Source: Buchananella sp. 14KM1171 (GTDB taxonomy: Bacteria > Actinomycetota > Actinomycetes > Actinomycetales > Actinomycetaceae). From it: 64,000 nucleotides of DNA. The translations under genes and the position numbers were made by a program. The notes under the pieces were generated by a model. That model saw only the letters and a program-made list of their open reading frames with translations, ran no database searches and was not told the origin of the DNA. Where the stretch lies: contig NZ_CP159981.1 of the NCBI RefSeq assembly GCF_041380365.1, positions 434,001 through 498,000 of the forward strand, written 5' to 3'. Of this stretch, positions 1 through 64,000 are shown piece after piece (position 1 is the first letter of the stretch; each line of letters starts with the position of its first letter).

Positions 1-99
1 CCTACCGGTGCGTGGCGTTGCGGCGGGGTGGACGACGTTGCCGCCGCGCCGCCCGGATCACGCGGCCAGATTGCGCGGCCGGTTTGTGGGCGTGGCCGC
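1..99. other. Short non-coding edge segment
   Basis: No gene is supported here. The segment lies downstream of the pabB-pabC fusion, which reads leftward and stops at 100. It carries one copy of the recurrent CGACGTT word at 33-39. Confidence 0.5.
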
Positions 100-2118
100 C
101 TAGTCCACCAGCTTGGCCGGCCGCCAGCCCATTGCCGAGCTGAGCACGGCCAGCTGGGTGGCGGCGCGCAGCTGCTCCACGCTGATCGAGGCCTCCCGCA
201 GCTCGCCGCGCTCCAGGGCCACCTGCCGGCCGATTCCCGGCAGGCAGCCGTCCTGCACGGGCGGGGTGAGCCACTGTCCGCCGATGCGCGCGGCCAGGTT
301 GCCCACCGTGGTCTCGGTGACTAGGCCATCTCGGTTGACTAGCACCACGTCGTCGCGGCCCGGGTGGCGGGCGCGGGCCGCCTCAAAGTCGACTCGGTTG
401 GTGGTCTTGTGGCGCCGCCAGGCCGCCACGAAACCCGGCTCGCGCGCGTCGGGGCGGTCCAGCCCCAGGCGCAGCGGCAGCGGCGTGCGCGCCGGGGCGC
501 GCGTGGAGAAGGCGGCGGTGCCGTCGCGGCGCAGCTCTAGCCTGCCAAGCAGTAATGGAGCCTGCCAGGGATCCTCTGGCGTCCACACGGCGGCCTGAGC
601 GTTCGGCAAGGCAGAGTCTTTACCCGGTGCGGCGGCTTCACCCGGCACGGGCAGAGCAGCCAGGGCGGCGGCGATCTGGCTCTCTAGGAGGGCGGTGAGG
701 GCGGCAGCGTCGTACCCGAATCCCAGGGCCTGCGCGGAACGGCTCAACCTGGCCAGGTGGCGCTCCAGGTGGCGCGCACCGGCGGCGGTCAGGGCGAAGG
801 TCTCGATCAGGGCGAAGTCGTCCTGTCCGTGCAGCACGCGGGTCTTGGTCAGCAGCTCGGCGTACTCCCCCGCTGGCGTGGACTGCCAGGTCACCCCGCC
901 GCCCACGCCGTACTCGGCCCGCCCGGTGGAGCGGTCCAGGGCGACGGTGCGGATGGCCACGGAGAAGGCCCCCCGGCTGGTGCCGGTGAAGCAAGCGCGC
1001 CGTTCGCCCGCGCTGCCCGCCGCCGGCTCGATGAATCCGATCGCCCCGCAGTAGATCCCGCGCGGGGAGGACTCGAGCTCGGCGATCAGGTCCATCGTGG
1101 ACTTCTTGGGCGCGCCCGTGATCGAACCGCACGGGAACATGGCCCCCATCAGGTCAGCCAGCCCGGCGTCCTGCCTGGCCGTGGCCGCCACGGTGGAGGT
1201 CAGCTGCCAAACGGTCGGGTAGGCCTCCACGGAGAACAACGCCGGCACGTGCACCGAGCCGACCTCGGCGACGCGGGCCAGGTCGTTGCGGATCAGGTCC
1301 ACGATCATCACGTTCTCCGCCGTGTCCTTGCCGCTCTGCGCCAGGCTTTGGCGCAGCTTTTCGTCGCTGGCCGGGTCACCGCCGCGCGGGGCGGTGCCCT
1401 TCATGGGCACGGACCTCAGCCGCCCGCCGTCCCACTCCAGGAAGCTCTCCGGGCTGGCGCTCAGCAGCGCCCAGTTGCCCGCCTCCAGGTAGGCGCAAAA
1501 CGCGCCGCGCTGGCGCTCGGCCAGGTCCAGGTAGTAGGCGTAGGCGTCTCCGGCGAACCGGGCGCGCGCCCTGGTGGTGAGGTTCACCTGGTAGGTGTCC
1601 CCGCGCGCGATCGCGGCCTTGACCCGCTCCACGGCCGCCGCGTGCTGGGCGCGGTCCCAGTCCAGCTCCCACGGGGTGAGCCGGTAGGGGCGGGGCGCGG
1701 CGCCCTGGCCCGCCACAGGCGTGGGCTCGGCGCCGCTTTCCCCGCCCGGAGGCTCGCTCACGCCGCCCAGCGGCTCGATCAGCGGGGCACCGCACACGGC
1801 GAACCACGCCAGGGGCAGGGCATGCAGGGCTTGGGCGCCGGGCGCCGCCGGGGCGGCAAGCACGCCGGGCGCGGCGGGGGCGCCGGCCTGCCGCACGCTC
1901 AGGCTGGGGTCCAGCCCGGGGGCGGCCTCGTAGGCCAGGAAGCCGTAGACCCACCGCCCGTTCTCCACCGCCTGCTGCGCGGTGTGGAGCACGCCGGTCA
2001 CCTGGTCGCTGCGGTGGGCCACCAGGACGCGCTCGGGGGCGCCAAATAGCAGGGAACGCCCGGCGCGGTAGTCGTCGAAGCGCGCGGCGGGCGGGGTGGG
2101 GATTGCCTGGGTGCTCAT
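100..2118 (-). CDS. pabB: Aminodeoxychorismate synthase component I fused to aminodeoxychorismate lyase (PabB-PabC)
   Basis: Makes 4-aminobenzoate from chorismate for folate synthesis, in the cytoplasm. The first ~430 residues are a chorismate-binding domain: PMKGTAPRG near 241, DLIRND near 277 and the signature GSITGAPKKS near 334. From about residue 440 an aminotransferase class IV domain follows (LIETFAL, then VNRDGLVTETTVGNL), which fits the lyase that releases pABA. An Ala/Gly/Pro-rich linker near 80-145 looks disordered. The start at 2118 has GGAGG just upstream; an in-frame ATG at 2127 has none. The gene follows recG by about 25 bp, probably in the same transcript. The glutamine amidotransferase PabA is not in the window. 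The fusion is clear; the exact start is not. Confidence 0.88.
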   Translation of the reverse strand: MSTQAIPTPPAARFDDYRAGRSLLFGAPERVLVAHRSDQVTGVLHTAQQAVENGRWVYGFLAYEAAPGLDPSLSVRQAGAPAAPGVLAAPAAPGAQALHALPLAWFAVCGAPLIEPLGGVSEPPGGESGAEPTPVAGQGAAPRPYRLTPWELDWDRAQHAAAVERVKAAIARGDTYQVNLTTRARARFAGDAYAYYLDLAERQRGAFCAYLEAGNWALLSASPESFLEWDGGRLRSVPMKGTAPRGGDPASDEKLRQSLAQSGKDTAENVMIVDLIRNDLARVAEVGSVHVPALFSVEAYPTVWQLTSTVAATARQDAGLADLMGAMFPCGSITGAPKKSTMDLIAELESSPRGIYCGAIGFIEPAAGSAGERRACFTGTSRGAFSVAIRTVALDRSTGRAEYGVGGGVTWQSTPAGEYAELLTKTRVLHGQDDFALIETFALTAAGARHLERHLARLSRSAQALGFGYDAAALTALLESQIAAALAALPVPGEAAAPGKDSALPNAQAAVWTPEDPWQAPLLLGRLELRRDGTAAFSTRAPARTPLPLRLGLDRPDAREPGFVAAWRRHKTTNRVDFEAARARHPGRDDVVLVNRDGLVTETTVGNLAARIGGQWLTPPVQDGCLPGIGRQVALERGELREASISVEQLRAATQLAVLSSAMGWRPAKLVD

Positions 2119-2145
2119 CGCCTCCATGGTCCCACAGGGCCGCGC

Positions 2146-4608
2146 TCAGGACCGGCGCAGGTTGGCCTCCTGCTCTGCGGAGAGGTGGCGGTCCACCGCC
2201 GCGCGCAGGGCCGGGTTTCGCTCCAGCTCGCCGGCGGCCACGGCCGCTCGGGCCGCGCCGCGCGCGTCGGCGATCAGGTCCGCGTCCCGCGTGACCCGCA
2301 GCAGTTTCAGCGAGGAGGCCCGGCCCGACTGGCTGCGCCCCAGCACGTCACCCTCGCTGCGCAGCGCCAGGTCCTCCTCCGCGAGCGCGAAGCCGTCGGT
2401 GGTGGCGGCGAAGGCGGCCAGTCGGCGCCCGGCCAGGGAGTCTGGCAGGGCGTGGGTGACGGCGATGCACAGGGAGGGCTTGGAGCCGCGCCCCACCCGG
2501 CCGCGCAGCTGGTGGAGCTGGGAGATGCCGAAGCGCTCGGCGTCCAGGATCACCATCATGGTGGCCGCCGGCACGTCCACGCCCACCTCGATCACGGTGG
2601 TGGACACCAGCACCGGGGTGCGCCCGGCCACGAACGCGTCCATGGCCGCGCCGCGCTCCTCCGCGCTGAGACGGCCGTGCATCTTGCCGATCCCGATTCC
2701 GGCCAGCGCCTCCAGGCCGGCCAGTTCGGCGGCCACGTCCTCCACGCTGGCCAGGGTCGACGCTGCCTGCGCGCCCGCCCCCCGCGCTTCTGGCCCACGT
2801 GCTTCCGGTCCCTGCGCTTCCGGCCCGTCCTCCAGGCCGGGCAGGGTGTCGCCGCCCGCGCCCGGCAGTTCGGGGGTGCCGGTGCGCGCAGAGGCCGGCT
2901 TGTCGGCATGGCCGGGCGGAACGTCGTCCCCCTGCCCCTCCTCCTCTTCGCCGCTGATGCGGGGCACCACCACGTAGACGCGGCCGCCCGCCTTCACCTC
3001 CTCTGCGGCGCGCTGCCAGATGCGGCGGTACCAGGCCTGGTTGGCGGCGGAGGCGATGAAGGTCTCCACTGGGCGGCGGCCCGCCGGCAGCTCGGTGAGG
3101 GCGGAGACGTCCAGGTCCCCGAACACGCTCATGGCGATGGTGCGCGGGATCGGGGTGGCGGTCATGACCAGCAGGTGCACGCCGGTGGTGGCGCGCTCGC
3201 GCAGCACCTCGCGCTGCTCCACGCCGAAGCGGTGCTGCTCGTCCACCACCACCAGGCCCAGGGAGGCGAAGGCCACGCTTTCGCTGAGCAGGGCGTGGGT
3301 GCCCACCACGATGCCGGCGCTGCCGGCGGCTATCTCCGCTAGGGCGGCGCGCCGACGCGGGGCGCTCAGGTTGCCCGTCAGGAGGACCACCCGGGTGGCG
3401 TCCGCCGCGCCGTCCAGCATCCCGCCCGCGCCCAGCTCTCCCAGCAGGCTGGTGATGGAGGCGAAGTGTTGCTGGGCCAGTACCTCGGTGGGGGCCAGCA
3501 GCACCGCCTGGGCACCGGCGTCCACCACCTGCAGCATGGCGCGCAGCGCCACGATCGTCTTGCCGGCGCCCACGTCTCCCTGCAGCAGGCGCTGCATGGG
3601 CACCGTGCGGGTCAGGTCGGCGCTGATCTGGCGCCCCACCTCCACCTGCCCGGCCGTGAGCGGGAAGGGCAGGCGCTCATCGAAGGCGCGCAGCAGCGGA
3701 CCGAGCGCTGCGGGGCGCGGCTGGCCGGTGTCCGACCGCCCCGGCTCCAGCGGCGCGGGCCGCCCGCAGGCCGGTGCCGCCTCCTCCTCCGCCTCGGCGC
3801 GCGCCTGCGCCAGGCCCGCCTGCAGCACAAAGGCCTCCTGGAAGGCCAGGAAGCGGCGGGCGCGCTGGTAGTCGGCCCGGTCCCGGGGCCGGTGGATCGC
3901 GCCGTAGGCGGCAAAGGTAGAGGGATAGCCGCGCGGCTCGCGCACGCTTGCCGGCACGGCGTCCGGCACGTCGCCGGGGGTGAGGCTGTCCAGCACCACG
4001 CCCACCGCGCGGGCGATGGCCCACGTGGGCAGCCCGGCGGTGGAGCCGTACACCGGGATGGGTCGCTGCGTGCGCTCGCGCACCTCCTCCTGGCTTAGGT
4101 CCTCCCCCAGCACCTCGTAGTCCGGGTGGGTCAGCTGGCGGGTGCCGCGATACGTGGTGACCGTGCCGGCGAACAGGCCCACCGCGCCCGGGCGCAGGCG
4201 GTTTTCGTGCATCCGCAGCGCACCGGCGTGCTTGGCGAAGAACGTCAGGGACAGCTCGCTGGTCCCGTCCGTGATCCGCACCGCCAGCAGGGAGCCGCCC
4301 CGGTTGCGCATGGGCCGCGACTGGCTGGCCACCACCCGGGCCTGCACCGTCACCGCGCTGCCCTCCTCCAGCGCCGCGATCGGGGTGAGCTGCCCCCACT
4401 GCTCGTAGCGGCGCGGGAAGTGCTCCAGCAGGTCGGCGCCCGTGTTGAGGCCCAGCTTGGCCAGCTTCTTCGCGGTGGCCGCCCCCACCAGGGCAGACAG
4501 CGGCTCCTGCAGCGGGCTGGCCGCGCCCAGCTCCCGCGCGGCCCGCGCCGCCGGGGGCCTGCCGGCCCGGGCCGATGCCGGCCCTTCAGACGGGGTGCGC
4601 TCGGCCAC
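2146..4608 (-). CDS. recG: ATP-dependent DNA helicase RecG
   Basis: Branch-migration helicase that remodels stalled forks and Holliday junctions. It shows an N-terminal wedge/OB region (about residues 60-230), then a helicase core with Walker A GDVGAGKT, the DEQH box (VVVDEQHRFG), the TATPIPRT motif and a C-terminal domain with QLRGRVGRG. At 820 aa it is longer than the usual ~700. Most of the excess is a Gly/Ala/Pro/Glu-rich insertion within the helicase core, encoded at about 2760-2940, which contains a tandem GPEARGPEARG stretch. It starts with GTG at 4608, only 3 bp after the DAK2 gene stop. The order rpmB - DAK2 - recG is conserved in Gram-positive bacteria, which supports both calls. 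Confidence 0.93.
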   Translation of the reverse strand: MAERTPSEGPASARAGRPPAARAARELGAASPLQEPLSALVGAATAKKLAKLGLNTGADLLEHFPRRYEQWGQLTPIAALEEGSAVTVQARVVASQSRPMRNRGGSLLAVRITDGTSELSLTFFAKHAGALRMHENRLRPGAVGLFAGTVTTYRGTRQLTHPDYEVLGEDLSQEEVRERTQRPIPVYGSTAGLPTWAIARAVGVVLDSLTPGDVPDAVPASVREPRGYPSTFAAYGAIHRPRDRADYQRARRFLAFQEAFVLQAGLAQARAEAEEEAAPACGRPAPLEPGRSDTGQPRPAALGPLLRAFDERLPFPLTAGQVEVGRQISADLTRTVPMQRLLQGDVGAGKTIVALRAMLQVVDAGAQAVLLAPTEVLAQQHFASITSLLGELGAGGMLDGAADATRVVLLTGNLSAPRRRAALAEIAAGSAGIVVGTHALLSESVAFASLGLVVVDEQHRFGVEQREVLRERATTGVHLLVMTATPIPRTIAMSVFGDLDVSALTELPAGRRPVETFIASAANQAWYRRIWQRAAEEVKAGGRVYVVVPRISGEEEEGQGDDVPPGHADKPASARTGTPELPGAGGDTLPGLEDGPEAQGPEARGPEARGAGAQAASTLASVEDVAAELAGLEALAGIGIGKMHGRLSAEERGAAMDAFVAGRTPVLVSTTVIEVGVDVPAATMMVILDAERFGISQLHQLRGRVGRGSKPSLCIAVTHALPDSLAGRRLAAFAATTDGFALAEEDLALRSEGDVLGRSQSGRASSLKLLRVTRDADLIADARGAARAAVAAGELERNPALRAAVDRHLSAEQEANLRRS

Positions 4609-4611
4609 CGC

Positions 4612-6513
4612 CTACTCCGCAGCCAGGAGAATGCTGGGCACGTCCGTGCCGGCGTCCACCACCACCACGTCCAGGTCCGCGAACGTGGACTCCGGCAGCC
4701 GCTCCAGGCCGTGCCGGTCGGTGCGGTCCAGGCTGCCCGAATAGAGGGCCCGGTCGGTGAGGTCGAGCAGGCGCTCGGCCACCTGATCCACTAAGGCCCG
4801 CTCGGCGTCCCCGGAGACCAGGAAGGTGATCACCTCCGGCTCGTCGCGCAGCAGCTCGCGCAGGCTCTCCACCAGCTCGGCCTCCTCCACGTGGCCGGTG
4901 TGGTGGGCGGTGCGCAGGCGGCTTAGGGCGGCCCGGGCGCGCTCGCCCAGCTCCTCCTCCTGCGCCTGGGCGCCCAATCCGGCCGGGAGCGGGGCGGCCT
5001 GCGCCAGGGTAACCGCCAGCATCTCCAGCTCGTTGCGGCTGGGGGCCACGAACAATCTGGTGGCGCGCCGGTGCAGCTGCCCCAGCCGGTAGGAGCGTGC
5101 CAGTGCGTGGGCGACGTCGGCGGCGGCGCCGTCGCACGGAATGACCGCCACCAGGGGGGCGCCGGTCTCCAGGGCAGCCCGGTCTATGGCGCTGCGACTG
5201 TGGGCGGCCACCTCGCTAGTCAGCAGCACCACCACGGCGCCGGTGCGGGCCAGCTGCTCCACCAGGCCGGGGCTGCGCGTGATCGCCACCAACCCGGCCC
5301 CCTGCGCCGTGGCCGCCCGCCCGCCCGCGTGCCCCGGCCGCTCCAGCATCCGCACGCCGGCGTGCCCCGGCAGGGCGGAGACGGGATCCTCCGCAGCAGA
5401 GAGCCACGAGACGGGCTGCAGGTAGCGCACGCACACGTGCCGCAGGTCCGCGAAACGATTGGAGGCGGCCCAGCCCAGCTGCGCGGCGCAACGCCCCGCG
5501 AAGTCCTCCGGCAGCCCGGCGAACAGGCCGGCCGTGCCGCCGTGCGCCACCTGGGCGTCGCGCGGCGCCAGCAGGGCCGCCAGCGGCTGCTTGGTGTGCA
5601 CGTGCACCTGCCACAGTCCCCCACCGATCTCGTCCTCCGTGCCCGTCACCGCCACGGAGTTGCCGATCTGGGTCAGGCGTTCGCGCACCGCCTGGGCGGT
5701 GGCGGCGGAGGCGTCCAGCAGGTACATGACCTCGAACTCGTCCACCAGGGGGGTCTGGGATTCGCCGCCCCACTGCTCGGGCATGTCGGTGAGCATACGC
5801 TGGAACACGTCCGGGTAGACCGGGTCCGCCCCGTAGAGCTGGGCCAGCGCCGCCAGGATGACGCCCAGGCCGATCGTGCCCGCGTCCGGGTACGGGGTGG
5901 GGCCGGCCTCCACCGAATAGATCGAGTCGGCTACCGCCAGGGTGGCCGTCAGCACGACCAGTCCGATGGTGGGCTGCAGTTCACCCAGGTCGCTGGCGCG
6001 CTCGGGGCCGGGCGCGCTGGCCGCCGGCGCGCCGCCGGCCAGCTGGGGCAGGTAGTCCAGCACGGCGGGAACCACGCGGTCCAGGGCGGTCAGGATCGTG
6101 CCCTCCACGGGCTCGCTCACGGCCTGGCGCGCCCCCAGCGCCATCTGCTCGAACGCGTCCACCAGGTCCACCTCGCGCAGCTGGGCGCGTCCCTCGCAGT
6201 GGGAGGCCAGGGATTGCAGCATCTGCGACAGGATCACCCCGGAGTTGCCGCGCGCCCCCAGCAAGGCCCCGCGCGCGGCCGCCGCGGTCACGGCCTCCAG
6301 GTCGCGTTTGCCGTGCATGTGGTCGATGGCCTCCAGCGCGGCCTCCAGGGTGGCGAGCATGTTGGTGCCCGTGTCAGAGTCCGCCACCGGGAAGTGGTTG
6401 AAGTAGTTAATCGTGGCCCGGTTTTGCGCCAGCTTGTCTGCGGCTGCCTTCAGCCACGCCTCCACTATCGCGCCGTCAAAGGCGGGTTCCTTGAACGCGT
6501 GTTCGTCTCTCAC
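4612..6513 (-). CDS. DAK2 domain fatty acid kinase-like protein (FakA/YloV family)
   Basis: A 633-residue protein with an N-terminal DhaL/DAK2 kinase domain (FPVADSDTGTNM at about 41-52, the Asp-rich Mg-ATP site; typical members have FPVPDGDTGTNM). A middle domain and a C-terminal DegV-like/EDD-type region follow. In Firmicutes, FakA phosphorylates fatty acids carried by FakB (DegV). No FakB is seen here, so the substrate is inferred from the family. It starts with GTG at 6513 behind a good ribosome-binding site (GAGGAGGG). A -10-like TAGGCT lies at 6534-6539 (complement). It is divergent from rpmB and followed closely by recG. Confidence 0.8.
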   Translation of the reverse strand: MRDEHAFKEPAFDGAIVEAWLKAAADKLAQNRATINYFNHFPVADSDTGTNMLATLEAALEAIDHMHGKRDLEAVTAAAARGALLGARGNSGVILSQMLQSLASHCEGRAQLREVDLVDAFEQMALGARQAVSEPVEGTILTALDRVVPAVLDYLPQLAGGAPAASAPGPERASDLGELQPTIGLVVLTATLAVADSIYSVEAGPTPYPDAGTIGLGVILAALAQLYGADPVYPDVFQRMLTDMPEQWGGESQTPLVDEFEVMYLLDASAATAQAVRERLTQIGNSVAVTGTEDEIGGGLWQVHVHTKQPLAALLAPRDAQVAHGGTAGLFAGLPEDFAGRCAAQLGWAASNRFADLRHVCVRYLQPVSWLSAAEDPVSALPGHAGVRMLERPGHAGGRAATAQGAGLVAITRSPGLVEQLARTGAVVVLLTSEVAAHSRSAIDRAALETGAPLVAVIPCDGAAADVAHALARSYRLGQLHRRATRLFVAPSRNELEMLAVTLAQAAPLPAGLGAQAQEEELGERARAALSRLRTAHHTGHVEEAELVESLRELLRDEPEVITFLVSGDAERALVDQVAERLLDLTDRALYSGSLDRTDRHGLERLPESTFADLDVVVVDAGTDVPSILLAAE

Positions 6514-6754
6514 CGGGCCCTCCTCACCGCATTAGCCTACTTCGCTGGCGCGGTGGAACCGGGCGCGCGGCCCCGATATCGTGGCTCGCGGCCGCCCGCG
6601 CGGGTGGTCCCGTGCACCGATTCGCTCGCCTTCGCGGCGGCTGTGGGCAGTTACACAGCGCCGGAAGCGGGCGCAAACTTGGGATAATTTCCGCGATCGG
6701 CTATCCTTGCACGGTTGCTTGAGACGGCCTGCCGGTCGTTTTGGGCGGGCGAGC

Positions 6755-6760
6755 TACTAT
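6755..6760 (+). promoter_or_regulatory. Candidate -10 box for rpmB
   Basis: TACTAT lies about 40 nt upstream of the rpmB GTG codon, in the divergent spacer between the DAK2 gene and rpmB. No convincing -35 hexamer is visible. Confidence 0.45.
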
Positions 6761-6800
6761 CCGTAGCCGCTTGCAAGCTTTAAAGATCAGGAGAACGACC

Positions 6801-6998
6801 GTGGCTTCCACCTGCGATGTGTGCGGCAAGGGCCCGAGCTTCGGCAAGAGCGTTTCGCACTCCCACGTGCGTACCTCCCGCCGCTGGAACCCGAACATTC
6901 AGCGCGTGCGCGCGCTCGTTGACGGCACCCCCAAGCGCGTGAACGTCTGCACCACCTGCCTCAAGTCTGACCGCGTCACCCGTCGCGTGTCTGCCTGA
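6801..6998 (+). CDS. rpmB: 50S ribosomal protein L28
   Basis: A 65-residue large-subunit protein. It starts with GTG at 6801, with AGGAGA about 8 nt upstream; the upstream in-frame extension lacks family similarity. It has two CxxC pairs (CDVCGK near the start, CTTCLK near the end), so it is the zinc-binding (C+) form of L28. Many actinobacteria carry both C+ and C- paralogs; a C- copy is not in this window. A strong terminator follows directly, so it is probably monocistronic. Confidence 0.95.
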
Positions 6999-7010
6999 GC
7001 AGTCTGAAGG

Positions 7011-7037
7011 AACCCGGCCCTCGCGGCCGGGTTTTTT
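7011..7037 (+). terminator. Rho-independent terminator of rpmB
   Basis: A 9-bp stem (AACCCGGCC / GGCCGGGTT) with a 5-nt loop runs into six T residues, 13 nt after the rpmB stop codon. Confidence 0.92.
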
Positions 7038-7092
7038 CTTTGCCCCGCGCGGGTCCTTGCGGGCAGCCTGCCGCCCGGCGCGGCGGCGTCCC

Positions 7093-8253
7093 TTAGCGTT
7101 GCAGGTGGTCCCAGCCGGTTTTCTGCACGACGTTCCCCACGGCCTGACCCAGGACCGTTACCTCCGGCGCGCCGGCCTGGGCGCAGCCGCCGATCACCTG
7201 GAAGCCCGCCGCGGCGGCGACCTGTGGCGTGGGGAAGGTGGCCAGCATAGCGTGGTCCTCGCCGCCGGTGAGCATCCACTGACGCACCCGGGCCTCGACC
7301 TGCCCGGCGGGCACGCCGAGCCACTGGGCGCAGCGGCGCAGCAGCGTCGCCACGCCGGGTAAGCCGTTCCCGCTGGGCGGGGCTCCCCCGCTGGGCTGGC
7401 TCCCCGCGTCGGGCAGCTCGGGTCCGGTGCGCTGTGCTAGCTTGCCGGGCACGCCTTGGCCGCCGGGAGTGGCACCCCAGACACGCTGGTCTAGGTCGAT
7501 GGCCACGCCGCTGGCGCGGGCGATCCGGCCGACGTCTCGCAGCAGCCCGTCGGAGACGTCCATCATCGCGCTCGCCCCGGCTTGTGCGGCGGCCACGCCG
7601 GCACTCAGGTTGGGCGTGGGCGCCTTGAAGATGCCCAGGCAGTGGGCGGCTGCTGCGGCCGGACTGCCTGTGGCGGCCCGGCGGAGCTCGTCCTCCACGC
7701 GCGCCCGCTCTGGTCGCGGCAGGCCGCGCAGCTGCGCGGCCACCTCGAGGCCCGCGGCCGACAGGCCCAGCGTGCCGGACACGGCTACCGCGTGGCCGGC
7801 CCGGGCGCCGGAGCGCAGCACCGGCGCCCGGCCCTCCAGGCTCCCGAGTGCAGTGATGGAAACAGTGAGCACGGGCCCGCTGGTGATGTCGCCTCCCACC
7901 ACGCCGGCCCCGGCCTTCTCGCAGCGCTCCCCCAGGCCCCGCGCGAACTCGTTGACCCAGTCGGCCTGCAGCCCCGGTGGCAGGGACAGGGCACAGACCA
8001 GGGAGGTGGGCACAGCCCCCATCGCGGCCACGTCGGCCAGGTTCTGGGCGGCGGCGCGCGCCCCGATCTCGTAGGGGCTGGAGACGTCCAACCAGAAGTG
8101 GCTGGATTCCACCAGCATGTCTGTGGTGACCACGTCAGCTCCGCGCACCACCGCGCAGTCGTCTCCCGGGCCCACCACGGTGTGGGCGCCCACGGGCAGG
8201 GCGGGCAGGAAGCCCGCGATGAGGGCCTCCTCGCCCCCGACTGCCGCCGTCAT
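7093..8253 (-). CDS. thiL: Thiamine-monophosphate kinase
   Basis: Phosphorylates thiamine monophosphate to the active cofactor TPP. The 386-residue protein has the AIRS/PurM-like ThiL fold: GPGDDCAVV near 28-36, TTDMLVESSHF near 43, QNLADVAAMGA near 70, and DVSDGLLRDVG in the second half. An Ala/Pro/Gly-rich insertion (about 275-305) is unusual. The ATG at 8253 shares its A with the TGA of the upstream methyltransferase (TGATG), so translation is coupled. No TPP riboswitch was recognised nearby, in keeping with an operon-internal gene. Confidence 0.92.
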   Translation of the reverse strand: MTAAVGGEEALIAGFLPALPVGAHTVVGPGDDCAVVRGADVVTTDMLVESSHFWLDVSSPYEIGARAAAQNLADVAAMGAVPTSLVCALSLPPGLQADWVNEFARGLGERCEKAGAGVVGGDITSGPVLTVSITALGSLEGRAPVLRSGARAGHAVAVSGTLGLSAAGLEVAAQLRGLPRPERARVEDELRRAATGSPAAAAAHCLGIFKAPTPNLSAGVAAAQAGASAMMDVSDGLLRDVGRIARASGVAIDLDQRVWGATPGGQGVPGKLAQRTGPELPDAGSQPSGGAPPSGNGLPGVATLLRRCAQWLGVPAGQVEARVRQWMLTGGEDHAMLATFPTPQVAAAAGFQVIGGCAQAGAPEVTVLGQAVGNVVQKTGWDHLQR

Positions 8254-9167
8254 CAGCCGCGCGCCTGGGCCAGGGAGGAGGCGTGCAGCAGGATCGCGGC
8301 CGCGCCGGCCACGTTGAAGGATTCGGCGTGCCCGCGCAGGGCGATCCGCACGGAAGCGTCGCAGGCCGCCAGCTCAGCCTCGCTGAGCCCGCGGGCCTCG
8401 TTGCCGAACACCCACGCGGTCGGCCCGCCCAGCTCCGGCCCCTTCGCCGGCCCCTTCGCCGGTCCCTTCGTTGCCCCGCCCAGCTCCGGTTGCGCCGCTT
8501 GCCCGCCAGCTTGCCCGGCCGCCGCACTCGTCTTGGCCCCGCCGTTCAGGCTGGCGACCAGCAGCTCTTCCAGGCTCACCTCGCCGTAGCCGTGCGCGGC
8601 CAGCACCTGCAGGCCCGCCGCGCGCAGCTCGGCCACGGCCGCGCCGAACTCCACGCCCCGCACGATCGGCAGGTGGAACACGGAGCCCACGGAGGAGCGG
8701 ATCACCTTCGGGGAGGTCACGTCGGCGCCGCCCTTGGCGACCACCACGGCCTGCGCACCGCAGGCGTCGGCCAGGCGGATGATGGTGCCCACGTTGCCGG
8801 GATCCTGCGCCTCGGCCAGCACCGCCACCAGGCGGGCGCCCTCCCACCGCTCCAACCGGGCGGCCACGGCGGCAGCGTCGGCCACCGCAATTATCCCCTG
8901 GGCGTCGCCGCTCATCGCGTCGGCCACGGCCTGGCTCACCAGGTGCACGTAGCGCGTCACGCGCCGCGCGGCCTCCCACAGCTGCCCGTAACGCTGCGCG
9001 GCCGCCTCAGTGAAATAGACGTCCCGCACCGTCTCGCCCCGGTGGGCCAGCAGCTCGCGCACGGCCTGCGGCCCCTCTACCAGGATCAAGCCGGTGCGGG
9101 AACGAGCAGAGCGCCCGGACAACGCCGCCACCCTTTTCGCTCTCTCGGAGCGAGGATTGGCGAGCAC
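8253..9167 (-). CDS. TrmH/SpoU-family RNA 2'-O-methyltransferase
   Basis: A SAM-dependent methyltransferase with the SPOUT trefoil-knot fold; its place after rplT suggests a 23S rRNA target, though a tRNA target is possible. The N-terminal substrate-binding part contains LVEGPQAVREL. The SPOUT motifs are AQDPGNVGTIIRLADA, SSVGSVFHLP, VFGNEARGLS and FNVAGAAAILLH. A low-complexity insertion (KGPAKGPAKGP and neighbours, nt about 8425-8545) sits just before the GNE motif. The frame stays open into rplT, but that part is not methyltransferase-like. Candidate starts after the rplT stop are TTG at 9188 and GTG at 9167; the latter is used here without strong proof. Confidence 0.85.
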   Translation of the reverse strand: MLANPRSERAKRVAALSGRSARSRTGLILVEGPQAVRELLAHRGETVRDVYFTEAAAQRYGQLWEAARRVTRYVHLVSQAVADAMSGDAQGIIAVADAAAVAARLERWEGARLVAVLAEAQDPGNVGTIIRLADACGAQAVVVAKGGADVTSPKVIRSSVGSVFHLPIVRGVEFGAAVAELRAAGLQVLAAHGYGEVSLEELLVASLNGGAKTSAAAGQAGGQAAQPELGGATKGPAKGPAKGPELGGPTAWVFGNEARGLSEAELAACDASVRIALRGHAESFNVAGAAAILLHASSLAQARG

Positions 9168-9199
9168 GTCCGGGCGCTCTTGCGTCAACGCGCTGGGCT

Positions 9200-9580
9200 T
9201 CAGGCAGCCGCGGCGTTCACGTCGGCCGGCAGGGCGGCCTTGGCGGCGGCGACGATCGCGGCGAAAGCGGCGGCGTCGTTCACGGCCAGCTCGGCCAGCA
9301 TCTTGCGGTTGACCTCGATGCCGGCCAGGTTCAGGCCCTGGATCAGGCGGTTGTAGGTCATGCCGTTGGCGCGAGCCGCAGCGTTGATGCGCTGGATCCA
9401 CAGGCGGCGGAAGTCGCCCTTGCGGTCCTTGCGGTGGTCGAAGGCGTAAACGAAGGAGTGAGTGACCTGCTCCTTGGCCTTGCGGTAGAGGCGAGAGCGC
9501 TGCCCGCGGTAACCGGAGGCCTGCTCGAGTACGGTACGACGCTTCTTCTTGGCGTTAACAGAACGCTTTACACGTGCCAT
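9200..9580 (-). CDS. rplT: 50S ribosomal protein L20
   Basis: A 126-residue L20 beginning [14 protein letters not shown], with the typical basic helix ([17 protein letters not shown]) and conserved [10 protein letters not shown]. It binds 23S rRNA early in assembly. It lies in the classic infC-rpmI-rplT operon, 22 bp after rpmI. The C terminus has a short Ala-rich tail. Confidence 0.97.
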
Positions 9581-9602
9581 TTCTTCTTAACCTCTTCCTA
9601 GA

Positions 9603-9797
9603 TCACTTGCCGAGCAGACGCTTGACGGCCTTCAGGTCGGCCTGGGCCACCGAGGTGTCAGCGGACAGGCGACGCGTACGGCGGGAGGACTTGTGCTCCA
9701 GCAGGTGGCGCTTGCCGGCCTGCTCGCGCATGATCTTGCCGCTGCCGGTCACGCGGAAGCGCTTCTTGGCACCGGAGTGCGTCTTCATCTTGGGCAT
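9603..9797 (-). CDS. rpmI: 50S ribosomal protein L35
   Basis: A 64-residue L35 ([18 protein letters not shown]...). It sits between infC and rplT in the standard order and has the usual length. Confidence 0.97.
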
Positions 9798-9845
9798 TGT
9801 TTGTCCTTTACTTCCGGCCCCCAGGGAAACCCGGGCGGCTCATCT

Positions 9846-10445
9846 TCAGTCTTCGGTGGCGGCTGCCTGCTCGGCGGCCTGACGCTCCGCCTGCTCGCGC
9901 TCGCGCTTGCGGCGCTGCTCCGAGCGGGCGGACTGCTTCTTCTTCAGCGGCCCCAGCACCATGGTCATGTTGCGTCCGTCCTGACGCGGCATGGACTCCA
10001 CGGTGCCCAGCTCGGCCACGTCGGCCGCCAGGCGCTCCAGGAGGCGCACGCCGGCCTCGGGGCGGGACTGCTCGCGGCCACGGAACATGATCATGACCTT
10101 GACCTTGTCGCCCCCGGAGAGGAAGCGCTCAACGTGACCGCGCTTGGTCGCGTAGTCGTGGTCGTCGATCTTGAGGCGGAACCGAATCTCCTTCAGCACG
10201 GTGTTGGCCTGGTTGCGGCGCGCGTCGCGCTGCTTCATGGCCGTCTCGTACTTGAACTTGCCGTAGTCCATGAGCTTGGCTACGGGCGGCTTGGCGTCAG
10301 GCGCCACCTCCACCAGGTCCAGGTCAGCCTCCCTGGCCAGACGCAGGGCGTCCTCAACGCGGACAACGCCAACCTGCTCCCCTCCTGGGCCAACCAGCCG
10401 GACTTCGGGGACGCGGATCCGGTCGTTGATGCGTGGCTCGCTAAT
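9846..10445 (-). CDS. infC: Translation initiation factor IF-3 (rare ATT start)
   Basis: Binds the 30S subunit and proofreads initiator tRNA and start codon. The conserved start [15 protein letters not shown] aligns with actinobacterial IF-3. The codon there is ATT at 10443-10445, with AAGGAG 6 nt upstream at 10452-10457 (complement). An in-frame ATG lies far upstream (10616) but encodes nothing IF-3-like. ATT starts of infC are known from E. coli, where IF-3 represses its own translation by rejecting AUU; the same autocontrol is inferred here. The 199-residue protein has [22 protein letters not shown] and a charged C-terminal tail. Confidence 0.93.
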
Positions 10446-10889
10446 GGGTAGCTCCTTAACTAGGTGGGGCGCCGCAGCAACGAGAAAAGCCCCCGTCGCA
10501 GGCGCGCACGGAGGCTTCCGCTGGTCATGGAACGGCCATGTCCAGCTTTCGACCCGGCCCCTGTTGCGTTTGGAACGACGGTTGGGACCCAGGTGGGAAT
10601 TAATCCGCTTGCGCACCGAAGCATTGCTGCCCGGTCGGTCTTGGCTAGTTTAGCAGAGGCGCCGCGGCGTTTCCGGCCGCGTTTTTGTGAGGCCACTTAC
10701 GCCGGCCGACGCTCCTCCCGCCGCCCCGATCTGGTTGGCCGACGCTCCTCCCGCCGCCCCGCGCCCCACGACCCGGCCGCACGTTGGCCGCGCGTTGACC
10801 GCTCGGTGGCCGGCGGTCCCAGGAAACGTCGTCCACGCCCATCTCCCAGAAGTGGGGGCGGGAAGGCGGCTAGGAGACTTGCCGGGCGG
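10446..10889. other. infC leader and spacer with a short tandem repeat
   Basis: This 444-bp stretch holds no gene. Reading leftward, a -10-like TAAACT (10648-10653, complement) would give an infC leader of roughly 190 nt that includes the hairpin at 10484-10517. Upstream of it, a GC-rich unit of about 24 bp beginning GGCCGACGCTCC occurs at 10704-10727 and again at 10737-10760. This unit resembles the recurrent GGCCGACGTTCC word discussed in the findings. Confidence 0.6.
10484..10517 (-). promoter_or_regulatory. Hairpin with T-run in the infC leader (possible attenuator)
   Basis: On the minus strand AAGCCTCCGT pairs with ACGGGGGCTT (10 bp with one G-U pair), followed by TTTTC. It lies about 40 nt before the infC ribosome-binding site and inside the presumed leader, as expected of a transcription attenuator. 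The T-run is short, so a translational role is also possible. Confidence 0.55.
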
Positions 10890-11765
10890 CTAGGCGGGCA
10901 GGGGGCGCAGCTCGATGGAGTCGGCGCCCTCGAGGGTGCGCACGCGGGCCAGCTCGGCCTGCACCCGCCCCAACGCGGCCTCGGCGGCCGCGCGGTCCAG
11001 CCCGGGGGAAAGGCGAACGCTGAGCACCACCTCGGTGCGCACGCCCGGGGCGATGGTGATGGCCTCCACGCCCTCGGTGCGGCCGGCCAGTCCCTCCAGC
11101 TGGGCGGCCAGGGCGCCGTCCTGCCAGATGGGTCGCCACGGGATCTGCGCCGTCAGGCAGATCACGGCGGAGCGGAACATGAGGGCGCGGTGCTCGCTGG
11201 CCGGGTCGATCAGCAGCAGGGAGTTGGCCTCCGCGATGGCGGCGGTGGCGGCCCGCACCGCCTTGACGGGCACGGGTCGGGCGGCCGGGTTCCACTGGCG
11301 CATCGTCTCCAGGCTGGAGAACACCGGGAAGGCGCGCCGGCCATCGCCCAGCTCGACCGTGACCTCGCTGGCGGAGAGGAAGGCGTCCTCGGTCGGGTCG
11401 CCGGTGGTGACGGACTCGTGTTCCACCACGGTGCCGTCCTCGTTGCGGCCCGGGTGCTCGTGCGGGATCACCGGCACCAGCACGCGCGTGGCCTCCACGG
11501 CCTCGAAGACGGCCAGCGGCCGGCCCGGGTCCAGCTGGTCCAGCTCCAGGGCGGCCCGCAGCTGCTCGGGGGCGTCCCCGTGATCGTTGGCGAACGGGTT
11601 GACCTGCCCGGAGCGGCGGGCCCAGATCTCCGCCTCGCGCCGGGCGGCTTCGCCGATGGCGGTCCGGACGGCGGTGCCGGCGGCCACGCCCGGATCGAGC
11701 GGGGCCGCCGCCATCGGGTTCGCGGCGACCGGGGCCGCCGTGGGGGCCGCCGTGGGGGTCACCAT
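10890..11765 (-). CDS. SseB family protein
   Basis: A 291-residue protein whose middle and C-terminal parts match the SseB N-terminal-domain family seen next to hisA in many actinobacteria ([17 protein letters not shown] near 75, [15 protein letters not shown] near 140). The molecular function is unknown. An Ala/Pro-rich start ([12 protein letters not shown]) precedes the domain. The ATG at 11765 overlaps the hisA stop by 7 nt, so the two are co-translated. No signal peptide or membrane segment is visible. Confidence 0.75.
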
Positions 11766-12484
11766 CCGGCTACCTCGAGGGCCTGCGGCAGCGTGAAGTT
11801 GCCGGCGTAGAGGGCCTTGCCCATGATGGCGCCCTCCACGCCCACGTCCACCAGCTCGCGCAGGGCGGCGATGTCCTCCAGGCTGGAGATGCCACCGGAG
11901 GCGATCACGGGGGCACTGGTGCGTTCGCACACCTGGCGCAGCAGCTCCAGGTTGGGGCCGCGCAGCGTGCCGTCCTTGGTCACGTCGGTGACCACGTAGC
12001 GGGAGCAGCCGGCCTCATCCAGGCGCGCCAGCACCTCCCACAGGTCCCCGCCCTCCTTGGTCCAGCCGCGGGCCGCCAGGGTGGTGCCGCGCACGTCCAG
12101 GCCCACGGCCACGCGGTCGCCGTACTGATCGATGACGCGGGCGGTCCACTCCGGGTCCTCCAGGGCGGCGGTGCCCAGGTTGACGCGGCGGGCGCCGGCG
12201 GCCAGGGCACGCTCCAGGGAGGCGTCGTCACGGATGCCGCCGGAAAGCTCCACGTTGATCCCGGTGTTGGCGACGATGTCTGAGAGCAGCTCGGCGTTGG
12301 AGCCGCGCCCGAAGGCCGCGTCCAGGTCCACCAGGTGGATCCAGCGCGCCCCCTGCGCAACGAACTTGGCTACCGCGTCGCGCGGGTCGCCGTAACCGGT
12401 CTCGCTGCCGGCCTCGCCCTGCACCAGGCGAACGGCCTGGCCGTCTACAACGTCAACAGCGGGAAGCAGCTCCAGGCGGCTCAT
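11759..12484 (-). CDS. hisA: Phosphoribosyl isomerase A (HisA/PriA)
   Basis: Isomerises ProFAR to PRFAR in histidine synthesis. The 241-residue TIM barrel begins [20 protein letters not shown] and has [10 protein letters not shown] and VIASGGISS. The stretch GSETGYGDP is typical of actinobacterial PriA, which often also does the TrpF reaction of tryptophan synthesis; that dual role is inferred, not shown. It overlaps the downstream SseB gene. hisH lies 183 bp upstream across a G-run-rich spacer. Confidence 0.93.
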
Positions 12485-12667
12485 GGGTTCTCCTTGGGTC
12501 TGGGGGCGGGTTTCAGAAGGACGGTTTACGGGAAGGGCGGGTTTCGGACGGGCGGGGCGGGGCGGGCGGGGCGGGCGGGCCTTGACGCGCTGACCGCGCT
12601 GACCGGGCGGTCCGGCCCCGGCGGGCGGGCGGCGCAGGTTCGTTCGGCTTGCCGGCCCGCCGGAGGG

Positions 12668-13306
12668 TCAGAGCGTGTCGATCCAGTTGCGCAGCAGCTG
12701 GGCACCGGCGTCCCCGGACTTCTCCGGGTGGAACTGGGTGGCGCTGAGGGCGCCGTTCTCTACGGCTGCCAGGAAGTCCTCGCCGTGGTGGGCCCAGGTG
12801 GCAAGCGGCAGGCGCGTGGGGCCCTGGGTGAGGTGCTGGGCGGGGTCGGTCTTGGCCGCGTAGGAGTGCACGAAGTAGAACAGCTGGTCCTCCAGCCCGG
12901 CGAAAAGGGTGGAGCCTGCGGGCGGGCGCACCGGGGACCAGCCCATGTGCGGCACCACGGGCGCGTCCAGGCGCTCCACCTTGCCGGGCCACTGCCCGAG
13001 CCCGGTGGGCAGCTCGTCCCCGGCCTTCTCGGTGGAGGACTCGAACATGACCTGCATGCCAACGCAGATGCCGAGCACGGGGCGCCCGCCGGCCAGGCGG
13101 CGCTCGATCAGGCGCGGCCCGTCCACCTGGCGCAGGGAGTCCATGACGGCGGCGAAGGCGCCCACTCCGGGCACCACGAGTCCATCGGCCTCGGCCACGG
13201 CGTGCGGGTCGCTAGTCAGCTCCACCGACACACCGCACCGCTCCAGCGCCCGGCAGGCCGAGCGCACGTTTCCTGAGCCATAGGACAGCACTACGACGTT
13301 CTTCAC
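12668..13306 (-). CDS. hisH: Imidazole glycerol phosphate synthase glutaminase subunit
   Basis: A class I glutamine amidotransferase that supplies ammonia to HisF. The 212-residue protein has [12 protein letters not shown] at the start, the PGVGAF loop, nucleophile motif [13 protein letters not shown] and the C-terminal His/Glu motif [12 protein letters not shown] at 13306 is chosen because AAGGTGG lies about 7 nt upstream and homology begins here. The partner hisF is not in the window. Confidence 0.93.
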
Positions 13307-13592
13307 GCAGGCCACCTTAATACGCCCGCGCGCGAGTGCCTCGCCCCGTCCCATCCGGTGCGCGCCCGCGCGGCCACCGTCGCTATTGGCACAGCGCCGA
13401 TAGCCCACCTCGATGCAATCTTGCCCACAGGCAAAAGGGCGGGCCTGCGGCCCGGAAAGCGATAGGAGTACAGTAAATCAGCACTGTGCGCCTTGCCTGC
13501 CGATCAGTCTTAGGGGAGACCAGACGGTGGGGCGGTGCCGGCGCCCGCCGGGCGCTGCACTGCGGCCATCTGCATTTCTTAAAGGAGTTTCA

Positions 13593-14387
13593 ATGGCTAT
13601 CCGCCCCCTGCCGCTGTCTGCGGCAGTCACTTCCGCCCTGGCTTTCTTGTTCCAGCTGGTGGCCTCTGCCGACTACATGACGTTCTTCGACGTGATCTCT
13701 TACTCGTTCACGATGCTCGTGCCGGCCGCGTTGATCTGCGTGGCCCTGTTCAAGGACGGCCGCTGGATGCCTGCCGCCCTGGCTGCCACGTTCGTCGGTT
13801 CGGGTTCTGTGGCCTGGCGTTTGTTCGACTACGTCACCGGCGTCAACTCCGGGGCTGAGGGCTACGGCCTGCGCGTGGTCATCATGCTGCTGACGCTTTC
13901 TGCGCTGATCCTGGTGGTTATCGAGGCCGCTCAGCTGGGTTACCTGAAGCTGGAGAACCACCCGGTGCGCAAGGCCGACGGTTCCGTTCCCGTCATGGTC
14001 AACCCCGCCCTGACCCAGCAGGCCGCTCAGCAGGCCGCCCAGCAGCCCGCCCCGGCGGCCCCGGCCGCCCCGGCCGCGTTCCAGGCCGGCGCCGCCCAGG
14101 CGCAGGGCGCCTTCCAGCCGGACGCTGCCCAGCAGGCCGCGCCGTCCCCCTTCGCGGTGGGAGCTGAGCAGGCCGGTGCGCAGGGCGTGCCCGCCCCCGC
14201 CGAGCAGTCCGTTGCCGCCGAGCAGATGGCCCAGCAGGCCGCCTCGGCGCACGACGCTGCCGCACCCGCCGCTCAGGCCGCTGCGGCCGCCCCGGTTGCC
14301 GGCTGGTACGCCGACCCCGCCAACGCCGCCCAGCTGCGCTACTGGGACGGCACTGCCTGGACCGGGCAGACCCAGCCGCGCGCCTAG
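13593..14387 (+). CDS. DUF2510 membrane protein with Ala/Gln-rich linker
   Basis: A 264-residue protein with three to four hydrophobic segments in the first ~115 residues (AVTSALAFLFQLVAS; MLVPAALICVALF; VVIMLLTLSALILVVIEAA). A long Ala/Gln/Pro linker (about 135-235) follows, then a C-terminal DUF2510 motif (AGWYADP...LRYWDGTAWTGQ). DUF2510 is common in actinobacterial membrane proteins; its role is unknown. The start at 13593 has AAAGGAG 7 nt upstream. It sits opposite to, and inside, the histidine cluster, and ends at a strong hairpin. Confidence 0.75.
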   Translation: MAIRPLPLSAAVTSALAFLFQLVASADYMTFFDVISYSFTMLVPAALICVALFKDGRWMPAALAATFVGSGSVAWRLFDYVTGVNSGAEGYGLRVVIMLLTLSALILVVIEAAQLGYLKLENHPVRKADGSVPVMVNPALTQQAAQQAAQQPAPAAPAAPAAFQAGAAQAQGAFQPDAAQQAAPSPFAVGAEQAGAQGVPAPAEQSVAAEQMAQQAASAHDAAAPAAQAAAAAPVAGWYADPANAAQLRYWDGTAWTGQTQPRA

Positions 14388-14404
14388 TCCGGCCGCACCC
14401 GGCG

Positions 14405-14454
14405 AACAGACCGGTGGGGTGGGAGCCCTTCAGCTCCCACCCCACCGGTCTGTT
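14405..14454. terminator. Long perfect hairpin, likely bidirectional terminator
   Basis: Two 22-nt arms, 14405-14426 and 14433-14454, are perfectly complementary around a 6-nt loop. The hairpin separates the convergent DUF2510 gene and the hisC-hisB unit. The T-run is weak on both sides. Confidence 0.8.
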
Positions 14455-14497
14455 TTGAGTCACCTAGCCCGACCCGATTCGGGGCGGGCGGCCTGGC

Positions 14498-15310
14498 TCA
14501 GGTGGACTTGGGTCCCCGGCGCCCGCCCTTAAAGCCCCAGCGACGAAAACGCGTTGCGCTATCGGAGGCGGCCACCTCCGCCACGCGCTTGACCCCCAGC
14601 AGCAGGTCCTCCACCAGCGGGTCGGCCTGGGCCAGCACCAGCCCGGCGGGGATCTCCTGGCTCTCCTCGCCCTTGACGTAGCGGCGGGCGCTGATGTGCC
14701 CGGAGATGCCGGCGTCGATGCCCACGTCGGTGGCCAGCTCGCTGACCAGGGCGATCACCCCGTCCCGAGACAGGGCCGCCAGCAGGGTCGCCGCCTTCTC
14801 CAGCACCGGGGAGGAGCCGGGCATGTTGCCGGTGCCCAGGAGCTCGGCCACGTCCCAGTCGTCGGAGCCGACCACCTCCAGCTCCACCGCCGCGATGGCG
14901 CCGGTGCTCGTCTCCACCACCGCCATCTCCACGCCCTCCAGGCCCAGCATCATCTGCAGCGGCGTGCCCTTGGCGAACGGGGTCATGATCACCCCCACGG
15001 CCAGGCGCGCGGCGGGCGCCACCCCGGCCGGGGCGTCCAGGCCCTCTGCGGGCAGGAAATCGGGGATGCTCGGCTCGTCCAGCAGGGCGTCGGCGGCAAC
15101 GTCGTCCCCCACCCGCCCAGTCAGGGCGTCAAGCCCGCCACCCGCGCCGGCGGCGTCGTCCCCAACACGGCCGGCGCCAGCGCGGTCGGCGCCAGCACGG
15201 TCGGCCGGCCCGGCGGCGTCGTCCAGTCCACCCAGTTCTGCCAGGTCCTCACCGGACAGGCCGGAGGAGGCCATGAGGCGGGAGAACTCGTCGTCCAGGT
15301 CGCGTTCCAT
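14498..15310 (-). CDS. Unknown protein translationally coupled to hisB
   Basis: I do not recognise this 270-residue protein. An acidic start and an Ala/Gly/Asp-rich, probably disordered segment (about 35-90) precede a globular region (about 100-255) with VGVIMTPFAKGTPLQMMLGLEG and LELEVVGSDDW-like stretches. The C terminus is very basic (RFRRWGFKGGRRGPKST). No signal peptide or membrane segment is evident. Its ATG shares the A of the hisB TGA stop (TGATG at 15308-15312), so it is made with HisB and HisC. A link to histidine metabolism is inferred from this coupling only. Confidence 0.6.
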   Translation of the reverse strand: MERDLDDEFSRLMASSGLSGEDLAELGGLDDAAGPADRAGADRAGAGRVGDDAAGAGGGLDALTGRVGDDVAADALLDEPSIPDFLPAEGLDAPAGVAPAARLAVGVIMTPFAKGTPLQMMLGLEGVEMAVVETSTGAIAAVELEVVGSDDWDVAELLGTGNMPGSSPVLEKAATLLAALSRDGVIALVSELATDVGIDAGISGHISARRYVKGEESQEIPAGLVLAQADPLVEDLLLGVKRVAEVAASDSATRFRRWGFKGGRRGPKST

Positions 15311-15909
15311 CAGAGGGCGCCCTTGGTGGAGGGGATGCCGTCCACGCGCGGGTCCAGCGCCACCGCGGCGCGCAGCGCGCGGGCCAGCGCCTTGAACTCG
15401 GCCTCCACGATGTGGTGCGGGTCGCGGCCGGCCAGGACCCGCACGTGCAGGCAGATGCCCGCGTGCAGGGCCAGGGACTCCAGCACGTGCCCGGTCAGGG
15501 AGCCGGTGTAGTGCCCGCCGATGCGATGGAAGGCCAGCGCCTCCGGTTCGCCGGTGTGCACGCAGTAGGGGCGGCCGGAGACGTCCACCACGGCCTGCGC
15601 CAGCGCCTCGTCCAGCGGCACCAGGGCGTCACCGAAGCGGGCGATGCCGCGCTTGTCGTCCAGCGCCACCTTCAGGGCCTCGCCCAGGCAGATCGCCACG
15701 TCCTCCACGGTGTGGTGGGCGTCGATGTGGGTGTCGCCGTGGGCCTGGACCTTCAGGTCGATCAGGGAGTGCTTGGACAGGGCCGTGAGCATGTGGTCGT
15801 AGAACGGCACGGTGGTTGAGATCTCGTTGGCGCCGGTCCCGTCCAGGTTCATCTCCACCCGGACGGTGGACTCGCTGGTGACGCGCTCGATTACGGCGGT
15901 GCGGCTCAT
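15310..15909 (-). CDS. hisB: Imidazoleglycerol-phosphate dehydratase
   Basis: Dehydrates IGP to imidazole acetol phosphate. The 199-residue monofunctional enzyme has the two metal-binding His clusters ([25 protein letters not shown] and [12 protein letters not shown] near the end). The start at 15909 overlaps the hisC stop by 4 nt (ATGA). The gene is flanked by hisC upstream and the coupled unknown gene downstream. Confidence 0.96.
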
Positions 15910-17024
15910 GCGCAAATCTCCTTCAGTGCGGTGCGGAAGGCTTCCATTTCGCCGGGGGTGCCCACGCTGACGCGCAGGTATCCGGCGGGGCCCACCTCTC
16001 GAATGATTATTCCCCGCTCCAGCAGGGCGTTCCACACGAAGTGGCGGTCCTCGAAGGGGCCGAACAGAACAAAGTTGGCGTCGCTGTCCAGCGCGGTCAA
16101 GGCCATCTCGCCGCGCAGCCACTCCACCAGGGCGTCGCGCTCGGCGCGCAGGGAGGCCACCTGGGCCATCAGCTCGTCCTGGTGCTCCAGGGCGCCCAGG
16201 GCGGCCGCCTGGGTGACGGCGGAGAGGTGGTAGGGCAGGCGCACCACGGTCAGGGCGTCCACGATCTCCTGGGAGGCGCCGCAGTAGCCCAGGCGCAGGC
16301 CGGCGGCCCCGAAGGCCTTGGACATGGTGCGGGTGACCACCAGGTGCGGGTTGTCAGCCAGCAGGGTCAGGGCGCTGTCCACGCCCTCGCGGCGAAACTC
16401 CCCGTAGGCCTCGTCGATCACGACCACAGTGGCGGTGGGCTCGCCGCCCGGCCCGACCGGCCCAGAGGTGCGGGTCAGCTCCAGCAGTGCCTTGGTGGTG
16501 GAAAGGGGCAGGGCGGTGCCGGTGGGGTTGTTCGGGGAGGCCAGCACCAGCAGGGCGGGGCGGTGGCGCTCCAGCAGCTGCGCGGCGGCCGCCACGTCCA
16601 CGCCGTAGTCCGCCCCGCGCGGGGCGGCCACGAACTCGGTGTGGGTGTCTCGCGCGTACTCCGGGTACATGGAATAGGACGGGGTGAAGGTGAGCGCGCA
16701 GCGCCCCGGCCCGCCGAAGGCCAGGAACAGGTGAGTCATCACCTCGTTGGAGCCGTTGGCTGCCCACACCTGCATGGGCGGCAGGCTCACGCCGGACTCG
16801 CGCGCCAGGTAGGCGGCCAGCGCGGTGCGCAGCTCCACGAAGTCGCGGTCCGGGTAGCGGTTTAGCCGCACCGCCGCCTGCGCCACGCGCGCCGCGATGG
16901 TCTCAACCACCCGCTGCGAGAGCGGGTAGGGGTTCTCGTTGACGTTCAGCACCACGGGCACGTCCGGGTGCGGGGCGCCGTAGGGGGCAACGCCAATCAA
17001 TTCGGGGCGCAGAGGGAGGTTCAC
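15906..17024 (-). CDS. hisC: Histidinol-phosphate aminotransferase
   Basis: A PLP-dependent fold type I aminotransferase, 372 aa. Motifs include [31 protein letters not shown] and the PLP-lysine region [20 protein letters not shown] at 17024 lacks a ribosome-binding site; TAGACT lies 6 nt upstream, as in a leaderless transcript. It heads hisC-hisB-unknown and is divergent from the mupG-like gene 37 bp away. Confidence 0.95.
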
Positions 17025-17030
17025 GCGCCC

Positions 17031-17055
17031 AGTCTATGGGCCGGTGCGCTAATTT
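17031..17055. promoter_or_regulatory. Divergent leaderless -10 boxes for hisC and the mupG-like gene
   Basis: TAGACT (17031-17036, complement) lies 6 nt before the hisC GTG. TAATTT (17050-17055, plus) lies 6 nt before the mupG-like ATG. Neither gene has a Shine-Dalgarno sequence, so transcripts probably begin at the start codons. Confidence 0.6.
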
Positions 17056-17061
17056 GAATCT

Positions 17062-18120
17062 ATGGCTCAAGGCTTGACTCTGCCCCCGTTGTTTTACTCC
17101 GCCTACATCTCTTCCTTCGCCGAGTACCGCGACGCGCTCAGGGAGCGAATCCGCCCCGGGGACTGGGTGTTCATCTGCCTGCACATGGGCGAGGAGGCGG
17201 AGCAGCCTGGCTACCGCGAGCGCGTGCAGGAGGTTTGCGCCGAGTTGCATTCGTGGGGCGCGCGCATCATGGCCGACGTCGCCGGCCGCACCCTGGAGTA
17301 CTACGGTTGCTCGTCGCTGATCGAGCTGGTCACCGAGCTGGGCATCGAGAGCGCCCGCGTGGACTACGGGGTGAGCCGCGAGGAGATGGTGGAGCTGGCC
17401 GAGCACTGCATCTTGGCGGTGAACGCGGCGTTCGTGGCTGAGGAGCACCGCCCGCTGCTGCGATCGGAGTTCCTCTCCACCCACAACTATTACCCGCTGG
17501 CGGGCAGCGGCGTGAGCGCGCAGTTCCTGTTGCCGCCCACCCGGATCCTGCACGACTGCGGCGTGGAGGTCTACGCCTTCATCCCGGGCGATTCGCGCCT
17601 GCGCCACCCCGTCGGGGAGGGCCTGCCCACCGTGGAGTCGCACCGCGCCCTGCCCCCTTACGTGGGCTACGTGGAGCTGGCCACGGTGTGCGAGCAGGAC
17701 GCCGTGTTCGTGGGCGATCCGTGGCTGAGCGACGAGCAGGTCGGCCTGATTGAGCAGGCGCGCTCCACCGGCGTGCTGCCCGTGCCCGCCCACCTGTACG
17801 CGGAGGGCAGTCAGTGGTACGACGTTCCGCTCACCCTGCGGTTGGATTCGCCGCAGTCCGTTTTCCGCGTGGTGGAGTCGCGCGAGTACGCGACCAAGGG
17901 GGACGACGTTGCCCAGTTGCGCCCCTGGGCCCGCCCGGCCGGCACGATCACCGTCCACAACGAGAACTACCCGCGCTACACGGGCGAGGTGCAGGTGGCC
18001 CGCCAGGATCTGCCGGCCGACCCGCGCGTGAACGTGATCGGGCACGTGCTGCCGGAGTACCGCGAGCTGCTGCGCCTGCTGCAGCCGGGCTGGCAGGTGC
18101 GCCTGGTGAAGGTGGGCTGA
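17062..18120 (+). CDS. MupG-like 6-phospho-N-acetylmuramidase (DUF871 family)
   Basis: A 352-residue cytoplasmic protein, the family's usual size. The N-terminal ~240 residues look like the DUF871 TIM barrel (ISSFAEYRDAL; DVAGRTLEYYG; RVDYGVS; THNYYP). The C-terminal cyclophilin-like part has the hallmark ITVHNENYPRYTGEVQV followed by DPRVNVIGHV. In Staphylococcus, MupG cleaves MurNAc-6-phosphate-GlcNAc in peptidoglycan recycling. Here no PTS, murQ or murR neighbour is visible, so the pathway is inferred from family alone. It is a lone gene between hisC and hisD. The start at 17062 has no ribosome-binding site but fits a leaderless transcript. Confidence 0.75.
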   Translation: MAQGLTLPPLFYSAYISSFAEYRDALRERIRPGDWVFICLHMGEEAEQPGYRERVQEVCAELHSWGARIMADVAGRTLEYYGCSSLIELVTELGIESARVDYGVSREEMVELAEHCILAVNAAFVAEEHRPLLRSEFLSTHNYYPLAGSGVSAQFLLPPTRILHDCGVEVYAFIPGDSRLRHPVGEGLPTVESHRALPPYVGYVELATVCEQDAVFVGDPWLSDEQVGLIEQARSTGVLPVPAHLYAEGSQWYDVPLTLRLDSPQSVFRVVESREYATKGDDVAQLRPWARPAGTITVHNENYPRYTGEVQVARQDLPADPRVNVIGHVLPEYRELLRLLQPGWQVRLVKVG

Positions 18121-18151
18121 GCCGGGGGCCGCGCCTGCTACGGGCCGCGCG

Positions 18152-18247
18152 CCCCGGGCCGACTAAGCCCTACTGGCCGTCCGCTCCCCGGGCCGACTAA
18201 GCCCTACTGGCCGTCCGCTCCCCGGGCCGCCTCAGCCCTACTGGCCG
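18152..18247. repeat. 34-bp tandem repeat over the hisD 3' end
   Basis: Units at 18152-18185 and 18186-18219 are identical; a third, partial and slightly diverged copy (18220-18247) includes the last codons and TAG of hisD. The end of hisD therefore seems to have been copied outward, probably by replication slippage. Confidence 0.85.
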
Positions 18248-19593
18248 CGCACCTGGGCGGCGTGGGCGTGGGCCGGCAGGTCCTCGGCCACCGCCAGGGC
18301 GGACAGGGCCGGGGTGAGGCTGGCCAGCGCCTGGCGCGAGTACTCCACCACCTGCATGGGCTTGAGGTAGGCCATCGCAGACAGGCCCGCGTCGTAGCGG
18401 GCCGTGCCCCCGGTGGGCAGCACGTGGTTGGAGCCGGCCATGTAGTCACCCAGCGGGACCGGGGAGTAGGAGCCCACAAAGATCGCTCCGGCGTTGTAAA
18501 TCCGCTCGGCCACGGCGGCAGCGTCGTCCACCTGGATCTCCAGGTGCTCGGCCGCGTAGGCGTTGGCCACCAGCACGGCGGCGTCGATGCTGTCCACCAG
18601 CACGATCCCGGACTGCGGGCCGGTCAGGGCGGTGGCCACGCGCTCGGTGTGCTTGGTGAGGGCGGCCTGGGCGGCGATCTCCCGCTGCACGGCGTCGGCC
18701 AGCTCGGGGCTGTCGGTGATCAGCACGCTGGCGGCGGCAGGGTCGTGCTCGGCCTGGCTGATCAGGTCGGCGGCCACGTAGGCGGGGTTGGCGGTGGCGT
18801 CGGCGATCACGGCGATCTCCGTGGTGCCGGCCTCGGCGTCGATGCCGCACTCGGAGCGCACCGCCCGCTTGGCGGCCGCCACGTAGGCGTTGCCCGGACC
18901 CGTCACCACGTCCACCGGGGCGCACAGCCACTCCCCCGTGCAGGCGGCCGCGTCCTCAGCCGTCTCCGGGCGGGCGCCGTAGGCGAACATGGCGATCGCC
19001 TGCGCGCCACCGGCCGCGTAGACCTCGGTGACACCGGTGAGGTGGGCGGCGGCCAGGATCGTCGGGTGCGGCAGGCCCCCGAACTCCTTTTGCGGCGGGG
19101 AGGCCAACGCCACCTGCGGCACGCCCGCGGCCTGCGCCGCCACGGCGTTCATCACCACCGAAGACGGGTAGACCGCCAGGCCACCCGGCGCGTACAAGCC
19201 CACGCGGCGCACCGGCACCCAGCGCTGGTGCACGAACCCGCCCGGCACCACCTCCGTGGACGTGGCCGGGGGCACCTGCACCGCGTGCGCCTTGCGGGCG
19301 TTGGCGATGGCCACCTCCAGGGCCGCGCGCACCTGCGGGTCCAGCTCCCGGGCGGCGCGCTCCAGCTCGTGCGCCGGCACCCGCAGGTGCAGCGGACGCA
19401 CCCCGTCGAAACGCTCGGCCGCGGCGCGCAGGGCGGCCGCGCCGCGCTGGCGGACGTCGTCCAGTACCGGGCGCACCCGCTCCAGGGCGTCCTCCACCTT
19501 CATCTCCGCACGCGGCAGGCGCGCCGCGACGCTCGCCGCGTCCAGCTCCTCGCCACGCAGGTCCAGCACACTCAGGGCAACCGGGGTAGTCAT
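18238..19593 (-). CDS. hisD: Histidinol dehydrogenase
   Basis: Oxidises L-histidinol to L-histidine with NAD+, a zinc enzyme. The 451-residue protein has [31 protein letters not shown], the Asp/Glu-rich [14 protein letters not shown] and a late catalytic/zinc region ([22 protein letters not shown]). The ATG at 19593 has no ribosome-binding site but has TATCCT 7 nt upstream (19601-19606, complement); an in-frame ATG at 19623 is less likely. It converges on the mupG-like gene. Confidence 0.95.
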
Positions 19594-19600
19594 GGGCAAA

Positions 19601-19606
19601 AGGATA
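19601..19606 (-). promoter_or_regulatory. -10 box for leaderless hisD transcript
   Basis: TATCCT on the minus strand ends 7 nt before the hisD ATG, and no ribosome-binding site is present. Confidence 0.6.
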
Positions 19607-19632
19607 GGGCCCGGCTCTGCCACAATTGAGCA

Positions 19633-19866
19633 ATGCCCACATACGAGACGATCCCGGTACGCGGCGTGATCCGCCTAGGCCAATTCCTCAAGCTCACCGG
19701 CCTGGTGGAGGACGGCGCCACCGCCACCATCGCCATCCAGTCCGGCGACGTGCTAGTCAACGGTGCCGTGGAGCAGCGGCGCGGTGCCCAGCTGGCCGCC
19801 GGCGACGTGGTGGAGATCGACCTGCCCACCGGCCGCGAGGGCGCCGTGGTGGGCGAGGGCATCTAG
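19633..19866 (+). CDS. S4-domain RNA-binding protein
   Basis: A 77-residue cytoplasmic protein consisting of one S4 domain ([41 protein letters not shown]). Short stand-alone S4 proteins of this YaaA-like type bind rRNA or ribosomes; the exact target is unknown. It is divergent from hisD with a 39-bp spacer. Confidence 0.85.
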
Positions 19867-20062
19867 GCCCGGGCGGGGTACTGCAGGCCGGGGCGGGGCT
19901 CCAGGTCGGGCGCAGTGCTGCAGGCCGGGCGCGAGGACGCCGATCAGGCGTCGCAGGGCAGCCACTCCCCGCGCCCTTGGTCGTGCCTTCACCGCTGTTG
20001 AGATTGCCTCAATGTGGCGTAGTCCGGGACTTTTTCTCCGCTTGCTCGCCGCCCAGAAACGC

Positions 20063-20068
20063 TATTTT
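20063..20068 (+). promoter_or_regulatory. -10 box for leaderless DUF6318 gene
   Basis: TATTTT lies 7 nt before the ATG at 20076. There is no ribosome-binding site, so a leaderless transcript is likely. Confidence 0.5.
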
Positions 20069-20075
20069 CTCTTTT

Positions 20076-20792
20076 ATGAAGTCCATGCGGGAGAGGCAGA
20101 GCGACGGTGGTCGGCGCGGGAGCGCTAGCACCGTCGGGTGGACGCCCCGCTTTGGGTTAATCGCTTTAGCGGTTGGAATTACGCTGGGGATTGCGGCCTG
20201 CGGCTCAACCGGCCAGGATGCGCCGGAGCCGGTGGACCCGAATAAGAGCGCGCTGGCGATTTCCCCGCAACCGGTGCCCTCCGCGAGCGCTGCGGCGAGC
20301 AGTGAGTCACAGGCCGCGCCCGGCGGGGACACCTACCAAGCGGTGGACCTCGAGGCGCCCCGACTGAGCGACGTCGCCGCCGAACCTAGCGTCGATGGCG
20401 CCGAGGCCTACGCCTACTTCCTTTTCCACGGCTGGGCCTACGCGATTCAGTCCAACGACGTGGACTGGTGGCGCGCCAACGCGCAGGGCTCTGCCCCCTG
20501 GCTGGAGAGCATCGCGCACGTGCTGGTGGAGGGCGCCCACGCCGGGACGGCGGCTAAGGTGGCCGACTTCCAGCCCTACACGGTTCGGCGCGGCACCAAC
20601 CCGGACAACCCGGACGAACACGTCGTCGTACTCCAGGCACAGGTGGACACGATTTACGAGGTGTCAAGGGACGGTGCGCAAGCTGTTGACACGCCAGCTA
20701 TGCTGACGGAGTTCGCAGTGATTCTCTCTTACACTGACGGCAGGTGGCTCATTAAGGACGCCGAAATGATGCAAGCCCAGGGGCAGCAGTGA
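20076..20792 (+). CDS. DUF6318-family lipoprotein (distant copy)
   Basis: A 238-residue lipoprotein: a charged start, a hydrophobic signal (FGLIALAVGITLGIA) and the lipobox cysteine in IAACGS. An unstructured Ser/Ala/Pro stretch follows, then the DUF6318 core DGAEAYAYFLFHGWAYAI with DVDWWRAN. The C-terminal half resembles an SnoaL/NTF2-like lipoprotein module by eye only. Function unknown. It is the first of five related lipoproteins in the window (others at 30629, 32480, 34027, 35030). Its stop overlaps the start of the PKD gene by 4 nt (GTGA). Confidence 0.78.
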   Translation: MKSMRERQSDGGRRGSASTVGWTPRFGLIALAVGITLGIAACGSTGQDAPEPVDPNKSALAISPQPVPSASAAASSESQAAPGGDTYQAVDLEAPRLSDVAAEPSVDGAEAYAYFLFHGWAYAIQSNDVDWWRANAQGSAPWLESIAHVLVEGAHAGTAAKVADFQPYTVRRGTNPDNPDEHVVVLQAQVDTIYEVSRDGAQAVDTPAMLTEFAVILSYTDGRWLIKDAEMMQAQGQQ

Positions 20793-21700
20793 TTCATTGG
20801 CTTATTGCACTATCGCTTGCGCTTTCCGCTCCCGTCGCAACGGGTAAGTATCACGGCGAGTCCGGCGGCAACAACGGCGAAGTCACCATTTCTTCCACGG
20901 ACATTTGGGCCGACCCCGCCCCGCCCCCGCCTCCGGTTTTCCAGCCGCCGGCGCCGCCGGCGCACCACGCACCGCAGCAGGCACCTCGCCCGGGGTCCGG
21001 CGGGCATTCGCGGGTGGAGCCGCCCAAGGCTCCCAGGCCGCCCGCCCAGCCGGCACCGAAGCCGGCTTGGACCCCCAAGCCGGAGCCCAAGCCAGAGGCG
21101 CCCAAGCCCGAGCACGAGGCGCCCAAGTCTTGCCCCAGCCCGAAGCCGACCAAGCCGCCGGCCTCCGGTGGCTCGTGCGGCTGCCCGAATGCCGCCGCGC
21201 CGCCGGCTGCGGCCCCGGGCACTCCCAGCCCTGCGGCCACTCCGGGCGTCTCCGTAACGGAGATGGCCACGGTGCGGATCACGCCGTCTGTCATCACGAT
21301 GTGGCCCTCATCCGGGGACGTGCTGATCAACCTGCGCACTCCGGTGATGACCAGCGGCAACCCGCAGATCCATTCCGTGATGCTGCGCGGGGAGCAGATC
21401 AACGTGCGCGCCACTCCGATCGAGTTCACCTGGGACTTCGGCGACGGCACCGAGTTCACCACCACCGACCCGGGCACTCCCTTCCCGAATGCCTCGATCT
21501 CGCACCAGTACCTGACGCGCTCCCCCAAGACCCGCATCACCCTGACGACCACCTGGAAGGCCGAGTTTCAGCACCCGGGGACCGGGGCGTGGCACCCGGT
21601 CAGTGGCACGGTGAAGACCACCAGCCACTCGCGCTGGTTTGCTCGCAAGATGGCCCAGGCGTTCCTGACCGACGAGGCCGAGCGGCTCCAGGGCCGCTAG
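20789..21700 (+). CDS. Secreted PKD-domain protein with proline-rich linker
   Basis: A 303-residue protein with a short N-terminal signal (WLIALSLALSAPVA), a Pro/Lys-rich linker (about 40-150), a Cys pair (SCPSP and SGGSCGCPN), and a C-terminal ~150-residue PKD-like domain with the family signature FTWDFGDGTEF and HQYLTRSPKTRITLTTTW. PKD folds commonly mediate extracellular protein or glycan contacts. It starts with GTG overlapping the DUF6318 stop, so the two proteins are probably made together. Relatives at 31309 and 33160 share the PKD end but have different N termini. Confidence 0.75.
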   Translation: MIHWLIALSLALSAPVATGKYHGESGGNNGEVTISSTDIWADPAPPPPPVFQPPAPPAHHAPQQAPRPGSGGHSRVEPPKAPRPPAQPAPKPAWTPKPEPKPEAPKPEHEAPKSCPSPKPTKPPASGGSCGCPNAAAPPAAAPGTPSPAATPGVSVTEMATVRITPSVITMWPSSGDVLINLRTPVMTSGNPQIHSVMLRGEQINVRATPIEFTWDFGDGTEFTTTDPGTPFPNASISHQYLTRSPKTRITLTTTWKAEFQHPGTGAWHPVSGTVKTTSHSRWFARKMAQAFLTDEAERLQGR

Positions 21701-21860
21701 CCTCCCGGGCCGCTCCGGGTAGCGCGTTGGCCCCCGGCTGGATGGCGCTCCCGACGGCGACTCTTCAACGCGCCATGCGCACGGGCGTAACGCGGCGCAA
21801 GGTCGGGGCCTTGGCCTTTCGGCCCGGCAAGCTGGTCTCACCCCAACTAGCCGTGCCCAA

Positions 21861-22052
21861 TCTCGACGTTTGTGGCTTCAACTAGACGAATGGCCCCCAA
21901 TCTCGACGTTTGCGGCCTCAACTAGACGAATCGCCCCCAATTTCGACGTTCGCGGCCTCAACTAGACGAATGGCCCCCAATCTCGACGTTTGCCGGGGCT
22001 CCATCGTCGAGTTGAACAGCCAAACGTCTAGTTGAAGACCCAAACGTCGAAA
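21861..22052. repeat. 40-bp direct repeat array with inverted end units
   Basis: Three in-phase 40-bp units (21861-21900, 21901-21940, 21941-21980) each contain CTCGACGTTTG (or a one-base variant) and CAACTAGACGAA. They are followed by a partial unit and then inverted copies (CGTCGAGTTGAAC, CAAACGTCTAGTTGAA, CAAACGTCGA) up to 22052. Alternate units differ by single bases. The core CAACTCGACGTTTG also builds the array at 28331. Confidence 0.85.
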
Positions 22053-22308
22053 TCAGAGAGGGCCAGCGCTGGTTCACGGCGCACACCACCGCCACCCCGA
22101 CGCCTCAGCGGGCCGGCGCCCGCCATCGCCGGTCCACGACCATGCACCCCGACGTCTGAGTGGGCCGGCGCCCGCCAGCGCCCGCCATCGCCGGTCCACG
22201 ACCCTCCACCGCTCCCGGAAACCCCACGCCCGGACCGGGGAAAAGCCGCTTTTCTTACGCCGCGTCTTCTTAGCGGCTCACAACTTGGACACCCCTATTT
22301 ACCTGCAC

Positions 22309-22327
22309 TAAGGTGAGGCGTCCCTAA
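22309..22327 (+). promoter_or_regulatory. DtxR/IdeR-like iron box over the FG-GAP gene promoter
   Basis: TAAGGTGAGGCGTCCCTAA matches roughly 16 of 19 positions of the known DtxR/IdeR consensus (TTAGGTTAGSCTAACCTAA). A -35-like TTGGAC at 22285-22290 and an 18-bp gap place the left part of the dyad over the -10 region, the expected position for iron-dependent repression. Confidence 0.6.
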
Positions 22328-22348
22328 CTTCTAACACTTAATTGAAGG

Positions 22349-24487
22349 ATGGTTGCGCTCGACATGACTCGACCTCGCATCTCTCACCGCTTGCCGCTCA
22401 CGGCACTCCTGAGCGCCCCGCTGCTGTGCGCCGGGCTTCTGCTGCCGCAGGCCGCCCTGGCCGCTCCGGCCGACCAGCCGGACGCCCCCGGCGTGGCCGA
22501 CGTTCCTCGCACCTCCGGCGAACAGACCGGCCACCTTTTGGACGACGAGGACCTGGGCGGCTCAGGCAACACCTCCGGCACCGAGTCCGGCACCGGCACG
22601 GGCGGAGACAACGGCACGGGCAGCGACACCGGCTCCACCTCGGGCAGCGATGAGGAGGAGTCCACCATCGGCCCGGACAAGCCCACCACTCCCCCGCCGG
22701 CGGCCCCGGACATCCCGGCGGGCGTGGAGACCGTGGACTCGGCGGAGCGCAAGGTCTGGCTGGGTGAGTTCAGCTCCAGCTTCGGCACGGTGCTGGCGCG
22801 CGGCGCGTGCGACGTGACGGGTGACGGCAAGCCGGACGTGATCAGCGGCAACCTGACGCGCTCGGAGTGGAAGTACGACCCGTACTACTGGGACTCCCCG
22901 AACAAGGGTTGGGTCAGCAACGTCACCGGCGCGGTGCAGATCGTCCCGGGCGGTACCCCGGGTGCGGCGCTGACTAAGGACAACTCGATCACGATCGTCG
23001 GCCCGCGAGACACGGGCGAGGAAGGCGTGGACGCCACGATCGGCCTGTCGGTGGCCTGCCTGGGTGACACGAACGGCGACGGGGTGGATGACCTGGCGGT
23101 CGGCTCGCACACGATGGGGCGCGCCTGGGTGCTTAACGGCGGCCCCGGCCTGGCGAGCGTGGACCTGTCCGCGCTCACCCCGGCGCAGGGCTTCACGGTG
23201 AAGCTGCCTGCGTTTGGTGCCCCGGCGGCGCACTTGGCGCCGGCTGGTGACGTGAACGGCGACGGCCTGGCTGACCTGGCCGTGGTGCACTCCAACCTGC
23301 GCCCGATTACGGGTGCGGCGAAGGACCAGGGCGTGGCTTTCGTGGTGGCGGGCGCTCGCGCCGGCCAGGATGTGGACCTGACTGACCCGCTGGCTGAGAA
23401 CGCCCGCGTGATCGCCCGCGTGGTGACGCCGCTGGATCACCTGGCCACCTCTTTCACGGCGGTGGGTGATGTGAACAAGGACGGCCGCACGGACTTCGTG
23501 CTGACGGACTACAGCCACTCCCGCCAGGAGAACTTTGTGCACGGCCGTGCTTGGCTGCTCACGGGCGTGAAGCCGGGCGCGCGGATCGACCTGGGCCAGG
23601 CTTTCGAGGGCGCGGTGATCGAGGCGGTTGGCACTACCTCGCTGCGCCTGGGCATCGGTAACTCGGTGGCGCCGGCCGGCGACGTGGACGGTGACGGCTT
23701 CGGTGACTTCGTGATCGGTTTCGACGGCGGCAACCTGATGAACGTGGGGCGCGGTGGCGTGGCGCTGGTGCACGGCAACGCCAGCGTGTCGGCGCAGGTG
23801 CGCATTTCCCCGGAGGGCCAGTTGGACGACGTTGCCTCCGCCCTGCGTGTGAATATCGTGCGCGGCGCGGCGGCCGGTGATGGCTTCGGTTACGCGGTGG
23901 ACGTGCTGCCGGGCGCGAAGGGCACGGGCCTGGTGGCCGTGGGTGCGCAGGGCGCCGAGGGCGGCAATGGCCGCAGCTACGTGTTCCCGCTGAGCGCGTT
24001 CAACGCCCCGGTGCGCGGGATCGCGGACCTGGGCGCGGAGGCGACGGTGTTGGAGTCCCCCGGCGCTAAGTCCCGCTCGGGCCGCAGCGTGGCCTTCGTG
24101 GGCTCGCTGCTGGGCGGCCCGACCCTGGCCGTGGGTGGCGATGGCGTGATCCACGACGACCTGGGCGGCGACGAGGGCTGGGCCCACGCGGCCCACGTGA
24201 TGGCCGTGAAGGTCAAGCAGCCGGCCCCGGCGCCCGACCCGCAGACGCCGGGCCAGTCGGGTGGCTCCGAGGGCGGGGCGACGCCTCAGCCCACGGTGAA
24301 GCCGACCGCGAAGCCGACCGCTCCCACCCCTGCCGCCACCCAGGCGGCCCCGGCCGCGCAGGCCAAGAAGGGCGGCAAGCAGCTGGCCAAGACCGGTCTG
24401 GGCGCCTCCCCGGCGCTGGCTGCGGCGCTGACTGCTGGCGGCTTGGCGCTGCTGGCGCTGCACCGCCGCAACCGGGTCGCCCGGTGA
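22349..24487 (+). CDS. Cell-wall-anchored FG-GAP/integrin-alpha-like repeat protein (LAKTG sorting signal)
   Basis: A 712-residue surface protein. The signal peptide (PLTALLSAPLLCAGLLLPQAALA) is followed by an acidic Gly/Ser/Thr-rich segment (about 50-125). A beta-propeller-like region then carries at least five calcium-binding DxxGDG/DxDGDG loops (DVTGDGKPD, DTNGDGVDD, DVNGDGLAD, DVNKDGRTD, DVDGDGFGD). A Pro/Thr-rich wall spanner, LAKTG near residue 679, a hydrophobic helix and an RRNRVAR tail are the sortase substrate pattern. FG-GAP proteins often act in adhesion. GAAGG abuts the ATG at 22349; a second ATG at 22364 is an alternative start. The iron-box-like dyad upstream suggests iron control. 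Confidence 0.85.
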   Translation: MVALDMTRPRISHRLPLTALLSAPLLCAGLLLPQAALAAPADQPDAPGVADVPRTSGEQTGHLLDDEDLGGSGNTSGTESGTGTGGDNGTGSDTGSTSGSDEEESTIGPDKPTTPPPAAPDIPAGVETVDSAERKVWLGEFSSSFGTVLARGACDVTGDGKPDVISGNLTRSEWKYDPYYWDSPNKGWVSNVTGAVQIVPGGTPGAALTKDNSITIVGPRDTGEEGVDATIGLSVACLGDTNGDGVDDLAVGSHTMGRAWVLNGGPGLASVDLSALTPAQGFTVKLPAFGAPAAHLAPAGDVNGDGLADLAVVHSNLRPITGAAKDQGVAFVVAGARAGQDVDLTDPLAENARVIARVVTPLDHLATSFTAVGDVNKDGRTDFVLTDYSHSRQENFVHGRAWLLTGVKPGARIDLGQAFEGAVIEAVGTTSLRLGIGNSVAPAGDVDGDGFGDFVIGFDGGNLMNVGRGGVALVHGNASVSAQVRISPEGQLDDVASALRVNIVRGAAAGDGFGYAVDVLPGAKGTGLVAVGAQGAEGGNGRSYVFPLSAFNAPVRGIADLGAEATVLESPGAKSRSGRSVAFVGSLLGGPTLAVGGDGVIHDDLGGDEGWAHAAHVMAVKVKQPAPAPDPQTPGQSGGSEGGATPQPTVKPTAKPTAPTPAATQAAPAAQAKKGGKQLAKTGLGASPALAAALTAGGLALLALHRRNRVAR

Positions 24488-24528
24488 CCGGGGGCCCGCG
24501 CTGAACGGCGGGTCTGCCCCATAGCACT

Positions 24529-24570
24529 GGCGGGGGTGGCGGTTCATTGAAATGAACCGCCACCCCCGCC
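24529..24570. terminator. 20-bp hairpin between the FG-GAP gene and dnaE
   Basis: Arms 24529-24548 and 24551-24570 are perfectly complementary. The hairpin lies 41 bp past the FG-GAP stop and between convergent genes, so it probably serves both. No long T-run follows. The 24571-24732 remainder carries two CGACGTT-family words (24625, 24685). Confidence 0.7.
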
Positions 24571-24732
24571 GCTTTGCGTGCCCGCCGCGCCGCCGGGCGC
24601 GCAGCTGGAGGGGAGGCAGGGCGGAACGTCGGCCACCAGAAAACCTCACCGCGCACCGGGCGACTCTGGCTGCGGGGCGGGCGGAACGTCGGCCAACCAA
24701 AGGCCGCCCAACCGCCGCGCCTACCTGGGCCA

Positions 24733-27700
24733 CTAGCCGGCAATCACCTGGCCGCCCAGCAGCGCCTTCAGGTCAGCAATCAACGGCGTGGAGTTATTCA
24801 CCTTCAAATCCGGCCCGCACTGCACCAAGAAGGAGCGGCCCGGCTGCGTGATCTCCAACCGCACCGGGGAGGCGCCCGGGTGCTGGCGCAGGATGGCAGA
24901 AAGGCGCTCGGCGATGTCCTGGGTGCAACGATTGGCCGGCAGGGTCAGCAGCAGGGGGGCGCCGCCGTCGGCAGTGGCCTCCAAGATCTTCATCTCGTTG
25001 GCGTGGACGGAGCGCTCCTCGTCACGCACCGACAGGCGGCCACGCACCGTGATGATCGTGTCCTCCGTCAACATCGTCGAGACCGTCTCATAGGTGCGCG
25101 GGAAGAACAGCACGTCAATCGAACCGGTGAGGTCCTCGATCTGCACGATCGCCCACTGGTTGCCCTTCTTGTTCGTCTTCACCGTCTTGCCCGTGATCAG
25201 GCCCGCCACCGTCACCTGGCTGCCGTCGCTACCGGCCTCCTCCTCGTGCAGCTCCGAGACCGAGGTGCCCGAGTTGGCGCGGATCACCGCCTCCATGCCG
25301 AACAGCGGGTGGTCGGACACGTACAGGCCCAGCATCTCGCGCTCGAAGGTGAGCTTCTCCTTCTTGTCCCACTCCGGCAGGCTCGGCACCGAGGTGGAGA
25401 ACGTGGGCCCGCCCATCTCCTCCCCGCCCAGGTCGCCAAACAGGTCAAACTGTCCCATCGCCTCGTTGCGCTTAACCGAGATGACCTCGTCAACGAAGTC
25501 CTCGTGGCACACCGTCAGCGAGCGGCGCGATGCCCCCAGCTCGTCGAAAGCACCGGCCTTGATCAGCGAAGAAATCGCGCGCTTAGTGCACACCACCGCC
25601 GGCACCTTCGCCATGAAGTCGGAGAACGAGGTGTACTCCCCCTTCTCCTGGCGCGCCGCCACGATCGCCTCGACGACGTTCAGGCCCACGTTGCGGATCG
25701 CGGACAGGCCAAAGCGGATGTCATCCCCCACCGCCGTGAAGTTCACGCCGGAGAAGTTGACGTCCGGGGGCAGCACGCGCAAGCCCATGTGGCGGCACTC
25801 GGCCAGGTAGCCGGCCAGCTTGTCCTTGTTGTCCTTGTTCGCGGTCAACAAGGCCGCCATGTACTCCGCCGGGAAGTGCGCCTTCAGGTAGGCAGTGATG
25901 TAGGTGACCAGGCCGTATGCCGCCGAGTGCGCCTTGTTGAACGCGTAGGCGCTAAACGGCACCAGCACGTCCCACAGCTTGTCGATCGCCTCTTCCTTGA
26001 AGCCGTTTCGCATCATGCCGGCCTTGAAGTGCACAAACTGCTCGGCAATGACCTCAGGCTTCTTCTTACCCATCGCCTTGCGCAGCACGTCCGCCTCGCC
26101 CATCGTGAAGCCGGCCAGCTTCCGGGCGATCTCCATGACCTGCTCTTGGTAGACGATCAGCCCGAACGTCTCAGCCAGCAGCGGCTCCAGCGCCTCGGCC
26201 AGATCCGGGTGGATCTGCTCGATCTTCTGCTTGCCGTTCTTACGCAGCGCGTAGTTCGTGTGAGAGTTCGCGCCCATCGGGCCCGGGCGGTACAGGGCAC
26301 CCACGGCAGAAATGTCCGCAAAACAGTCCGGCTTCATCTGCTTCAGCAGCGTGCGCATGCCCGAGCCGTCCAGCTGGAACAAGCCCAGCGACTCGCCCCG
26401 GCCCAGCAGATCGTAGGTCTCCGTGTCGTCCAGCGGCAGGTGGTCGACGTCGGGCACCTCCTTGCCATTCAGCGCGATCAGCTCCAGGGCGTCAGAGATC
26501 GTGGTGAGGTTCTTCAGGCCCAAGAAGTCCATCTTCAGCAGGCCCAGCTCCTCGCACTGCGGATAGTCGAACTGAGTGATGATCGCGCCGTCAGCCGGGC
26601 GCTTCATCAGCGGCACCACCTCAGCCAACGGGATGCTGGACATGATGACCGCGCAGGCGTGCACGCCCCACTGGCGCGTCATACCCTCCAGGCCGCGCGC
26701 CAGCTTGACCACCTCATCCAGGCGCATCGTGCCCTCACCCGAGTTCGCGGCCAGAAACTCGCGGAAGCCCAGCGCCTCGCCGTAGCGCTCGTGCGCTCCC
26801 TCGTCCAGCATGCCCGCGATCGGCACATCCTTACCCTGGATGGTGGGCGGCATGGCCTTAGTGAGCTGGTCGCCCACGCTGAAGGGGTGGCCCATCACGC
26901 GGGCGGCGTCCTTCAGGGCCTGCTTCGTCTTGATCACGCCGTAGGTGACCACCTGGGCCACGTAGTCGTGGCCGTAGCGGCGCTTGACGTACTCGATCAC
27001 TTCCTCACGCCGGCGCTCGTCGAAGTCCACGTCGAAGTCCGGCATGGAGACGCGCTCCGGGTTCAAGAAGCGCTCAAAGATCAGGCCGTGCTCCAGCGGG
27101 TTCAGGTCCGTGATCCCCAGCGCGTAGGCCACCATCGAGCCCGCGCCCGAGCCACGGCCCGGGCCCACCCGGATGCCCTGCTTCTTGGCCCACTGAATGT
27201 AGTCCGCCACCACCAGGAAGTAGCCCGGAAAGCCCATCTTCGTGATGACCTCAACCTCGTACTGCTGCTGCTTGCGGCAGTCGTCCGGGACGCCGGCCGG
27301 GAAGCGGCGGTGCATGCCCCGCTCCACTTCCTTCACGAACCACGAGTGCTCGTCCTCGCCCTCCGGGACCGGGAAGCGCGGCATGTAGTTGGCGCCGTCA
27401 GAGGTGGTGCGGAAGGAGACATCGCACATCTCCGCCACCAGAAGCGTGTTGTCGCAGGCCTCCGGCAACTCGCGCCAAATGGTGCGCATCTCCTGGCTGG
27501 AGCGAATGAAATAGCCATCGCCGTCAAACTTGAAACGATCCGGGTCGCTGATCACCGAGCCGGAGTTGATGCACAGCATCGCGTCCTGCACATCCCGGTC
27601 TTCCTTAGTGACGTAGTGGGAGTCGTTCGTGGCCAGCAGCGGGGCGTCCAGCAGCTTGGCGATCTTCAACAGCTCCCGCTGCACGCGCCGCTCGATCTCC

Positions 27701-28290
27701 AGGCCGTGGTCCATCACCTCCACGAAGAAGTTCTCCTTGCCGAAGATCTCCTGCGTTTCTGCCGCCGCGCGCAAGGCCTCATCCCAGTGGCCCAGGCGCA
27801 GGCGAGTCTGCACCTCCCCCGACGGGCAGCCCGTGGTGCCAATCAGGCCCGGCGCGTAGGTCTGCAGCAGCTCCCGGTCGATGCGCGGGTACTTGCCCAT
27901 CTGGCCCTCCAGGCTGGCCAGCGTGCCCATGCGGAACAGGTTGTGCATGCCCTCGTTGTTGCGCGCCAACAGGGTCATGTGTGTGTAGGTACCGCGGGCG
28001 GAAACGTCGTCCTTACGCTGGTCCTCCGTGCCCCACAGCACGCGCTTGTTGTCAAAGCGCGAGGTGCCCGGGGTCACGTACGCCTCCAAGCCGATAATCG
28101 GCTTGATCCCGGCCTTCTTCGCCGCCCGATAGAACTCGTAAGCCCCGAACAGGTAGCCGTGGTCCGTGATCGCGATCGCCTGCTGCCCCAGCCGCTTGGC
28201 CTCCGCCACCGCCTTGTGGGTCTTGGCCGCACCGTCCAGCAGCGAATAGTCGGTGTGGACGTGGAGGTGCACAAAGTCTGCGTCGGCCAT
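24733..28290 (-). CDS. dnaE: DNA polymerase III alpha subunit
   Basis: The replicative polymerase, 1185 aa, as usual for DnaE1. It has the N-terminal PHP domain (FVHLHVHTDYSLLDGAAK), catalytic acidic motif PDFDVDFDERRR, GPGRGSGAGSMVAYALGI, the helix-hairpin-helix region and a C-terminal OB domain (VTVAGLITGKTV). The ATG at 28290 has no ribosome-binding site; TAGACT lies 7 nt upstream (28298-28303, complement), which suggests a leaderless mRNA. A 20-bp repeat array begins about 40 bp upstream of the start. Confidence 0.97.
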   Translation of the reverse strand: MADADFVHLHVHTDYSLLDGAAKTHKAVAEAKRLGQQAIAITDHGYLFGAYEFYRAAKKAGIKPIIGLEAYVTPGTSRFDNKRVLWGTEDQRKDDVSARGTYTHMTLLARNNEGMHNLFRMGTLASLEGQMGKYPRIDRELLQTYAPGLIGTTGCPSGEVQTRLRLGHWDEALRAAAETQEIFGKENFFVEVMDHGLEIERRVQRELLKIAKLLDAPLLATNDSHYVTKEDRDVQDAMLCINSGSVISDPDRFKFDGDGYFIRSSQEMRTIWRELPEACDNTLLVAEMCDVSFRTTSDGANYMPRFPVPEGEDEHSWFVKEVERGMHRRFPAGVPDDCRKQQQYEVEVITKMGFPGYFLVVADYIQWAKKQGIRVGPGRGSGAGSMVAYALGITDLNPLEHGLIFERFLNPERVSMPDFDVDFDERRREEVIEYVKRRYGHDYVAQVVTYGVIKTKQALKDAARVMGHPFSVGDQLTKAMPPTIQGKDVPIAGMLDEGAHERYGEALGFREFLAANSGEGTMRLDEVVKLARGLEGMTRQWGVHACAVIMSSIPLAEVVPLMKRPADGAIITQFDYPQCEELGLLKMDFLGLKNLTTISDALELIALNGKEVPDVDHLPLDDTETYDLLGRGESLGLFQLDGSGMRTLLKQMKPDCFADISAVGALYRPGPMGANSHTNYALRKNGKQKIEQIHPDLAEALEPLLAETFGLIVYQEQVMEIARKLAGFTMGEADVLRKAMGKKKPEVIAEQFVHFKAGMMRNGFKEEAIDKLWDVLVPFSAYAFNKAHSAAYGLVTYITAYLKAHFPAEYMAALLTANKDNKDKLAGYLAECRHMGLRVLPPDVNFSGVNFTAVGDDIRFGLSAIRNVGLNVVEAIVAARQEKGEYTSFSDFMAKVPAVVCTKRAISSLIKAGAFDELGASRRSLTVCHEDFVDEVISVKRNEAMGQFDLFGDLGGEEMGGPTFSTSVPSLPEWDKKEKLTFEREMLGLYVSDHPLFGMEAVIRANSGTSVSELHEEEAGSDGSQVTVAGLITGKTVKTNKKGNQWAIVQIEDLTGSIDVLFFPRTYETVSTMLTEDTIITVRGRLSVRDEERSVHANEMKILEATADGGAPLLLTLPANRCTQDIAERLSAILRQHPGASPVRLEITQPGRSFLVQCGPDLKVNNSTPLIADLKALLGGQVIAG

Positions 28291-28297
28291 GCCGGCC

Positions 28298-28303
28298 AGT
28301 CTA
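28298..28303 (-). promoter_or_regulatory. -10 box for leaderless dnaE transcript
   Basis: TAGACT on the minus strand sits 7 nt before the dnaE ATG. It is the same hexamer as at hisC. Confidence 0.55.
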
Positions 28304-28330
28304 CGGGGCGAGTTGGGCCGGTGCCCGATG

Positions 28331-29006
28331 CCCCACTCGACTTTTGCGCCTCAGCTCGACGTTCGCGGTCCCAACTCGACGTTCGCGGTCTCAACTCGAC
28401 GTTTGCCACCTCAACTCGACGTTCGGCACCCCAGCTCGACGTTCGCGGTCTCAACTCGACGTTCGCCACCTCAACTCGACGTTTACACCCCCCGAAACGT
28501 CTAAATTCACCTCCCAACGTCGAGATGAAGAACCAAACGTCGAGTCCCACGCCCAACCGTCAGCGCTCAGCCCCGCACCCCAGCCCCCAGACGAAGCCCC
28601 ACACCCACCCCAGCTCGACGTTCGCCACCTCAACTCGACGTTCGGCACCCCAGCTCGACGTTCGCGAGCTCAACTCGACGTTTGCCAGCTCAACTCGACG
28701 TTTGCACCCCCCGAAACGTCTAAATTCACCTCCCAACGTCGAGATGAAGAACCAAACGTCGAGTCCCACGCCCAACCGTCAGCGCTCAGCCCCGCACCCC
28801 AGCCCCCAGACGAAGCCCCACACCCACCCCAGCTCGACGTTCGCCACCTCAACTCGACGTTCGCCACCTCAACTCGACGTTCGCCACCTCAACTCGACGT
28901 TTACACCCCCCGAAACGTCTAAATTCACCTCCCAACGTCGAGATGAAGAACCAAACGTCGAGTCCCACGCCCAACCGTCAGCGCTCAGCCCCGCACCCCA
29001 GCCCCC
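28331..29006. repeat. 20-bp repeat array in three blocks (8 + 5 + 4 units)
   Basis: In-phase 20-bp units occur at 28331-28490 (8 units), 28610-28709 (5) and 28829-28908 (4). Each has a near-constant part (YCARCTCGACGTTYG) and a variable tail of about 5 nt. The blocks are separated by nearly identical 119-bp spacers (28491-28609, 28710-28828; a third partial copy runs to about 29006). The spacers themselves contain degenerate CGACGTT-type words in both orientations. The region lies between dnaE and the nuclease-like gene and encodes no credible protein. Confidence 0.92.
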
Positions 29007-29143
29007 GGCACCCAGAACCGCGCCGGAGCCCACCACACCGCCCCCAGCCAACTCCCCACCACTCCCGCACCCCAGCACCCAGACGAAGCCCCGCACCCAC
29101 CACTCCCCCACCCCCAGCATCCGCCCCTCCCCAAGCCCCCGCG
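29007..29143. other. Proline-codon-like C/A-rich spacer
   Basis: The DNA is strongly C-rich on the plus strand and lacks a supported gene. It is the tail of the repeat region next to the 3' end of the nuclease-like gene. Confidence 0.4.
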
Positions 29144-30202
29144 TTATCGCAGCCCGTGGAGCCTCCAGGTGCGCGTGCTGGCAGGGGGTGGAACCCACAG
29201 CCCGGAGTGGTTGCTGTCCGTGTGGTCCCCTAACCCGGTCTGGGCACCGAGCAGGGACCGGGTTCTGGTGAGGTCATCTAGGTCTCGCCAGCTGAGGCGC
29301 ACGACGCGCCAGCCTGCGGAGACCAGTGCCGCTTGGCGGTCCACCCATTGTTGCTTGGCGGCTTGGAGCTCGCGCCCGGTGGCCCCGAGTTTGCCGAGCC
29401 CGTCGAATTCGACGGCTACGTGCTGGTCTGGCACGGCGAGGTCTAGGTAGTACTTGCGCCCGTCGAGGTGCACGGGGTGCTGGGGAGTTACTTCGCTTGT
29501 GGTGAGCCCGGCGAGCAGGTAGAGGGCAGCGCGCTCGCCCACGTTTTCACATTCAGCCGAGGACGCCGCGATTACTCGGGCGGCTCTGCGCGCTCCTCGC
29601 ATGCCGGCATAGGTTTCGAGGTGTTGCAGGAGGTAGGTGCGTGCCGCTGTTGACCGCTCGGCGAGCTGTTCTCGGGTGTCGGCGCTGCCTGGCCCTGACT
29701 GGACCATGAGACGCATTAGCCCGCTGACGGCGACCACCGCTTCGAGCGGGTGTGCTTGGAGCGCCATGTGGAGGGCGACGGTGGCGGGGGTGTCGACCAG
29801 CACGCCTCGGCGCTCGACCGGCTTGAATGGGGCTTCTAGGTAGATTTGTGTGGCCCGGGCTGCCGAGACGCAGGTTTCCATTACTTGCACGGCTGGCAGT
29901 TCTACGAGCCGTCCCGGGGTTGCCCGCCGTGTCACGACGTCCGGGTTTTCCGTCCACCCATCCACGCCCCACACTGCCATCGCGGACTGTGCGGCGAACA
30001 CCGGCCGACGTTTCGCTGCCATATCTGTGGCCAGTATTCGTGCCAGGGTTACCTGCCGGCGCAGGTCCCAGGGCGTGCCGTGTTCGTCTTCGGGCCGGAG
30101 CCGGAGCCCGTACCCGCGTCTGATTCGCGCTATGCCGTGGGGCCGGCCCGGCTTTTGCTGCTCTGTTTTCATGCGGACGATGTCGGCTTTGGTGATGTCC
30201 AT
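29144..30202 (-). CDS. Protein with C-terminal endonuclease-like (DUF559/VSR-type) domain
   Basis: A 352-residue cytoplasmic protein. The C-terminal third has the pattern of actinobacterial DUF559-like PD-(D/E)XK domains: YYLDLAVPDQHVAVEFDG (acidic residues spaced as a nuclease core), a Gln/Lys-rich helix (ELQAAKQQWVDRQAAL) and GWRVVRLSWRDL. The N-terminal two thirds are helical and resemble the long AbiEi-like/transcription-factor half of such proteins. Biological role unknown; nuclease activity is inferred. It starts at 30202 and is divergent from the DUF6318/PKD cluster. Confidence 0.6.
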   Translation of the reverse strand: MDITKADIVRMKTEQQKPGRPHGIARIRRGYGLRLRPEDEHGTPWDLRRQVTLARILATDMAAKRRPVFAAQSAMAVWGVDGWTENPDVVTRRATPGRLVELPAVQVMETCVSAARATQIYLEAPFKPVERRGVLVDTPATVALHMALQAHPLEAVVAVSGLMRLMVQSGPGSADTREQLAERSTAARTYLLQHLETYAGMRGARRAARVIAASSAECENVGERAALYLLAGLTTSEVTPQHPVHLDGRKYYLDLAVPDQHVAVEFDGLGKLGATGRELQAAKQQWVDRQAALVSAGWRVVRLSWRDLDDLTRTRSLLGAQTGLGDHTDSNHSGLWVPPPASTRTWRLHGLR

Positions 30203-30628
30203 TGACCTTGTTTATGCCGCTTTTCCCCTTCGTGCCTGTGCTCGTGCGCGCGGTGCGCACCGGCTGTTTTCCACAGCCCACCGCGCCGCTTGAGGGGTAC
30301 ATGTATTGCCCAGTGGTGCTAGAAGCGTTCTCCCGGCTGGGTTTTCCTGTCGGCGTGTGGAAGTGGTGGCGTCGTTGCTTGCCAGTGATGGCCGACGTTC
30401 CACCCGTCCCGTCGCTGGGGATAGTCCCTCCGCGTGGAGGCCCAGAACGTGGTCGACGTTCCCCCCGCACCTTCTCTAAACCGACCCTCGGCGTGTTGGC
30501 CTGGGTGGGGCACTCGTCCCTTGTGCTCCGCCTGGTCTTCCTGCTGGCCGACCGTGGAGATCGCGAGGGCGGCGGGCGTTTTCCACAAGGGGTAGATACG
30601 GCAACGAGCCCTGGTCTAGGTTCGGTTT
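30203..30628. other. Intergenic region upstream of DUF6318/PKD pair 1
   Basis: No gene is supported. It carries one unit of the CCTCCGCGTGGAGGCCCAGA element (30426-30446), CGACGTT words at 30393 and 30454, and the promoter of pair 1. The right ~200 bp is closely similar to 32279-32479 upstream of pair 2, so the promoter was duplicated with the genes. Confidence 0.6.
30617..30622 (+). promoter_or_regulatory. -10 box of DUF6318/PKD pair 1
   Basis: TAGGTT lies 6 nt before the ATG at 30629. The surrounding promoter sequence is nearly identical to that of pair 2. Confidence 0.55.
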
Positions 30629-31312
30629 ATGGAGATCAACCCGACCCAGCAACCGGCAGAGGCCGCCACGGGCCCGGCCCGGCGGGTGGCACCACGGCTT
30701 CTCCTTGCCACCCTGGTGGCCCTTCCTCTCACCCTGGCCGCCTGCTCGACCCAAACCGAGCCGCCTCCAGCCCCGCTGCCCATGCCCACGGTCAACACCG
30801 CCACACCGTCCGCCGCTGCCTCAGAGTCCGCAGCCGAGGTCAGCCCGGCCCCCACGACGCCGCAGCCACAGGAGATAGAACCACCAGTCCCCTCCGACGT
30901 CGCCCAAGAAAACAGTTTCGACGGCGCCGAGGCCTACGCCTACTTCCTCTTCCAAGCCTGGTGGTACCTCATCAACACCCACGACATCGACTGGTGGGAC
31001 ACCAACATCCCCGACTGCGAATGGAAAACCCAGAAACGGGACGAGGCCGCTGATGCCCTCCAAGCAGATGTAATTGACCATCTTCCGCCACTTCTTCCAG
31101 AGACCACCGAGAGAGCTGTCAACGAGTTAAACGCATCCGAGTACCAAATCAGGATGCGGAGCCCGTTTGGTCCGCTTGAGCGCACCTTGCCTGACGGTGA
31201 GCTAGAAGTCCTCGAAGACAAAGGGACACTAGAGCTTACGGCCCACTTGCTCTATGACTCCGAGAGTTGGCGTTTAGTCAGAGCTTCCATCGTAAGGGTG
31301 GGAGAACGATGA
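30629..31312 (+). CDS. DUF6318-family lipoprotein, copy 1
   Basis: A 227-residue lipoprotein: signal LLLATLVALPLTLAAC with lipobox cysteine, a Pro/Ser/Ala-rich linker, then the core PPVPSDVAQENSFDGAEAYAYFLF and WWYLINTHDIDWWDTNIP. After the core (about residue 129) the sequence is unlike the other copies. The last nucleotides overlap the PKD gene start (ATGA). The first ~390 nt are nearly identical to copy 2. It is probably anchored to the outer face of the membrane; function unknown. Confidence 0.82.
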   Translation: MEINPTQQPAEAATGPARRVAPRLLLATLVALPLTLAACSTQTEPPPAPLPMPTVNTATPSAAASESAAEVSPAPTTPQPQEIEPPVPSDVAQENSFDGAEAYAYFLFQAWWYLINTHDIDWWDTNIPDCEWKTQKRDEAADALQADVIDHLPPLLPETTERAVNELNASEYQIRMRSPFGPLERTLPDGELEVLEDKGTLELTAHLLYDSESWRLVRASIVRVGER

Positions 31313-32070
31313 AGCGCTTCATTGGACTGGCAACTATGCTCCCCGGCATCATGTTGCCCTTAGACTGGATCGACGAGGTCTCCGGCCAGCAAGAATCAGA
31401 CGGTATTTCGATTGAATGGAAGATCGAAGACGTATCAACCTCGGGGGCAACCGATAATCCGATCGTGGCGCTTCCTGTGCCGTCTGCGATTCCTACGACT
31501 CCGCATTACTTGTGTGAGTTTGAGGACCCGGCCGAGTGCATGTGGGACTACGGGGAAAAACGCCGCTTGCCCCGCCCGACCCCCAGCCAGGCACCCGAGG
31601 TGGACTGGACCAGAGCGGTGACCATCCGGGAGGTCGAGTCCATCAACTTCGCCCCACCCGCAGTGATCATGTGGCCCAACACTGGCGACGTACTCATCAA
31701 CCTACCCACCCCCGTGATGACCGACGCGGGTGAGCGCATCTACACCCTGCAGTTCACCACCGCCGACATCCAAGTACGCGCCACCCCGTTCGAGTACACC
31801 TGGGACTTTGGCGACGGCACGATCGAGACCGTGGACCACCCCGGCCTGCCCGACCCCCAGGCCACCTACAAACACCAATACCTCACCCGCGCCGCCAAGA
31901 ACCGCATCACCCTGACCACCACCTGGAGTGCTGAGTTCCTCCACCCCCGCACCGGGGCCTGGATCCCCATCGAAGGCAGCGTGCAAACCCTCAGCTACTC
32001 GCGCTGGTTCACCCAGAAAATGGCCGTGCCCTTCCTGACCGACGAAGCCGAAAAACTAGACGGCCACTAA
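31309..32070 (+). CDS. Secreted PKD-domain protein, pair 1
   Basis: A 253-residue protein, translationally coupled to the lipoprotein. A short hydrophobic N terminus (FIGLATMLPGIMLPL) may be a signal peptide. A pair-specific N-terminal stretch is followed by the conserved PHYLCEFEDPAECMWDYGEK (two Cys) and a PKD-like domain with YTWDFGDGTIETV and KHQYLTRAAKNRITLTTTW. The end (SRWFTQKMAVPFLTDEAEKL) is shared with pair 2 and with the protein at 20789. Role unknown; an extracellular partner of the lipoprotein is inferred from coupling. Confidence 0.78.
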   Translation: MKRFIGLATMLPGIMLPLDWIDEVSGQQESDGISIEWKIEDVSTSGATDNPIVALPVPSAIPTTPHYLCEFEDPAECMWDYGEKRRLPRPTPSQAPEVDWTRAVTIREVESINFAPPAVIMWPNTGDVLINLPTPVMTDAGERIYTLQFTTADIQVRATPFEYTWDFGDGTIETVDHPGLPDPQATYKHQYLTRAAKNRITLTTTWSAEFLHPRTGAWIPIEGSVQTLSYSRWFTQKMAVPFLTDEAEKLDGH

Positions 32071-32479
32071 ACCACCCCTGCTAGTCGTACCCGGCCCACT
32101 TCTACTCCCGTGGCATGGATGACTTCCTCACCCAGCCCTGCCCCTGGGCCGGTGCCTCCGCGTGGACCCCTGAGCATGAACGACGCCGCACCCACCCCCT
32201 GCTCTGAACAGGCCCCTCCGCGTGGAGGCCCAGACACCTGGAACTGGCTTACCGGGATACCCTGCACAACCGCCCCCTCCGCGTGGAAGCCCAGAGCACG
32301 AACGACGTTCCGCCCGCACCCTCTCTAAACCGGCCCTCGGCGTGTTGGCGTTGGGGTGGGGCGCTCGTCCCTTGTTCTTCACCTGGTCCTTCAGGTGACC
32401 GGCGGTGGAGATCGTGAGGGCGGTGGGTGTTTTCCACAAGTGGTAGATACGGCAACGAGCCCTGGTCTAGGTTCGATTC
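32071..32479. repeat. About 60-bp imperfect repeats and promoter between pairs 1 and 2
   Basis: A unit starting CCTCCGCGTGGA recurs at 32155, 32215 and 32276, about 60 bp apart; the unit at 30426 upstream of pair 1 is the fourth. Each is followed by GAACGACG or a related word. The unit core (CCTCCGCGTGGAGG) is an imperfect palindrome. No gene is supported here. A -10-like TAGGTT at 32468-32473 serves copy 2. Confidence 0.7.
32468..32473 (+). promoter_or_regulatory. -10 box of DUF6318/PKD pair 2
   Basis: TAGGTT is 6 nt before the ATG at 32480, as in pair 1. Confidence 0.55.
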
Positions 32480-33163
32480 ATGGAGATCAACCCGACCCAG
32501 CAACCGGCAATGGCCGCCACGGGCCCGGCCCGGCGGGCAGCACGCAGGTTGTTCCTTGCCACCCTGGTGGCCCTTCCCCTCACCCTGGCCGCCTGCTCTA
32601 CCCAAACCAAGCCACCGCCAGCCCCGCTGCCCATGCCCAGCGTCAACACCGCCACACCGTCCGCCGCTGCCTCAGAGTCCGCAGCCGAGGCCAGCCCGAC
32701 CCCCACGACGCCGCAGCCACAGGAGATAGAACCACCAGTCCCCTCCGACGTCGCCCAAGAAAACAGTTTCGACGGCGCCGAGGCCTACGCCTACTTCCTC
32801 TTCCAAGCCTGGTGGTACCTCATCAACACCCACGACATCGACTGGTGGGACACCAACATCCCCGAATGTGGCTGGAAGAGCGAGATGCGCGCCAAAGCAG
32901 CTAATCAGATAGATGAGGCAATCACAGACGAGCTAGCCCAGTTCACGCCGTACGTCTTCGATTCTCGAGTCAACCCAGACGACCCGAACGAGTTCATGGT
33001 GACGATGCGGGCTGACATCGCCGAGATTTACTCGATTGACGCTCAAGGAACGCGGACGGTGTCAGTAGAGGCTGAGACCCACGAACTCGTTGCCCGGCTC
33101 CTGTTTGACCAAGGCGAATGGCGCACAGTAGCAGTCGTAAACCACGAAGCGGGACACGAATGA
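32480..33163 (+). CDS. DUF6318-family lipoprotein, copy 2
   Basis: A 227-residue lipoprotein with the same start, linker and core as copy 1 (signal LFLATLVALPLTLAAC; SFDGAEAYAYFLFQAWWYL). It diverges sharply after the codons for TNIPE at 32865. Its C-terminal half (NPDDPNEFMVTMRADIAEIYSID) resembles those of copies 3 and 4 more than copy 1. It overlaps the PKD start by 4 nt. Confidence 0.82.
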   Translation: MEINPTQQPAMAATGPARRAARRLFLATLVALPLTLAACSTQTKPPPAPLPMPSVNTATPSAAASESAAEASPTPTTPQPQEIEPPVPSDVAQENSFDGAEAYAYFLFQAWWYLINTHDIDWWDTNIPECGWKSEMRAKAANQIDEAITDELAQFTPYVFDSRVNPDDPNEFMVTMRADIAEIYSIDAQGTRTVSVEAETHELVARLLFDQGEWRTVAVVNHEAGHE

Positions 33164-33933
33164 TGAAGGCGAGCCTCCCGATCTTGCTCACTTTCATGCT
33201 CCCGATTTCGCTGGGAGTTGACCAGTGGGACGGAACAGCAGACTCCGAGGGCGTTTCTGTCGAGGTTTCAACAGACTGGGGCGTGAAACCAGATCTCCCT
33301 GGGGATTTTCCAGGTTCTGCCCCGATCGCGGCTTTGCCTGTGCCGTCTGTGGTTCCTACTAGGCCGCATTACTTGTGTGAGTTTGAGGACCCGACCGAGT
33401 GCATGTGGGACTACGGGGAAAAACGCCGCCTGCCCCGCCCGTCCCCCAGCCAGGCACCCGAGGTGGACTGGACCAGAGCGGTGACCATCCGGGAGGTCGA
33501 GTCCATCAACTTCGCCCCACCCGCAGTGATCATGTGGCCCAACACCGGCGACGTACTCATAAACCTACCCACCCCGGTAATGACCGACGCGGGTGAGCGG
33601 ATCTACACCCTGCAGTTCACCACCGCCGACATCCAAGTACGCGCCACCCCGTTCGAATACACCTGGGACTTTGGCGACGGCACGGTAGAGACCGTGGACC
33701 ACCCAGGCCTGCCCGACCCCCAGGCCACCTACAAACACCAATACCTCACCCGGGCAGCCAAGAACCGCATCACCCTGACCACTTCCTGGCGCGCCGAGTT
33801 CCTCCACCCCCGCACCGGGGCCTGGATCCCCATCGAAGGCAGCGTGCAAACCGTCAGCTACTCGCGCTGGTTCACCCAGAAAATGGCCGTGCCCTTCCTG
33901 ACCGACGAAGCCGAAAAACTAGCCGGCCACTAA
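33160..33933 (+). CDS. Secreted PKD-domain protein, pair 2
   Basis: A 257-residue protein with start ATGATG at 33160 and a hydrophobic signal (SLPILLTFMLPISLG). A unique N-terminal ~55 residues precede a block almost identical to pair 1 at DNA level from about 33322 to the stop: CEFEDPTECMW, YTWDFGDGTVETV and SRWFTQKMAVPFL. The organisation and coupling are the same as pair 1. Confidence 0.78.
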   Translation: MMKASLPILLTFMLPISLGVDQWDGTADSEGVSVEVSTDWGVKPDLPGDFPGSAPIAALPVPSVVPTRPHYLCEFEDPTECMWDYGEKRRLPRPSPSQAPEVDWTRAVTIREVESINFAPPAVIMWPNTGDVLINLPTPVMTDAGERIYTLQFTTADIQVRATPFEYTWDFGDGTVETVDHPGLPDPQATYKHQYLTRAAKNRITLTTSWRAEFLHPRTGAWIPIEGSVQTVSYSRWFTQKMAVPFLTDEAEKLAGH

Positions 33934-34026
33934 CCCCACCCCCACCCCTTGTTGTTCTCGCCCCCTGCCGTGGTGAAGCTCTAGTCGCCCACAGCGATGG
34001 CGGGGCGTTGATGGAGGCAGGAAATC

Positions 34027-34731
34027 ATGCAGGCCAACCAAACCAGTACCCAAGTCTCGGCGTGCTCGATCGCGCGCAGGTGGGTGGCACGCGGGCTTTT
34101 CCTTGCCACCCTGGTGCCCCTTCCCCTCACCCTGGCCGCGTGCTCGACCCAAACCGACCATCCCCCAGCCCCGCCGCCCATGCCCAGCGTGAACACCACG
34201 GCGCCGGCGAGCAGCCAGCCCTCCGACCAATCCACCCAGGCAACACCGGTCCCCAGCGGCCCTAGCCAGACACCGCTCTTGCCGGAACAGATACAGGCGC
34301 CCGTCCCCTCGGACGTAGCGCTGGAGGACAGCGCCGACGGTGCCGAGGCCTACGCCTACTTCCTCTTCCAAGCCTGGTGGTACCTCATCAACACCCACGA
34401 CATCCACTGGTGGGACACCAACATCCCCAACTGCGAATGGAAGACGAAGATACGCGACTCTGCGCTATACCTAATCGAAAGCGAGACTCTCAGCGAGACA
34501 GCTGCGATTACCCCACAAGTGATCAGCCGAAAAGTAAACCTTGAGAACACAAGCGAGTTTGAAATAACCCTACACGCCGACGTTAGCGACATATACAGCG
34601 TGACTAAGGACGGCACCAGGAGTGTAGCATCTCCGGGGGAGACATACGAATTAATCGCACATCTCCTGCACAACGGCGATTCATGGGACGCAATAGCCAT
34701 TGTGACCCGAGGGGCAGATGATCCCAAGTGA
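34027..34731 (+). CDS. DUF6318-family lipoprotein, copy 3
   Basis: A 234-residue lipoprotein: signal LFLATLVPLPLTLAAC, a longer Ser/Thr/Pro linker, core DGAEAYAYFLFQAWWYLINTHDIHWW, and a divergent C terminus (EFEITLHADVSDIYSVTKDG). GGAGG lies about 9 nt before the ATG, unlike copies 1 and 2. Its second half is visibly more AT-rich than the first. It overlaps the start of the truncated PKD partner by 4 nt (GTGA). Confidence 0.8.
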   Translation: MQANQTSTQVSACSIARRWVARGLFLATLVPLPLTLAACSTQTDHPPAPPPMPSVNTTAPASSQPSDQSTQATPVPSGPSQTPLLPEQIQAPVPSDVALEDSADGAEAYAYFLFQAWWYLINTHDIHWWDTNIPNCEWKTKIRDSALYLIESETLSETAAITPQVISRKVNLENTSEFEITLHADVSDIYSVTKDGTRSVASPGETYELIAHLLHNGDSWDAIAIVTRGADDPK

Positions 34732-34979
34732 TTACCCTAGCCCTCGCGTTCATACTAGCGCTTTTGCCTCATGTCGACAATTCAGACATTTGGAAAGTCG
34801 CGACAACAGACAATGGGGTTGAAGTATCACCCTCCCCCGTTTGGCAGGCTATCCCTAGCATTATAGACAATCCATCAAACGACACCCAGATCGCGGCACT
34901 TCCGGTGCCGTCTGCAGTTCCGTCTACTCCGCATCATTTGTGTGAGTTTGAGAACCTGAATGGTTGTTTATGGGAATAA
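34728..34979 (+). pseudogene. Truncated PKD-protein partner of copy 3
   Basis: An 83-residue frame (GTG start) with a hydrophobic signal (LALAFILALLPHV), then IAALPVPSAVPSTPHHLCEFENLNGCLWE and a stop. It aligns with pair 1 and 2 proteins up to the Cys-x-Trp motif and ends just where their PKD domain linker begins. The PKD domain has been lost and copy 4 follows almost at once. It could still make a short secreted peptide with the Cys pair. Confidence 0.65.
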
Positions 34980-35029
34980 AGCAAGAAACGGCAGTTGCCA
35001 CTGTCGCACGCCAAAGTGAGGTTAGATTC

Positions 35030-35764
35030 ATGCACCACAAACTCACTTCCACCAGGACAAGCCCGCTGGCGCCAACGGGCGGGTCTAGCCACCGCAAGCC
35101 TTCCCCCGGGACATTCCTGACACTCTTGGCTGCGATCCCGCTCCTGCTGGCCGCGTGTTCAGCCGACCCCAACTCAGAGCCCGCTTCCCCGTCCACTACC
35201 CAAGCCACGGCGCTGACCAACGAACAGGCGCCTTCAGCGATGAAGGCAAGCCCCACTCCATCCCAAGCGCCATCCTCGTCTAGCCCAACGGCTGCAACCT
35301 CGCCGCACCCCTCAACAACGATCCAGCCGCCCGTCCCCTCGGACGTAGCGCTGGAAAACAGTTTCGACGGTGCCGAGGCCTACGCCCACTTCCTCTTCCA
35401 AGCCTGGTGGTACCTCATCAACACCCACAACATCGAATGGTGGGATGAAAACTTCCCCGATTGCGAGTGGAAACAGCAAATGCGGGACACGGCCGTAGAT
35501 AAAATCGAAAAGGGCGTGACAAACGAGCTATCTGCATTCACTCCCCGCATAGTTGATTCACGAATGAATCCCGATAACCACAGCGAGTTTGTGGTGACTC
35601 TCCAAGCGGACCTCGGCGCTATTTTCACGTTAGATCGCGATGGGAATAAGACGACTTCAGTACCTCCCGAGACCCACCAGTTTGCTGTTCGCTTACTCTT
35701 CAGTGGCGACGCATGGGACGTAGTCGCACTCGTCAATAAGGAAGCGCCGGGCCAGACTCGCTGA
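35030..35764 (+). CDS. DUF6318-family lipoprotein, copy 4 (no partner gene)
   Basis: A 244-residue lipoprotein when started at ATG 35030 (an upstream in-frame ATG at 34964 overlaps the previous frame). Signal LTLLAAIPLLLAAC, a Ser/Thr/Pro linker, core SFDGAEAYAHFLFQAWWYL with NIEWWDENFP, and C-terminal EFVVTLQADLGAIFTLDRDG. No PKD gene follows; the next gene is valS. It is the most diverged of the four tandem copies. Confidence 0.78.
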   Translation: MHHKLTSTRTSPLAPTGGSSHRKPSPGTFLTLLAAIPLLLAACSADPNSEPASPSTTQATALTNEQAPSAMKASPTPSQAPSSSSPTAATSPHPSTTIQPPVPSDVALENSFDGAEAYAHFLFQAWWYLINTHNIEWWDENFPDCEWKQQMRDTAVDKIEKGVTNELSAFTPRIVDSRMNPDNHSEFVVTLQADLGAIFTLDRDGNKTTSVPPETHQFAVRLLFSGDAWDVVALVNKEAPGQTR

Positions 35765-35864
35765 TGTTCCCCCGGCCGAACGCACCCAGACACAGCCCCT
35801 TCCTGGTGATGGGTGCCATAGCGCCACGGCCCGCACGGCCCGGGAGCCCGTTGGTCGGGCGTGG

Positions 35865-35870
35865 GAGAAT
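35865..35870 (+). promoter_or_regulatory. -10 box for leaderless valS transcript
   Basis: GAGAAT ends 7 nt before the valS ATG and no ribosome-binding site is present. The same GGGAGAATTG context and spacing occur at the acyl-CoA synthetase gene. Confidence 0.55.
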
Positions 35871-35877
35871 TGCCCCC

Positions 35878-38556
35878 ATGACTAGCCAGAGTGACAGCAC
35901 TTCTCTGCCCCCCGCCCAGGCACCGGAGCGGGTCAGCACTGATGGCCTGGAGACGCGGTGGGGCGCCGCGTGGGCCGAGCAGGGTACGTACGCGTTTGAC
36001 CGCAGTGCCTCGCGCGAGCAGGTTTTCTCTATCGACACCCCGCCGCCCACGGTCTCTGGTTCGCTGCACGTGGGCCACGTGTTCAGCTACACGCACACGG
36101 ACGTGCTGGCGCGCTACCAGCGCATGACGGGTAAGCAGGTGTTCTACCCGATGGGTTGGGATGACAACGGCCTGCCCACGGAGCGTCGCGTGCAGAACTA
36201 CTACGGGGTGCGTTGTGACCCGTCACTGCCGTACGTGGAGAACTTTGTGCCGCCGCACGAGGGCGGCGAGGGCAAGTCGATCAAGGCGGCCGACCAGCAG
36301 CCGATCTCGCGCCGTAACTTCATCGAGCTGTGCGAGCGCCTCACCGAGGAGGACGAGAAGCAGTTCGAGGCGCTGTGGCGCTACCTGGGCCTGTCGGTGG
36401 ACTGGAGCCAGCACTATCAGACGATCGGTGGTAAGGCGCAGAAGGTGGCCCAGGCGGCGTTCTTGCGCAACCTTGAGCGCGGCGAGGCCTACCAGGCGCA
36501 GGCTCCGGGCCTGTGGGATGTCACGTTCCGCACGGCGGTGGCGCAGGCGGAGCTGGAGGCCCGCGAGTACCCGGGCCACTACCACAAGCTGGCTTTCCAC
36601 CGCACGGATGTTGCGGCTGACGCCCCGGCGGAGGAGCGCGACGTGGTCATCGAGACCACCCGCCCGGAGCTGCTGGGCGCGTGTGTGGCGCTGATCGCTC
36701 ACCCGGATGATGAGCGCTACCAGCACCTGTTTGGCACCACGGTGACCTCTCCGCTGTTTGACGTGGAGGTGCCGGTGCTGGCCCACGCCGCGGCGGAGAT
36801 GGACAAGGGTGCGGGTATCGCGATGTGCTGCACCTTCGGTGACTTGACGGACGTTCAGTGGTGGCGCGAGCTGGACTTGCCGATCCGTTCGATCATCGGT
36901 CACGACGGCCGCATCACGGGCGAGCAGGAGTGGGTCACTTCGCAGCGTGGCCGCGAGCTGGTTGCCGCGATCACGGGCACCACGACGTTCACGGCCCGCA
37001 AGACGGTGGTGGAGGCGGCCAAGGCTAGCGGCGAGATGCTGGGCGAGCCGGTGGCCACGGTGCGCAACACTAACTTCTTTGAGAAGGGCGACAAGCCGCT
37101 GGAGATCGTCACCTCCCGCCAGTGGTACATCCGCAACGGCGGCCGCGAGTTCGCTCGCACCGAGGGTGGCCCGCAGCTGCGCGACGAGCTGCTTTCCCGC
37201 GCCGATGACCTGGCTTTCCACCCGGACTTCATGAAGGTGCGCTACGAGAACTGGGTGGGCGGCCTGAACTCTGACTGGCTGATTTCCCGCCAGCGTTTCT
37301 TCGGTGTGCCGATCCCGGTGTGGTACCGCGTGGGTGAGGACGGCGAGGTCAACTACGAGGACGTGATCACGCCGTCGCTGGAGGCGCTGCCGGTGGACCC
37401 GTCCATCGACGTGCCGGCCGGTTTCACCGAGGGCCAGCGGGGCGTGGCCGGCGGTTTCGTCGGCGAGGTGGACATCATGGACACGTGGGCGACGTCGTCC
37501 CTGACCCCGCAGATCGCGTGCGGCTGGCTGACTGACGAGGACCTGTTCCAGCGCACCTTCCCGATGGACGTGCGTCCGCAGGGCCAGGACATTATTCGCA
37601 CGTGGTTGTTCTCCACGATGGTGCGTTCGCACCTGGAGTTTGACTGCTCGCCGTGGCGCAACGCCGCGATCTCGGGCTGGATCCTGGACCCGGACCGCAA
37701 GAAGATGAGCAAGTCCAAGGGCAACGTGGTCACCCCGATGGGTCTGCTGGAGCAGTACGGTTCTGACGCGGTGCGCTACTGGGCGGCCTCGGCCCGCCTG
37801 GGCACGGACGCGGCCTTCGACGAGGGCCAGATGAAGGTGGGCCGCCGCCTGGCGATCAAGCTGCTCAACGCCTCGAAGTTCGCCCTGACGATGGGTGGGG
37901 ATGCGGGCCTGAGCCTGGACCTGGCCAACGTGACGGAGCCGATCGACGCCTCGATCCTGGCCACGTTGCGCGGCGTGGTCGCGGACGCCACTGCGGCGTT
38001 TGAGCGTTTTGACCACACGCGCGCCCTGGAGTTGACGGAGACGTTCTTCTGGACGTTCTGCGACGACTACTTGGAGCTGGTCAAGGAGCGCGCCTACGGC
38101 GTGGAGGGCGCCGAGGAGGCGAGCGCGGGCGCGGTTTCTGCGCGCACCACCCTGGCGGTCGTGGTGGACACGGTGCTGCGCCTGCTGGCCCCCGTGCTGC
38201 CGTACGCCACGGAGGAGGTGTGGTCTTGGTACCGCACCGGTTCGGTGCACCGCGCCGCGTGGCCGGTGGCCGACGCTCTGGCCGGCGTGGACGGCGATGT
38301 CGCCCTGCTTCCTGCCGCCGGGCAGGCTCTGGCCGCTTTGCGGAAGGTCAAGAGTGAGGCGAAGGTGTCTCAGCGCACTCCTTACGCCCACGCCACTCTG
38401 GCTGTGCCTGCCGGCATGGCGGGCGCGGTGGAGGCGTGCCTGGCTGATCTGCGTGAGGCCGGCAAGCTGCGTGGCCAGTTGATTGTTGAGGAGGACGACG
38501 CTGCCGAGCGCGCCGTCGTGGTGGACTTCGAGCTCGAGGAGAGCCCGGCGAAGTAG
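35878..38556 (+). CDS. valS: Valyl-tRNA synthetase
   Basis: Charges tRNA-Val. The 892-residue class I synthetase has the HIGH-type motif SLHVGHVFSYT near 60, GWDDNGLPTERRVQ, an editing (CP1) domain, MDTWATSSLTPQ and the KMSKS loop (KKMSKSKGNVVTP), then an anticodon-binding domain. The end lacks the long coiled coil found in bacterial-type ValS, so it is closer to the shorter form used by many actinobacteria. The start at 35878 is supported by the -10 hexamer 7 nt upstream. Confidence 0.95.
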   Translation: MTSQSDSTSLPPAQAPERVSTDGLETRWGAAWAEQGTYAFDRSASREQVFSIDTPPPTVSGSLHVGHVFSYTHTDVLARYQRMTGKQVFYPMGWDDNGLPTERRVQNYYGVRCDPSLPYVENFVPPHEGGEGKSIKAADQQPISRRNFIELCERLTEEDEKQFEALWRYLGLSVDWSQHYQTIGGKAQKVAQAAFLRNLERGEAYQAQAPGLWDVTFRTAVAQAELEAREYPGHYHKLAFHRTDVAADAPAEERDVVIETTRPELLGACVALIAHPDDERYQHLFGTTVTSPLFDVEVPVLAHAAAEMDKGAGIAMCCTFGDLTDVQWWRELDLPIRSIIGHDGRITGEQEWVTSQRGRELVAAITGTTTFTARKTVVEAAKASGEMLGEPVATVRNTNFFEKGDKPLEIVTSRQWYIRNGGREFARTEGGPQLRDELLSRADDLAFHPDFMKVRYENWVGGLNSDWLISRQRFFGVPIPVWYRVGEDGEVNYEDVITPSLEALPVDPSIDVPAGFTEGQRGVAGGFVGEVDIMDTWATSSLTPQIACGWLTDEDLFQRTFPMDVRPQGQDIIRTWLFSTMVRSHLEFDCSPWRNAAISGWILDPDRKKMSKSKGNVVTPMGLLEQYGSDAVRYWAASARLGTDAAFDEGQMKVGRRLAIKLLNASKFALTMGGDAGLSLDLANVTEPIDASILATLRGVVADATAAFERFDHTRALELTETFFWTFCDDYLELVKERAYGVEGAEEASAGAVSARTTLAVVVDTVLRLLAPVLPYATEEVWSWYRTGSVHRAAWPVADALAGVDGDVALLPAAGQALAALRKVKSEAKVSQRTPYAHATLAVPAGMAGAVEACLADLREAGKLRGQLIVEEDDAAERAVVVDFELEESPAK

Positions 38557-38584
38557 CATCGGCCCAACATTTGCGGCGATACGC

Positions 38585-38619
38585 GTGGCCGGTTTGGAGG
38601 CTTCCTCCAAACCGGCCAC
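38585..38619 (+). terminator. Terminator hairpin after valS
   Basis: A 16-bp perfect stem (38585-38600 with 38604-38619) and a 3-nt loop, followed by TTCGTCTT. It separates valS from the next gene. Confidence 0.85.
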
Positions 38620-38665
38620 TTCGTCTTGGTGCCCGACGGGAAGCAGCTACCTGCATGTTTCCTGG

Positions 38666-38671
38666 GAGAAT
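38666..38671 (+). promoter_or_regulatory. -10 box for the acyl-CoA synthetase gene
   Basis: GAGAAT, 7 nt before the ATG at 38679; the geometry is identical to valS. Confidence 0.55.
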
Positions 38672-38678
38672 TGGCGCC

Positions 38679-40526
38679 ATGACTGAGCAAATTGGCACTC
38701 TGCGCGAGTACTCCACCCCGATCCAGGTGGTCCCCGCCGACGACGACACGCTGGCGCGTCTGCTGGACCGCCGCGTGGAGCGCAATCCGGCCGCAACAAT
38801 GCTGGAGCGCAAGAGCGACGTCGGCGGCGCGTGGCAGAAAATCAGCGCGCAGGAATTTCGCCGGCAGGCACGCGCGGTTGCCAAGGGACTGATCGCCTCG
38901 GGGATCGGCCACGGCGAATCGGTGGGCGTGATGGCGGCGACGTCGTACGAATGGAGCGTGCTCGACGCGGCCACGTGGTACGCGGGCGCGGTGCTGGTGC
39001 CGGTGTATGAGACGTCGTCGGCGGAGCAGGTCGAGTGGATGGGGATGGATGCGGCCATCAAGCTGATGGTGACGTCCGACGCTGCCACCGCCGCCATCGT
39101 GGCGCAGGCCAGGCCCGCTATTGCCTGCCTGGAGGAGGTGCTCTCGATCAGCCAGGACGCGCTGGGCACGCTGGCCGAGCGCGGCGCGGCCGTCAGTGAC
39201 GAGGAGCTGGAGGCGCGCACGGCGGCGGTGAGCCTGGATGACGTGATGACGATCATCTACACCTCCGGCACCACCGGGCGGCCCAAGGGCGTGGTGCTCA
39301 AGCACCGCCAGTTCTCCACGCTGGTTCAGAACGGTCTGCCGTGGCTGGCGGAGGTCATCAACACCCCGCAGACGCGCCTGCTGTTGTTCCTGCCGCTGGC
39401 GCACTCCTACGCGCGGCTGCTGAACGTGCTCAGCCTGCTGGGCCCCGGCGTGCTGGGTCACGCCCCCGGCCCGGCCACGCTGCTGGATGACCTGGCGGCG
39501 TTCGCGCCGTCCTACGTGCTGGCGGTGCCGCGCGTGTTTGAGAAGATCTACAACTCGGCCGACGCGAAGGCCGGCAGCGGCGTGAAGCTGAAGCTGTTCA
39601 GGTGGGCGGCGAAGGTGGCGATCACGTACTCGCGTGCGCTGGACAAGCCGGGCGGACCGTCTGCGGTGTTGAAGGCGCAGCACCGCCTGGCCAGCCGCCT
39701 GGTGCTGAACAAGCTCACCCGCCTGCTGGGCCCGAACGCGAAGTACGCGATCTCCGGTGGCGGGCCGCTGGGTGACCGCCTGGGCCACTTCTACCGTGGC
39801 ATGGGCCTGTCCATCCTGGAGGGCTACGGACTGACGGAGACCACGGCGCCGATCTCGGTGAACAGCCCGCAGCTGAACAAGCTGGGCACGGTGGGCCCGC
39901 CGGTGCCGGGCGCCTCCATCCGCATCGGGGACGGCGGCGAGATCCTGGTCAAGGGCGACCAGGTGTTCGAGTACTACCACAACAACCCGGAGGCCACCGC
40001 TGAGGTGATCGACGCCGACGGGTGGTTCAACACGGGTGACATCGGGCAGCTGGACGCCGACGGCTACCTGCGCATCACGGGCCGCGCCAAGGAGATCATC
40101 GTGACTGCGGGCGGCAAGAACGTGGCCCCGGCCGTGCTGGAGGACCGCCTGCGCGGTCACCCGCTGGTCAGCCAGGTGGTGGTGGTGGGCGACAACCGCC
40201 CGTTCATCGCCGCGCTGGTGACGCTGGACAAGGAGATGCTGCCCGGTTGGCTGTCCAACCACGGGCTGCCGGGCATGGGCGTGGACGAGGCCGCCAAGCA
40301 CCCCAAGGTGCTGGAGGCGCTGGACCGCGCGGTGGCGCGCGCCAACAAGGCGGTCTCTAGGGCGGAGTCGATCCGCAAGATCAAGGTGCTGACCACGGAC
40401 TTCACGGAGGCCAACGGGCTGCTGACCCCGTCGCTGAAGGTGCGCCGGGCGATCGTGACGCAGCGCTTCGCGGCGGACATCGAGGAGCTGTACGCGGGCG
40501 TGACCACGGGCCCGGCCGAAGGCTGA
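38679..40526 (+). CDS. Long-chain acyl-CoA synthetase (FadD15-type AMP-binding enzyme)
   Basis: Activates fatty acids to acyl-CoA through an acyl-adenylate. The 615-residue protein has the AMP-binding signature IIYTSGTTGRPKGVV near 190, YAISGGGPLGDRLG, EGYGLTETTAPIS, the hinge/adenylate region WFNTGDIGQLDADGYLRITGRAKE and a C-terminal lid ending in VRRAIVTQRF. The N terminus is typical of FadD15. The last ~60 nt and the terminator are duplicated 2.2 kb downstream. Confidence 0.9.
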   Translation: MTEQIGTLREYSTPIQVVPADDDTLARLLDRRVERNPAATMLERKSDVGGAWQKISAQEFRRQARAVAKGLIASGIGHGESVGVMAATSYEWSVLDAATWYAGAVLVPVYETSSAEQVEWMGMDAAIKLMVTSDAATAAIVAQARPAIACLEEVLSISQDALGTLAERGAAVSDEELEARTAAVSLDDVMTIIYTSGTTGRPKGVVLKHRQFSTLVQNGLPWLAEVINTPQTRLLLFLPLAHSYARLLNVLSLLGPGVLGHAPGPATLLDDLAAFAPSYVLAVPRVFEKIYNSADAKAGSGVKLKLFRWAAKVAITYSRALDKPGGPSAVLKAQHRLASRLVLNKLTRLLGPNAKYAISGGGPLGDRLGHFYRGMGLSILEGYGLTETTAPISVNSPQLNKLGTVGPPVPGASIRIGDGGEILVKGDQVFEYYHNNPEATAEVIDADGWFNTGDIGQLDADGYLRITGRAKEIIVTAGGKNVAPAVLEDRLRGHPLVSQVVVVGDNRPFIAALVTLDKEMLPGWLSNHGLPGMGVDEAAKHPKVLEALDRAVARANKAVSRAESIRKIKVLTTDFTEANGLLTPSLKVRRAIVTQRFAADIEELYAGVTTGPAEG

Positions 40527-40595
40527 CGTTAGGCTCTGGGAGCAGGCGTTCCCGGGCGAAGTGTCGGGGCGGGGTGTGCGGCGCACACCCCGCCC
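40464..40595 (+). repeat. Direct repeat, left copy (fadD 3' end plus terminator)
   Basis: About 132 bp, covering the last codons of the acyl-CoA synthetase gene and the following GC-rich hairpin, recurs at 42687-42819 with only a few differences. The two copies bracket the AbiE module. Confidence 0.9.
40567..40595 (+). terminator. Terminator of the acyl-CoA synthetase gene
   Basis: A 13-bp stem (GGGCGGGGTGTGC / GCACACCCCGCCC) with a 3-nt loop, then CTCTCTC. Duplicated at 42791-42819. Confidence 0.7.
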
Positions 40596-40624
40596 TCTCT
40601 CGCGATCTCTCGCACCACCTCTAG

Positions 40625-40653
40625 TTGGATGCTACGTTTACTACACCTAGATG
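40625..40653 (+). promoter_or_regulatory. Candidate promoter of the abiE operon
   Basis: TTGGAT (40625-40630) and TAGATG (40648-40653) are 17 bp apart, upstream of the abiEi start. The AT-richer sequence differs from flanking genes. AbiEi antitoxins usually repress their own promoter through inverted repeats; I did not identify a clear pair here. Confidence 0.45.
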
Positions 40654-40677
40654 TAACAAATGCAGCCGGAGGTGAGC

Positions 40678-41547
40678 ATGAGGACCGTAGATGCACTACG
40701 CACCCTTGAGGCAGCCACCGTCAGCCAACGAGGGCTGATCACCTCTAACCAAGCGGTTCAACTTGGCATTGACCGCACCACACTCTCGCGTCTTGCCTCC
40801 AGTGGCGACGTAGTTGTCGTGCGCCGCGGCGTGTATGCCCTCCCGTCAGCCAGCGCCGACCCGTTCTCTGATGCACGTGCCGCATGGCTCGCCAGTGCCC
40901 CTTCGCTCTTTGCCGACCAACGAGTCGGTTCCAGCGAGACTCCAGTACTCTCCCACTCCTCTGCGGCAGCAATCCACGGCATTGGCAGCCTGCTGCCGAA
41001 CCGACACACGCTTACAACACGGGCTCGCAAGCAATCTCGACAGACGGACATACGTTACGTAATTGCCCCGCTCTCCGACACAGACGTTGACGTGGTGGCT
41101 GGCCTCAACGTTACGAGCGCATCCCGCACTATTGGAGACCTCTCTGCAGGGAACACGGATATTGCGCACGTTGCGGAGCTGGTGCACGACGCGCTTGGAA
41201 AATCACTTACTTCCCCCGAGGCCCTCGCCTCAGCGCTTCACGCGACCTCCCACAGGTTTGGCCATTCCTCCGGCGAATCGCTTCTCAGTGCGTGCATACA
41301 GATCACAGGCCTTCCCCAGCCGATACTAGACACGATTCAGTCGATTATCCGCATACCCGCCATTGAGAAAAACCCGGCCGTTACACAGGCACGCACATTA
41401 GCACTGCGCTCGACTACCCTACCTAATCCGCTCGCCGCGAAGATTAGGGCGATGAGCTCGGCCTCCGAAACGCTCGTTAAGCAATTGCGCCTAGCAAAAT
41501 TATCATCCACATTCCCTGGCGCCGAGCAAATCGCGGCGATCCTTTAA
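40678..41547 (+). CDS. AbiEi-family antitoxin / transcriptional regulator
   Basis: A 289-residue protein. The N-terminal winged helix-turn-helix (RGLITSNQAVQLGIDRTTLSRLASSGDVVVVRRGVYAL) is the AbiEi_4-type domain and is followed by a C-terminal AbiEi region (HSSAAAIHGIGSLLPNRHTLTT...). In AbiE systems this protein represses the operon and counteracts the nucleotidyltransferase toxin; they are type IV toxin-antitoxin modules often linked to phage defence. ATG at 40678 is chosen for GGAGGTG upstream. G+C is visibly lower than the neighbours, which suggests horizontal transfer. Confidence 0.85.
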   Translation: MRTVDALRTLEAATVSQRGLITSNQAVQLGIDRTTLSRLASSGDVVVVRRGVYALPSASADPFSDARAAWLASAPSLFADQRVGSSETPVLSHSSAAAIHGIGSLLPNRHTLTTRARKQSRQTDIRYVIAPLSDTDVDVVAGLNVTSASRTIGDLSAGNTDIAHVAELVHDALGKSLTSPEALASALHATSHRFGHSSGESLLSACIQITGLPQPILDTIQSIIRIPAIEKNPAVTQARTLALRSTTLPNPLAAKIRAMSSASETLVKQLRLAKLSSTFPGAEQIAAIL

Positions 41548-41553
41548 GGCGTA

Positions 41554-41748
41554 ATGCGTTCTCACCAGGCCACAAAGCACCACCTTGACGCAGCAAATCG
41601 GCTGGTCCAGAGAGCTATCCATCAGACATCCCCTGTCCAGGAATTACAGCAAAGGATAAGTGCGCTGAACACAGTTAACTACGGCGATCTCTCGCCAAGT
41701 AGCTCTCTCCGCACTGAGACAGAAGACTATCTGGGTAGCGAAAGTTAA
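41554..41748 (+). CDS. Small unknown protein between abiEi and abiEii
   Basis: A 64-residue hydrophilic frame (MRSHQATKHHLDAANRL...) that begins 6 nt after the abiEi stop and ends 2 nt before the abiEii ATG, so it fills the gap exactly. No family is recognised. It may be an extra operon component or a degraded end of abiEi. The weak ribosome-binding context lowers confidence. Confidence 0.45.
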   Translation: MRSHQATKHHLDAANRLVQRAIHQTSPVQELQQRISALNTVNYGDLSPSSSLRTETEDYLGSES

Positions 41749-41750
41749 TC

Positions 41751-42683
41751 ATGAGAGCAGATTCGTCGCGCGACCTTCAAAGACTCAAGGCGTCCCTGGA
41801 CTCGCTCATCCGCAATGAGGCGAGAGCCAGAAATACGCATGCGACCAAAATTAGACACCAATTTGCGTTTGCACTGCTTTACAAGCGACTGTTCTCTGCA
41901 GGCCAAAGCGACTGGATACTCCTTGGGGGAAATGCCCTACTAATCCGAACTGGCGGTGGGGGCTTCACCCAAGACATCGACTTGGCTCTAGCCGGTTCGG
42001 AACGAGCTATCGAAGATCTCCGGGCAGAACTAGAGCACTATCTTTCTCTCCCCATACCAGGCGACCCATTTGTGTTTCGCCTGAATAAACTATTCGAAAC
42101 CAGGCGCGCGGACGCCTTTGGCTACGGAACCACTACCATCAAAGCCACAATTGACACATTATTGGGCGCTCTCCCGTTTCACACGATCCAAGCAGATATC
42201 ACCGAACAACGCCATATATATGGCCCCGTGGACCGCGTGCGAATCTCCCCAATCATTGAACACGAGCTAATCTCAGATCTGCCACTAGTTCCAACCGTTC
42301 CCATCGAGAACCATCTGGCTGACAAGGTGTGCGCAATGTACGAGTGTCACGGTGCCGCCAAGCTGCCTTCGACACGCTACCGAGATCTTGCGGACATCGT
42401 TCGAATCGTTACCATGCTGCCGTTGGATGGCGCTCGCCTGTCACAAATGCTCAAGCACGAGTCCAGCAGGCGGGGGATTTGCCTTCCCAAACAGATGGTC
42501 TCACCAGGGCCGCTTTGGACTACAGAGTTCAAAAGAAACGCCGCGACATTTGAAGAGTATCCTCCCGAGCTTCGGGAACTGGTTGCTGCTCTTGATGTAG
42601 CGGGGGCTTGTCTTAATCCCATTCTGGACGGTTCTGTTTCTATAGGCGCCTGGAATTTAGGCGCTTTTCACTGTCGGCAATGA
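41751..42683 (+). CDS. AbiEii/AbiGii-family nucleotidyltransferase toxin
   Basis: A 310-residue protein with the DUF1814-type nucleotidyltransferase signature WILLGGNALLIR followed by the acidic pair in FTQDIDLAL. A C-terminal portion has PVENHLADKVCAM-like sequence (here VPIENHLADKVCAMYE) and YRDLADIVRIV, as in AbiEii toxins. Toxin activity by nucleotide transfer is known for the family; the cellular target here is unknown. It is the last gene of the island and is followed at once by the duplicated fadD end. Confidence 0.87.
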   Translation: MRADSSRDLQRLKASLDSLIRNEARARNTHATKIRHQFAFALLYKRLFSAGQSDWILLGGNALLIRTGGGGFTQDIDLALAGSERAIEDLRAELEHYLSLPIPGDPFVFRLNKLFETRRADAFGYGTTTIKATIDTLLGALPFHTIQADITEQRHIYGPVDRVRISPIIEHELISDLPLVPTVPIENHLADKVCAMYECHGAAKLPSTRYRDLADIVRIVTMLPLDGARLSQMLKHESSRRGICLPKQMVSPGPLWTTEFKRNAATFEEYPPELRELVAALDVAGACLNPILDGSVSIGAWNLGAFHCRQ

Positions 42684-42989
42684 ATACGCTTTACGGCGGA
42701 CATCGAGGAGCTGTACGCGGGCGTGACCACGGGCCCGGCCGAGGGCTGAGGTTAGGCCCTGGGGGGCGGGCGTTCCCGGGCGAAGTGTCGGGGCGGGGTG
42801 TGCGGCGCACACCCCGCCCCTCAATCGTTCTGGCGGTCTAGCGCAGCGGAGGTAGCAAGTCCTTCCTCCGCACGATCACAGCCCTGCTTCTGGTTGCGAT
42901 ACTGGATTCAAGACAGTCGTGGTCGGGTGCGTTCCGGCGGGCTCGGCCAGAGTCTGGCCCACTCATCCCGCTCTTTCTTAGGAGGGACC
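42684..42989. other. Junction with duplicated fadD end and TM2 promoter region
   Basis: 42687-42819 repeats the fadD 3' end and terminator (stem at 42791-42819). The remaining 170 bp up to the TM2 gene holds an inverted GCGGAGG/CCTCCGC pair (42846-42874) and no gene. Confidence 0.75.
42687..42819 (+). repeat. Direct repeat, right copy (fadD 3' end plus terminator)
   Basis: A near-identical copy of 40464-40595, including the last coding nucleotides TGA. It is not preceded by the rest of fadD, so it marks the right boundary of the AbiE insertion. Confidence 0.9.
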
Positions 42990-43427
42990 ATGTCCGCAAA
43001 CTTCCCGCAGAATCCCGCACAGAGTGGCACGCCCGGTCAGCCCAACTATTCCCAGCCGCAGGGCGCGCCCAACGGGCAGCAGGCTTACGGCCAGGCGGGC
43101 TATGGGCAGCCTGGTTACGGGCAGGCTGGTTTCGGACAGCCCGGCCCTGCCGCGTACGCCGCCTTCCCCGGTTTCCGGGGGATGTCCTCGAAGTCGAAGC
43201 TGGCTGCCGGCCTGCTGGGCATCTTCCTTGGTGCACTCGGTGTGCACAACTTCTACCTGGGCAACACCGGCAAGGCCCTGGCGCAGCTGCTCATTTCCGT
43301 GCTCTCGCTCGGCTTCCTGTCCTTCGTCTCCGCTATCTGGGGTTTCATCGAGGGGATCCTGATCCTGACTTCTAAGCCCGGCACAGAGTGGCACCGCGAC
43401 GCCGACGGGCTGGAGCTCCTCGACTAG
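42990..43427 (+). CDS. TM2-domain membrane protein
   Basis: A 145-residue protein. The N-terminal ~65 residues are Gln/Gly/Tyr-rich with repeats of GQxGYGQPGYGQAG type. A TM2 domain follows (KSKLAAGLLGIFLGALGVHNFYLG; AQLLISVLSLGFLSFVSAIWGFIEGILIL), two membrane helices joined by the HNFYLG turn. TM2 proteins have no agreed function. AGGAGGG lies just upstream of the ATG. Confidence 0.88.
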   Translation: MSANFPQNPAQSGTPGQPNYSQPQGAPNGQQAYGQAGYGQPGYGQAGFGQPGPAAYAAFPGFRGMSSKSKLAAGLLGIFLGALGVHNFYLGNTGKALAQLLISVLSLGFLSFVSAIWGFIEGILILTSKPGTEWHRDADGLELLD

Positions 43428-43451
43428 GCGAGTCAGCCCCAAATCCGGTCC

Positions 43452-43492
43452 GGGGGCGGGGAGCACTTCACTTCGAAGTGCTCCCCGCCCCC
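43452..43492. terminator. 18-bp hairpin between the TM2 and MazF genes
   Basis: Perfect arms 43452-43469 and 43475-43492 around a 5-nt loop, between convergent genes. No strong T-run. Confidence 0.78.
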
Positions 43493-43500
43493 GCTCGCAG

Positions 43501-43848
43501 CTAGAGGTCCAAATGGAGGCGCAGGGCGTCGTTTAGTTTGAGCATCGACTGGTAGCTGAGCGTCCCTATGTAGTCACCGACGTGGGTGACGGAAACGGTT
43601 CTGACCTGCTCGGCTTGGAGTTTGGAGTCCTGGCGTAGCCCGCACTCTTCCGCCGGGACAAGCACTTGAAACGGCGCCACCCGTTTCGCGCTGCTGGTTA
43701 GCGGTACGACGGTGATCGTGCCGCGCCCGGTTTCCTGCGCGACGAAGTTGGCGTCGTTGCGGCTGACGATTGCAGCCGGGCGCCGCTTGTTGGCTTCACT
43801 GCCCTGCGTAGGCTCAAAGTTGACCCAGTAGACGTCACCGCGCCTCAC
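43501..43848 (-). CDS. MazF/PemK-family mRNA interferase toxin
   Basis: A 115-residue toxin beginning at GTG 43848 (VRRGDVYWVNFEP). MazF features include RRPAAIVSRNDAN, TVVPLTSS and SKLQAEQVRTVSV. It would cleave mRNA when not bound by the antitoxin. It overlaps the antitoxin stop by 4 nt (GTGA). The longer in-frame upstream extension lies inside the antitoxin gene and is rejected. Confidence 0.9.
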   Translation of the reverse strand: MRRGDVYWVNFEPTQGSEANKRRPAAIVSRNDANFVAQETGRGTITVVPLTSSAKRVAPFQVLVPAEECGLRQDSKLQAEQVRTVSVTHVGDYIGTLSYQSMLKLNDALRLHLDL

Positions 43849-44069
43849 TGCAGCCCCTCCCCCGAGGTGGCCTCCCACAGTGCAGCATCCGCGGAGTCCT
43901 CCCACTCCTCCGCTGCGGCCGCATACGCGGCACGCAGGTCGGGAGCGGTCAGCTGCTGGATCGACAACTGGATGGCCGCGGAGCGCGACGGGATCTGCTT
44001 CTCCTGGATGTATTTGTCCAGGGCGGCCAGGGACTCGTCGGCGAGGCTGATGCTGATCTTGACGGCCAT
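43845..44069 (-). CDS. MazE-like ribbon-helix-helix antitoxin
   Basis: A 74-residue protein: an N-terminal ribbon-helix-helix (VKISISLADESLAALDKYIQ...SRSAAIQLSIQQL) for operator binding and an acidic C-terminal tail (EEWEDSADAALW) expected to wrap the toxin. It is directly upstream of and overlapping mazF. Confidence 0.85.
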   Translation of the reverse strand: MAVKISISLADESLAALDKYIQEKQIPSRSAAIQLSIQQLTAPDLRAAYAAAAEEWEDSADAALWEATSGEGLQ

Positions 44070-44165
44070 ACTGGGATCATACTGGAGGCGTACCGCTGCG
44101 GAGAAGGGGATTGCGCAGCGCTTCCCACCCTCCGGTCTCTTCCAAAGGCCACCTCCGCGCCCGCA

Positions 44166-44861
44166 CTACAGGTCGCGCCGCCAGGACAGCACCGCCCACG
44201 CCCCGGCAAGAACCAGGCAGGCCAGGCTGGTCCACGGCAGGGCGGCGGCGGGGGAAAACAGGCGGGCGGCAACGTCGTGCATGGGGAGATAAATCCGCCA
44301 GGCGGGCCGGATCGCGTTTATGGCCACCGGCGCGATCCACAGCGCGGCCAGGGTGATCAGAGCGCCTCGCGGCAGGGAGCGGGTGGCGTCGGTGAGCAGG
44401 GCGGCCAGCGCGGCGCAGGCGAGCAGGTAGAGCGCCAGGCGCAACGCGATTCCACCGCCGAGCGCGTGTCCGGCCAGGCGGGCCGCTCCCCAGGCGGCCA
44501 CAGCGCTCCCGGCTGACAGCACGCCGGCCACCGCCCCGGTGCTCAGAGCGCGGGCGGCGGTCAGGACACGCCGATCGGGGGTGGCCGCCAGGGTGGAGCG
44601 CAGCACCGGCCCGAACTCTGCACCCAGGATCGTCGCGGTGGCCACCACCACGCCGGCGGGCAAAAGGGGAAGCAGGATGGCCAGCAGGGCGGCAGGATCG
44701 GCGGCAGGCGCGGCGGCCAGCGAACCGGCGGCGCTCGCGCGGGCGTTGGCGGCGGCCACCCACCCCAGCAGGCCGCCCCACAGGAGCGCGCCCGTACCGG
44801 CCGCCCAGTTCAGCGGCAGGGTGGTTAGCTTGATTAGGTTGGCGTGGAGAATAGCTCTCAT
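44166..44861 (-). CDS. ABC-2-type transporter permease
   Basis: A 231-residue integral membrane protein with about six hydrophobic segments (WAAGTGALLWGGLLGWVAAA; LLAILLPLLPAGVVVATATILG; LALYLLACAALAALL and others). With its partner permease it forms the channel of an exporter. Start ATG 44861 overlaps the upstream permease stop (ATGA). The gene set ATPase-permease-permease resembles lantibiotic self-immunity (LanFEG) or drug-efflux exporters; the substrate is unknown. Confidence 0.78.
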   Translation of the reverse strand: MRAILHANLIKLTTLPLNWAAGTGALLWGGLLGWVAAANARASAAGSLAAAPAADPAALLAILLPLLPAGVVVATATILGAEFGPVLRSTLAATPDRRVLTAARALSTGAVAGVLSAGSAVAAWGAARLAGHALGGGIALRLALYLLACAALAALLTDATRSLPRGALITLAALWIAPVAINAIRPAWRIYLPMHDVAARLFSPAAALPWTSLACLVLAGAWAVLSWRRDL

Positions 44862-45589
44862 TCGTCCCCCCTCCACTCGCGCACCAGTCCGGCTACCCAC
44901 ACCAGGAGCACCCAACCGACGTAGGCAGCGGTGGCCACGGCGGGAGATGGCATGCCGGGTTCCGGGGTGAAGCGGATGATGGCGGTGCCGATGGCGTCGG
45001 GCAGGAACCAGGCGGGGGCGAAGTGTATTGCCACCAGGTAGCCGACGGAGATGACCGTGGAGTTGGCGACCATCCACACGGTGGGGATGAGGCCGCCCCG
45101 AAGCAGCAGGGTCAGGCCGGCGCAGAACTGGGCGGTGAGCAGTCCGTAGACGAAGATGCTGGCCAGGGTGCGGGCATCCACGCCCGCCAAGACGGCGGGG
45201 TGTATCGCCCCGCTAGCGGCCACCACTCCCCCCAGGGCGGCGGCCATGACTGCGGCGCTCAGGGCCAGGATGACCACGAATTTGGCGGCCAGCCAGCTCG
45301 ACGCGCGCGGGGTGGCGCTGCGGGTGGCGAGGGACTGGCGCCCTCCCCCGGCCTCTGCGGGCATGGGCTGCCACTCCTGCCCCATGATCGTGGCGGCTAT
45401 GAAGGCGACGGCTGCCACGGCGATGAGCGCCTCCTGCATCTGCCCCAGGCTGAAAAGCTCCCCGCGCGCCGCCAGCGCCCTGGCGTTGAGGGCGGCCAGC
45501 GCGGGGGCGGCCAGCGCGCCGGCCAGGGCGGCCACCCACACCGAACGCAACCCGGCCACCTTCAGGATCTCTGCGTGCAGGTGCTTCAT
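44858..45589 (-). CDS. ABC-2-type transporter permease
   Basis: A 243-residue multi-pass membrane protein (ALIAVAAVAFIAATIMGQEW; FVVILALSAAVMAAALGGVVAA; FVYGLLTAQFCAGLTLLL; AVATAAYVGWVLLVWVAGLV). It overlaps both neighbours by 4 nt, so ATPase and two permeases are made as one unit. Confidence 0.8.
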   Translation of the reverse strand: MKHLHAEILKVAGLRSVWVAALAGALAAPALAALNARALAARGELFSLGQMQEALIAVAAVAFIAATIMGQEWQPMPAEAGGGRQSLATRSATPRASSWLAAKFVVILALSAAVMAAALGGVVAASGAIHPAVLAGVDARTLASIFVYGLLTAQFCAGLTLLLRGGLIPTVWMVANSTVISVGYLVAIHFAPAWFLPDAIGTAIIRFTPEPGMPSPAVATAAYVGWVLLVWVAGLVREWRGDE

Positions 45590-46290
45590 CGCTGCGCTCC
45601 TGCCACCAGGGAGAAGTAGGCGCTTTCGAGGCTGGCGTGCCCGCGCGCCAGGTCCGTGGCGGTGCCGGCGGCCAGGATGCGACCGTGGTCGATCACCACG
45701 ATGTCGTCGGCCACGGCGGCCAGTTCGCTAATGACGTGGCTGGAGAGCAGCACGGTCCCGCCCCTATCTGCGTGGGAGCGGATGGTGGCGCGCAGCCAGG
45801 CGATGCCGTCGGGATCTAGCCCGTTGAGCGGCTCGTCCAGCACCAGGACGGCCGGGGAGCCCAGTAGCGCGGCGGCGAGCCCGAGGCGCTGGGCCATGCC
45901 CAGGCTGAATTTGCCGGCGGGGCGGCGCGCGTGCCGGGTCAGCTCGACGGCGGCGAGCACGCGATCGACCTCGGCGCGCGGGATCTGGTTGCTGGCCGCC
46001 AGCCATCGCAGGTGGGAGCGTGCGCTGCGGGCGGGGTGGGCGCTGGCGCCGCCCAGGCTGGAGCCCACCTTGCGCAGCGGGTTCTTCAGCTTGGCGTAGG
46101 GGCGCCCGTCGATGAGGGCGGCGCCGCTGGTGGCTTTGTCCATGCCGAGCAGGATGCGCATGGCCGAGGATTTGCCCGCCCCGTTCTTGCCCAGGAAGCC
46201 GGTGACGCGCCCGGGGGCGGCGGTGAAGCTGACCGCGTCAAGGATGCCTACTCCCCCGCGATGCTTGCTGACGTTGTCGAAAGTGATCAT
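45586..46290 (-). CDS. ABC transporter ATP-binding protein
   Basis: A 234-residue ATPase: Walker A FLGKNGAGKSSAM, signature FSLGMAQRLGLAAAL, Walker B VLVLDEPLNGLD, and switch His (LLSSHVISELAAVADD). Similar to the BcrA/LanF group of exporters. ATG at 46290 is taken as the start. It is first in the three-gene operon and divergent from the sensor kinase, so control by that two-component system is likely. Confidence 0.9.
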   Translation of the reverse strand: MITFDNVSKHRGGVGILDAVSFTAAPGRVTGFLGKNGAGKSSAMRILLGMDKATSGAALIDGRPYAKLKNPLRKVGSSLGGASAHPARSARSHLRWLAASNQIPRAEVDRVLAAVELTRHARRPAGKFSLGMAQRLGLAAALLGSPAVLVLDEPLNGLDPDGIAWLRATIRSHADRGGTVLLSSHVISELAAVADDIVVIDHGRILAAGTATDLARGHASLESAYFSLVAGAQR

Positions 46291-46337
46291 GGGGGAAGTG
46301 TTGGCCGTGGCTCGGCGCGGGCGCATCGGACGGTGGG

Positions 46338-46357
46338 CATCGGACCGTGGTCCGATG
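46338..46357. promoter_or_regulatory. Palindromic operator between exporter and two-component genes
   Basis: CATCGGACC and GGTCCGATG are perfect 9-bp inverted arms around GT. A half-site relative GCATCGGACGGTG lies at 46323-46335, 14 bp from GCATCGGACCGTG at 46337. This is a good candidate response-regulator binding site controlling both directions. Confidence 0.65.
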
Positions 46358-46378
46358 TGGCGGGCCGGGCGGCGCTTC

Positions 46379-46384
46379 TAGGAT
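46379..46384 (+). promoter_or_regulatory. -10 box for leaderless sensor kinase transcript
   Basis: TAGGAT lies 6 nt before GTG 46391, with no ribosome-binding site. Confidence 0.55.
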
Positions 46385-46390
46385 TTGCCT

Positions 46391-47407
46391 GTGCCCGAGT
46401 CGCGTCCGCAGTCATTCTGGTTTTCTCTCAGCGCCGCAACGGTGTTCGTGGTGGCCGCACTGGCGTCTTTGACGGGCGTGGCCCCGTATTCGCCGGGCGC
46501 AATGTGGGTGCTCGGGGCGTGCGTGGTGGGACTAGCGAGTCTCGCGGCGTGGTTCGCGTGGCAGGCGGTGCGGGTGCGCAGGCAGGCCGCGCGCGAGGTG
46601 TCGTCGGCGCAGGAGCGGGCGGCTGTGTTGAGAGAGCGCCTGTTGATTGCTAGCGAGTTGCACGACGTTCTCTCCCACGGCCTGGGTGCGATCACCTTGC
46701 GCGCACGGGCGGGGGCGATTGGGGTGATGGGCGACGTTGCCGCCGACGCCCTGAATGAGATTGCCGCTTTGAGTAGTGCCGCCACGAGCGAGCTGCGCCG
46801 ACTGCTGCTGGTGCTGCGCGACCCGGAGGCGGCCAGCCCGCTGCGCCCGGCCGTGGGTATCGCAGCTGTGGGCGAGTTGGCCGCGCAGATGCGCGGGGCC
46901 GGGCTCGCGGTGGAGGTTTTGGGCCTGGAGGTGCGAGCCGAGGCCGGGGCCGAGCTGCTGGTCTACCAGGTGGTGCGCGAGGCGTTGAAGAACACGCTCA
47001 AGCACGCGGGGCCTACCACGGTGCGGTGTCGGATCGAGAGCGCCGGCGGGCAGGTGCACGTGGTGGTGGCCGACGAAGGGCCGCGCGGATACGGGCGAGC
47101 CGGGAGCAGTGGGGATAGCGCTGGAGTTGGCGAAGGGGGCGCCGGTGGCGGTGGTGCTGGCGTCGGCCACAGGGCTGGCGGCGTGCGCGGGGCCGGCGAC
47201 GGTGGGAGCGTCGACCACAGGGCTGAGGGCGTGCGCATGGCGGACGGCATGCGCATGGCCGACGGCGTTCGCGGGGCCGGGAGCGGGCACGGCTTGGGCC
47301 TGCTGGCTCAGCTGGTGGCGGCGGCAGGTGGCGAGTTGAAGTGCGGGCCGCGCGGGCGCGGGTTCATGGTAGAGGCGGTGATCCCGGGTGGAGGCGCGCG
47401 TGGTTAG
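46391..47407 (+). CDS. NarL-type sensor histidine kinase
   Basis: A membrane-bound kinase of about 338 residues with two N-terminal helices (SAATVFVVAALASLTGVAPYS; WVLGACVVGLASLAAWFAW) and essentially no sensor loop. The HisKA_3 motif is ERLLIASELHDVLSHGLGAI (phospho-His in ELHD). An HATPase follows with REALKNTLKHA (N box), VADEGPRG (G1) and GHGLGLLAQLV (G2). Between G1 and G2 there is a long Gly/Ala-rich insertion with near-repeats (GMRMADG, VRMADG, GVRGAG). The start is TTG 46385 or GTG 46391; GTG fits the -10 box better. It overlaps the regulator gene. Confidence 0.87.
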   Translation: MPESRPQSFWFSLSAATVFVVAALASLTGVAPYSPGAMWVLGACVVGLASLAAWFAWQAVRVRRQAAREVSSAQERAAVLRERLLIASELHDVLSHGLGAITLRARAGAIGVMGDVAADALNEIAALSSAATSELRRLLLVLRDPEAASPLRPAVGIAAVGELAAQMRGAGLAVEVLGLEVRAEAGAELLVYQVVREALKNTLKHAGPTTVRCRIESAGGQVHVVVADEGPRGYGRAGSSGDSAGVGEGGAGGGGAGVGHRAGGVRGAGDGGSVDHRAEGVRMADGMRMADGVRGAGSGHGLGLLAQLVAAAGGELKCGPRGRGFMVEAVIPGGGARG

Positions 47408-48146
47408 GGTCCTGATCGCGGACGATCAAAGGCTGGTGCGAGAGAGCCTGGCGCACCTGCTGGCGGCGCAGGACGGTATCGAGGTGGTGGGGCTGGCTGC
47501 GGACGGCCGGGAGGCGCTGGAGTTGTGCCGGGAGTTGGTGCCGGATGTGGCGTTGCTGGACATCCGTATGCCGGTGATGGACGGGCTGGAGGCGACGCGA
47601 CGGATCGCCGGTGATCCGGAGCTGGCGGGGGTGCGGGTGTGCGCGCTGACGATGTTCGAGCTGGACGACTACATATACGGTGCACTGCGGGCCGGGGCGG
47701 CGGGTTTCCTCCTGAAGGACGCGCAACCGGAGGAGCTGGCGCGGGCGGTGCGGTGCTTGGCCCGCGGGGAACAGATCCTCTCCCCCAGTGTGCTGGCCTC
47801 GGTGGTGCAGCGGGCCCTTGCGTCCCAGTTGGCCGAGGCTCCCCGGGCCCCGGGTTCGGGCGCACCAGAAAGCGACCGCCCCGGGATTGGGCAGGTTCCA
47901 GAGACCGGGGCGGGTGGCGGGGGCGGTTTTCCCACCCCCGCCACCCCGGCTTGGATAGAACGAATCACGCCCAGGGAGCGGGAGGTTCTGGCGCTGATCG
48001 GGCGGGGCTACACGAACGCGGAGATTGAGCGGGAGCTGTTCATCTCCAGGGGCACCCTGAAGGCGCACATCGGTCATTTGCTTCTGAAGCTGGAGGCGAG
48101 AGACAGGGTGCAGCTAGTCCTCATGGCAGCAGAGGCGGGGCTGTAA
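47400..48146 (+). CDS. NarL/LuxR-family response regulator
   Basis: A receiver domain (VVRVLIADDQRLVRESL; phosphoacceptor Asp in VALLDIRMP near 54; LKDA at the end) is joined by a Gly/Pro-rich linker (about 140-185) to a LuxR helix-turn-helix (ITPREREVLALIGRGYTNAEIERELFISRGTLKAHI). GTG 47400 has GGAGG 6 nt upstream and overlaps the kinase stop by 8 nt. It probably controls the divergent ABC exporter via the dyad at 46338. Confidence 0.92.
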   Translation: MVRVLIADDQRLVRESLAHLLAAQDGIEVVGLAADGREALELCRELVPDVALLDIRMPVMDGLEATRRIAGDPELAGVRVCALTMFELDDYIYGALRAGAAGFLLKDAQPEELARAVRCLARGEQILSPSVLASVVQRALASQLAEAPRAPGSGAPESDRPGIGQVPETGAGGGGGFPTPATPAWIERITPREREVLALIGRGYTNAEIERELFISRGTLKAHIGHLLLKLEARDRVQLVLMAAEAGL

Positions 48147-48197
48147 ACGGTCAGGGCACTGAGTTCGGCACGGAATGCACCGAACCCTGGTTCGTTG

Positions 48198-48680
48198 TGT
48201 CCCACGTCAAGTAGTTGGCAGGATTTCTTCTTGTTCAAAGGTGGGGATGGTCGCTCTGGCTCGGCCGAGGTGGACATCCAGGGGACGGTGGCGCAACTGT
48301 GTGACGTGCTCGTCGAGGTCGGTTGCCATCCTGGAGACCTGCGACTTCGACAGCGAGTCGATACCGAGGGTTTTGATGAGCTTGTCCATGCCCCGGGTGG
48401 AGAAGGCGGCGGGGTAGCAGTCGGCGACCACGGTGATCAGGGCCGCCTCGCAGCGCTTGCGGCGTTCCATGAGCCAGTCGGGAAAGTAGGTGCCTCTACG
48501 CAGTTTGGGCGCAGCGATGTCGATGGAGCCAAGACGGGTGTCCAAGGGGCGGTGGCGCTAAACGTTGCGCTGCGTCACTCTCTCAGGGCTGGGTTGGCCC
48601 CACTGGGCGCCACACACGGCAACCGCGTGGGCAGACAGCAGCGCGCTGATCACCGTCTGCAGCAGATCACGCATCAGGTC
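48198..48680 (-). pseudogene. IS256-type transposase remnant fused to an IS3-type tail
   Basis: Read leftward: N-terminal IS256 sequence (DLMRDLLQTVISALLSAH...SPERVTQRN), an internal TAG where RNGYRHR is expected, then in-frame RHRPLDTRLGSIDIAAPKLR, YFPDWLMERRKRCEAALITVVADCY and SLSKSQVSRMATDLDEHV. After RHRPLD the sequence switches to the C-terminal end of an IS3-type integrase (VHLGRARATIPTFEQEE), the same tail as at 51339. The element end TGTCCCACGTCAAG is also shared with 51304. Inactive. Confidence 0.8.
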
Positions 48681-48693
48681 GGGGGGTGCCCCT

Positions 48694-49920
48694 ATGTGGT
48701 GTGTCAAGCAGCCAGGGGTAGTTTCGCGGCTGGTTGTGGGTCGTAGAGGGTGCCGGTGCGGATCATGGCGTGGAGGGTCAGGATGCGGCGGTGGGCTAAT
48801 GCGAGGAGTGCTTGGTTGTGGCGTTTTGTCTGGTCCCGTTTACGCTGGTAGTAGGCCTGAGAGACCGGATCAGAGCGCAGGGAAGCGAAGGCCGACAGGA
48901 ACATGGCTCGTTTGAGTCTTTTGTTTCCGGCGTGGGAGACATGCTCGCCGCGGATTGATGAGCCTGAGCGGCGTGTGACAGGGGCTAGTGGGGCATAGGA
49001 GGCTAGCTGTGCGCCAGTGTTGAAGGTCTTGCCCAGGGTCTCGGCCAGGAAAACGGCTGCGGCCCAGGCTCCCGATCCCGGGCATGGAGGTCAGGACCAG
49101 GAAAAGAGGGTGGGTCCCGGACCAAGGCTTGCTCTTGGCTATCTGCATCGCAGGCGTTGGGCGTGCAGGTTGAGGAGCTGGCGGGCCAGATGAGGAAGCA
49201 CGATTGCAGCAGCGTCGGTTCCCGCGACGGTGACGCTTTGCTGGCTTAGAGCCGAGACGATCTGGGTTGCCCAGACGGTGTGCCGCCGAGAGCCGTGTTT
49301 CTTTAGCTTGGCGTCAATCCTTGCCTTACCTGCCCGTTTCATTTCAGCTGGGGTGGGCCAAGCCGCAATTACTTCCAGGACGGCGTCATGTTCCAGCCAA
49401 GGCCCCAGAACAGCCTCCAGAGCGGGGCGGGGTCTGTGTGTACAGGCCCCGGATCCGGTTGGCTGTCTGGTTGACCTGACGGGCTAGGTCCAGATCAAAG
49501 CCGGTGAGCATCGATAATGCGGCGCTGTCCTCATCAGATATGTTGATAGCCCGCAGGGTGTGAGGCATCGTCCTGGCGGCCTCAGCTATCACAGCTGCGT
49601 CCTTGGCGTCGGTCTTGGCATTGCCCGGGCTTAGATCCGCAATACGACGCATGGACAGACCTGGCAGGTAGGCCACGGTGATTTCCATGTCCTGGGCTAC
49701 TGCCACGGCCAGGGCACCAATGGTGGCTTACCTGGTCCACCACCACCAAGACCGTGCCGTGCTTGGCTAGGTCTTGGTAGAGCAAGCGCAGTTTGGTCTC
49801 GTCGTTGGGCAAAGGCTTGTCTAGGAGTTTCTTGCCCGCGCGGTCTAGGGCGTGAGCCCAGTGTTCGCTTTTGCCTACATCAATGCCGACAAAGACTGAG
49901 ATCTGGTCAATTTCTACGGC
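48694..49920 (-). pseudogene. IS110-family transposase, multiply frameshifted
   Basis: Read leftward: N-terminal DEDD motif FVGIDVGKSEHWAHALD near 49890, then PNDETKLRLLYQDLAKHGTVLVVVDQ. After a frameshift come VAQDMEITVAYLPGLSMRRIADLSPGNAKTDAKDA and GFDLDLARQVNQTANRIRGL. After further shifts comes Transposase_20-type sequence near 49100 (SMPGIG) and the C terminus MFLSAFASLRSDPVSQAYYQRKRDQTKRHN. At least three frame changes make it inactive. The left edge abuts CCCTATGTGGTGTGTCA (48694), also found at an IS3 end near 55817. Confidence 0.8.
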
Positions 49921-50652
49921 CGTTTCCTTGCTTGTAAGCCACGGCCAGCACCACGGTCACCAGCACCGACACCCACGTGTGCGTTAGACCTCGCTACAAG
50001 CGGGTCGTTCCCCTAATCAGCGCCTCCCCTGCGCCCAACTGTCGTGGGTGACAACACCCCCCGGATCATTGGCTAGACAGGGGCAAACCATCATGCCCAC
50101 AACAGCTGGCCGAGCCCGGAACAACCGAGCCACAAACAAAGTAACGGGCAGGCTACGGCCAGAGCTTCACTCAGAAGGCCGGCAGGGTCGACAATATGAG
50201 GAGCGGTCATCGTAACGAGTCCTTTCGAGCGGGTTGTAGGAGATTCCTCGAAGGATCACACGGTGACCGCGCCTACATCCACAAGCCGGGCCGACCACCA
50301 AGTGGTTACACCACTATGCGGGACTCAACTGGCGCTTCCTACCGGCTACGCAACACCAACATGACCTCCCTACCTTCCGCTCGCATCCAGAAACAGGCAG
50401 ACTACACAACACCAACCGGTGGTCCCCTTTTCGACCGTCGTCGACAAGCGGGCTCCTCCCAATCACCGGAGGATTCAGACCCCTATTCCACCAATGATTG
50501 GGAAGAGCCCCGTAAACCGTCGGAGCAAATTTAGGAAGAGCAACAGCTTCCCGTATGCGCGATGAGGCAGTAGACTCACAGCGAATGGTGACCAAAATTA
50601 TCTACATGCCCCTCGACGCTTGAGGGGGAGACGTTCAGAGAGGGCACTTATC
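49921..50652. other. IS-derived spacer with an ISL3 end remnant
   Basis: No gene is supported over about 730 bp. CACCAATGATTGGGAAGAGCCCC-like sequence at about 50487-50513 matches the outer end of the ISL3 element at 55330-55351, so it is probably a decayed terminus. The remainder looks like non-coding flank of the IS110 remnant. Confidence 0.5.
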
Positions 50653-51105
50653 GTGAGCAATGCTTTGGAATCCCAGGTCCCGCGCGAATCGAAGGGCGAC
50701 ACGCCTGCGAAATGGGGGCACACCCTTTTCCCATTAGCCGTAATACTAGCTGGCATACTTATTAATGGCCGAATTGGCGAACCATATCGCATTATTGGAT
50801 CGGCACTTATACTTGGTGGCATTCTATTGGTTCCACCAAGCCTGCACGTTCGCGAATTTTACAGGTTTATGAAAATGTTAATTGGTGGATTATTGACCCC
50901 CCTCGTAGTCTCAATCAGCTTTACGCTCGTATTAGTTTTGTCGGAGAACTTTTCCGCTGGTGAGATTGTAGAAAGGGTCTTCGGATCGTCACTGTCTGCT
51001 ATTCTAATGGCGGCAGCCCTAGTTTTCGTGACTGCTTGTAGTAAGGTATTTGTTGAGGCGACTCTTCAGCCGCTTTGGTATCGGGGGATCTGCTCTGCAG
51101 AATGA
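50653..51105 (+). CDS. Small integral membrane protein, unknown
   Basis: A 150-residue protein (GTG 50653 chosen; an ATG-type upstream start is also open). Four hydrophobic segments: LFPLAVILAGILING, IIGSALILGGILLVPP, MLIGGLLTPLVVSISFTLVLVL and LSAILMAAALVFVTACS. No family is recognised. The DNA is clearly more AT-rich than the chromosome around it, and the gene sits among IS remnants, so it is probably imported. Comparable in size and topology to the proteins at 52781/55360 and 57446. Confidence 0.5.
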   Translation: MSNALESQVPRESKGDTPAKWGHTLFPLAVILAGILINGRIGEPYRIIGSALILGGILLVPPSLHVREFYRFMKMLIGGLLTPLVVSISFTLVLVLSENFSAGEIVERVFGSSLSAILMAAALVFVTACSKVFVEATLQPLWYRGICSAE

Positions 51106-51303
51106 GTCCTTCTTCCTGATCATCGATGCAAGATGACCTGAGGCCTCCAAGTTCTGATTTTGGTGGACAATGATTCAGGAACGCTTTGGGTGAGAAGGGG
51201 TGCCGTGTTTGCAAGTGTTTAGAAACCGCCTAAACCTCTCAAGAGTTGCGTGTAAGCGGGTTGACGGGTTAATTGCTGGGGAAGCGTTCTGGGTAGTGTA
51301 GGG

Positions 51304-52440
51304 CTGTCCCGCGTCAAGGCGTTGGCAGGTTTTCTTCTTGTTCAAGGGTGGGGATGGTCGCGCTGGCTCGGCCGAGATGGATATCCAGAGGGCGGTTGAA
51401 AGCGATAGCTTCGCGCGGGCGTTGGGTGTTGTACTCGACTCGGTAGTCCTCGGCTCGTTCAACCATAGGTCTGTGCGTCGCAGATGCTCGTCTAGGAAAA
51501 TCCTTTCCTACTTCAACGTGCCAAAAAGGGCACGTTCGCGAGATCCGTTCTGGCCGGGCGACTTCACTCGCGCATGGACGTGGCGTAGTTCGGGGTGTTG
51601 CATGATGAACAACTCGGAGTTCAGCGACCTGAACGGGCCACCGTTGTCGGTCACAATCCTCACCGCTGGGCCCAGCTCGGCGGTGTCGGGGTCTACAGCC
51701 TCGAGAAGCCTGCGTGCGAACATGGCTTCATGGTCAGCCAGGGCGAGCTCGATCGCGTTGAAAAGCGTCGTATTGGTTCGCACTCGGCGAGACGTGCAAA
51801 AGGGGTGTTCGCACCTTGGGAGAACCAGTGGCGGCATCCGGCAATGCGCCAAGTCCCGCCCCGACATGGTCTGAAAACTCGCTGAAGTCCAGCTGCAAGA
51901 CCTGGTTCGGGCCGGTCGGGTTCCTGGCGAAGGCGACCTTGCGGTTTTTGCCAGCTCCCGGCGCTGTTTTTGGTACCCAGAGGCCAGGATCAGCCCGTCA
52001 TCACGCAGGATACGCAGCACGGTTGTTTGGGAAACGTTGTGCCCGTCATTGAGGGGTCAGGGCCCAGATCTTGCGGCGCCGCCCTCGCTGGCATCGGGCA
52101 GCGCGTGTTTGGTCACCAACTTCCGCGCAGCCGTACGTGCGGGCTGAGGCCATGGCCCCCTGGGTCTTTTCTCTTGCCGGGCCCTGACAGTCTCCCAAGT
52201 AAGAAAAGGGCATGCCGATCAGCTTGACGAACCCCCACGGTCGGCAGGTGCCTGCTTCGATGCGGATTACCTCGAGGTCCTCGACCGGCGATCAGCTTGG
52301 ACTGTGCAGACATCTTCCACACCCGGATCTCGACCGCAGCCTCGCCAAGCGCCTGGGTTAGCTCCAGACTATCAGGCCTCCAACTGCTGCTCGCGTGTCG
52401 AGGGCTTGGACCTGCCCATCGCAAGGCCAGCCTTGCCCGC
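51304..52440 (-). pseudogene. IS3/IS481-type transposase (rve integrase) remnant
   Basis: Read leftward: N-terminal piece (ELTQALGEAAVEIRVWKMSAQSKLIAG), frameshifts, then catalytic-core sequence VRIVTDNGGPFRSLNSELF...HARVKSPGQNGSRERALFGTLK. Another frameshift precedes YRVEYNTQRPREAIAFNRPLDIHLGRASATIP. The stop lies near 51339 and the element end TGTCCCGCGTCAAG near 51304. Several frame breaks show it is dead. Confidence 0.75.
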
Positions 52441-52780
52441 CTGAAGAAAGCCAGCTTCCACCGACCAAGGCACTGCTCACAGGCCTTCTCACGTCTTGCT
52501 GCCTCGACAAATAGTCATCTCAACGGCCAGGGCACTAAACACAATCCTGGCCTACTTCAACGGAATCACTGGTGGTCTTCCCATGTCCAGCTCTCCTTCA
52601 AGACCTACATAACGGCCATGCCACTAAGTATGACGCGAGATAACACCACCAACACGCCACACCCAGTTCATACCAGCACTACACCCTCAATTAGGAAAGG
52701 CCCATAATAGAATCGTGGCGCACGCGCGCTAGCTGCGCGAGCGGCTCGTTTCAAGGCAGTGTGATTCGGAGAGGATAGAA
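52441..52780. other. Spacer with another ISL3 end remnant
   Basis: No gene is supported. CTACACCCTCAATTAGGAAAGG at about 52678-52700 is a diverged ISL3 terminus (compare 55330-55351). The promoter and ribosome-binding site (GAGAGGA) of the interrupted membrane-protein gene lie at the right end. Confidence 0.5.
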
Positions 52781-53060
52781 ATGATGGACTGGCTAAACTT
52801 GTTCACGGGATTTGGTTTCAAATTCCGAAGCCTTGTGAACCTCGCGGCTTCGGGCTACGCTCTCGCCGCTCTCCTGCCATACTTCGGAGTGGGAGATTCA
52901 GGGTTCATGAATCTTGCCCAGGCTGCAAATTCCATCAAACTCCATTCGTTAGGTGAATGGATTCAGAGTGCTCATTGCACGCTCAAATCGATTATGTCGA
53001 TTGGGTACCTATACATCGTGCTTGCTATCTGGCTCCTCTTGGTGTGTCTGAGCCTTTGTG
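52781..53060 (+). pseudogene. 5' part of a membrane-protein gene split by ISL3
   Basis: Starts ATGATG at 52781 behind GAGAGGA. Hydrophobic segments: SLVNLAASGYALAALLPYFG and SIGYLYIVLAIWLLLVCLSLC. It is cut at CCTTTGTG (53053-53060), the 8-bp target duplication; the open frame continues about 10 codons into the IS end. Joining this to 55360-55655 gives one in-frame 191-residue protein. See the finding. Confidence 0.85.
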
Positions 53061-53072
53061 GGCTCTTCCGAT

Positions 53073-53913
53073 TTAAGGGTGTAGGTGGGGTTTGAAGCCG
53101 CCTGTTTCTAGCAGGCTGCGGGTGATGTAGTTGGCCAGGTTGCGAAAGCCCAGAGCGGTGCCGCGTAGGTGTTCGAGACGGCCGTTGATGGCTTCGGTTG
53201 GGCCGTTGCTGGTCTTGGGGTGGTCGAAGTAGGCCAGGATGTCAGTGGCGCGTTTCTTTAGTGTTCGTCCCAGGGTGATGACCTCGCTCCGGGAGCGAGG
53301 TAGGCCGCTAGAGATTGCGGTGATCAGTTCTTGCATGAGTCTTTTGCCTTTGGCCCGCTCGGGCTGGCGGTAGGCGGCCACCATTTTTTGGTACACACCC
53401 CAGGTCACCTCAACTTGGGCATGGTCATCGTTGGAGAACAGCGTCTCTAGGCGCTGGTGCTGGCCGGGGGTGAGCAGATCGATGCCGGTGTGCAGGATGC
53501 GGCGGGCCTTATACAAGGGATCAGTTGATCGCCCACGGCGTGCGTGGAGTTCTTGTTGAACACGCCGCCGGCACTGGTCAAGCGCATCTCCTGCTAGTTT
53601 GACGACATGGAAGGGATCTAGCACAGGTCTGGCCTGGGGTAATTCCTCACTCGCGGCAGTTTTAAACCCGGTGAAACCGTCCATGGCCACCACTTCAACG
53701 CCCCGACGCCAGGCTTGATCGCGTTCGCTTAGCCAATTCTTGAAAGCTTGTTTGGAGCGTCCCTGGACCATGTCCAGCAGCCGGGCCGGGCCAGTACCGT
53801 CCCTGATGGGGGTCAAATCGATGATTACAGTGACGTACTTGTCTCCTTTGCGAGTATGACGCCAGATATGCTCATCCACGCCGATAACTCTGAGGGCTTG
53901 CCGGGCCGTTTTC
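53073..53913 (-). pseudogene. ISL3 transposase, 5'-truncated copy
   Basis: The C-terminal ~270 residues of an ISL3 transposase (RVIGVDEHIWRHTRKGDKYVTV...AMDGFTGFKTAASEELP...DPFHVVKLAG...YFDHPKTSNGPTEAINGRLEHLRG). The N-terminal zinc-finger and DNA-binding part is missing, cut at the internal terminus at 53915. It is about 85-90% similar to the intact copy by eye. Confidence 0.88.
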
Positions 53914-53926
53914 TGGCTCTTCCCAT

Positions 53927-55282
53927 TTAAGGGTGTAGTTGGGGTTTGAATCCGCCTGCTTCGAGCAGGCTGCGGGTGATGTAGTTGGTCAGGTTGCGAA
54001 AGCCGAGTGCTGAGCCGCGTAGGTGTTCCAGGCGTCCGTTGAGTGCTTCGGTGGGGCCGTTGCTGGTCCTGGGATGGTCGAAGTAGGCCAGGATGTCACC
54101 GGCGCGTTTCTTCAGCGTTCGTCCCAGGGTGATGACCTCGCTCAGGGCGGCAGGTACGCCGCTAGAGATCGCGGTGATCAGTTCTTGCATGAGTCTTTTG
54201 CCCTTGGCCCGCTCGGGCTGACGGTAAGCGGCCACCATCTTCTGGTACACACCCCAGGTGACCTCGACTTGGGCATGGTCATCGTTGGCGAAGAGCGCGT
54301 CTAAACGCTTGCGCTGGGCAGGGGTGAGCAGGTCGCTACCGGTGTGCAGAGTACGGCGGGCCTTGTACAGGGGATCATCAGCCCGTCCCCGCCGTCCATG
54401 TAGTTCTTGCTGAACACGCCGACGACACTCATCAAGCGCCTGGCCTGCCAGGCGTACTACGTGGAAGGGATCGAGCACGGCCCTGGCCTGGGGCATTTCC
54501 TCGGTGGTGGCGGTTTTAAACCCGCTAAAACCGTCCATCGCGACCACTTCCACGCCATCTCTCCATGCTCGGGGCTGCTGGGCCAGCCAGCCCTTGAAAG
54601 CCTGCTTGGAGCGGCCCTGGACCATGGCGAGTAGCCGGGCAGGGCCAGTGCCATCCTTGACGGGGGTTAAGTCGATGACCACGGTTACGTACTTGTCACC
54701 TGCGCGAGTATGGCGCCAAACATGCTCATCCACGCCGATAACTCTGACTCCTTCAAGCCGGACGGGGTCGTTGATCAAGAGGCGCTGTCCTTCGGCCAGC
54801 ACAGCATCGTTGGCGGTGTCCCAAGCCACGGACAGGCCCTGAGCGATGCGGGATACGCTCAGGTGTTGACACACCAAGGCTTCCAACGCCCAACGCACCG
54901 CACGCCTCGATAGGCGTGCCCTGGGCTCAGCTGCCAGGTCCATGTTCTGACGCCATACGTGTGCGCATTCCTGGCAGCGGTAACGACGCACTCGCACTTC
55001 CAGTGTGGTGGGACGCCACCCAAAGGGCTCGTGAGCCAGCCGGCGCTTGACCGTGTCACGTGCCAGGCCTTGACATCCACACCGCCCACACCAGTCATCA
55101 GGCTCGACCAGGCGGCATTCCAGTATCGCCCGCTCAGGCTCGACACGCTGGCCAGTAACGACAAGACCAAGCTCGTCCAAGCCAGCAAAAGTAGTCAGAT
55201 CAGGCGCGACGAAGGTAGCGTTGGACACGTTGAGGTCTTTCGTGTGGGCGGTGTGATGACTCCCATCATCGGAAGACCTCAA
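53927..55282 (-). CDS. ISL3-family transposase, apparently intact
   Basis: A transposase of up to 451 residues: N-terminal zinc-binding CGRCGCQG and CQECAHVW, an HTH-like segment (LSVSRIAQGLSVAWDTAND), and a DDE-type core with VIGVDEHVWRHT, VVAMDGFSGFK, LDPFHVVRLA and TSNGPTEALNGRLEHLRG. The true start may lie slightly inside the open frame (before LNVSNATFVAPDL). No frame breaks are seen, so it may be active. Confidence 0.9.
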   Translation of the reverse strand: MRSSDDGSHHTAHTKDLNVSNATFVAPDLTTFAGLDELGLVVTGQRVEPERAILECRLVEPDDWCGRCGCQGLARDTVKRRLAHEPFGWRPTTLEVRVRRYRCQECAHVWRQNMDLAAEPRARLSRRAVRWALEALVCQHLSVSRIAQGLSVAWDTANDAVLAEGQRLLINDPVRLEGVRVIGVDEHVWRHTRAGDKYVTVVIDLTPVKDGTGPARLLAMVQGRSKQAFKGWLAQQPRAWRDGVEVVAMDGFSGFKTATTEEMPQARAVLDPFHVVRLAGQALDECRRRVQQELHGRRGRADDPLYKARRTLHTGSDLLTPAQRKRLDALFANDDHAQVEVTWGVYQKMVAAYRQPERAKGKRLMQELITAISSGVPAALSEVITLGRTLKKRAGDILAYFDHPRTSNGPTEALNGRLEHLRGSALGFRNLTNYITRSLLEAGGFKPQLHP

Positions 55283-55359
55283 CCCCTACCCACACACCAA
55301 CACACCCTCCCCTGGATCACACCACCAATACACCCTCAATTGGGAAGAGCCCCTTTGTG

Positions 55360-55655
55360 TCGATTACAAAGGTGAGGCACCGACGAACGTGGCGCCTAAC
55401 TCAGCGATTGCGTCAGCTTTCTTCTGGGCCTTGTGGGTTGACCTTGTCTCACCGAGATCGATCGTTAACTATGCGACAATTGTCATCGGCGTGTCGCTCG
55501 TTCTAATCGCCTACATGGAGGCTGGAAAAAAGATCCTTCCCAGCAGCAAAGGGTTGAAGAGGGCTGGCCAAGCACTCATCGGGATAGTGAGCTCGTTCCT
55601 TTATGTAGTAGTGGCACCCCCGCTCTGGATAGCGGCATCCGGCCAGACTCGTTAG
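55360..55655 (+). pseudogene. 3' part of the membrane-protein gene split by ISL3
   Basis: Continues the frame of 52781-53060 directly after the second CCTTTGTG (55352-55359). It encodes VDYKGEAPTNVAPNSAIAS..., helices IVNYATIVIGVSLVLIAY and ALIGIVSSFLYVVVAPPLW, and a stop at 55653-55655. Together the two parts total 576 nt. The GTG at 55389 could give a short product on its own, but that is unlikely to be functional. Confidence 0.82.
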
Positions 55656-55820
55656 ACGGATACCGTCGAGTGGGGATTATGCGTTGGACATGTGGGCGCA
55701 GCCCGAAAATGCTGCTCCGTCGCTGGGCGTGAAAGCGATTGTGCTGTCGAAGTTGACTTCGGTGTTGTCGACAAAGGGGTACCGCAGTTCTGACTTATGA
55801 CACTAGGTGGGGTGACCCTA

Positions 55821-57153
55821 TGTGGTGTGTCAGGCTGAACCGTTCTGGGTTTGGTTCCTAGGCGGTGCTCATTTGGTGGGTGTGGTGTTGGTAGTAGCGG
55901 TCTTGGGTTTCTTGGGGTGTGGCATAGCCCAGGTGGCTGTGCAGGCAGGTGTTGTTCCACCAGTTCACCCAGCATAGGGCCTGCTCATTCAACTTCGGTC
56001 AGTCCGGCCCAGTGCTAGGAAGCTAGGTCAACTCGCTCGCGCATAAGCCGTTGACAGTTTCGGCCAGTGCGTTGTCGCAAGTATTCTCCTTCGGTGCCGG
56101 TAGAGGCATCAATTCCTGCTTCGACCAGGCGCCCATGGATCGGCCGACACAGACGTATCTGGTTGGCGTGATCGCTGTGGTGGACCAATCCCTCGACACT
56201 CCCCTTGGCAGTAGCGATAGCTCGTTCCAGGGCCTGCAGGCTGGGTAGGGCCTGGGCGTTGAGTGTGTTACTCACTGCCCAGCCAGCGATCTTGCGGCTG
56301 AACCCAACCTGTTACGAAGGCGGTGTAAACAAACCCGCCGCGCGTACGTGAGTAGTGTCGGCAATCCACAACTGGTTAGGGGAACTGCGCGCGAAGAGCG
56401 GGTCCAACCAGATCTGGGCGCGTAATCGGTCCCAGGAGCGCTCCTCGTTGTTACTGCCTTGCGTCCACGTACAACGCCCCTGAGCCCGGCAAATCTCCCT
56501 CGACAGCCAGGCTCGGTATTGTTCGCGCCCCACGGCCTAGCCTTCGCGTTTGAGGGCATGCCACATCTAGCCACCCGTACACGTAAGTGTTCTCTGGCTG
56601 GATATGCTCGATGACGGGGATCAAAGCGGCATCTCGCAAGCAGCGCTGCCAGGGCGTAGGGTTCTTGGCCTTGCGATACCCTCGCACCCGTGATGAAGGC
56701 GCTTTGGCGGTGTTCGGTGAGAGCTGTGCGGATGCGTTCAGCGCCGAACCTGGCCCGGCCCGCGTCGATGAAAGCGATCATTTCGGGTACCGAGGGCCCG
56801 TGTTCTATTACGGAAAGCCTGTGGCTGCCTTCAGGATCTCGTTGACCTGGCGGAGCTGAGCGTTTTCTCGCCGCAGGCGGGCCACCTCGCACTCCTTGAT
56901 GGGGCTTGTTCAAGATCCTGTCTCAGGCTGGGATCGCGATACCAGCGGCGCATCGTCTCATACCCCACCCCGAGATTGACGCCCTTCCTCACGTAGAACA
57001 CTGGTGAGGGAGACTGTCTGCTGCGATGCCAGAGGGTCGCTGACAAGACGAACAGCACGCGACTTGAACTCTGGGGCCAAACGCTTCGGCTGAGGCAAAT
57101 CCATTCAGGCTGACCACCGAAACCAAACCCAGGACGGTTCACAGTGACACCAC
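55821..57153 (-). mobile_element. Degenerate IS3-family element
   Basis: The left end (from 55821, GTGGTGTGTCAGGCTGAACC) and right end (to 57153, complement GTGGTGTCACTGTGAACC) form imperfect inverted repeats that continue into CTGGGTTTGG on both sides. Inside are broken orfA and orfB sequences on the minus strand. No target duplication was found. Confidence 0.75.
55858..57110 (-). pseudogene. IS3 orfA/orfB remnants
   Basis: orfA pieces: PKRLAPEFKSRAVRLVSDP and RRENAQLRQVNEILKAATGF in different frames. orfB pieces: MIAFIDAGRARFGAERIRTAL, NQLWIADTTHVRAAGLFT, and the C terminus WVNWWNNTCLHSHLGYATPQETQDRYY before the stop at 55858. Multiple frameshifts make it inactive. Confidence 0.75.
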
Positions 57154-57179
57154 GTTAAGAGACACACCCAATATCCAGC

Positions 57180-57425
57180 GGCGCACCTACAGCCCTGAGC
57201 GATGTCATCATCCTGGGCCGGACGTTAATGAAACGAGCCGGTTATATCCTGGGCTATTTCGACCACACCAGGACCAGCAACGGCCCCACCAAAGCAATCA
57301 ACGGCCGCCTGGAACACCTACGCGGCATCGCGCCGGACTTTCGCAATCCAACCAACTACAACGCCCTAAGCCCTCCTTCACGCCGGAGGACTCAAAGAGC
57401 ACCTACACCCTCAACTGTGAAGAGC
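57180..57425 (+). pseudogene. ISL3 transposase C-terminal fragment
   Basis: Plus-strand sequence ALSDVIILGRTLMKRAGYILGYFDHTRTSNGPTKAINGRLEHLRG matches the C-terminal part of the ISL3 transposase at 53927. It is followed by a decayed terminus (CACCCTCAACTGTGAAGAGCC) ending near 57425. It is in the opposite orientation to the main ISL3 copies. Confidence 0.8.
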
Positions 57426-57445
57426 CACTTACAGATTCCCACTGT

Positions 57446-57868
57446 CTACTCGTTGCGACTCGCTACGACACACCTGATGCCGGACGCAAGAGTAGCCACA
57501 GCAAGAGTCGTCACGAGAGCAAACAACAACTCTGCTAATTTTCCTGGAGCACCACCCCCGCCCCATTCACTGAAAATTGCATTGGCGCCCGTTGCAATCG
57601 CAGCTGCAATGGCCGGAACGCCAAATCCCGAAAGTACCACCTCTACAATTTTCGAGCGCTCCTTGGACACGGCACCCGAATATATCATCAGCAATGCACC
57701 AATGATAATTACAGCTAAATTAGCATAGAAAGGTTTCGCCAAATTTAAATCGAAGACCAGAGACACAACAATTAGCCCGCCGAGAATAGCAATTGCTACA
57801 CCCGGGGCCCAGAAAAGGGCAATTTGCTCCTGCCTAACACTCTTAATGCCATGTTGATCCGGTGCCAT
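57446..57868 (-). CDS. Small integral membrane protein, unknown
   Basis: A 140-residue protein. Hydrophobic segments: IALFWAPGVAIAILGGLIVVSLVF, FYANLAVIIIGALLMIYSGA, VEVVLSGFGVPAIAAAIATGA and LAELLFALVTTLAVATLASG. An AGGGG sequence lies about 5 nt before the ATG. No family is recognised. AT-richer than the chromosome and wedged between IS fragments, like the two other small membrane proteins in this segment. Confidence 0.55.
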   Translation of the reverse strand: MAPDQHGIKSVRQEQIALFWAPGVAIAILGGLIVVSLVFDLNLAKPFYANLAVIIIGALLMIYSGAVSKERSKIVEVVLSGFGVPAIAAAIATGANAIFSEWGGGGAPGKLAELLFALVTTLAVATLASGIRCVVASRNE

Positions 57869-57939
57869 AGGAACCCCTAGACTATAGTGAGATTTTGCTT
57901 GCCGGACCTGATCATACAGGAAGCGGACTCGACATTACA

Positions 57940-57974
57940 GGCTCTTCCCAAATGAGGTTGTAGTGGCGGTGTGA
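57940..57974 (+). mobile_element. Solo ISL3 terminus
   Basis: GGCTCTTCCCAAATGAGGTTG matches the left end of the ISL3 element (compare 53915), but no transposase lies next to it. Another scar in the IS-rich segment. Confidence 0.6.
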
Positions 57975-58068
57975 TCCAAGGTGAATTGCCCTGAGTTTGG
58001 CCCCTAGGTTCTGCTCTCCCTATGAGTGCAATTGCAGCGCAATGATGGACGTCTCAATCCCTCACGCC

Positions 58069-58809
58069 CTACCCCGCCTTAGCCTCACCCCGATACTCCC
58101 GGCACCTCACCTGCAGCCCCGTCTCCGTCCGCTTCCACTCGCACATAGAGAGCACCGCCCACACCGCCGCGATCACGCCGAGCAGCTCCAGGTATTCCTC
58201 GATGTGGATGATGGCGAGCATCTTGGAGGTCATCGGCCCCAGGATCGGGTCCAGGTGCCCGGAGAGCGTCTCGACTCCTACCGCGCCGCCCACAAAGATC
58301 AGTCCCGCAATCACCAGACGCTTCAGCACGTCCAGCGGGAGCCTGTATAGCAGCGGCGCCAGCAGCACCGGCACGGCTATCACCACTACGGTCCCGAATA
58401 CGGCCCACCGGTAGGAGAAAAAGTCATATGCCAGATACGGCGTGATCGCGTCGCCGTAGGACCAGAATTCTTCGTGGATTTCCGTGGCCTCGTCCGCGGA
58501 GCCGTACAGCGCTACCGCCGCTACCAGTAGCCACATGAACCGAAATCGGCGGGACAGGAATGCCACGAACACTGCCGCGACCGCCAAAATGATCCACTGC
58601 GAGGCCGCCCACCAGCTCGAGAGGTTGTATTCGCCTCCCACGTTGAACCAGTTCCAGGTCTCCCACCACGGGGAGGACGCGTCCCCGCGCCGCCCCACGG
58701 TCAGCCATAGCACGCCCGACGTTCCCACCGTCGCCGTCGAAATAAGCAGCATGAGCCAGATTAGCCAGCCTGAGAAGCTAGAAAAGGACAGCCTGAGGCG
58801 CTTGAGCAT
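58069..58809 (-). CDS. Multi-pass membrane protein, unknown
   Basis: A 246-residue protein with about six hydrophobic segments (LIWLMLLISTATVGTSGVLWL; WIILAVAAVFVAFL; FMWLLVAAVALYG; FGTVVVIAVPVLLAPLLY; LVIAGLIFVGGAVGVE; LELLGVIAAVWAVLSM). Conserved-looking polar residues sit between helices: SADEATEIHEEFW and IIHIEEYLELLG, acidic/His clusters that could bind a metal. ATG 58809 is chosen because GGGAG lies about 7 nt upstream. No family is recognised. It is just beyond the IS graveyard, and GC-rich like the core chromosome. Confidence 0.6.
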   Translation of the reverse strand: MLKRLRLSFSSFSGWLIWLMLLISTATVGTSGVLWLTVGRRGDASSPWWETWNWFNVGGEYNLSSWWAASQWIILAVAAVFVAFLSRRFRFMWLLVAAVALYGSADEATEIHEEFWSYGDAITPYLAYDFFSYRWAVFGTVVVIAVPVLLAPLLYRLPLDVLKRLVIAGLIFVGGAVGVETLSGHLDPILGPMTSKMLAIIHIEEYLELLGVIAAVWAVLSMCEWKRTETGLQVRCREYRGEAKAG

Positions 58810-59002
58810 GGTATGTCTCCCACTGGAGGAAATGGGCGGCAAACTATCCGCGCCTTGCAAGCAACGCGCCAATTAAACGATAGGTGAGGCAGCCTGCGAA
58901 TTCTGGCGATTCGACGCAGCATTGCAGCCCCACTCCTACAAATCCTCCCGCCCAACGCCACCTCACTCCGCACGCCCACACCCACACCCCCGAAAACCCG
59001 AA

Positions 59003-59034
59003 CGGGGGCTGCGTTCCTTCGAACGCAGCCCCCG
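59003..59034. terminator. 14-bp hairpin after efeB
   Basis: CGGGGGCTGCGTTC and GAACGCAGCCCCCG around a CTTC loop, 31 bp past the efeB stop on the minus strand. A likely end of the efeUOB operon. Confidence 0.8.
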
Positions 59035-59065
59035 CCACAGCCGGGCCCCGGGACAAGCCCCCGCC

Positions 59066-60577
59066 TTAGGCGAAGAGCTTTTGCCCCAGGTAGTCCTCGC
59101 CGTCCCGCAGCCCGGGCAGGACCAGGTAGACGGCAGAGGACAGGTGCTGGATGTACTCGGTGAGCAGGTCGTCCTTCATGCGCGCGAGGACCGGGATGAA
59201 GCTCTCCGCAGGGTTACGCACGAATGCGATGAAGAACAGGCCCGCGTCCAGGCGACCCAGGTAGTCCACGCCTTCCAGGTAGTTGTATCCGCGCCGCAGC
59301 ATGCGCGCCCCGGCGTTGTTGTCCGGGTGCATCTGGGCCACGTGGGAGTTCGGGTCGATCGCCAGCCCGGCCGGTGAGGTGGTCCGCTCGGTCCCCTCGG
59401 CCTTGAAGTCGGGCGTGTCGAACTCTCCCCCGCCGCTCAGGGGCGCACCGTAGATCTTGTCTCGACCCACGATCCGCTCCTGCTCGCCTAGCGAGAGCTC
59501 GTCCCACACCTCCATCATCATCTTGATCTTGCGGGCGCACAGGTATGTGCCGCCGGCCGCCCAGTCGCCCTGGTCGTCGCCGGGCTGGATCCACAGGTGG
59601 GAGTCCAGCTCGCTCTTGGCTTCCTCGGCCTTGATGTTGGCGGTGCCGTCCTTGAAGCCGAACAGGTTGCGCGGGGTGGCTTGCGCCGTGGAGGTGGACG
59701 AGGTCCTGCCGTACCCCAGCTGCGTCCACCTCATGGTGGCCCGCCCGAAGGCGATGCGGGTGAGGTTGTGCAGCGCGTGCAGGTTGACCATCGGGTCCTC
59801 GCTGCACGCCTGGATCACCAGGTCGCCGCCGCCCAGCTTCGGGTCGATCTTCTCCGCCGCCATCGGCGGGATGCCGTCGCGCAGCGCCTTGGGCATCTTT
59901 CCGGCCAGCCCGTACCGGTCCACCCCGTCCTTCTCGAACAGCGTGGCGCCCACCCCGAATGTGATGGTGAGCCCGGCCGGGCCCAGGTCGGTGGTCTCGC
60001 CGGTGTCGGCCGGCGGCCCGTGCAGGGAGGTGGTGTAGTCCCCCACTAGGTCGCCGTTCGTCATGCGTTCGGCGGCCAGCGTCCAGTCCTGCAGCAGCTG
60101 GATGACCTTCTTGCGGTCCTTCGTGGTCAGGTCGAACGCGGCCGTGTGCATCTGTTGCTGCGCGGGGGTGAGCACCCCTTGCTGGTGCACGCCCCTGAAC
60201 GGGTAGCGCAGCTGGCCGATGTCCCTTGCCGCGCCCCCGCTGGCGGCCGCACCGCCGGTGCCTGCGCCGCGCCCCAGCGCGAATCCGCCCCCGGCCAGGC
60301 CAAGGGTGAGCGCTCCCCACCCGGCCAGGCCCAGGAATTGGCGCCGCGTGAGCCCGCCGGCGTTACCGGCCTCACCGCCGCCAGCCGCAGCGTCGCGCCC
60401 ACCGAGGTGGGGATTGCCGCCGTGGCCGACGTTCCCGCCGGCCCCGCCGCCTTCGTGGCCAGCGCTCGCGCCGGCCGCATCGCCCTGTCCGCCCGTCGCG
60501 TGGAACGGACACCCCGCGCCGGGGCCACCCGCGTGGGTGGCCCCGGCGCCGTGCTCGGAGTTGAGCTCCTGGTTCAC
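59066..60577 (-). CDS. efeB: Deferrochelatase/peroxidase EfeB (Dyp-type, Tat-exported)
   Basis: A haem-binding Dyp-type peroxidase that works with EfeUO in ferrous iron uptake and can take iron from haem. The 503-residue protein carries a twin-arginine signal GGLTRRQFLGLAGWGAL (RR at 78-79). The Dyp core includes the distal GFKDGT motif (LFGFKDGTANI) and GAGARMLRRGYNYLEG with likely haem-ligand residues nearby. Unusually, ~75 Gly/Ala/His-rich residues with GCPFHATGG precede the Tat motif. It starts with GTG 60577, 9 bp after efeO. The tatA-tatC genes start 2.5 kb away. Confidence 0.92.
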   Translation of the reverse strand: MNQELNSEHGAGATHAGGPGAGCPFHATGGQGDAAGASAGHEGGGAGGNVGHGGNPHLGGRDAAAGGGEAGNAGGLTRRQFLGLAGWGALTLGLAGGGFALGRGAGTGGAAASGGAARDIGQLRYPFRGVHQQGVLTPAQQQMHTAAFDLTTKDRKKVIQLLQDWTLAAERMTNGDLVGDYTTSLHGPPADTGETTDLGPAGLTITFGVGATLFEKDGVDRYGLAGKMPKALRDGIPPMAAEKIDPKLGGGDLVIQACSEDPMVNLHALHNLTRIAFGRATMRWTQLGYGRTSSTSTAQATPRNLFGFKDGTANIKAEEAKSELDSHLWIQPGDDQGDWAAGGTYLCARKIKMMMEVWDELSLGEQERIVGRDKIYGAPLSGGGEFDTPDFKAEGTERTTSPAGLAIDPNSHVAQMHPDNNAGARMLRRGYNYLEGVDYLGRLDAGLFFIAFVRNPAESFIPVLARMKDDLLTEYIQHLSSAVYLVLPGLRDGEDYLGQKLFA

Positions 60578-60588
60578 GGCTACGCCCT

Positions 60589-61779
60589 TCAGCCCAGCAG
60601 CGTCTCGGTCAGCTTGGCCAGCGGCAGGCGCAGGGCGTTGACGGCGTCAGAGAGCTCCTTGCGGGCGGCCTCGTCCACCTTGTCGTAGAAGACGTAACCG
60701 TCGCCTTCCTTGTACTTGGCCAGCTCGGCCTCCAGGGCGGCGAACTGGTCCTCGATGTCCTTGGCCAGGTCGGCGTCCTTCTTCTTGGCCAGGGCCTGCA
60801 CGTTGCCGTAGGCCACCTTGGCGCCCTCGACGTTGGCCTGGAAGTCCCACAGGTCGGTGTGGCTGAAGGCCTCTTCCTCACCGGTGATCTTGGTGGTGGC
60901 GACCTCTTCCAGCAGGGTGATGGCGCCGTTGGAGATCTCGTCCAGGCTGACGGAGAAGTCCTCGGAGTAGACCAGGTCGTAGAGCTTCTGGGTGTCGGCC
61001 ACCAGCTGGTCGGCCATGGCCACGCGCTCGGCTTCGTTCAGGCCCGCGTAGCCGGCCGGGCGCCACAGGTCCTTCTCGATCGGGTGCCAGCCCTGCCAGG
61101 TGCCGCCCTCGGAGCCCATGGCCTGCCAGTCCACCTCGCGCAGGTCCAGCGCCGGGTCGATGTCGCCGAAAGCCTCGGCGGTCGGCTCGATGCGCTCGTA
61201 GTACATGCGAGTGGGCGCGTAGGAGGCGCGGGCGGCGTCGAAGTCGCCGGCCTTGTAGGTGTCGGCGAACGCCTGGGTGGCGGTCAGCAGCTGGCCGGCC
61301 TGGTCGCGCACGTAGGCGGTGTAGTTGGTGACGGCCTCCTCCACGACGGCCTTCTCGTCGGCGGCCAGCTCGATGGTCTTGCCGGAGTCGGTGACGGTGA
61401 ACTCGCGCACGTCCACCAGGTTGCCGATCATGTTGGTCTTGCAGGCCGTGTAGTAGGTGCCCGGCTCCAGGGTGATGGTGTAGTCCACGGTGGTGCCGGG
61501 GCCAACGTTCTCGCGCTCGCCCACGATGCGCAGCTTGTCGGAGGCCAGGATCTCGAACTCGTTGCGGACGGTGCCGTTGTTGGTGAGCTTGAAGCTGGTC
61601 ACACCGGAGGGGGCGGTGTTGGCGGAGACGTTGCAGGCGTCGTCCGTGATCTCAACGGTGAGGGTGTTGGAGCCGGAGGCGGCGTTGCCGGAGCCGCCGG
61701 CGGGGTCGTTGGCGACGCAGCCGGACAGGGCCAGTGCGACGACGGCGCTGAGCGCGCCAATGCGAGTGAGGTTGCGCAT
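60589..61779 (-). CDS. efeO: Iron uptake lipoprotein EfeO
   Basis: The extracytoplasmic iron/copper-binding partner of EfeU. The 396-residue protein has signal LSAVVALALSGC (lipobox LSGC), an N-terminal cupredoxin-like domain (about 38-135, with Cys and Met near ACKTNMIGN) and a C-terminal M75-peptidase-like domain with the metal motif HxxE in GWHPIEKDLW. AAGGAG lies just before the ATG. It lies between efeU and efeB as usual. Confidence 0.94.
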   Translation of the reverse strand: MRNLTRIGALSAVVALALSGCVANDPAGGSGNAASGSNTLTVEITDDACNVSANTAPSGVTSFKLTNNGTVRNEFEILASDKLRIVGERENVGPGTTVDYTITLEPGTYYTACKTNMIGNLVDVREFTVTDSGKTIELAADEKAVVEEAVTNYTAYVRDQAGQLLTATQAFADTYKAGDFDAARASYAPTRMYYERIEPTAEAFGDIDPALDLREVDWQAMGSEGGTWQGWHPIEKDLWRPAGYAGLNEAERVAMADQLVADTQKLYDLVYSEDFSVSLDEISNGAITLLEEVATTKITGEEEAFSHTDLWDFQANVEGAKVAYGNVQALAKKKDADLAKDIEDQFAALEAELAKYKEGDGYVFYDKVDEAARKELSDAVNALRLPLAKLTETLLG

Positions 61780-61855
61780 TTTTCTCCTTATTGAGTTGGA
61801 GTTGGATGGCCGACGTTGCCGCCGGCCGCTTTGACACTTGCGTGTCGTAGTGAGG

Positions 61856-62959
61856 TCAGGCCGAATCTGCGGCGGGCGCAGCGTTGGAGGCGTGGCTGCC
61901 GGCCGGCTCGGCGGGGGTCGTGGAGGGGGTAAGAGGGGCGGACAGGGTCTGGTTGGCAGCGCCGGTGGCGTTGCCGGAAGGGGCGCCGTCTTCGGCCGCG
62001 CCGTTGGAGGTGGCGTCGGCGGAAGTCTTGGAGGTGGCGCCGGGGGCAGCGGGGCCGGCCGTGGGGGCGGCGGGCAGGGCAGCGTCGGACTTGGAGGAAT
62101 CCTTCGCGGCGCGGCGGGTGACCATGCCGGAGCCCACCAGGAAGATGGGCAGCACGATCGCCAGGTAGCTCAGGTAACCAATCACCTGCAGGTGGGTGGG
62201 GGCGGCGTTCAGGTTGAACATGGCCTCCAGCAGCACCCACCACCAGGAGCGCGAATCCAGCCAGGAGAACACGGAGCCGTTGACGTAGGCGGAGAAGTCG
62301 TAGGCCGGCACTCCCCAGCCGGAGATGACGTTGGCTTCCTGCAGGTCGCCCAGGCCGTAAGAGACGATGCCGGCGGCCACGAAGATCAGCAGCAGGCCGG
62401 TGACGCGGAAGAAAACCTTCAGGTTGATCCGCGCCGCGCCCGTGTAGACCAGCCAGCCGATCACCGCTGACACCGCCAGGCCGGCAACCACACCCAGGGC
62501 CGGGGAGGCCACGGAGGTCTCCGTGCTGGACTTCACCGTGGCCCACACGAACACCGCGGTCTCGATACCCTCGCGGGCCACCGCGATCAGCGCGATCCAG
62601 ACCACTCCCCAGCGGGAACCGGACTCCAGGGCCGCGGCCGTCTTGGTCTGCAACTCTGCGGCGAACTTGCGGGAGTTCTTGCCCATCCACAGGATCATCC
62701 AGGTCACCATCGCGACGGCGACCAGCGAGAGCGTCCCGCCGATCACCTCCTGCGCGGTGAAGGACAGCGTGTAGGGGCCCCAGGTCATGTAGGCACCCAT
62801 GGCGAGCGGGATGGCGGCGGCGATGGCCACACCCAGCCAGACCTTGCCGATCAGCTCGCGTCGATCGACCTTCACTAGGTAGGCGATAACCACGCCAACG
62901 ATGAGGGCGGCCTCCACTCCTTCACGCAGTGCGATCAGGAAGTTCGCGTAAAATAGCAC
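61856..62959 (-). CDS. efeU: Ferrous iron permease EfeU (FTR1 family)
   Basis: Membrane permease with seven predicted helices and the two FTR1 iron motifs REGVE (12-16) and REGIE (129-133). The 367-residue length includes an Ala/Thr/Ser-rich cytoplasmic tail (about 275-367) beyond the usual core. GTG 62959 is preceded by GGAG. It is first gene of efeUOB, 76 bp from efeO, and its promoter region shares the iron box at 63001 with tatA. Confidence 0.94.
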   Translation of the reverse strand: MLFYANFLIALREGVEAALIVGVVIAYLVKVDRRELIGKVWLGVAIAAAIPLAMGAYMTWGPYTLSFTAQEVIGGTLSLVAVAMVTWMILWMGKNSRKFAAELQTKTAAALESGSRWGVVWIALIAVAREGIETAVFVWATVKSSTETSVASPALGVVAGLAVSAVIGWLVYTGAARINLKVFFRVTGLLLIFVAAGIVSYGLGDLQEANVISGWGVPAYDFSAYVNGSVFSWLDSRSWWWVLLEAMFNLNAAPTHLQVIGYLSYLAIVLPIFLVGSGMVTRRAAKDSSKSDAALPAAPTAGPAAPGATSKTSADATSNGAAEDGAPSGNATGAANQTLSAPLTPSTTPAEPAGSHASNAAPAADSA

Positions 62960-63000
62960 CGCTACTCCATTTTAGAAACACCGCCCTTATGGTTTAAGGG

Positions 63001-63019
63001 CCTGGTTAGGCTAACCTGC
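63001..63019. promoter_or_regulatory. DtxR/IdeR iron box between efeU and tatA
   Basis: The dyad GGTTAGGCTAACC (63004-63016) is a near-perfect palindrome and matches the 13 central positions of the DtxR/IdeR consensus. It lies 42 bp from the efeU start and 46 bp from the tatA start, so repression by an iron-loaded regulator could cover both directions. A second inverted repeat, GCCCTTA/TAAGGGC (62983-63002), lies beside it. Confidence 0.8.
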
Positions 63020-63064
63020 CAAGCCAAGGTGCGTCTACCTCCAACATTCGATAACGGAGCTAAG

Positions 63065-63418
63065 TTGCGACCCTCACACGTAATTCTCCTGATCGTCATC
63101 GTCCTGATCGTCTTCGGCGCGCCCCGCCTGCCGGAGGTGGCCCGCAACCTGGGCAAATCCGCGCGAATCCTGAAGGAAGAGGTGCGCGAGCTCTCCAAGG
63201 ACGATGCCGCTCCCGCCGCCAGTGCGCCGGCCACCGGGACGCCGGCTCCCGCCGCGCCGGTGGCAGCTCAGCCCTCCCCCGGCGGTCCCGGCGAGCCGGT
63301 CCCCGGTTCCTCGCCTGCCGGCCTGGCAGAGCCCGCCGCCCCGGCCTCCCCTCACGCGGCACCCCCCACGGCCCCGCCGCCCTCGGCTCCCGCCACCGGG
63401 ACGACGCTGCCCCAGTAG
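63065..63418 (+). CDS. tatA: Sec-independent protein translocase TatA/TatE
   Basis: A 117-residue TatA-type protein: one N-terminal helix (VILLIVIVLIVFGAPRLPEV), an amphipathic helix (ARNLGKSARILKEEVREL) and a Pro/Ala-rich tail. TTG 63065 is the start, with GGAG 6 nt upstream; an earlier in-frame ATG at 63029 adds unlikely residues. It is divergent from efeU and upstream of tatC, an arrangement that fits export of the folded haem enzyme EfeB. Confidence 0.88.
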   Translation: MRPSHVILLIVIVLIVFGAPRLPEVARNLGKSARILKEEVRELSKDDAAPAASAPATGTPAPAAPVAAQPSPGGPGEPVPGSSPAGLAEPAAPASPHAAPPTAPPPSAPATGTTLPQ

Positions 63419-63451
63419 CCGCCACGAATCCCGGCCGCACCGCCGCCCGTC

Positions 63452-64000
63452 GTGGCAAGCACCGCCGCCCCTGCCGCCACGCCCCCTGCCGCCCCGAAGC
63501 GGGCCGCCGGGGGCGATGACGCGCAGCTACTCAGCCTGACGGCCCACCTCCTGGAGTTGCGCAAGCGCCTGCTCCTGGCCGCGCTCGGGCTGCTGGCCGC
63601 CGCCGTGGGCGGCTGGTTCCTTTTCCCCCCGGCCACCAGGTGGCTCTTCTCATTCGTCACCGACGCCATGCCGGAGGCCGGCCTTAACTTCCGCACCGTG
63701 CTGGCCCCGTTCACGGTGCGCCTGAGCTTTTCGCTCTGGGCCGGCCTGATCCTCTCCAGCCCGTGGTGGCTGGCCCAGGGCTGGCTGTTCCTGGCCCCCG
63801 CGTTGCGCAAGCGGGAGAAGAAGGTGGCGGCGGCGATCGTGGTTCCGTCGGCCGCGCTCTTCCTGGCAGGGGTCGCGGCCGCGCTCTGGTTCCTGCCCCG
63901 CGCGGTGGGCATCCTGCTCACCCAGGTGCCCGAGGGCGCCCGCGCCCTGCTGGACGCCGACAGCTACCTGCGCTTCGTCTCCATCCTCACCTTGGTGATC
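63452..64000 (+). CDS. tatC: Sec-independent protein translocase TatC (partial, runs off the window)
   Basis: The first 183 codons with no stop. Start GTG 63452 is the likeliest. An Ala/Pro-rich N terminus precedes LTAHLLELRKRLLLAALGLLAAAVGGWFLF (the typical HLxELRxRL motif at the first helix), FTVRLSFSLWAGLILSSPWW and FLAPALRKREKKVAAAIVV. Only the N-terminal half of the protein is visible. Confidence 0.9.
   Translation, partial: MASTAAPAATPPAAPKRAAGGDDAQLLSLTAHLLELRKRLLLAALGLLAAAVGGWFLFPPATRWLFSFVTDAMPEAGLNFRTVLAPFTVRLSFSLWAGLILSSPWWLAQGWLFLAPALRKREKKVAAAIVVPSAALFLAGVAAALWFLPRAVGILLTQVPEGARALLDADSYLRFVSILTLVI

Follow-up and report, generated by a model that had tools for sequence, protein, structure and literature searches.

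In Actinomyces and its relatives, a lipoprotein gene carrying the DUF6318 domain and the gene of a secreted partner form pairs whose matching halves appear to be swapped as one DNA cassette between genome sites and between species. The architecture of the pairs, their mosaicism, the exchange and the matching of types are all borne out by sequence comparison, and the overall picture resembles a cell-surface repertoire of interchangeable lock-and-key types. The DNA that we studied, hereafter the window, is a 64,000-nt stretch of Buchananella sp. 14KM1171 (GCF_041380365.1, NZ_CP159981.1:434,001-498,000, forward strand). A sequence-only reading of the window had described a tandem mosaic family; this original observation is confirmed, and the family extends further than first described, with extra copies and a wider spread.

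Five lipoprotein ORFs, a 4-nt overlap (ATGA or GTGA) with the downstream gene in four of them and a TWDFGDGT motif in three partners had been claimed in the window, and all were present (Table 1). For the lipoproteins at 20076 and 35030, the ORF list opens at 19626 and 34964, respectively, and the internal starts are those chosen in the earlier reading. The ORF just after the 35030 lipoprotein has a translation that we take to be valyl-tRNA synthetase. With 26.3, 28.3 and 34.7 bits, three of the lipoproteins exceed the gathering score of DUF6318 (PF19843), 23.8 bits; those at 34027 (19.7 bits) and 20076 (16.6 bits) fall under it and still align with the others. The best PKD (PF00801 / PF18911) scores of the three TWDFGDGT partners are all below the Pfam gathering scores, at 21.7 (cut-off 23.5), 20.3 and 17.7 (cut-off 27) bits, and we therefore name these proteins PKD-like; a relative, L122, clears the cut-offs with 27.9 and 29.0 bits. 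Judging from the lipobox, the signal peptides, the 4-nt coupling and the predicted structures, the coupled pairs plausibly form a two-part surface module.

Table 1. Features of the DUF6318 pairs in the window (window positions) and two further pairs on the same chromosome (C1 positions).
Feature	Position	Strand	Remark
Diverged pair, lipoprotein (DUF6318-like)	20076..20789	+	
Diverged pair, secreted partner	20789..21700	+	
Pair 1, left conserved arm	30430..31019	+	takes in about 200 nt 5' of the lipoprotein start
Pair 1, lipoprotein (DUF6318)	30629..31312	+	residues 1-130 in left arm, about 131-227 in variable middle
Pair 1, variable middle (cassette)	31020..31473	+	
Pair 1, secreted partner	31309..32070	+	first ~55 residues within middle; PKD-like part within right arm
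Pair 1, right conserved arm	31474..32078	+	homology to the 85-kb copy stops 8 nt beyond the partner stop
Pair 2, lipoprotein (DUF6318)	32480..33163	+	
Pair 2, variable middle (cassette)	32871..33336	+	
Pair 2, secreted partner	33160..33933	+	
Pair 3, lipoprotein (DUF6318-like)	34027..34731	+	under gathering score
Pair 3, truncated partner	34728..34979	+	83 aa; variable N-terminus and linker, without PKD part
Partnerless lipoprotein (DUF6318)	35030..35764	+	immediately 5' of another ORF
Further complete pair	C1:85328-87036	-	absent from the earlier reading
Further complete pair	C1:1861642-1863353	-	absent from the earlier reading

Pairs 1 and 2 had been described as alike, then divergent, then alike again. 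In 50-nt windows, their arms are indeed mostly 0.80-1.00 identical, against 0.20-0.34 in the unrelated flanks. In 20-nt windows, the left arm runs to 31019/32870, the middle, about 450 nt long, has an identity of 0.43, and the right arm begins at 31474/33337. These borders are near those first given (31014/32865 and 31459/33321), and this mapping agrees with the claim that the middle covers the C-terminus of the lipoprotein and the N-terminus of the partner. A search for more middles elsewhere in the genome returned the two further complete pairs, whose arms are alike and whose middles are unrelated, bringing the genome total to five pair copies in three regions, with alike arms in four. The arms in the Buchananella genome are mosaics: three consecutive tracts back three different groupings, uniting pair 1 with pair 2 (61/61 informative sites), with the 85-kb copy (3/3) and with the 1.86-Mb copy (9/9), respectively.

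Could silent copies feed this variation? The earlier reading had called the middle switchable as in antigenic variation, and this part found no support. Searches of the genome against itself with the DNA and both proteins recovered the solo lipoprotein, pair 3 with its truncated partner, complete pairs and, at C1:778137, a single weak match (18.6 bits); save for this weak match, they found no silent cassette outside the gene pairs, and each copy is a gene pair that has starts of its own. These searches thus gave no support to a system of one expressed copy and promoterless partial copies. We also considered arrays of a 20-nt repeat as recombination sites; the repeat has 110 forward and 97 reverse matches genome-wide, and because most lie far from the pairs, a link to recombination was rejected.

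The pairs are widespread. Of 297 sampled Actinomycetales genomes, 172 contain DUF6318. Among the 213 Actinomycetaceae genomes searched, 126 gave a match, of which 53 have at least two matches by hand count. We took loci from 40 of these 126 genomes, including that of Buchananella; because genomes with several matches predominate among the 40, they are not a random sample. Each species is represented by a single genome in the collections, and the comparison is between species, not strains. This wider sample contains 105 pairs in 40 genomes, 89 of them with the exact 4-nt overlap, and the layout recurred across the Actinomycetaceae as well as in genomes of two further families (G213, G408). Contig scans returned no relative with the pair 1 lipoprotein as query and 16 loci with the partner alignment; among the latter, the Chitinophaga and Saprospiraceae rows (L132, L133, L135) appear to be unrelated PKD-repeat proteins, and L136 is a piece at a contig end. 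Our literature searches found no paper on DUF6318, and nothing relevant on an Actinomyces oris lipoprotein with a PKD domain, on PKD domains in Actinomyces, on antigenic variation or gene conversion of Actinomyces lipoproteins, or on trans-species polymorphism of surface lipoproteins.

Within genomes, median identity was 0.81 in the 5' arm, 0.56 at the lipoprotein end, 0.39 at the partner start and 0.94 in the 3' arm (121 comparisons, 31 genomes). These medians include 11 rows with a 3' arm below 0.5 because of a truncated or misassigned ORF end (G014, G029 L104_2317, G052 L154_6731, G169 L065_8701) and three rows with L113, whose 5' value is meaningless. Rows for the truncated pair 3 (W|17721), G141, and G265, G408 L198 and G162 L206 (zeros then nines) were dropped because they reflect overlapping windows of tandem neighbours, not paralogy. 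When both arms were at least 0.8 identical, both middle parts fell below 0.6 in 32 of 52 comparisons, spread over 18 genomes. Mixed cases, with one middle part at 0.8 or more and the other below 0.65, were found in 2 of 121 comparisons, and both middle parts reached at least 0.9 in 5 of 121.

Comparison between species revealed movement in both senses: (i) at the same site, G025 L087 and G024 L112, like G025 L086 and G024 L111, have flanks 91-93% and arms 93-95% identical, and blastn across these two pairs of middles found no match; and (ii) at different sites, G018 L138 and G040 L143 share a related middle (400 nt at 91%, arms 88%). Together with the mosaic arms, these cases lend good support to the proposal of exchange by recombination around the arms. 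They also bear on ordinary tandem duplication followed by divergence in place, which could account for the two pairs and one remnant lying in tandem in the window; the conflicting groupings along the arms contradict it, as does the finding that close species differ in the middle they carry at one and the same site, and copies at distant sites have the same sharp borders, which makes this reading very hard to credit.

Do the two halves match? Among 19 pairs from eight A. oris-group genomes, lipoprotein and partner types agreed with an ARI of 0.96 (null mean 0.15, maximum 0.91, 0/5000 shuffles). Across genomes, the lipoprotein end and the partner start correlated at 0.52 against 0.42 in within-genome shuffles (0/2000). 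The lipoprotein end had no excess correlation with the 3' arm (1071/2000 shuffles at or above) and a correlation with the 5' arm that was also above shuffles (0.853, null mean 0.846). In a nearest-match test, the partner start (50/92) did no better than the 5' arm control (53/92; chance 33.9). Type matching also follows from mere linkage of neighbouring DNA. Some loci have close lipoprotein ends and quite different partner starts, namely G038 L115/L117 (0.94 and 0.50) and G024 L111/L112 (0.81 and 0.52). The low partner-start identity of these loci is partly that of the signal peptide.

By dS, the middle looks older than its arms. Median dS was 1.44 in the lipoprotein part of the middle and 0.21 in the 3' arm, and the lipoprotein end exceeded the 3' arm in 34 of 35 comparisons and the 5' arm in 33 of 35. 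Median dN/dS was 0.12 at the lipoprotein end, 0.40 at the partner start, and 0.22 and 0.36 in the arms; 26 of the 35 comparisons come from the A. oris group and are not independent because loci are shared among them. We had expected positive selection on the middle, and the dN/dS medians of the 35 comparisons detected none. Recognisably related middles thus look old and under purifying selection, not fast evolving.

Young arms around an old middle would also arise by neutral concerted evolution, in which gene conversion, by itself sufficient to keep arms alike, homogenises the arms while a middle that ceased converting drifts into functionless diversity. However, the middles themselves travel between sites and species, whole cassettes have at times been copied intact (G152 L061/L063/L064, G031 L098/L099, G039 L119/L120), dN/dS is low, and the layout is found again in three families; we consider this explanation improbable. 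Diversity of an antigen or phage receptor, with the exposed lipoprotein domain as the target of antibodies or phages, exchange generating new surface types and the partner N-terminus as a passenger, fits the exchange of middles between sites and species, the several distinct middles within a genome and the G+C of the middle, which was below that of the arms in every one of the 102 pairs tested. Yet own-genome searches found no silent copies, all copies seem expressible at once, which would be a poor means of evasion, purifying selection acts on related middles, and the reading leaves unexplained why the segment extends into the mature partner N-terminus. We regard it as rather unlikely, if worth keeping in mind.

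What might the paired halves do? The lipoprotein model (pair 2, pLDDT 95) has helices followed by a curved sheet, predicting an NTF2-like domain nearest to ARC6 (Z 12.0 over 128 residues, rmsd 2.7, to 5had) and PARC6 (Z 11.2, in the PARC6-PDV1 entry); many other NTF2-like structures lie at Z 8-9, with VirB8, TraM and Tim44 at about 9. In the partner model (pair 2), residues 1-110 have low confidence, as predicted for a disordered N-terminus, and the PKD-like part is mostly of high confidence; the model matched no PDB entry at E <= 0.001. ARC6 holds PDV peptides in a groove, which is not used as evidence here, and neither ARC6 nor PARC6 is known to be hypervariable. These plastid division receptors are plant organelle proteins with about 10% sequence identity to the lipoprotein, and likeness of fold is proof neither of function nor of peptide binding. 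The part of the literature that we draw on describes binding of ARC6/PARC6 to PDV2/PDV1 within the intermembrane space (PMC5877594).

We propose that each pair is a translationally coupled unit that makes an NTF2-like lipoprotein, anchored in the membrane, and a PKD-like protein, which is secreted, and that each cassette may encode a receptor domain together with the tether peptide that fits it. The variable C-terminal domain of the lipoprotein would bind its own partner at the latter's variable N-terminal peptide and thereby keep it at the cell surface. Since the two specificity parts meet where the genes join, one at the end of the first gene and the other at the start of the second, a single short DNA segment holds both members of a match, and the intervening signal peptide would move with them. 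Homologous recombination in the arms would shift the cassette between sites and species and hold the arms alike, and selection for diversity, possibly by immune, phage or kin recognition, would maintain old matched types; because the arms stay nearly identical, what is selected would be difference itself, not a separate job per copy. As a whole, this account of cognate receptor/tether pairs moved as exchangeable cassettes seems to us about evenly poised between right and wrong. More speculatively, and we think doubtfully, the pairs could amount to a multi-locus surface recognition code, in which each cell displays at least two receptor lipoproteins that catch only secreted ligands of their own type, from itself or its neighbours, the matching parts co-travel as one cassette common to Actinomyces species groups, and one short exchange rewrites surface identity. 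DUF6318, a domain of unknown function, gains a testable job, partner and evolutionary mechanism. If the cognate-pair reading is true, the pairs are orthogonal receptor-peptide combinations on bacterial surfaces that have been shuffled naturally; they occur in A. oris, an oral dental-plaque species. If phages or antibodies drive the diversity instead, DUF6318 pair loci mark what those agents see.

A toxin-immunity or exclusion pair, with a secreted partner that hits neighbours and a lipoprotein that shields against the same type, would suit the occurrence of partnerless lipoproteins next to pairs (e.g., at 35030), whereas 105 of 111 partner genes have a lipoprotein gene upstream and at least one of the other six sits at a contig end (L163). 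We counted 21 solo lipoproteins, a number that is not firm because it includes fragments and false profile matches (L108|7199, L153|4362, L174|3152, L120, L065|6420); an orphan lipoprotein in G029 and a paired one in G014 have ends that are 72% identical. But no toxin-like domain was found: six proteins had no NCBIfam match (E <= 0.01), four had no PADLOC match (E <= 0.1), and no toxin Pfam family was matched. In polymorphic toxin-immunity loci, too, the variable parts of the two genes adjoin and one member can occur as an orphan; their secreted protein varies at the C-terminus, the opposite of the DUF6318 partner, which varies at its N-terminus and keeps its C-terminal PKD-like part. We hold this reading to be quite improbable.

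Other systems share single traits with the pairs. In pilE/pilS and vls, recombination with silent cassettes also alters part of a surface protein, but the own-genome searches found no silent cassettes here. The target-recognition domains of hsdS, which serve intracellular DNA recognition, are exchangeable specificity segments swapped in frame between conserved arms, whereas the DUF6318 segment reaches across two genes and takes in each half of the presumed protein pair. The agr locus is present once per genome and serves peptide quorum sensing; the DUF6318 pairs have several copies per genome, cassettes common to sites and two products that both look extracellular. Quorum sensing of the agr type (processed peptide, AgrB-type protease, AgrC/AgrA) was rejected, DUF6318 and PKD being the only Pfam families in the tested pair proteins. 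As far as the cited account goes, staphylococcal agr (agrB-agrD-agrC), with its hypervariable region from agrB to agrC, resembles the pairs in its variable block over gene junctions, conserved flanks and co-inherited specificity types (PMC6834553).

The lipoprotein and partner reading frames of the window, with their overlaps, were found as the sequence-only reading had described them, apart from two corrections. In the third pair, the partner is truncated to only 83 aa. The family labels hold in part: two lipoproteins miss the Pfam gathering score for DUF6318, and none of the three long partners reaches the one for PKD. Conserved arms around a divergent middle, proposed from pairs 1 and 2, were borne out, identity in 50-nt windows being mostly 0.80–1.00 in the arms and 0.43 over about 455 nt in the middle. 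In these pairs the middle encodes the lipoprotein from about residue 131 to its end, together with the first ~55–59 residues of the partner. Further along (34027-35764), truncated pair 3 is followed by a partnerless lipoprotein, as if a pair were decaying or DNA had been deleted between two pairs. The partner C-terminus (e.g., window 33895-33930) carries LTD(D/E)AE...GH, kept across Actinomycetaceae at the extreme protein end.

Variable middles of the first two pairs (window positions)
Feature	Position	Identity
Variable middle, pair 1	31020-31473	0.43 to pair 2
Variable middle, pair 2	32871-33336	0.43 to pair 1

Searching the 2.36-Mb genome with pair 1 DNA revealed two more pairs, both complete, one at 85 kb and the other at 1.86 Mb. 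In 6/6 comparisons of the four pairs, the borders agree within about 20 nt, with a middle identity of 0.34–0.43. Right-arm homology between the 85-kb copy and pair 1 stops 8 nt beyond the pair-1 partner stop, and the DNA common to the 85-kb and 1.86-Mb copies starts about 610 nt upstream of the lipoprotein start. We then followed, along the arms, the sites at which the four copies fall into two groups of two. Pair 1 grouped with pair 2 at 61/61 such sites in the left arm, with the 85-kb copy at 3/3 sites in 31477-31800 and with the 1.86-Mb copy at 9/9 sites in 31801-32070. These sites give three conflicting histories along the arms; the simple explanation is recombination between distant sites.

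Partner-profile matches occurred in 126 of the 213 Actinomycetaceae genomes searched. We sampled 39 of these plus the Buchananella genome, and the 103 loci of these 40 genomes held 111 ORFs for partners and 126 that matched the lipoprotein profile, forming 105 pairs, 89 of them with an exact 4-nt gene overlap. Within genomes (121 comparisons, 31 genomes), median DNA identity was 0.81 for the 5' arm, 0.56 for the lipoprotein end, 0.39 for the partner start and 0.94 for the 3' arm. Both arms reached at least 0.8 in 52 comparisons (21 genomes); among these, both middle parts were below 0.6 in 32 (18 genomes), the partner start was below 0.6 in 46, and both middle parts were at least 0.9 in five, which are copies of whole cassettes at another site. 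Genome G152 holds three dispersed pairs (L061, L063, L064) identical in 4/4 compared segments; a fourth pair has an identical 3' arm and a different middle.

Are middles exchanged between species? We compared loci (L) of relative genomes (G), scoring flanks, arms and middle separately. At four shared sites, flanks and arms matched respectively at 93 and 91% and 94 and 93% (G025 L087 vs G024 L112), 93 and 93% and 94 and 95% (G025 L086 vs G024 L111), 94 and 96% and 89 and 95% (G022 L140 vs G050 L091), and 92 and 93% and 84 and 88% (G018 L137 vs G040 L143); the middles gave a blastn match in 0/4 of these same-site comparisons. Conversely, related middles were found where no common flank was found: 400 nt at 91% with arms at 88% (G018 L138 vs G040 L143), and 402 nt at 80% with arms at 92 and 95% (G050 L090 vs G040 L142). 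Some sites retain their middle (G024 L110 vs G025 L088, 398 nt at 100%). At a site common to five genomes (L138, L142, L113, L140, L091), four intact pairs carry at least three types (LC4, LC2, LC2, LC7), and the broken fifth pair resembles yet another. In Actinomyces oris CCUG 34288 (L131/L113), an in-frame stop breaks one pair's lipoprotein gene, leaving the partner ORF intact; an intact relative lies at G050 L089.

Do the two halves of the middle travel together? Nineteen usable pairs from eight A. oris-group genomes fell into seven lipoprotein-end and nine partner-start types; each partner type occurred with a single lipoprotein type, and on the partner side two of the lipoprotein types were each divided in two. 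Type agreement (ARI 0.96) was reached in 0/5000 within-genome shuffles (mean 0.15, maximum 0.91), and three other threshold settings gave ARI 0.86–0.93, each with 0/5000. Across genomes (104 pairs), lipoprotein-end and partner-start similarity correlated at 0.52 (shuffled 0.42, 0/2000). The lipoprotein end showed no excess correlation with the 3' arm (1071/2000 shuffles at or above the observed value, 104 pairs) and a small excess with the 5' arm control. When nearest matches were tested, the partner start (50/92) had no advantage over the 5' arm (53/92). Co-inheritance across the gene border is thus shown, which linkage alone would also produce.

Middles recognisable as related gave 35 comparisons (seven saturated), in which lipoprotein-end dS exceeded that of the 3' arm in 34 and of the 5' arm in 33, with medians of 1.44, 0.21 and 0.40, respectively; median lipoprotein-end dN/dS was 0.12. 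G+C was lower in the middle than in the arms in 102/102 pairs (0.55 and 0.54 vs 0.68 and 0.65). We read the middles as probably old, constrained alleles whose surrounding arms would be refreshed by recombination.

The predicted mature domain of the pair-2 lipoprotein (pLDDT 95, 16 sequences) consists of helices followed by a seven-strand sheet. Its first helices are encoded by the conserved arm, its third long helix and entire sheet by the variable part. The solved structures closest to it were the ARC6 (Z 12.0) and PARC6 intermembrane-space domains, among them PARC6 entries that also contain PDV1 (Z 11.2 and 10.4); VirB8, TraM and Tim44 domains scored about 9. The partner model is low-confidence over residues 1–110 and mostly high-confidence in its C-terminal domain, and had no PDB match at E ≤ 0.001. 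By eye, a strand-like pattern, e.g., GxSVTVTG, closes many mature partner N-termini.

How might such a module work? The receptor lipoprotein would hold its own partner via the partner's short N-terminal peptide. Both specificity parts would lie where the two overlapping genes meet, one at the end of the first and one at the start of the second, so that a single short segment could carry both, and the partner signal peptide would travel along because it is located between them. A separate job for each copy is unlikely because the arms stay nearly identical; what seems to be maintained is the difference between copies itself. The diversity could serve immune, phage or kin recognition, and the data favour none. 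The pair cassettes work somewhat like agr specificity groups and swapped recognition domains, yet belong to neither. In a literature collection with few subscription papers we found no description of these pairs, no mention of DUF6318 and nothing pertinent on PKD domains, lipoproteins, antigenic variation or gene conversion in Actinomyces.

Beyond Actinomycetaceae, the pair layout occurs in G213 and G408. Of 297 sampled Actinomycetales genomes, 172 had DUF6318 matches above cut-off, usually one or two and ten at most. Two to four DUF6318 lipoproteins in tandem, with no recognised partner, lie at G265 L202-L203 and G408 L198, also outside Actinomycetaceae. In the window, a 712-aa secreted protein (22349-24487) adjoins the diverged pair at 20076-21700; its C-terminus (LAKTG, membrane stretch, basic tail) resembles a sortase signal. 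A 20-nt unit (CAACTCGACGTTYGNNNCCT-like) is repeated in arrays at 28355-28954 and 21834-21993 and also genome-wide, with 110 forward and 97 reverse matches at ≤3 mismatches (reversed control, 0), both orientations being found near one another.
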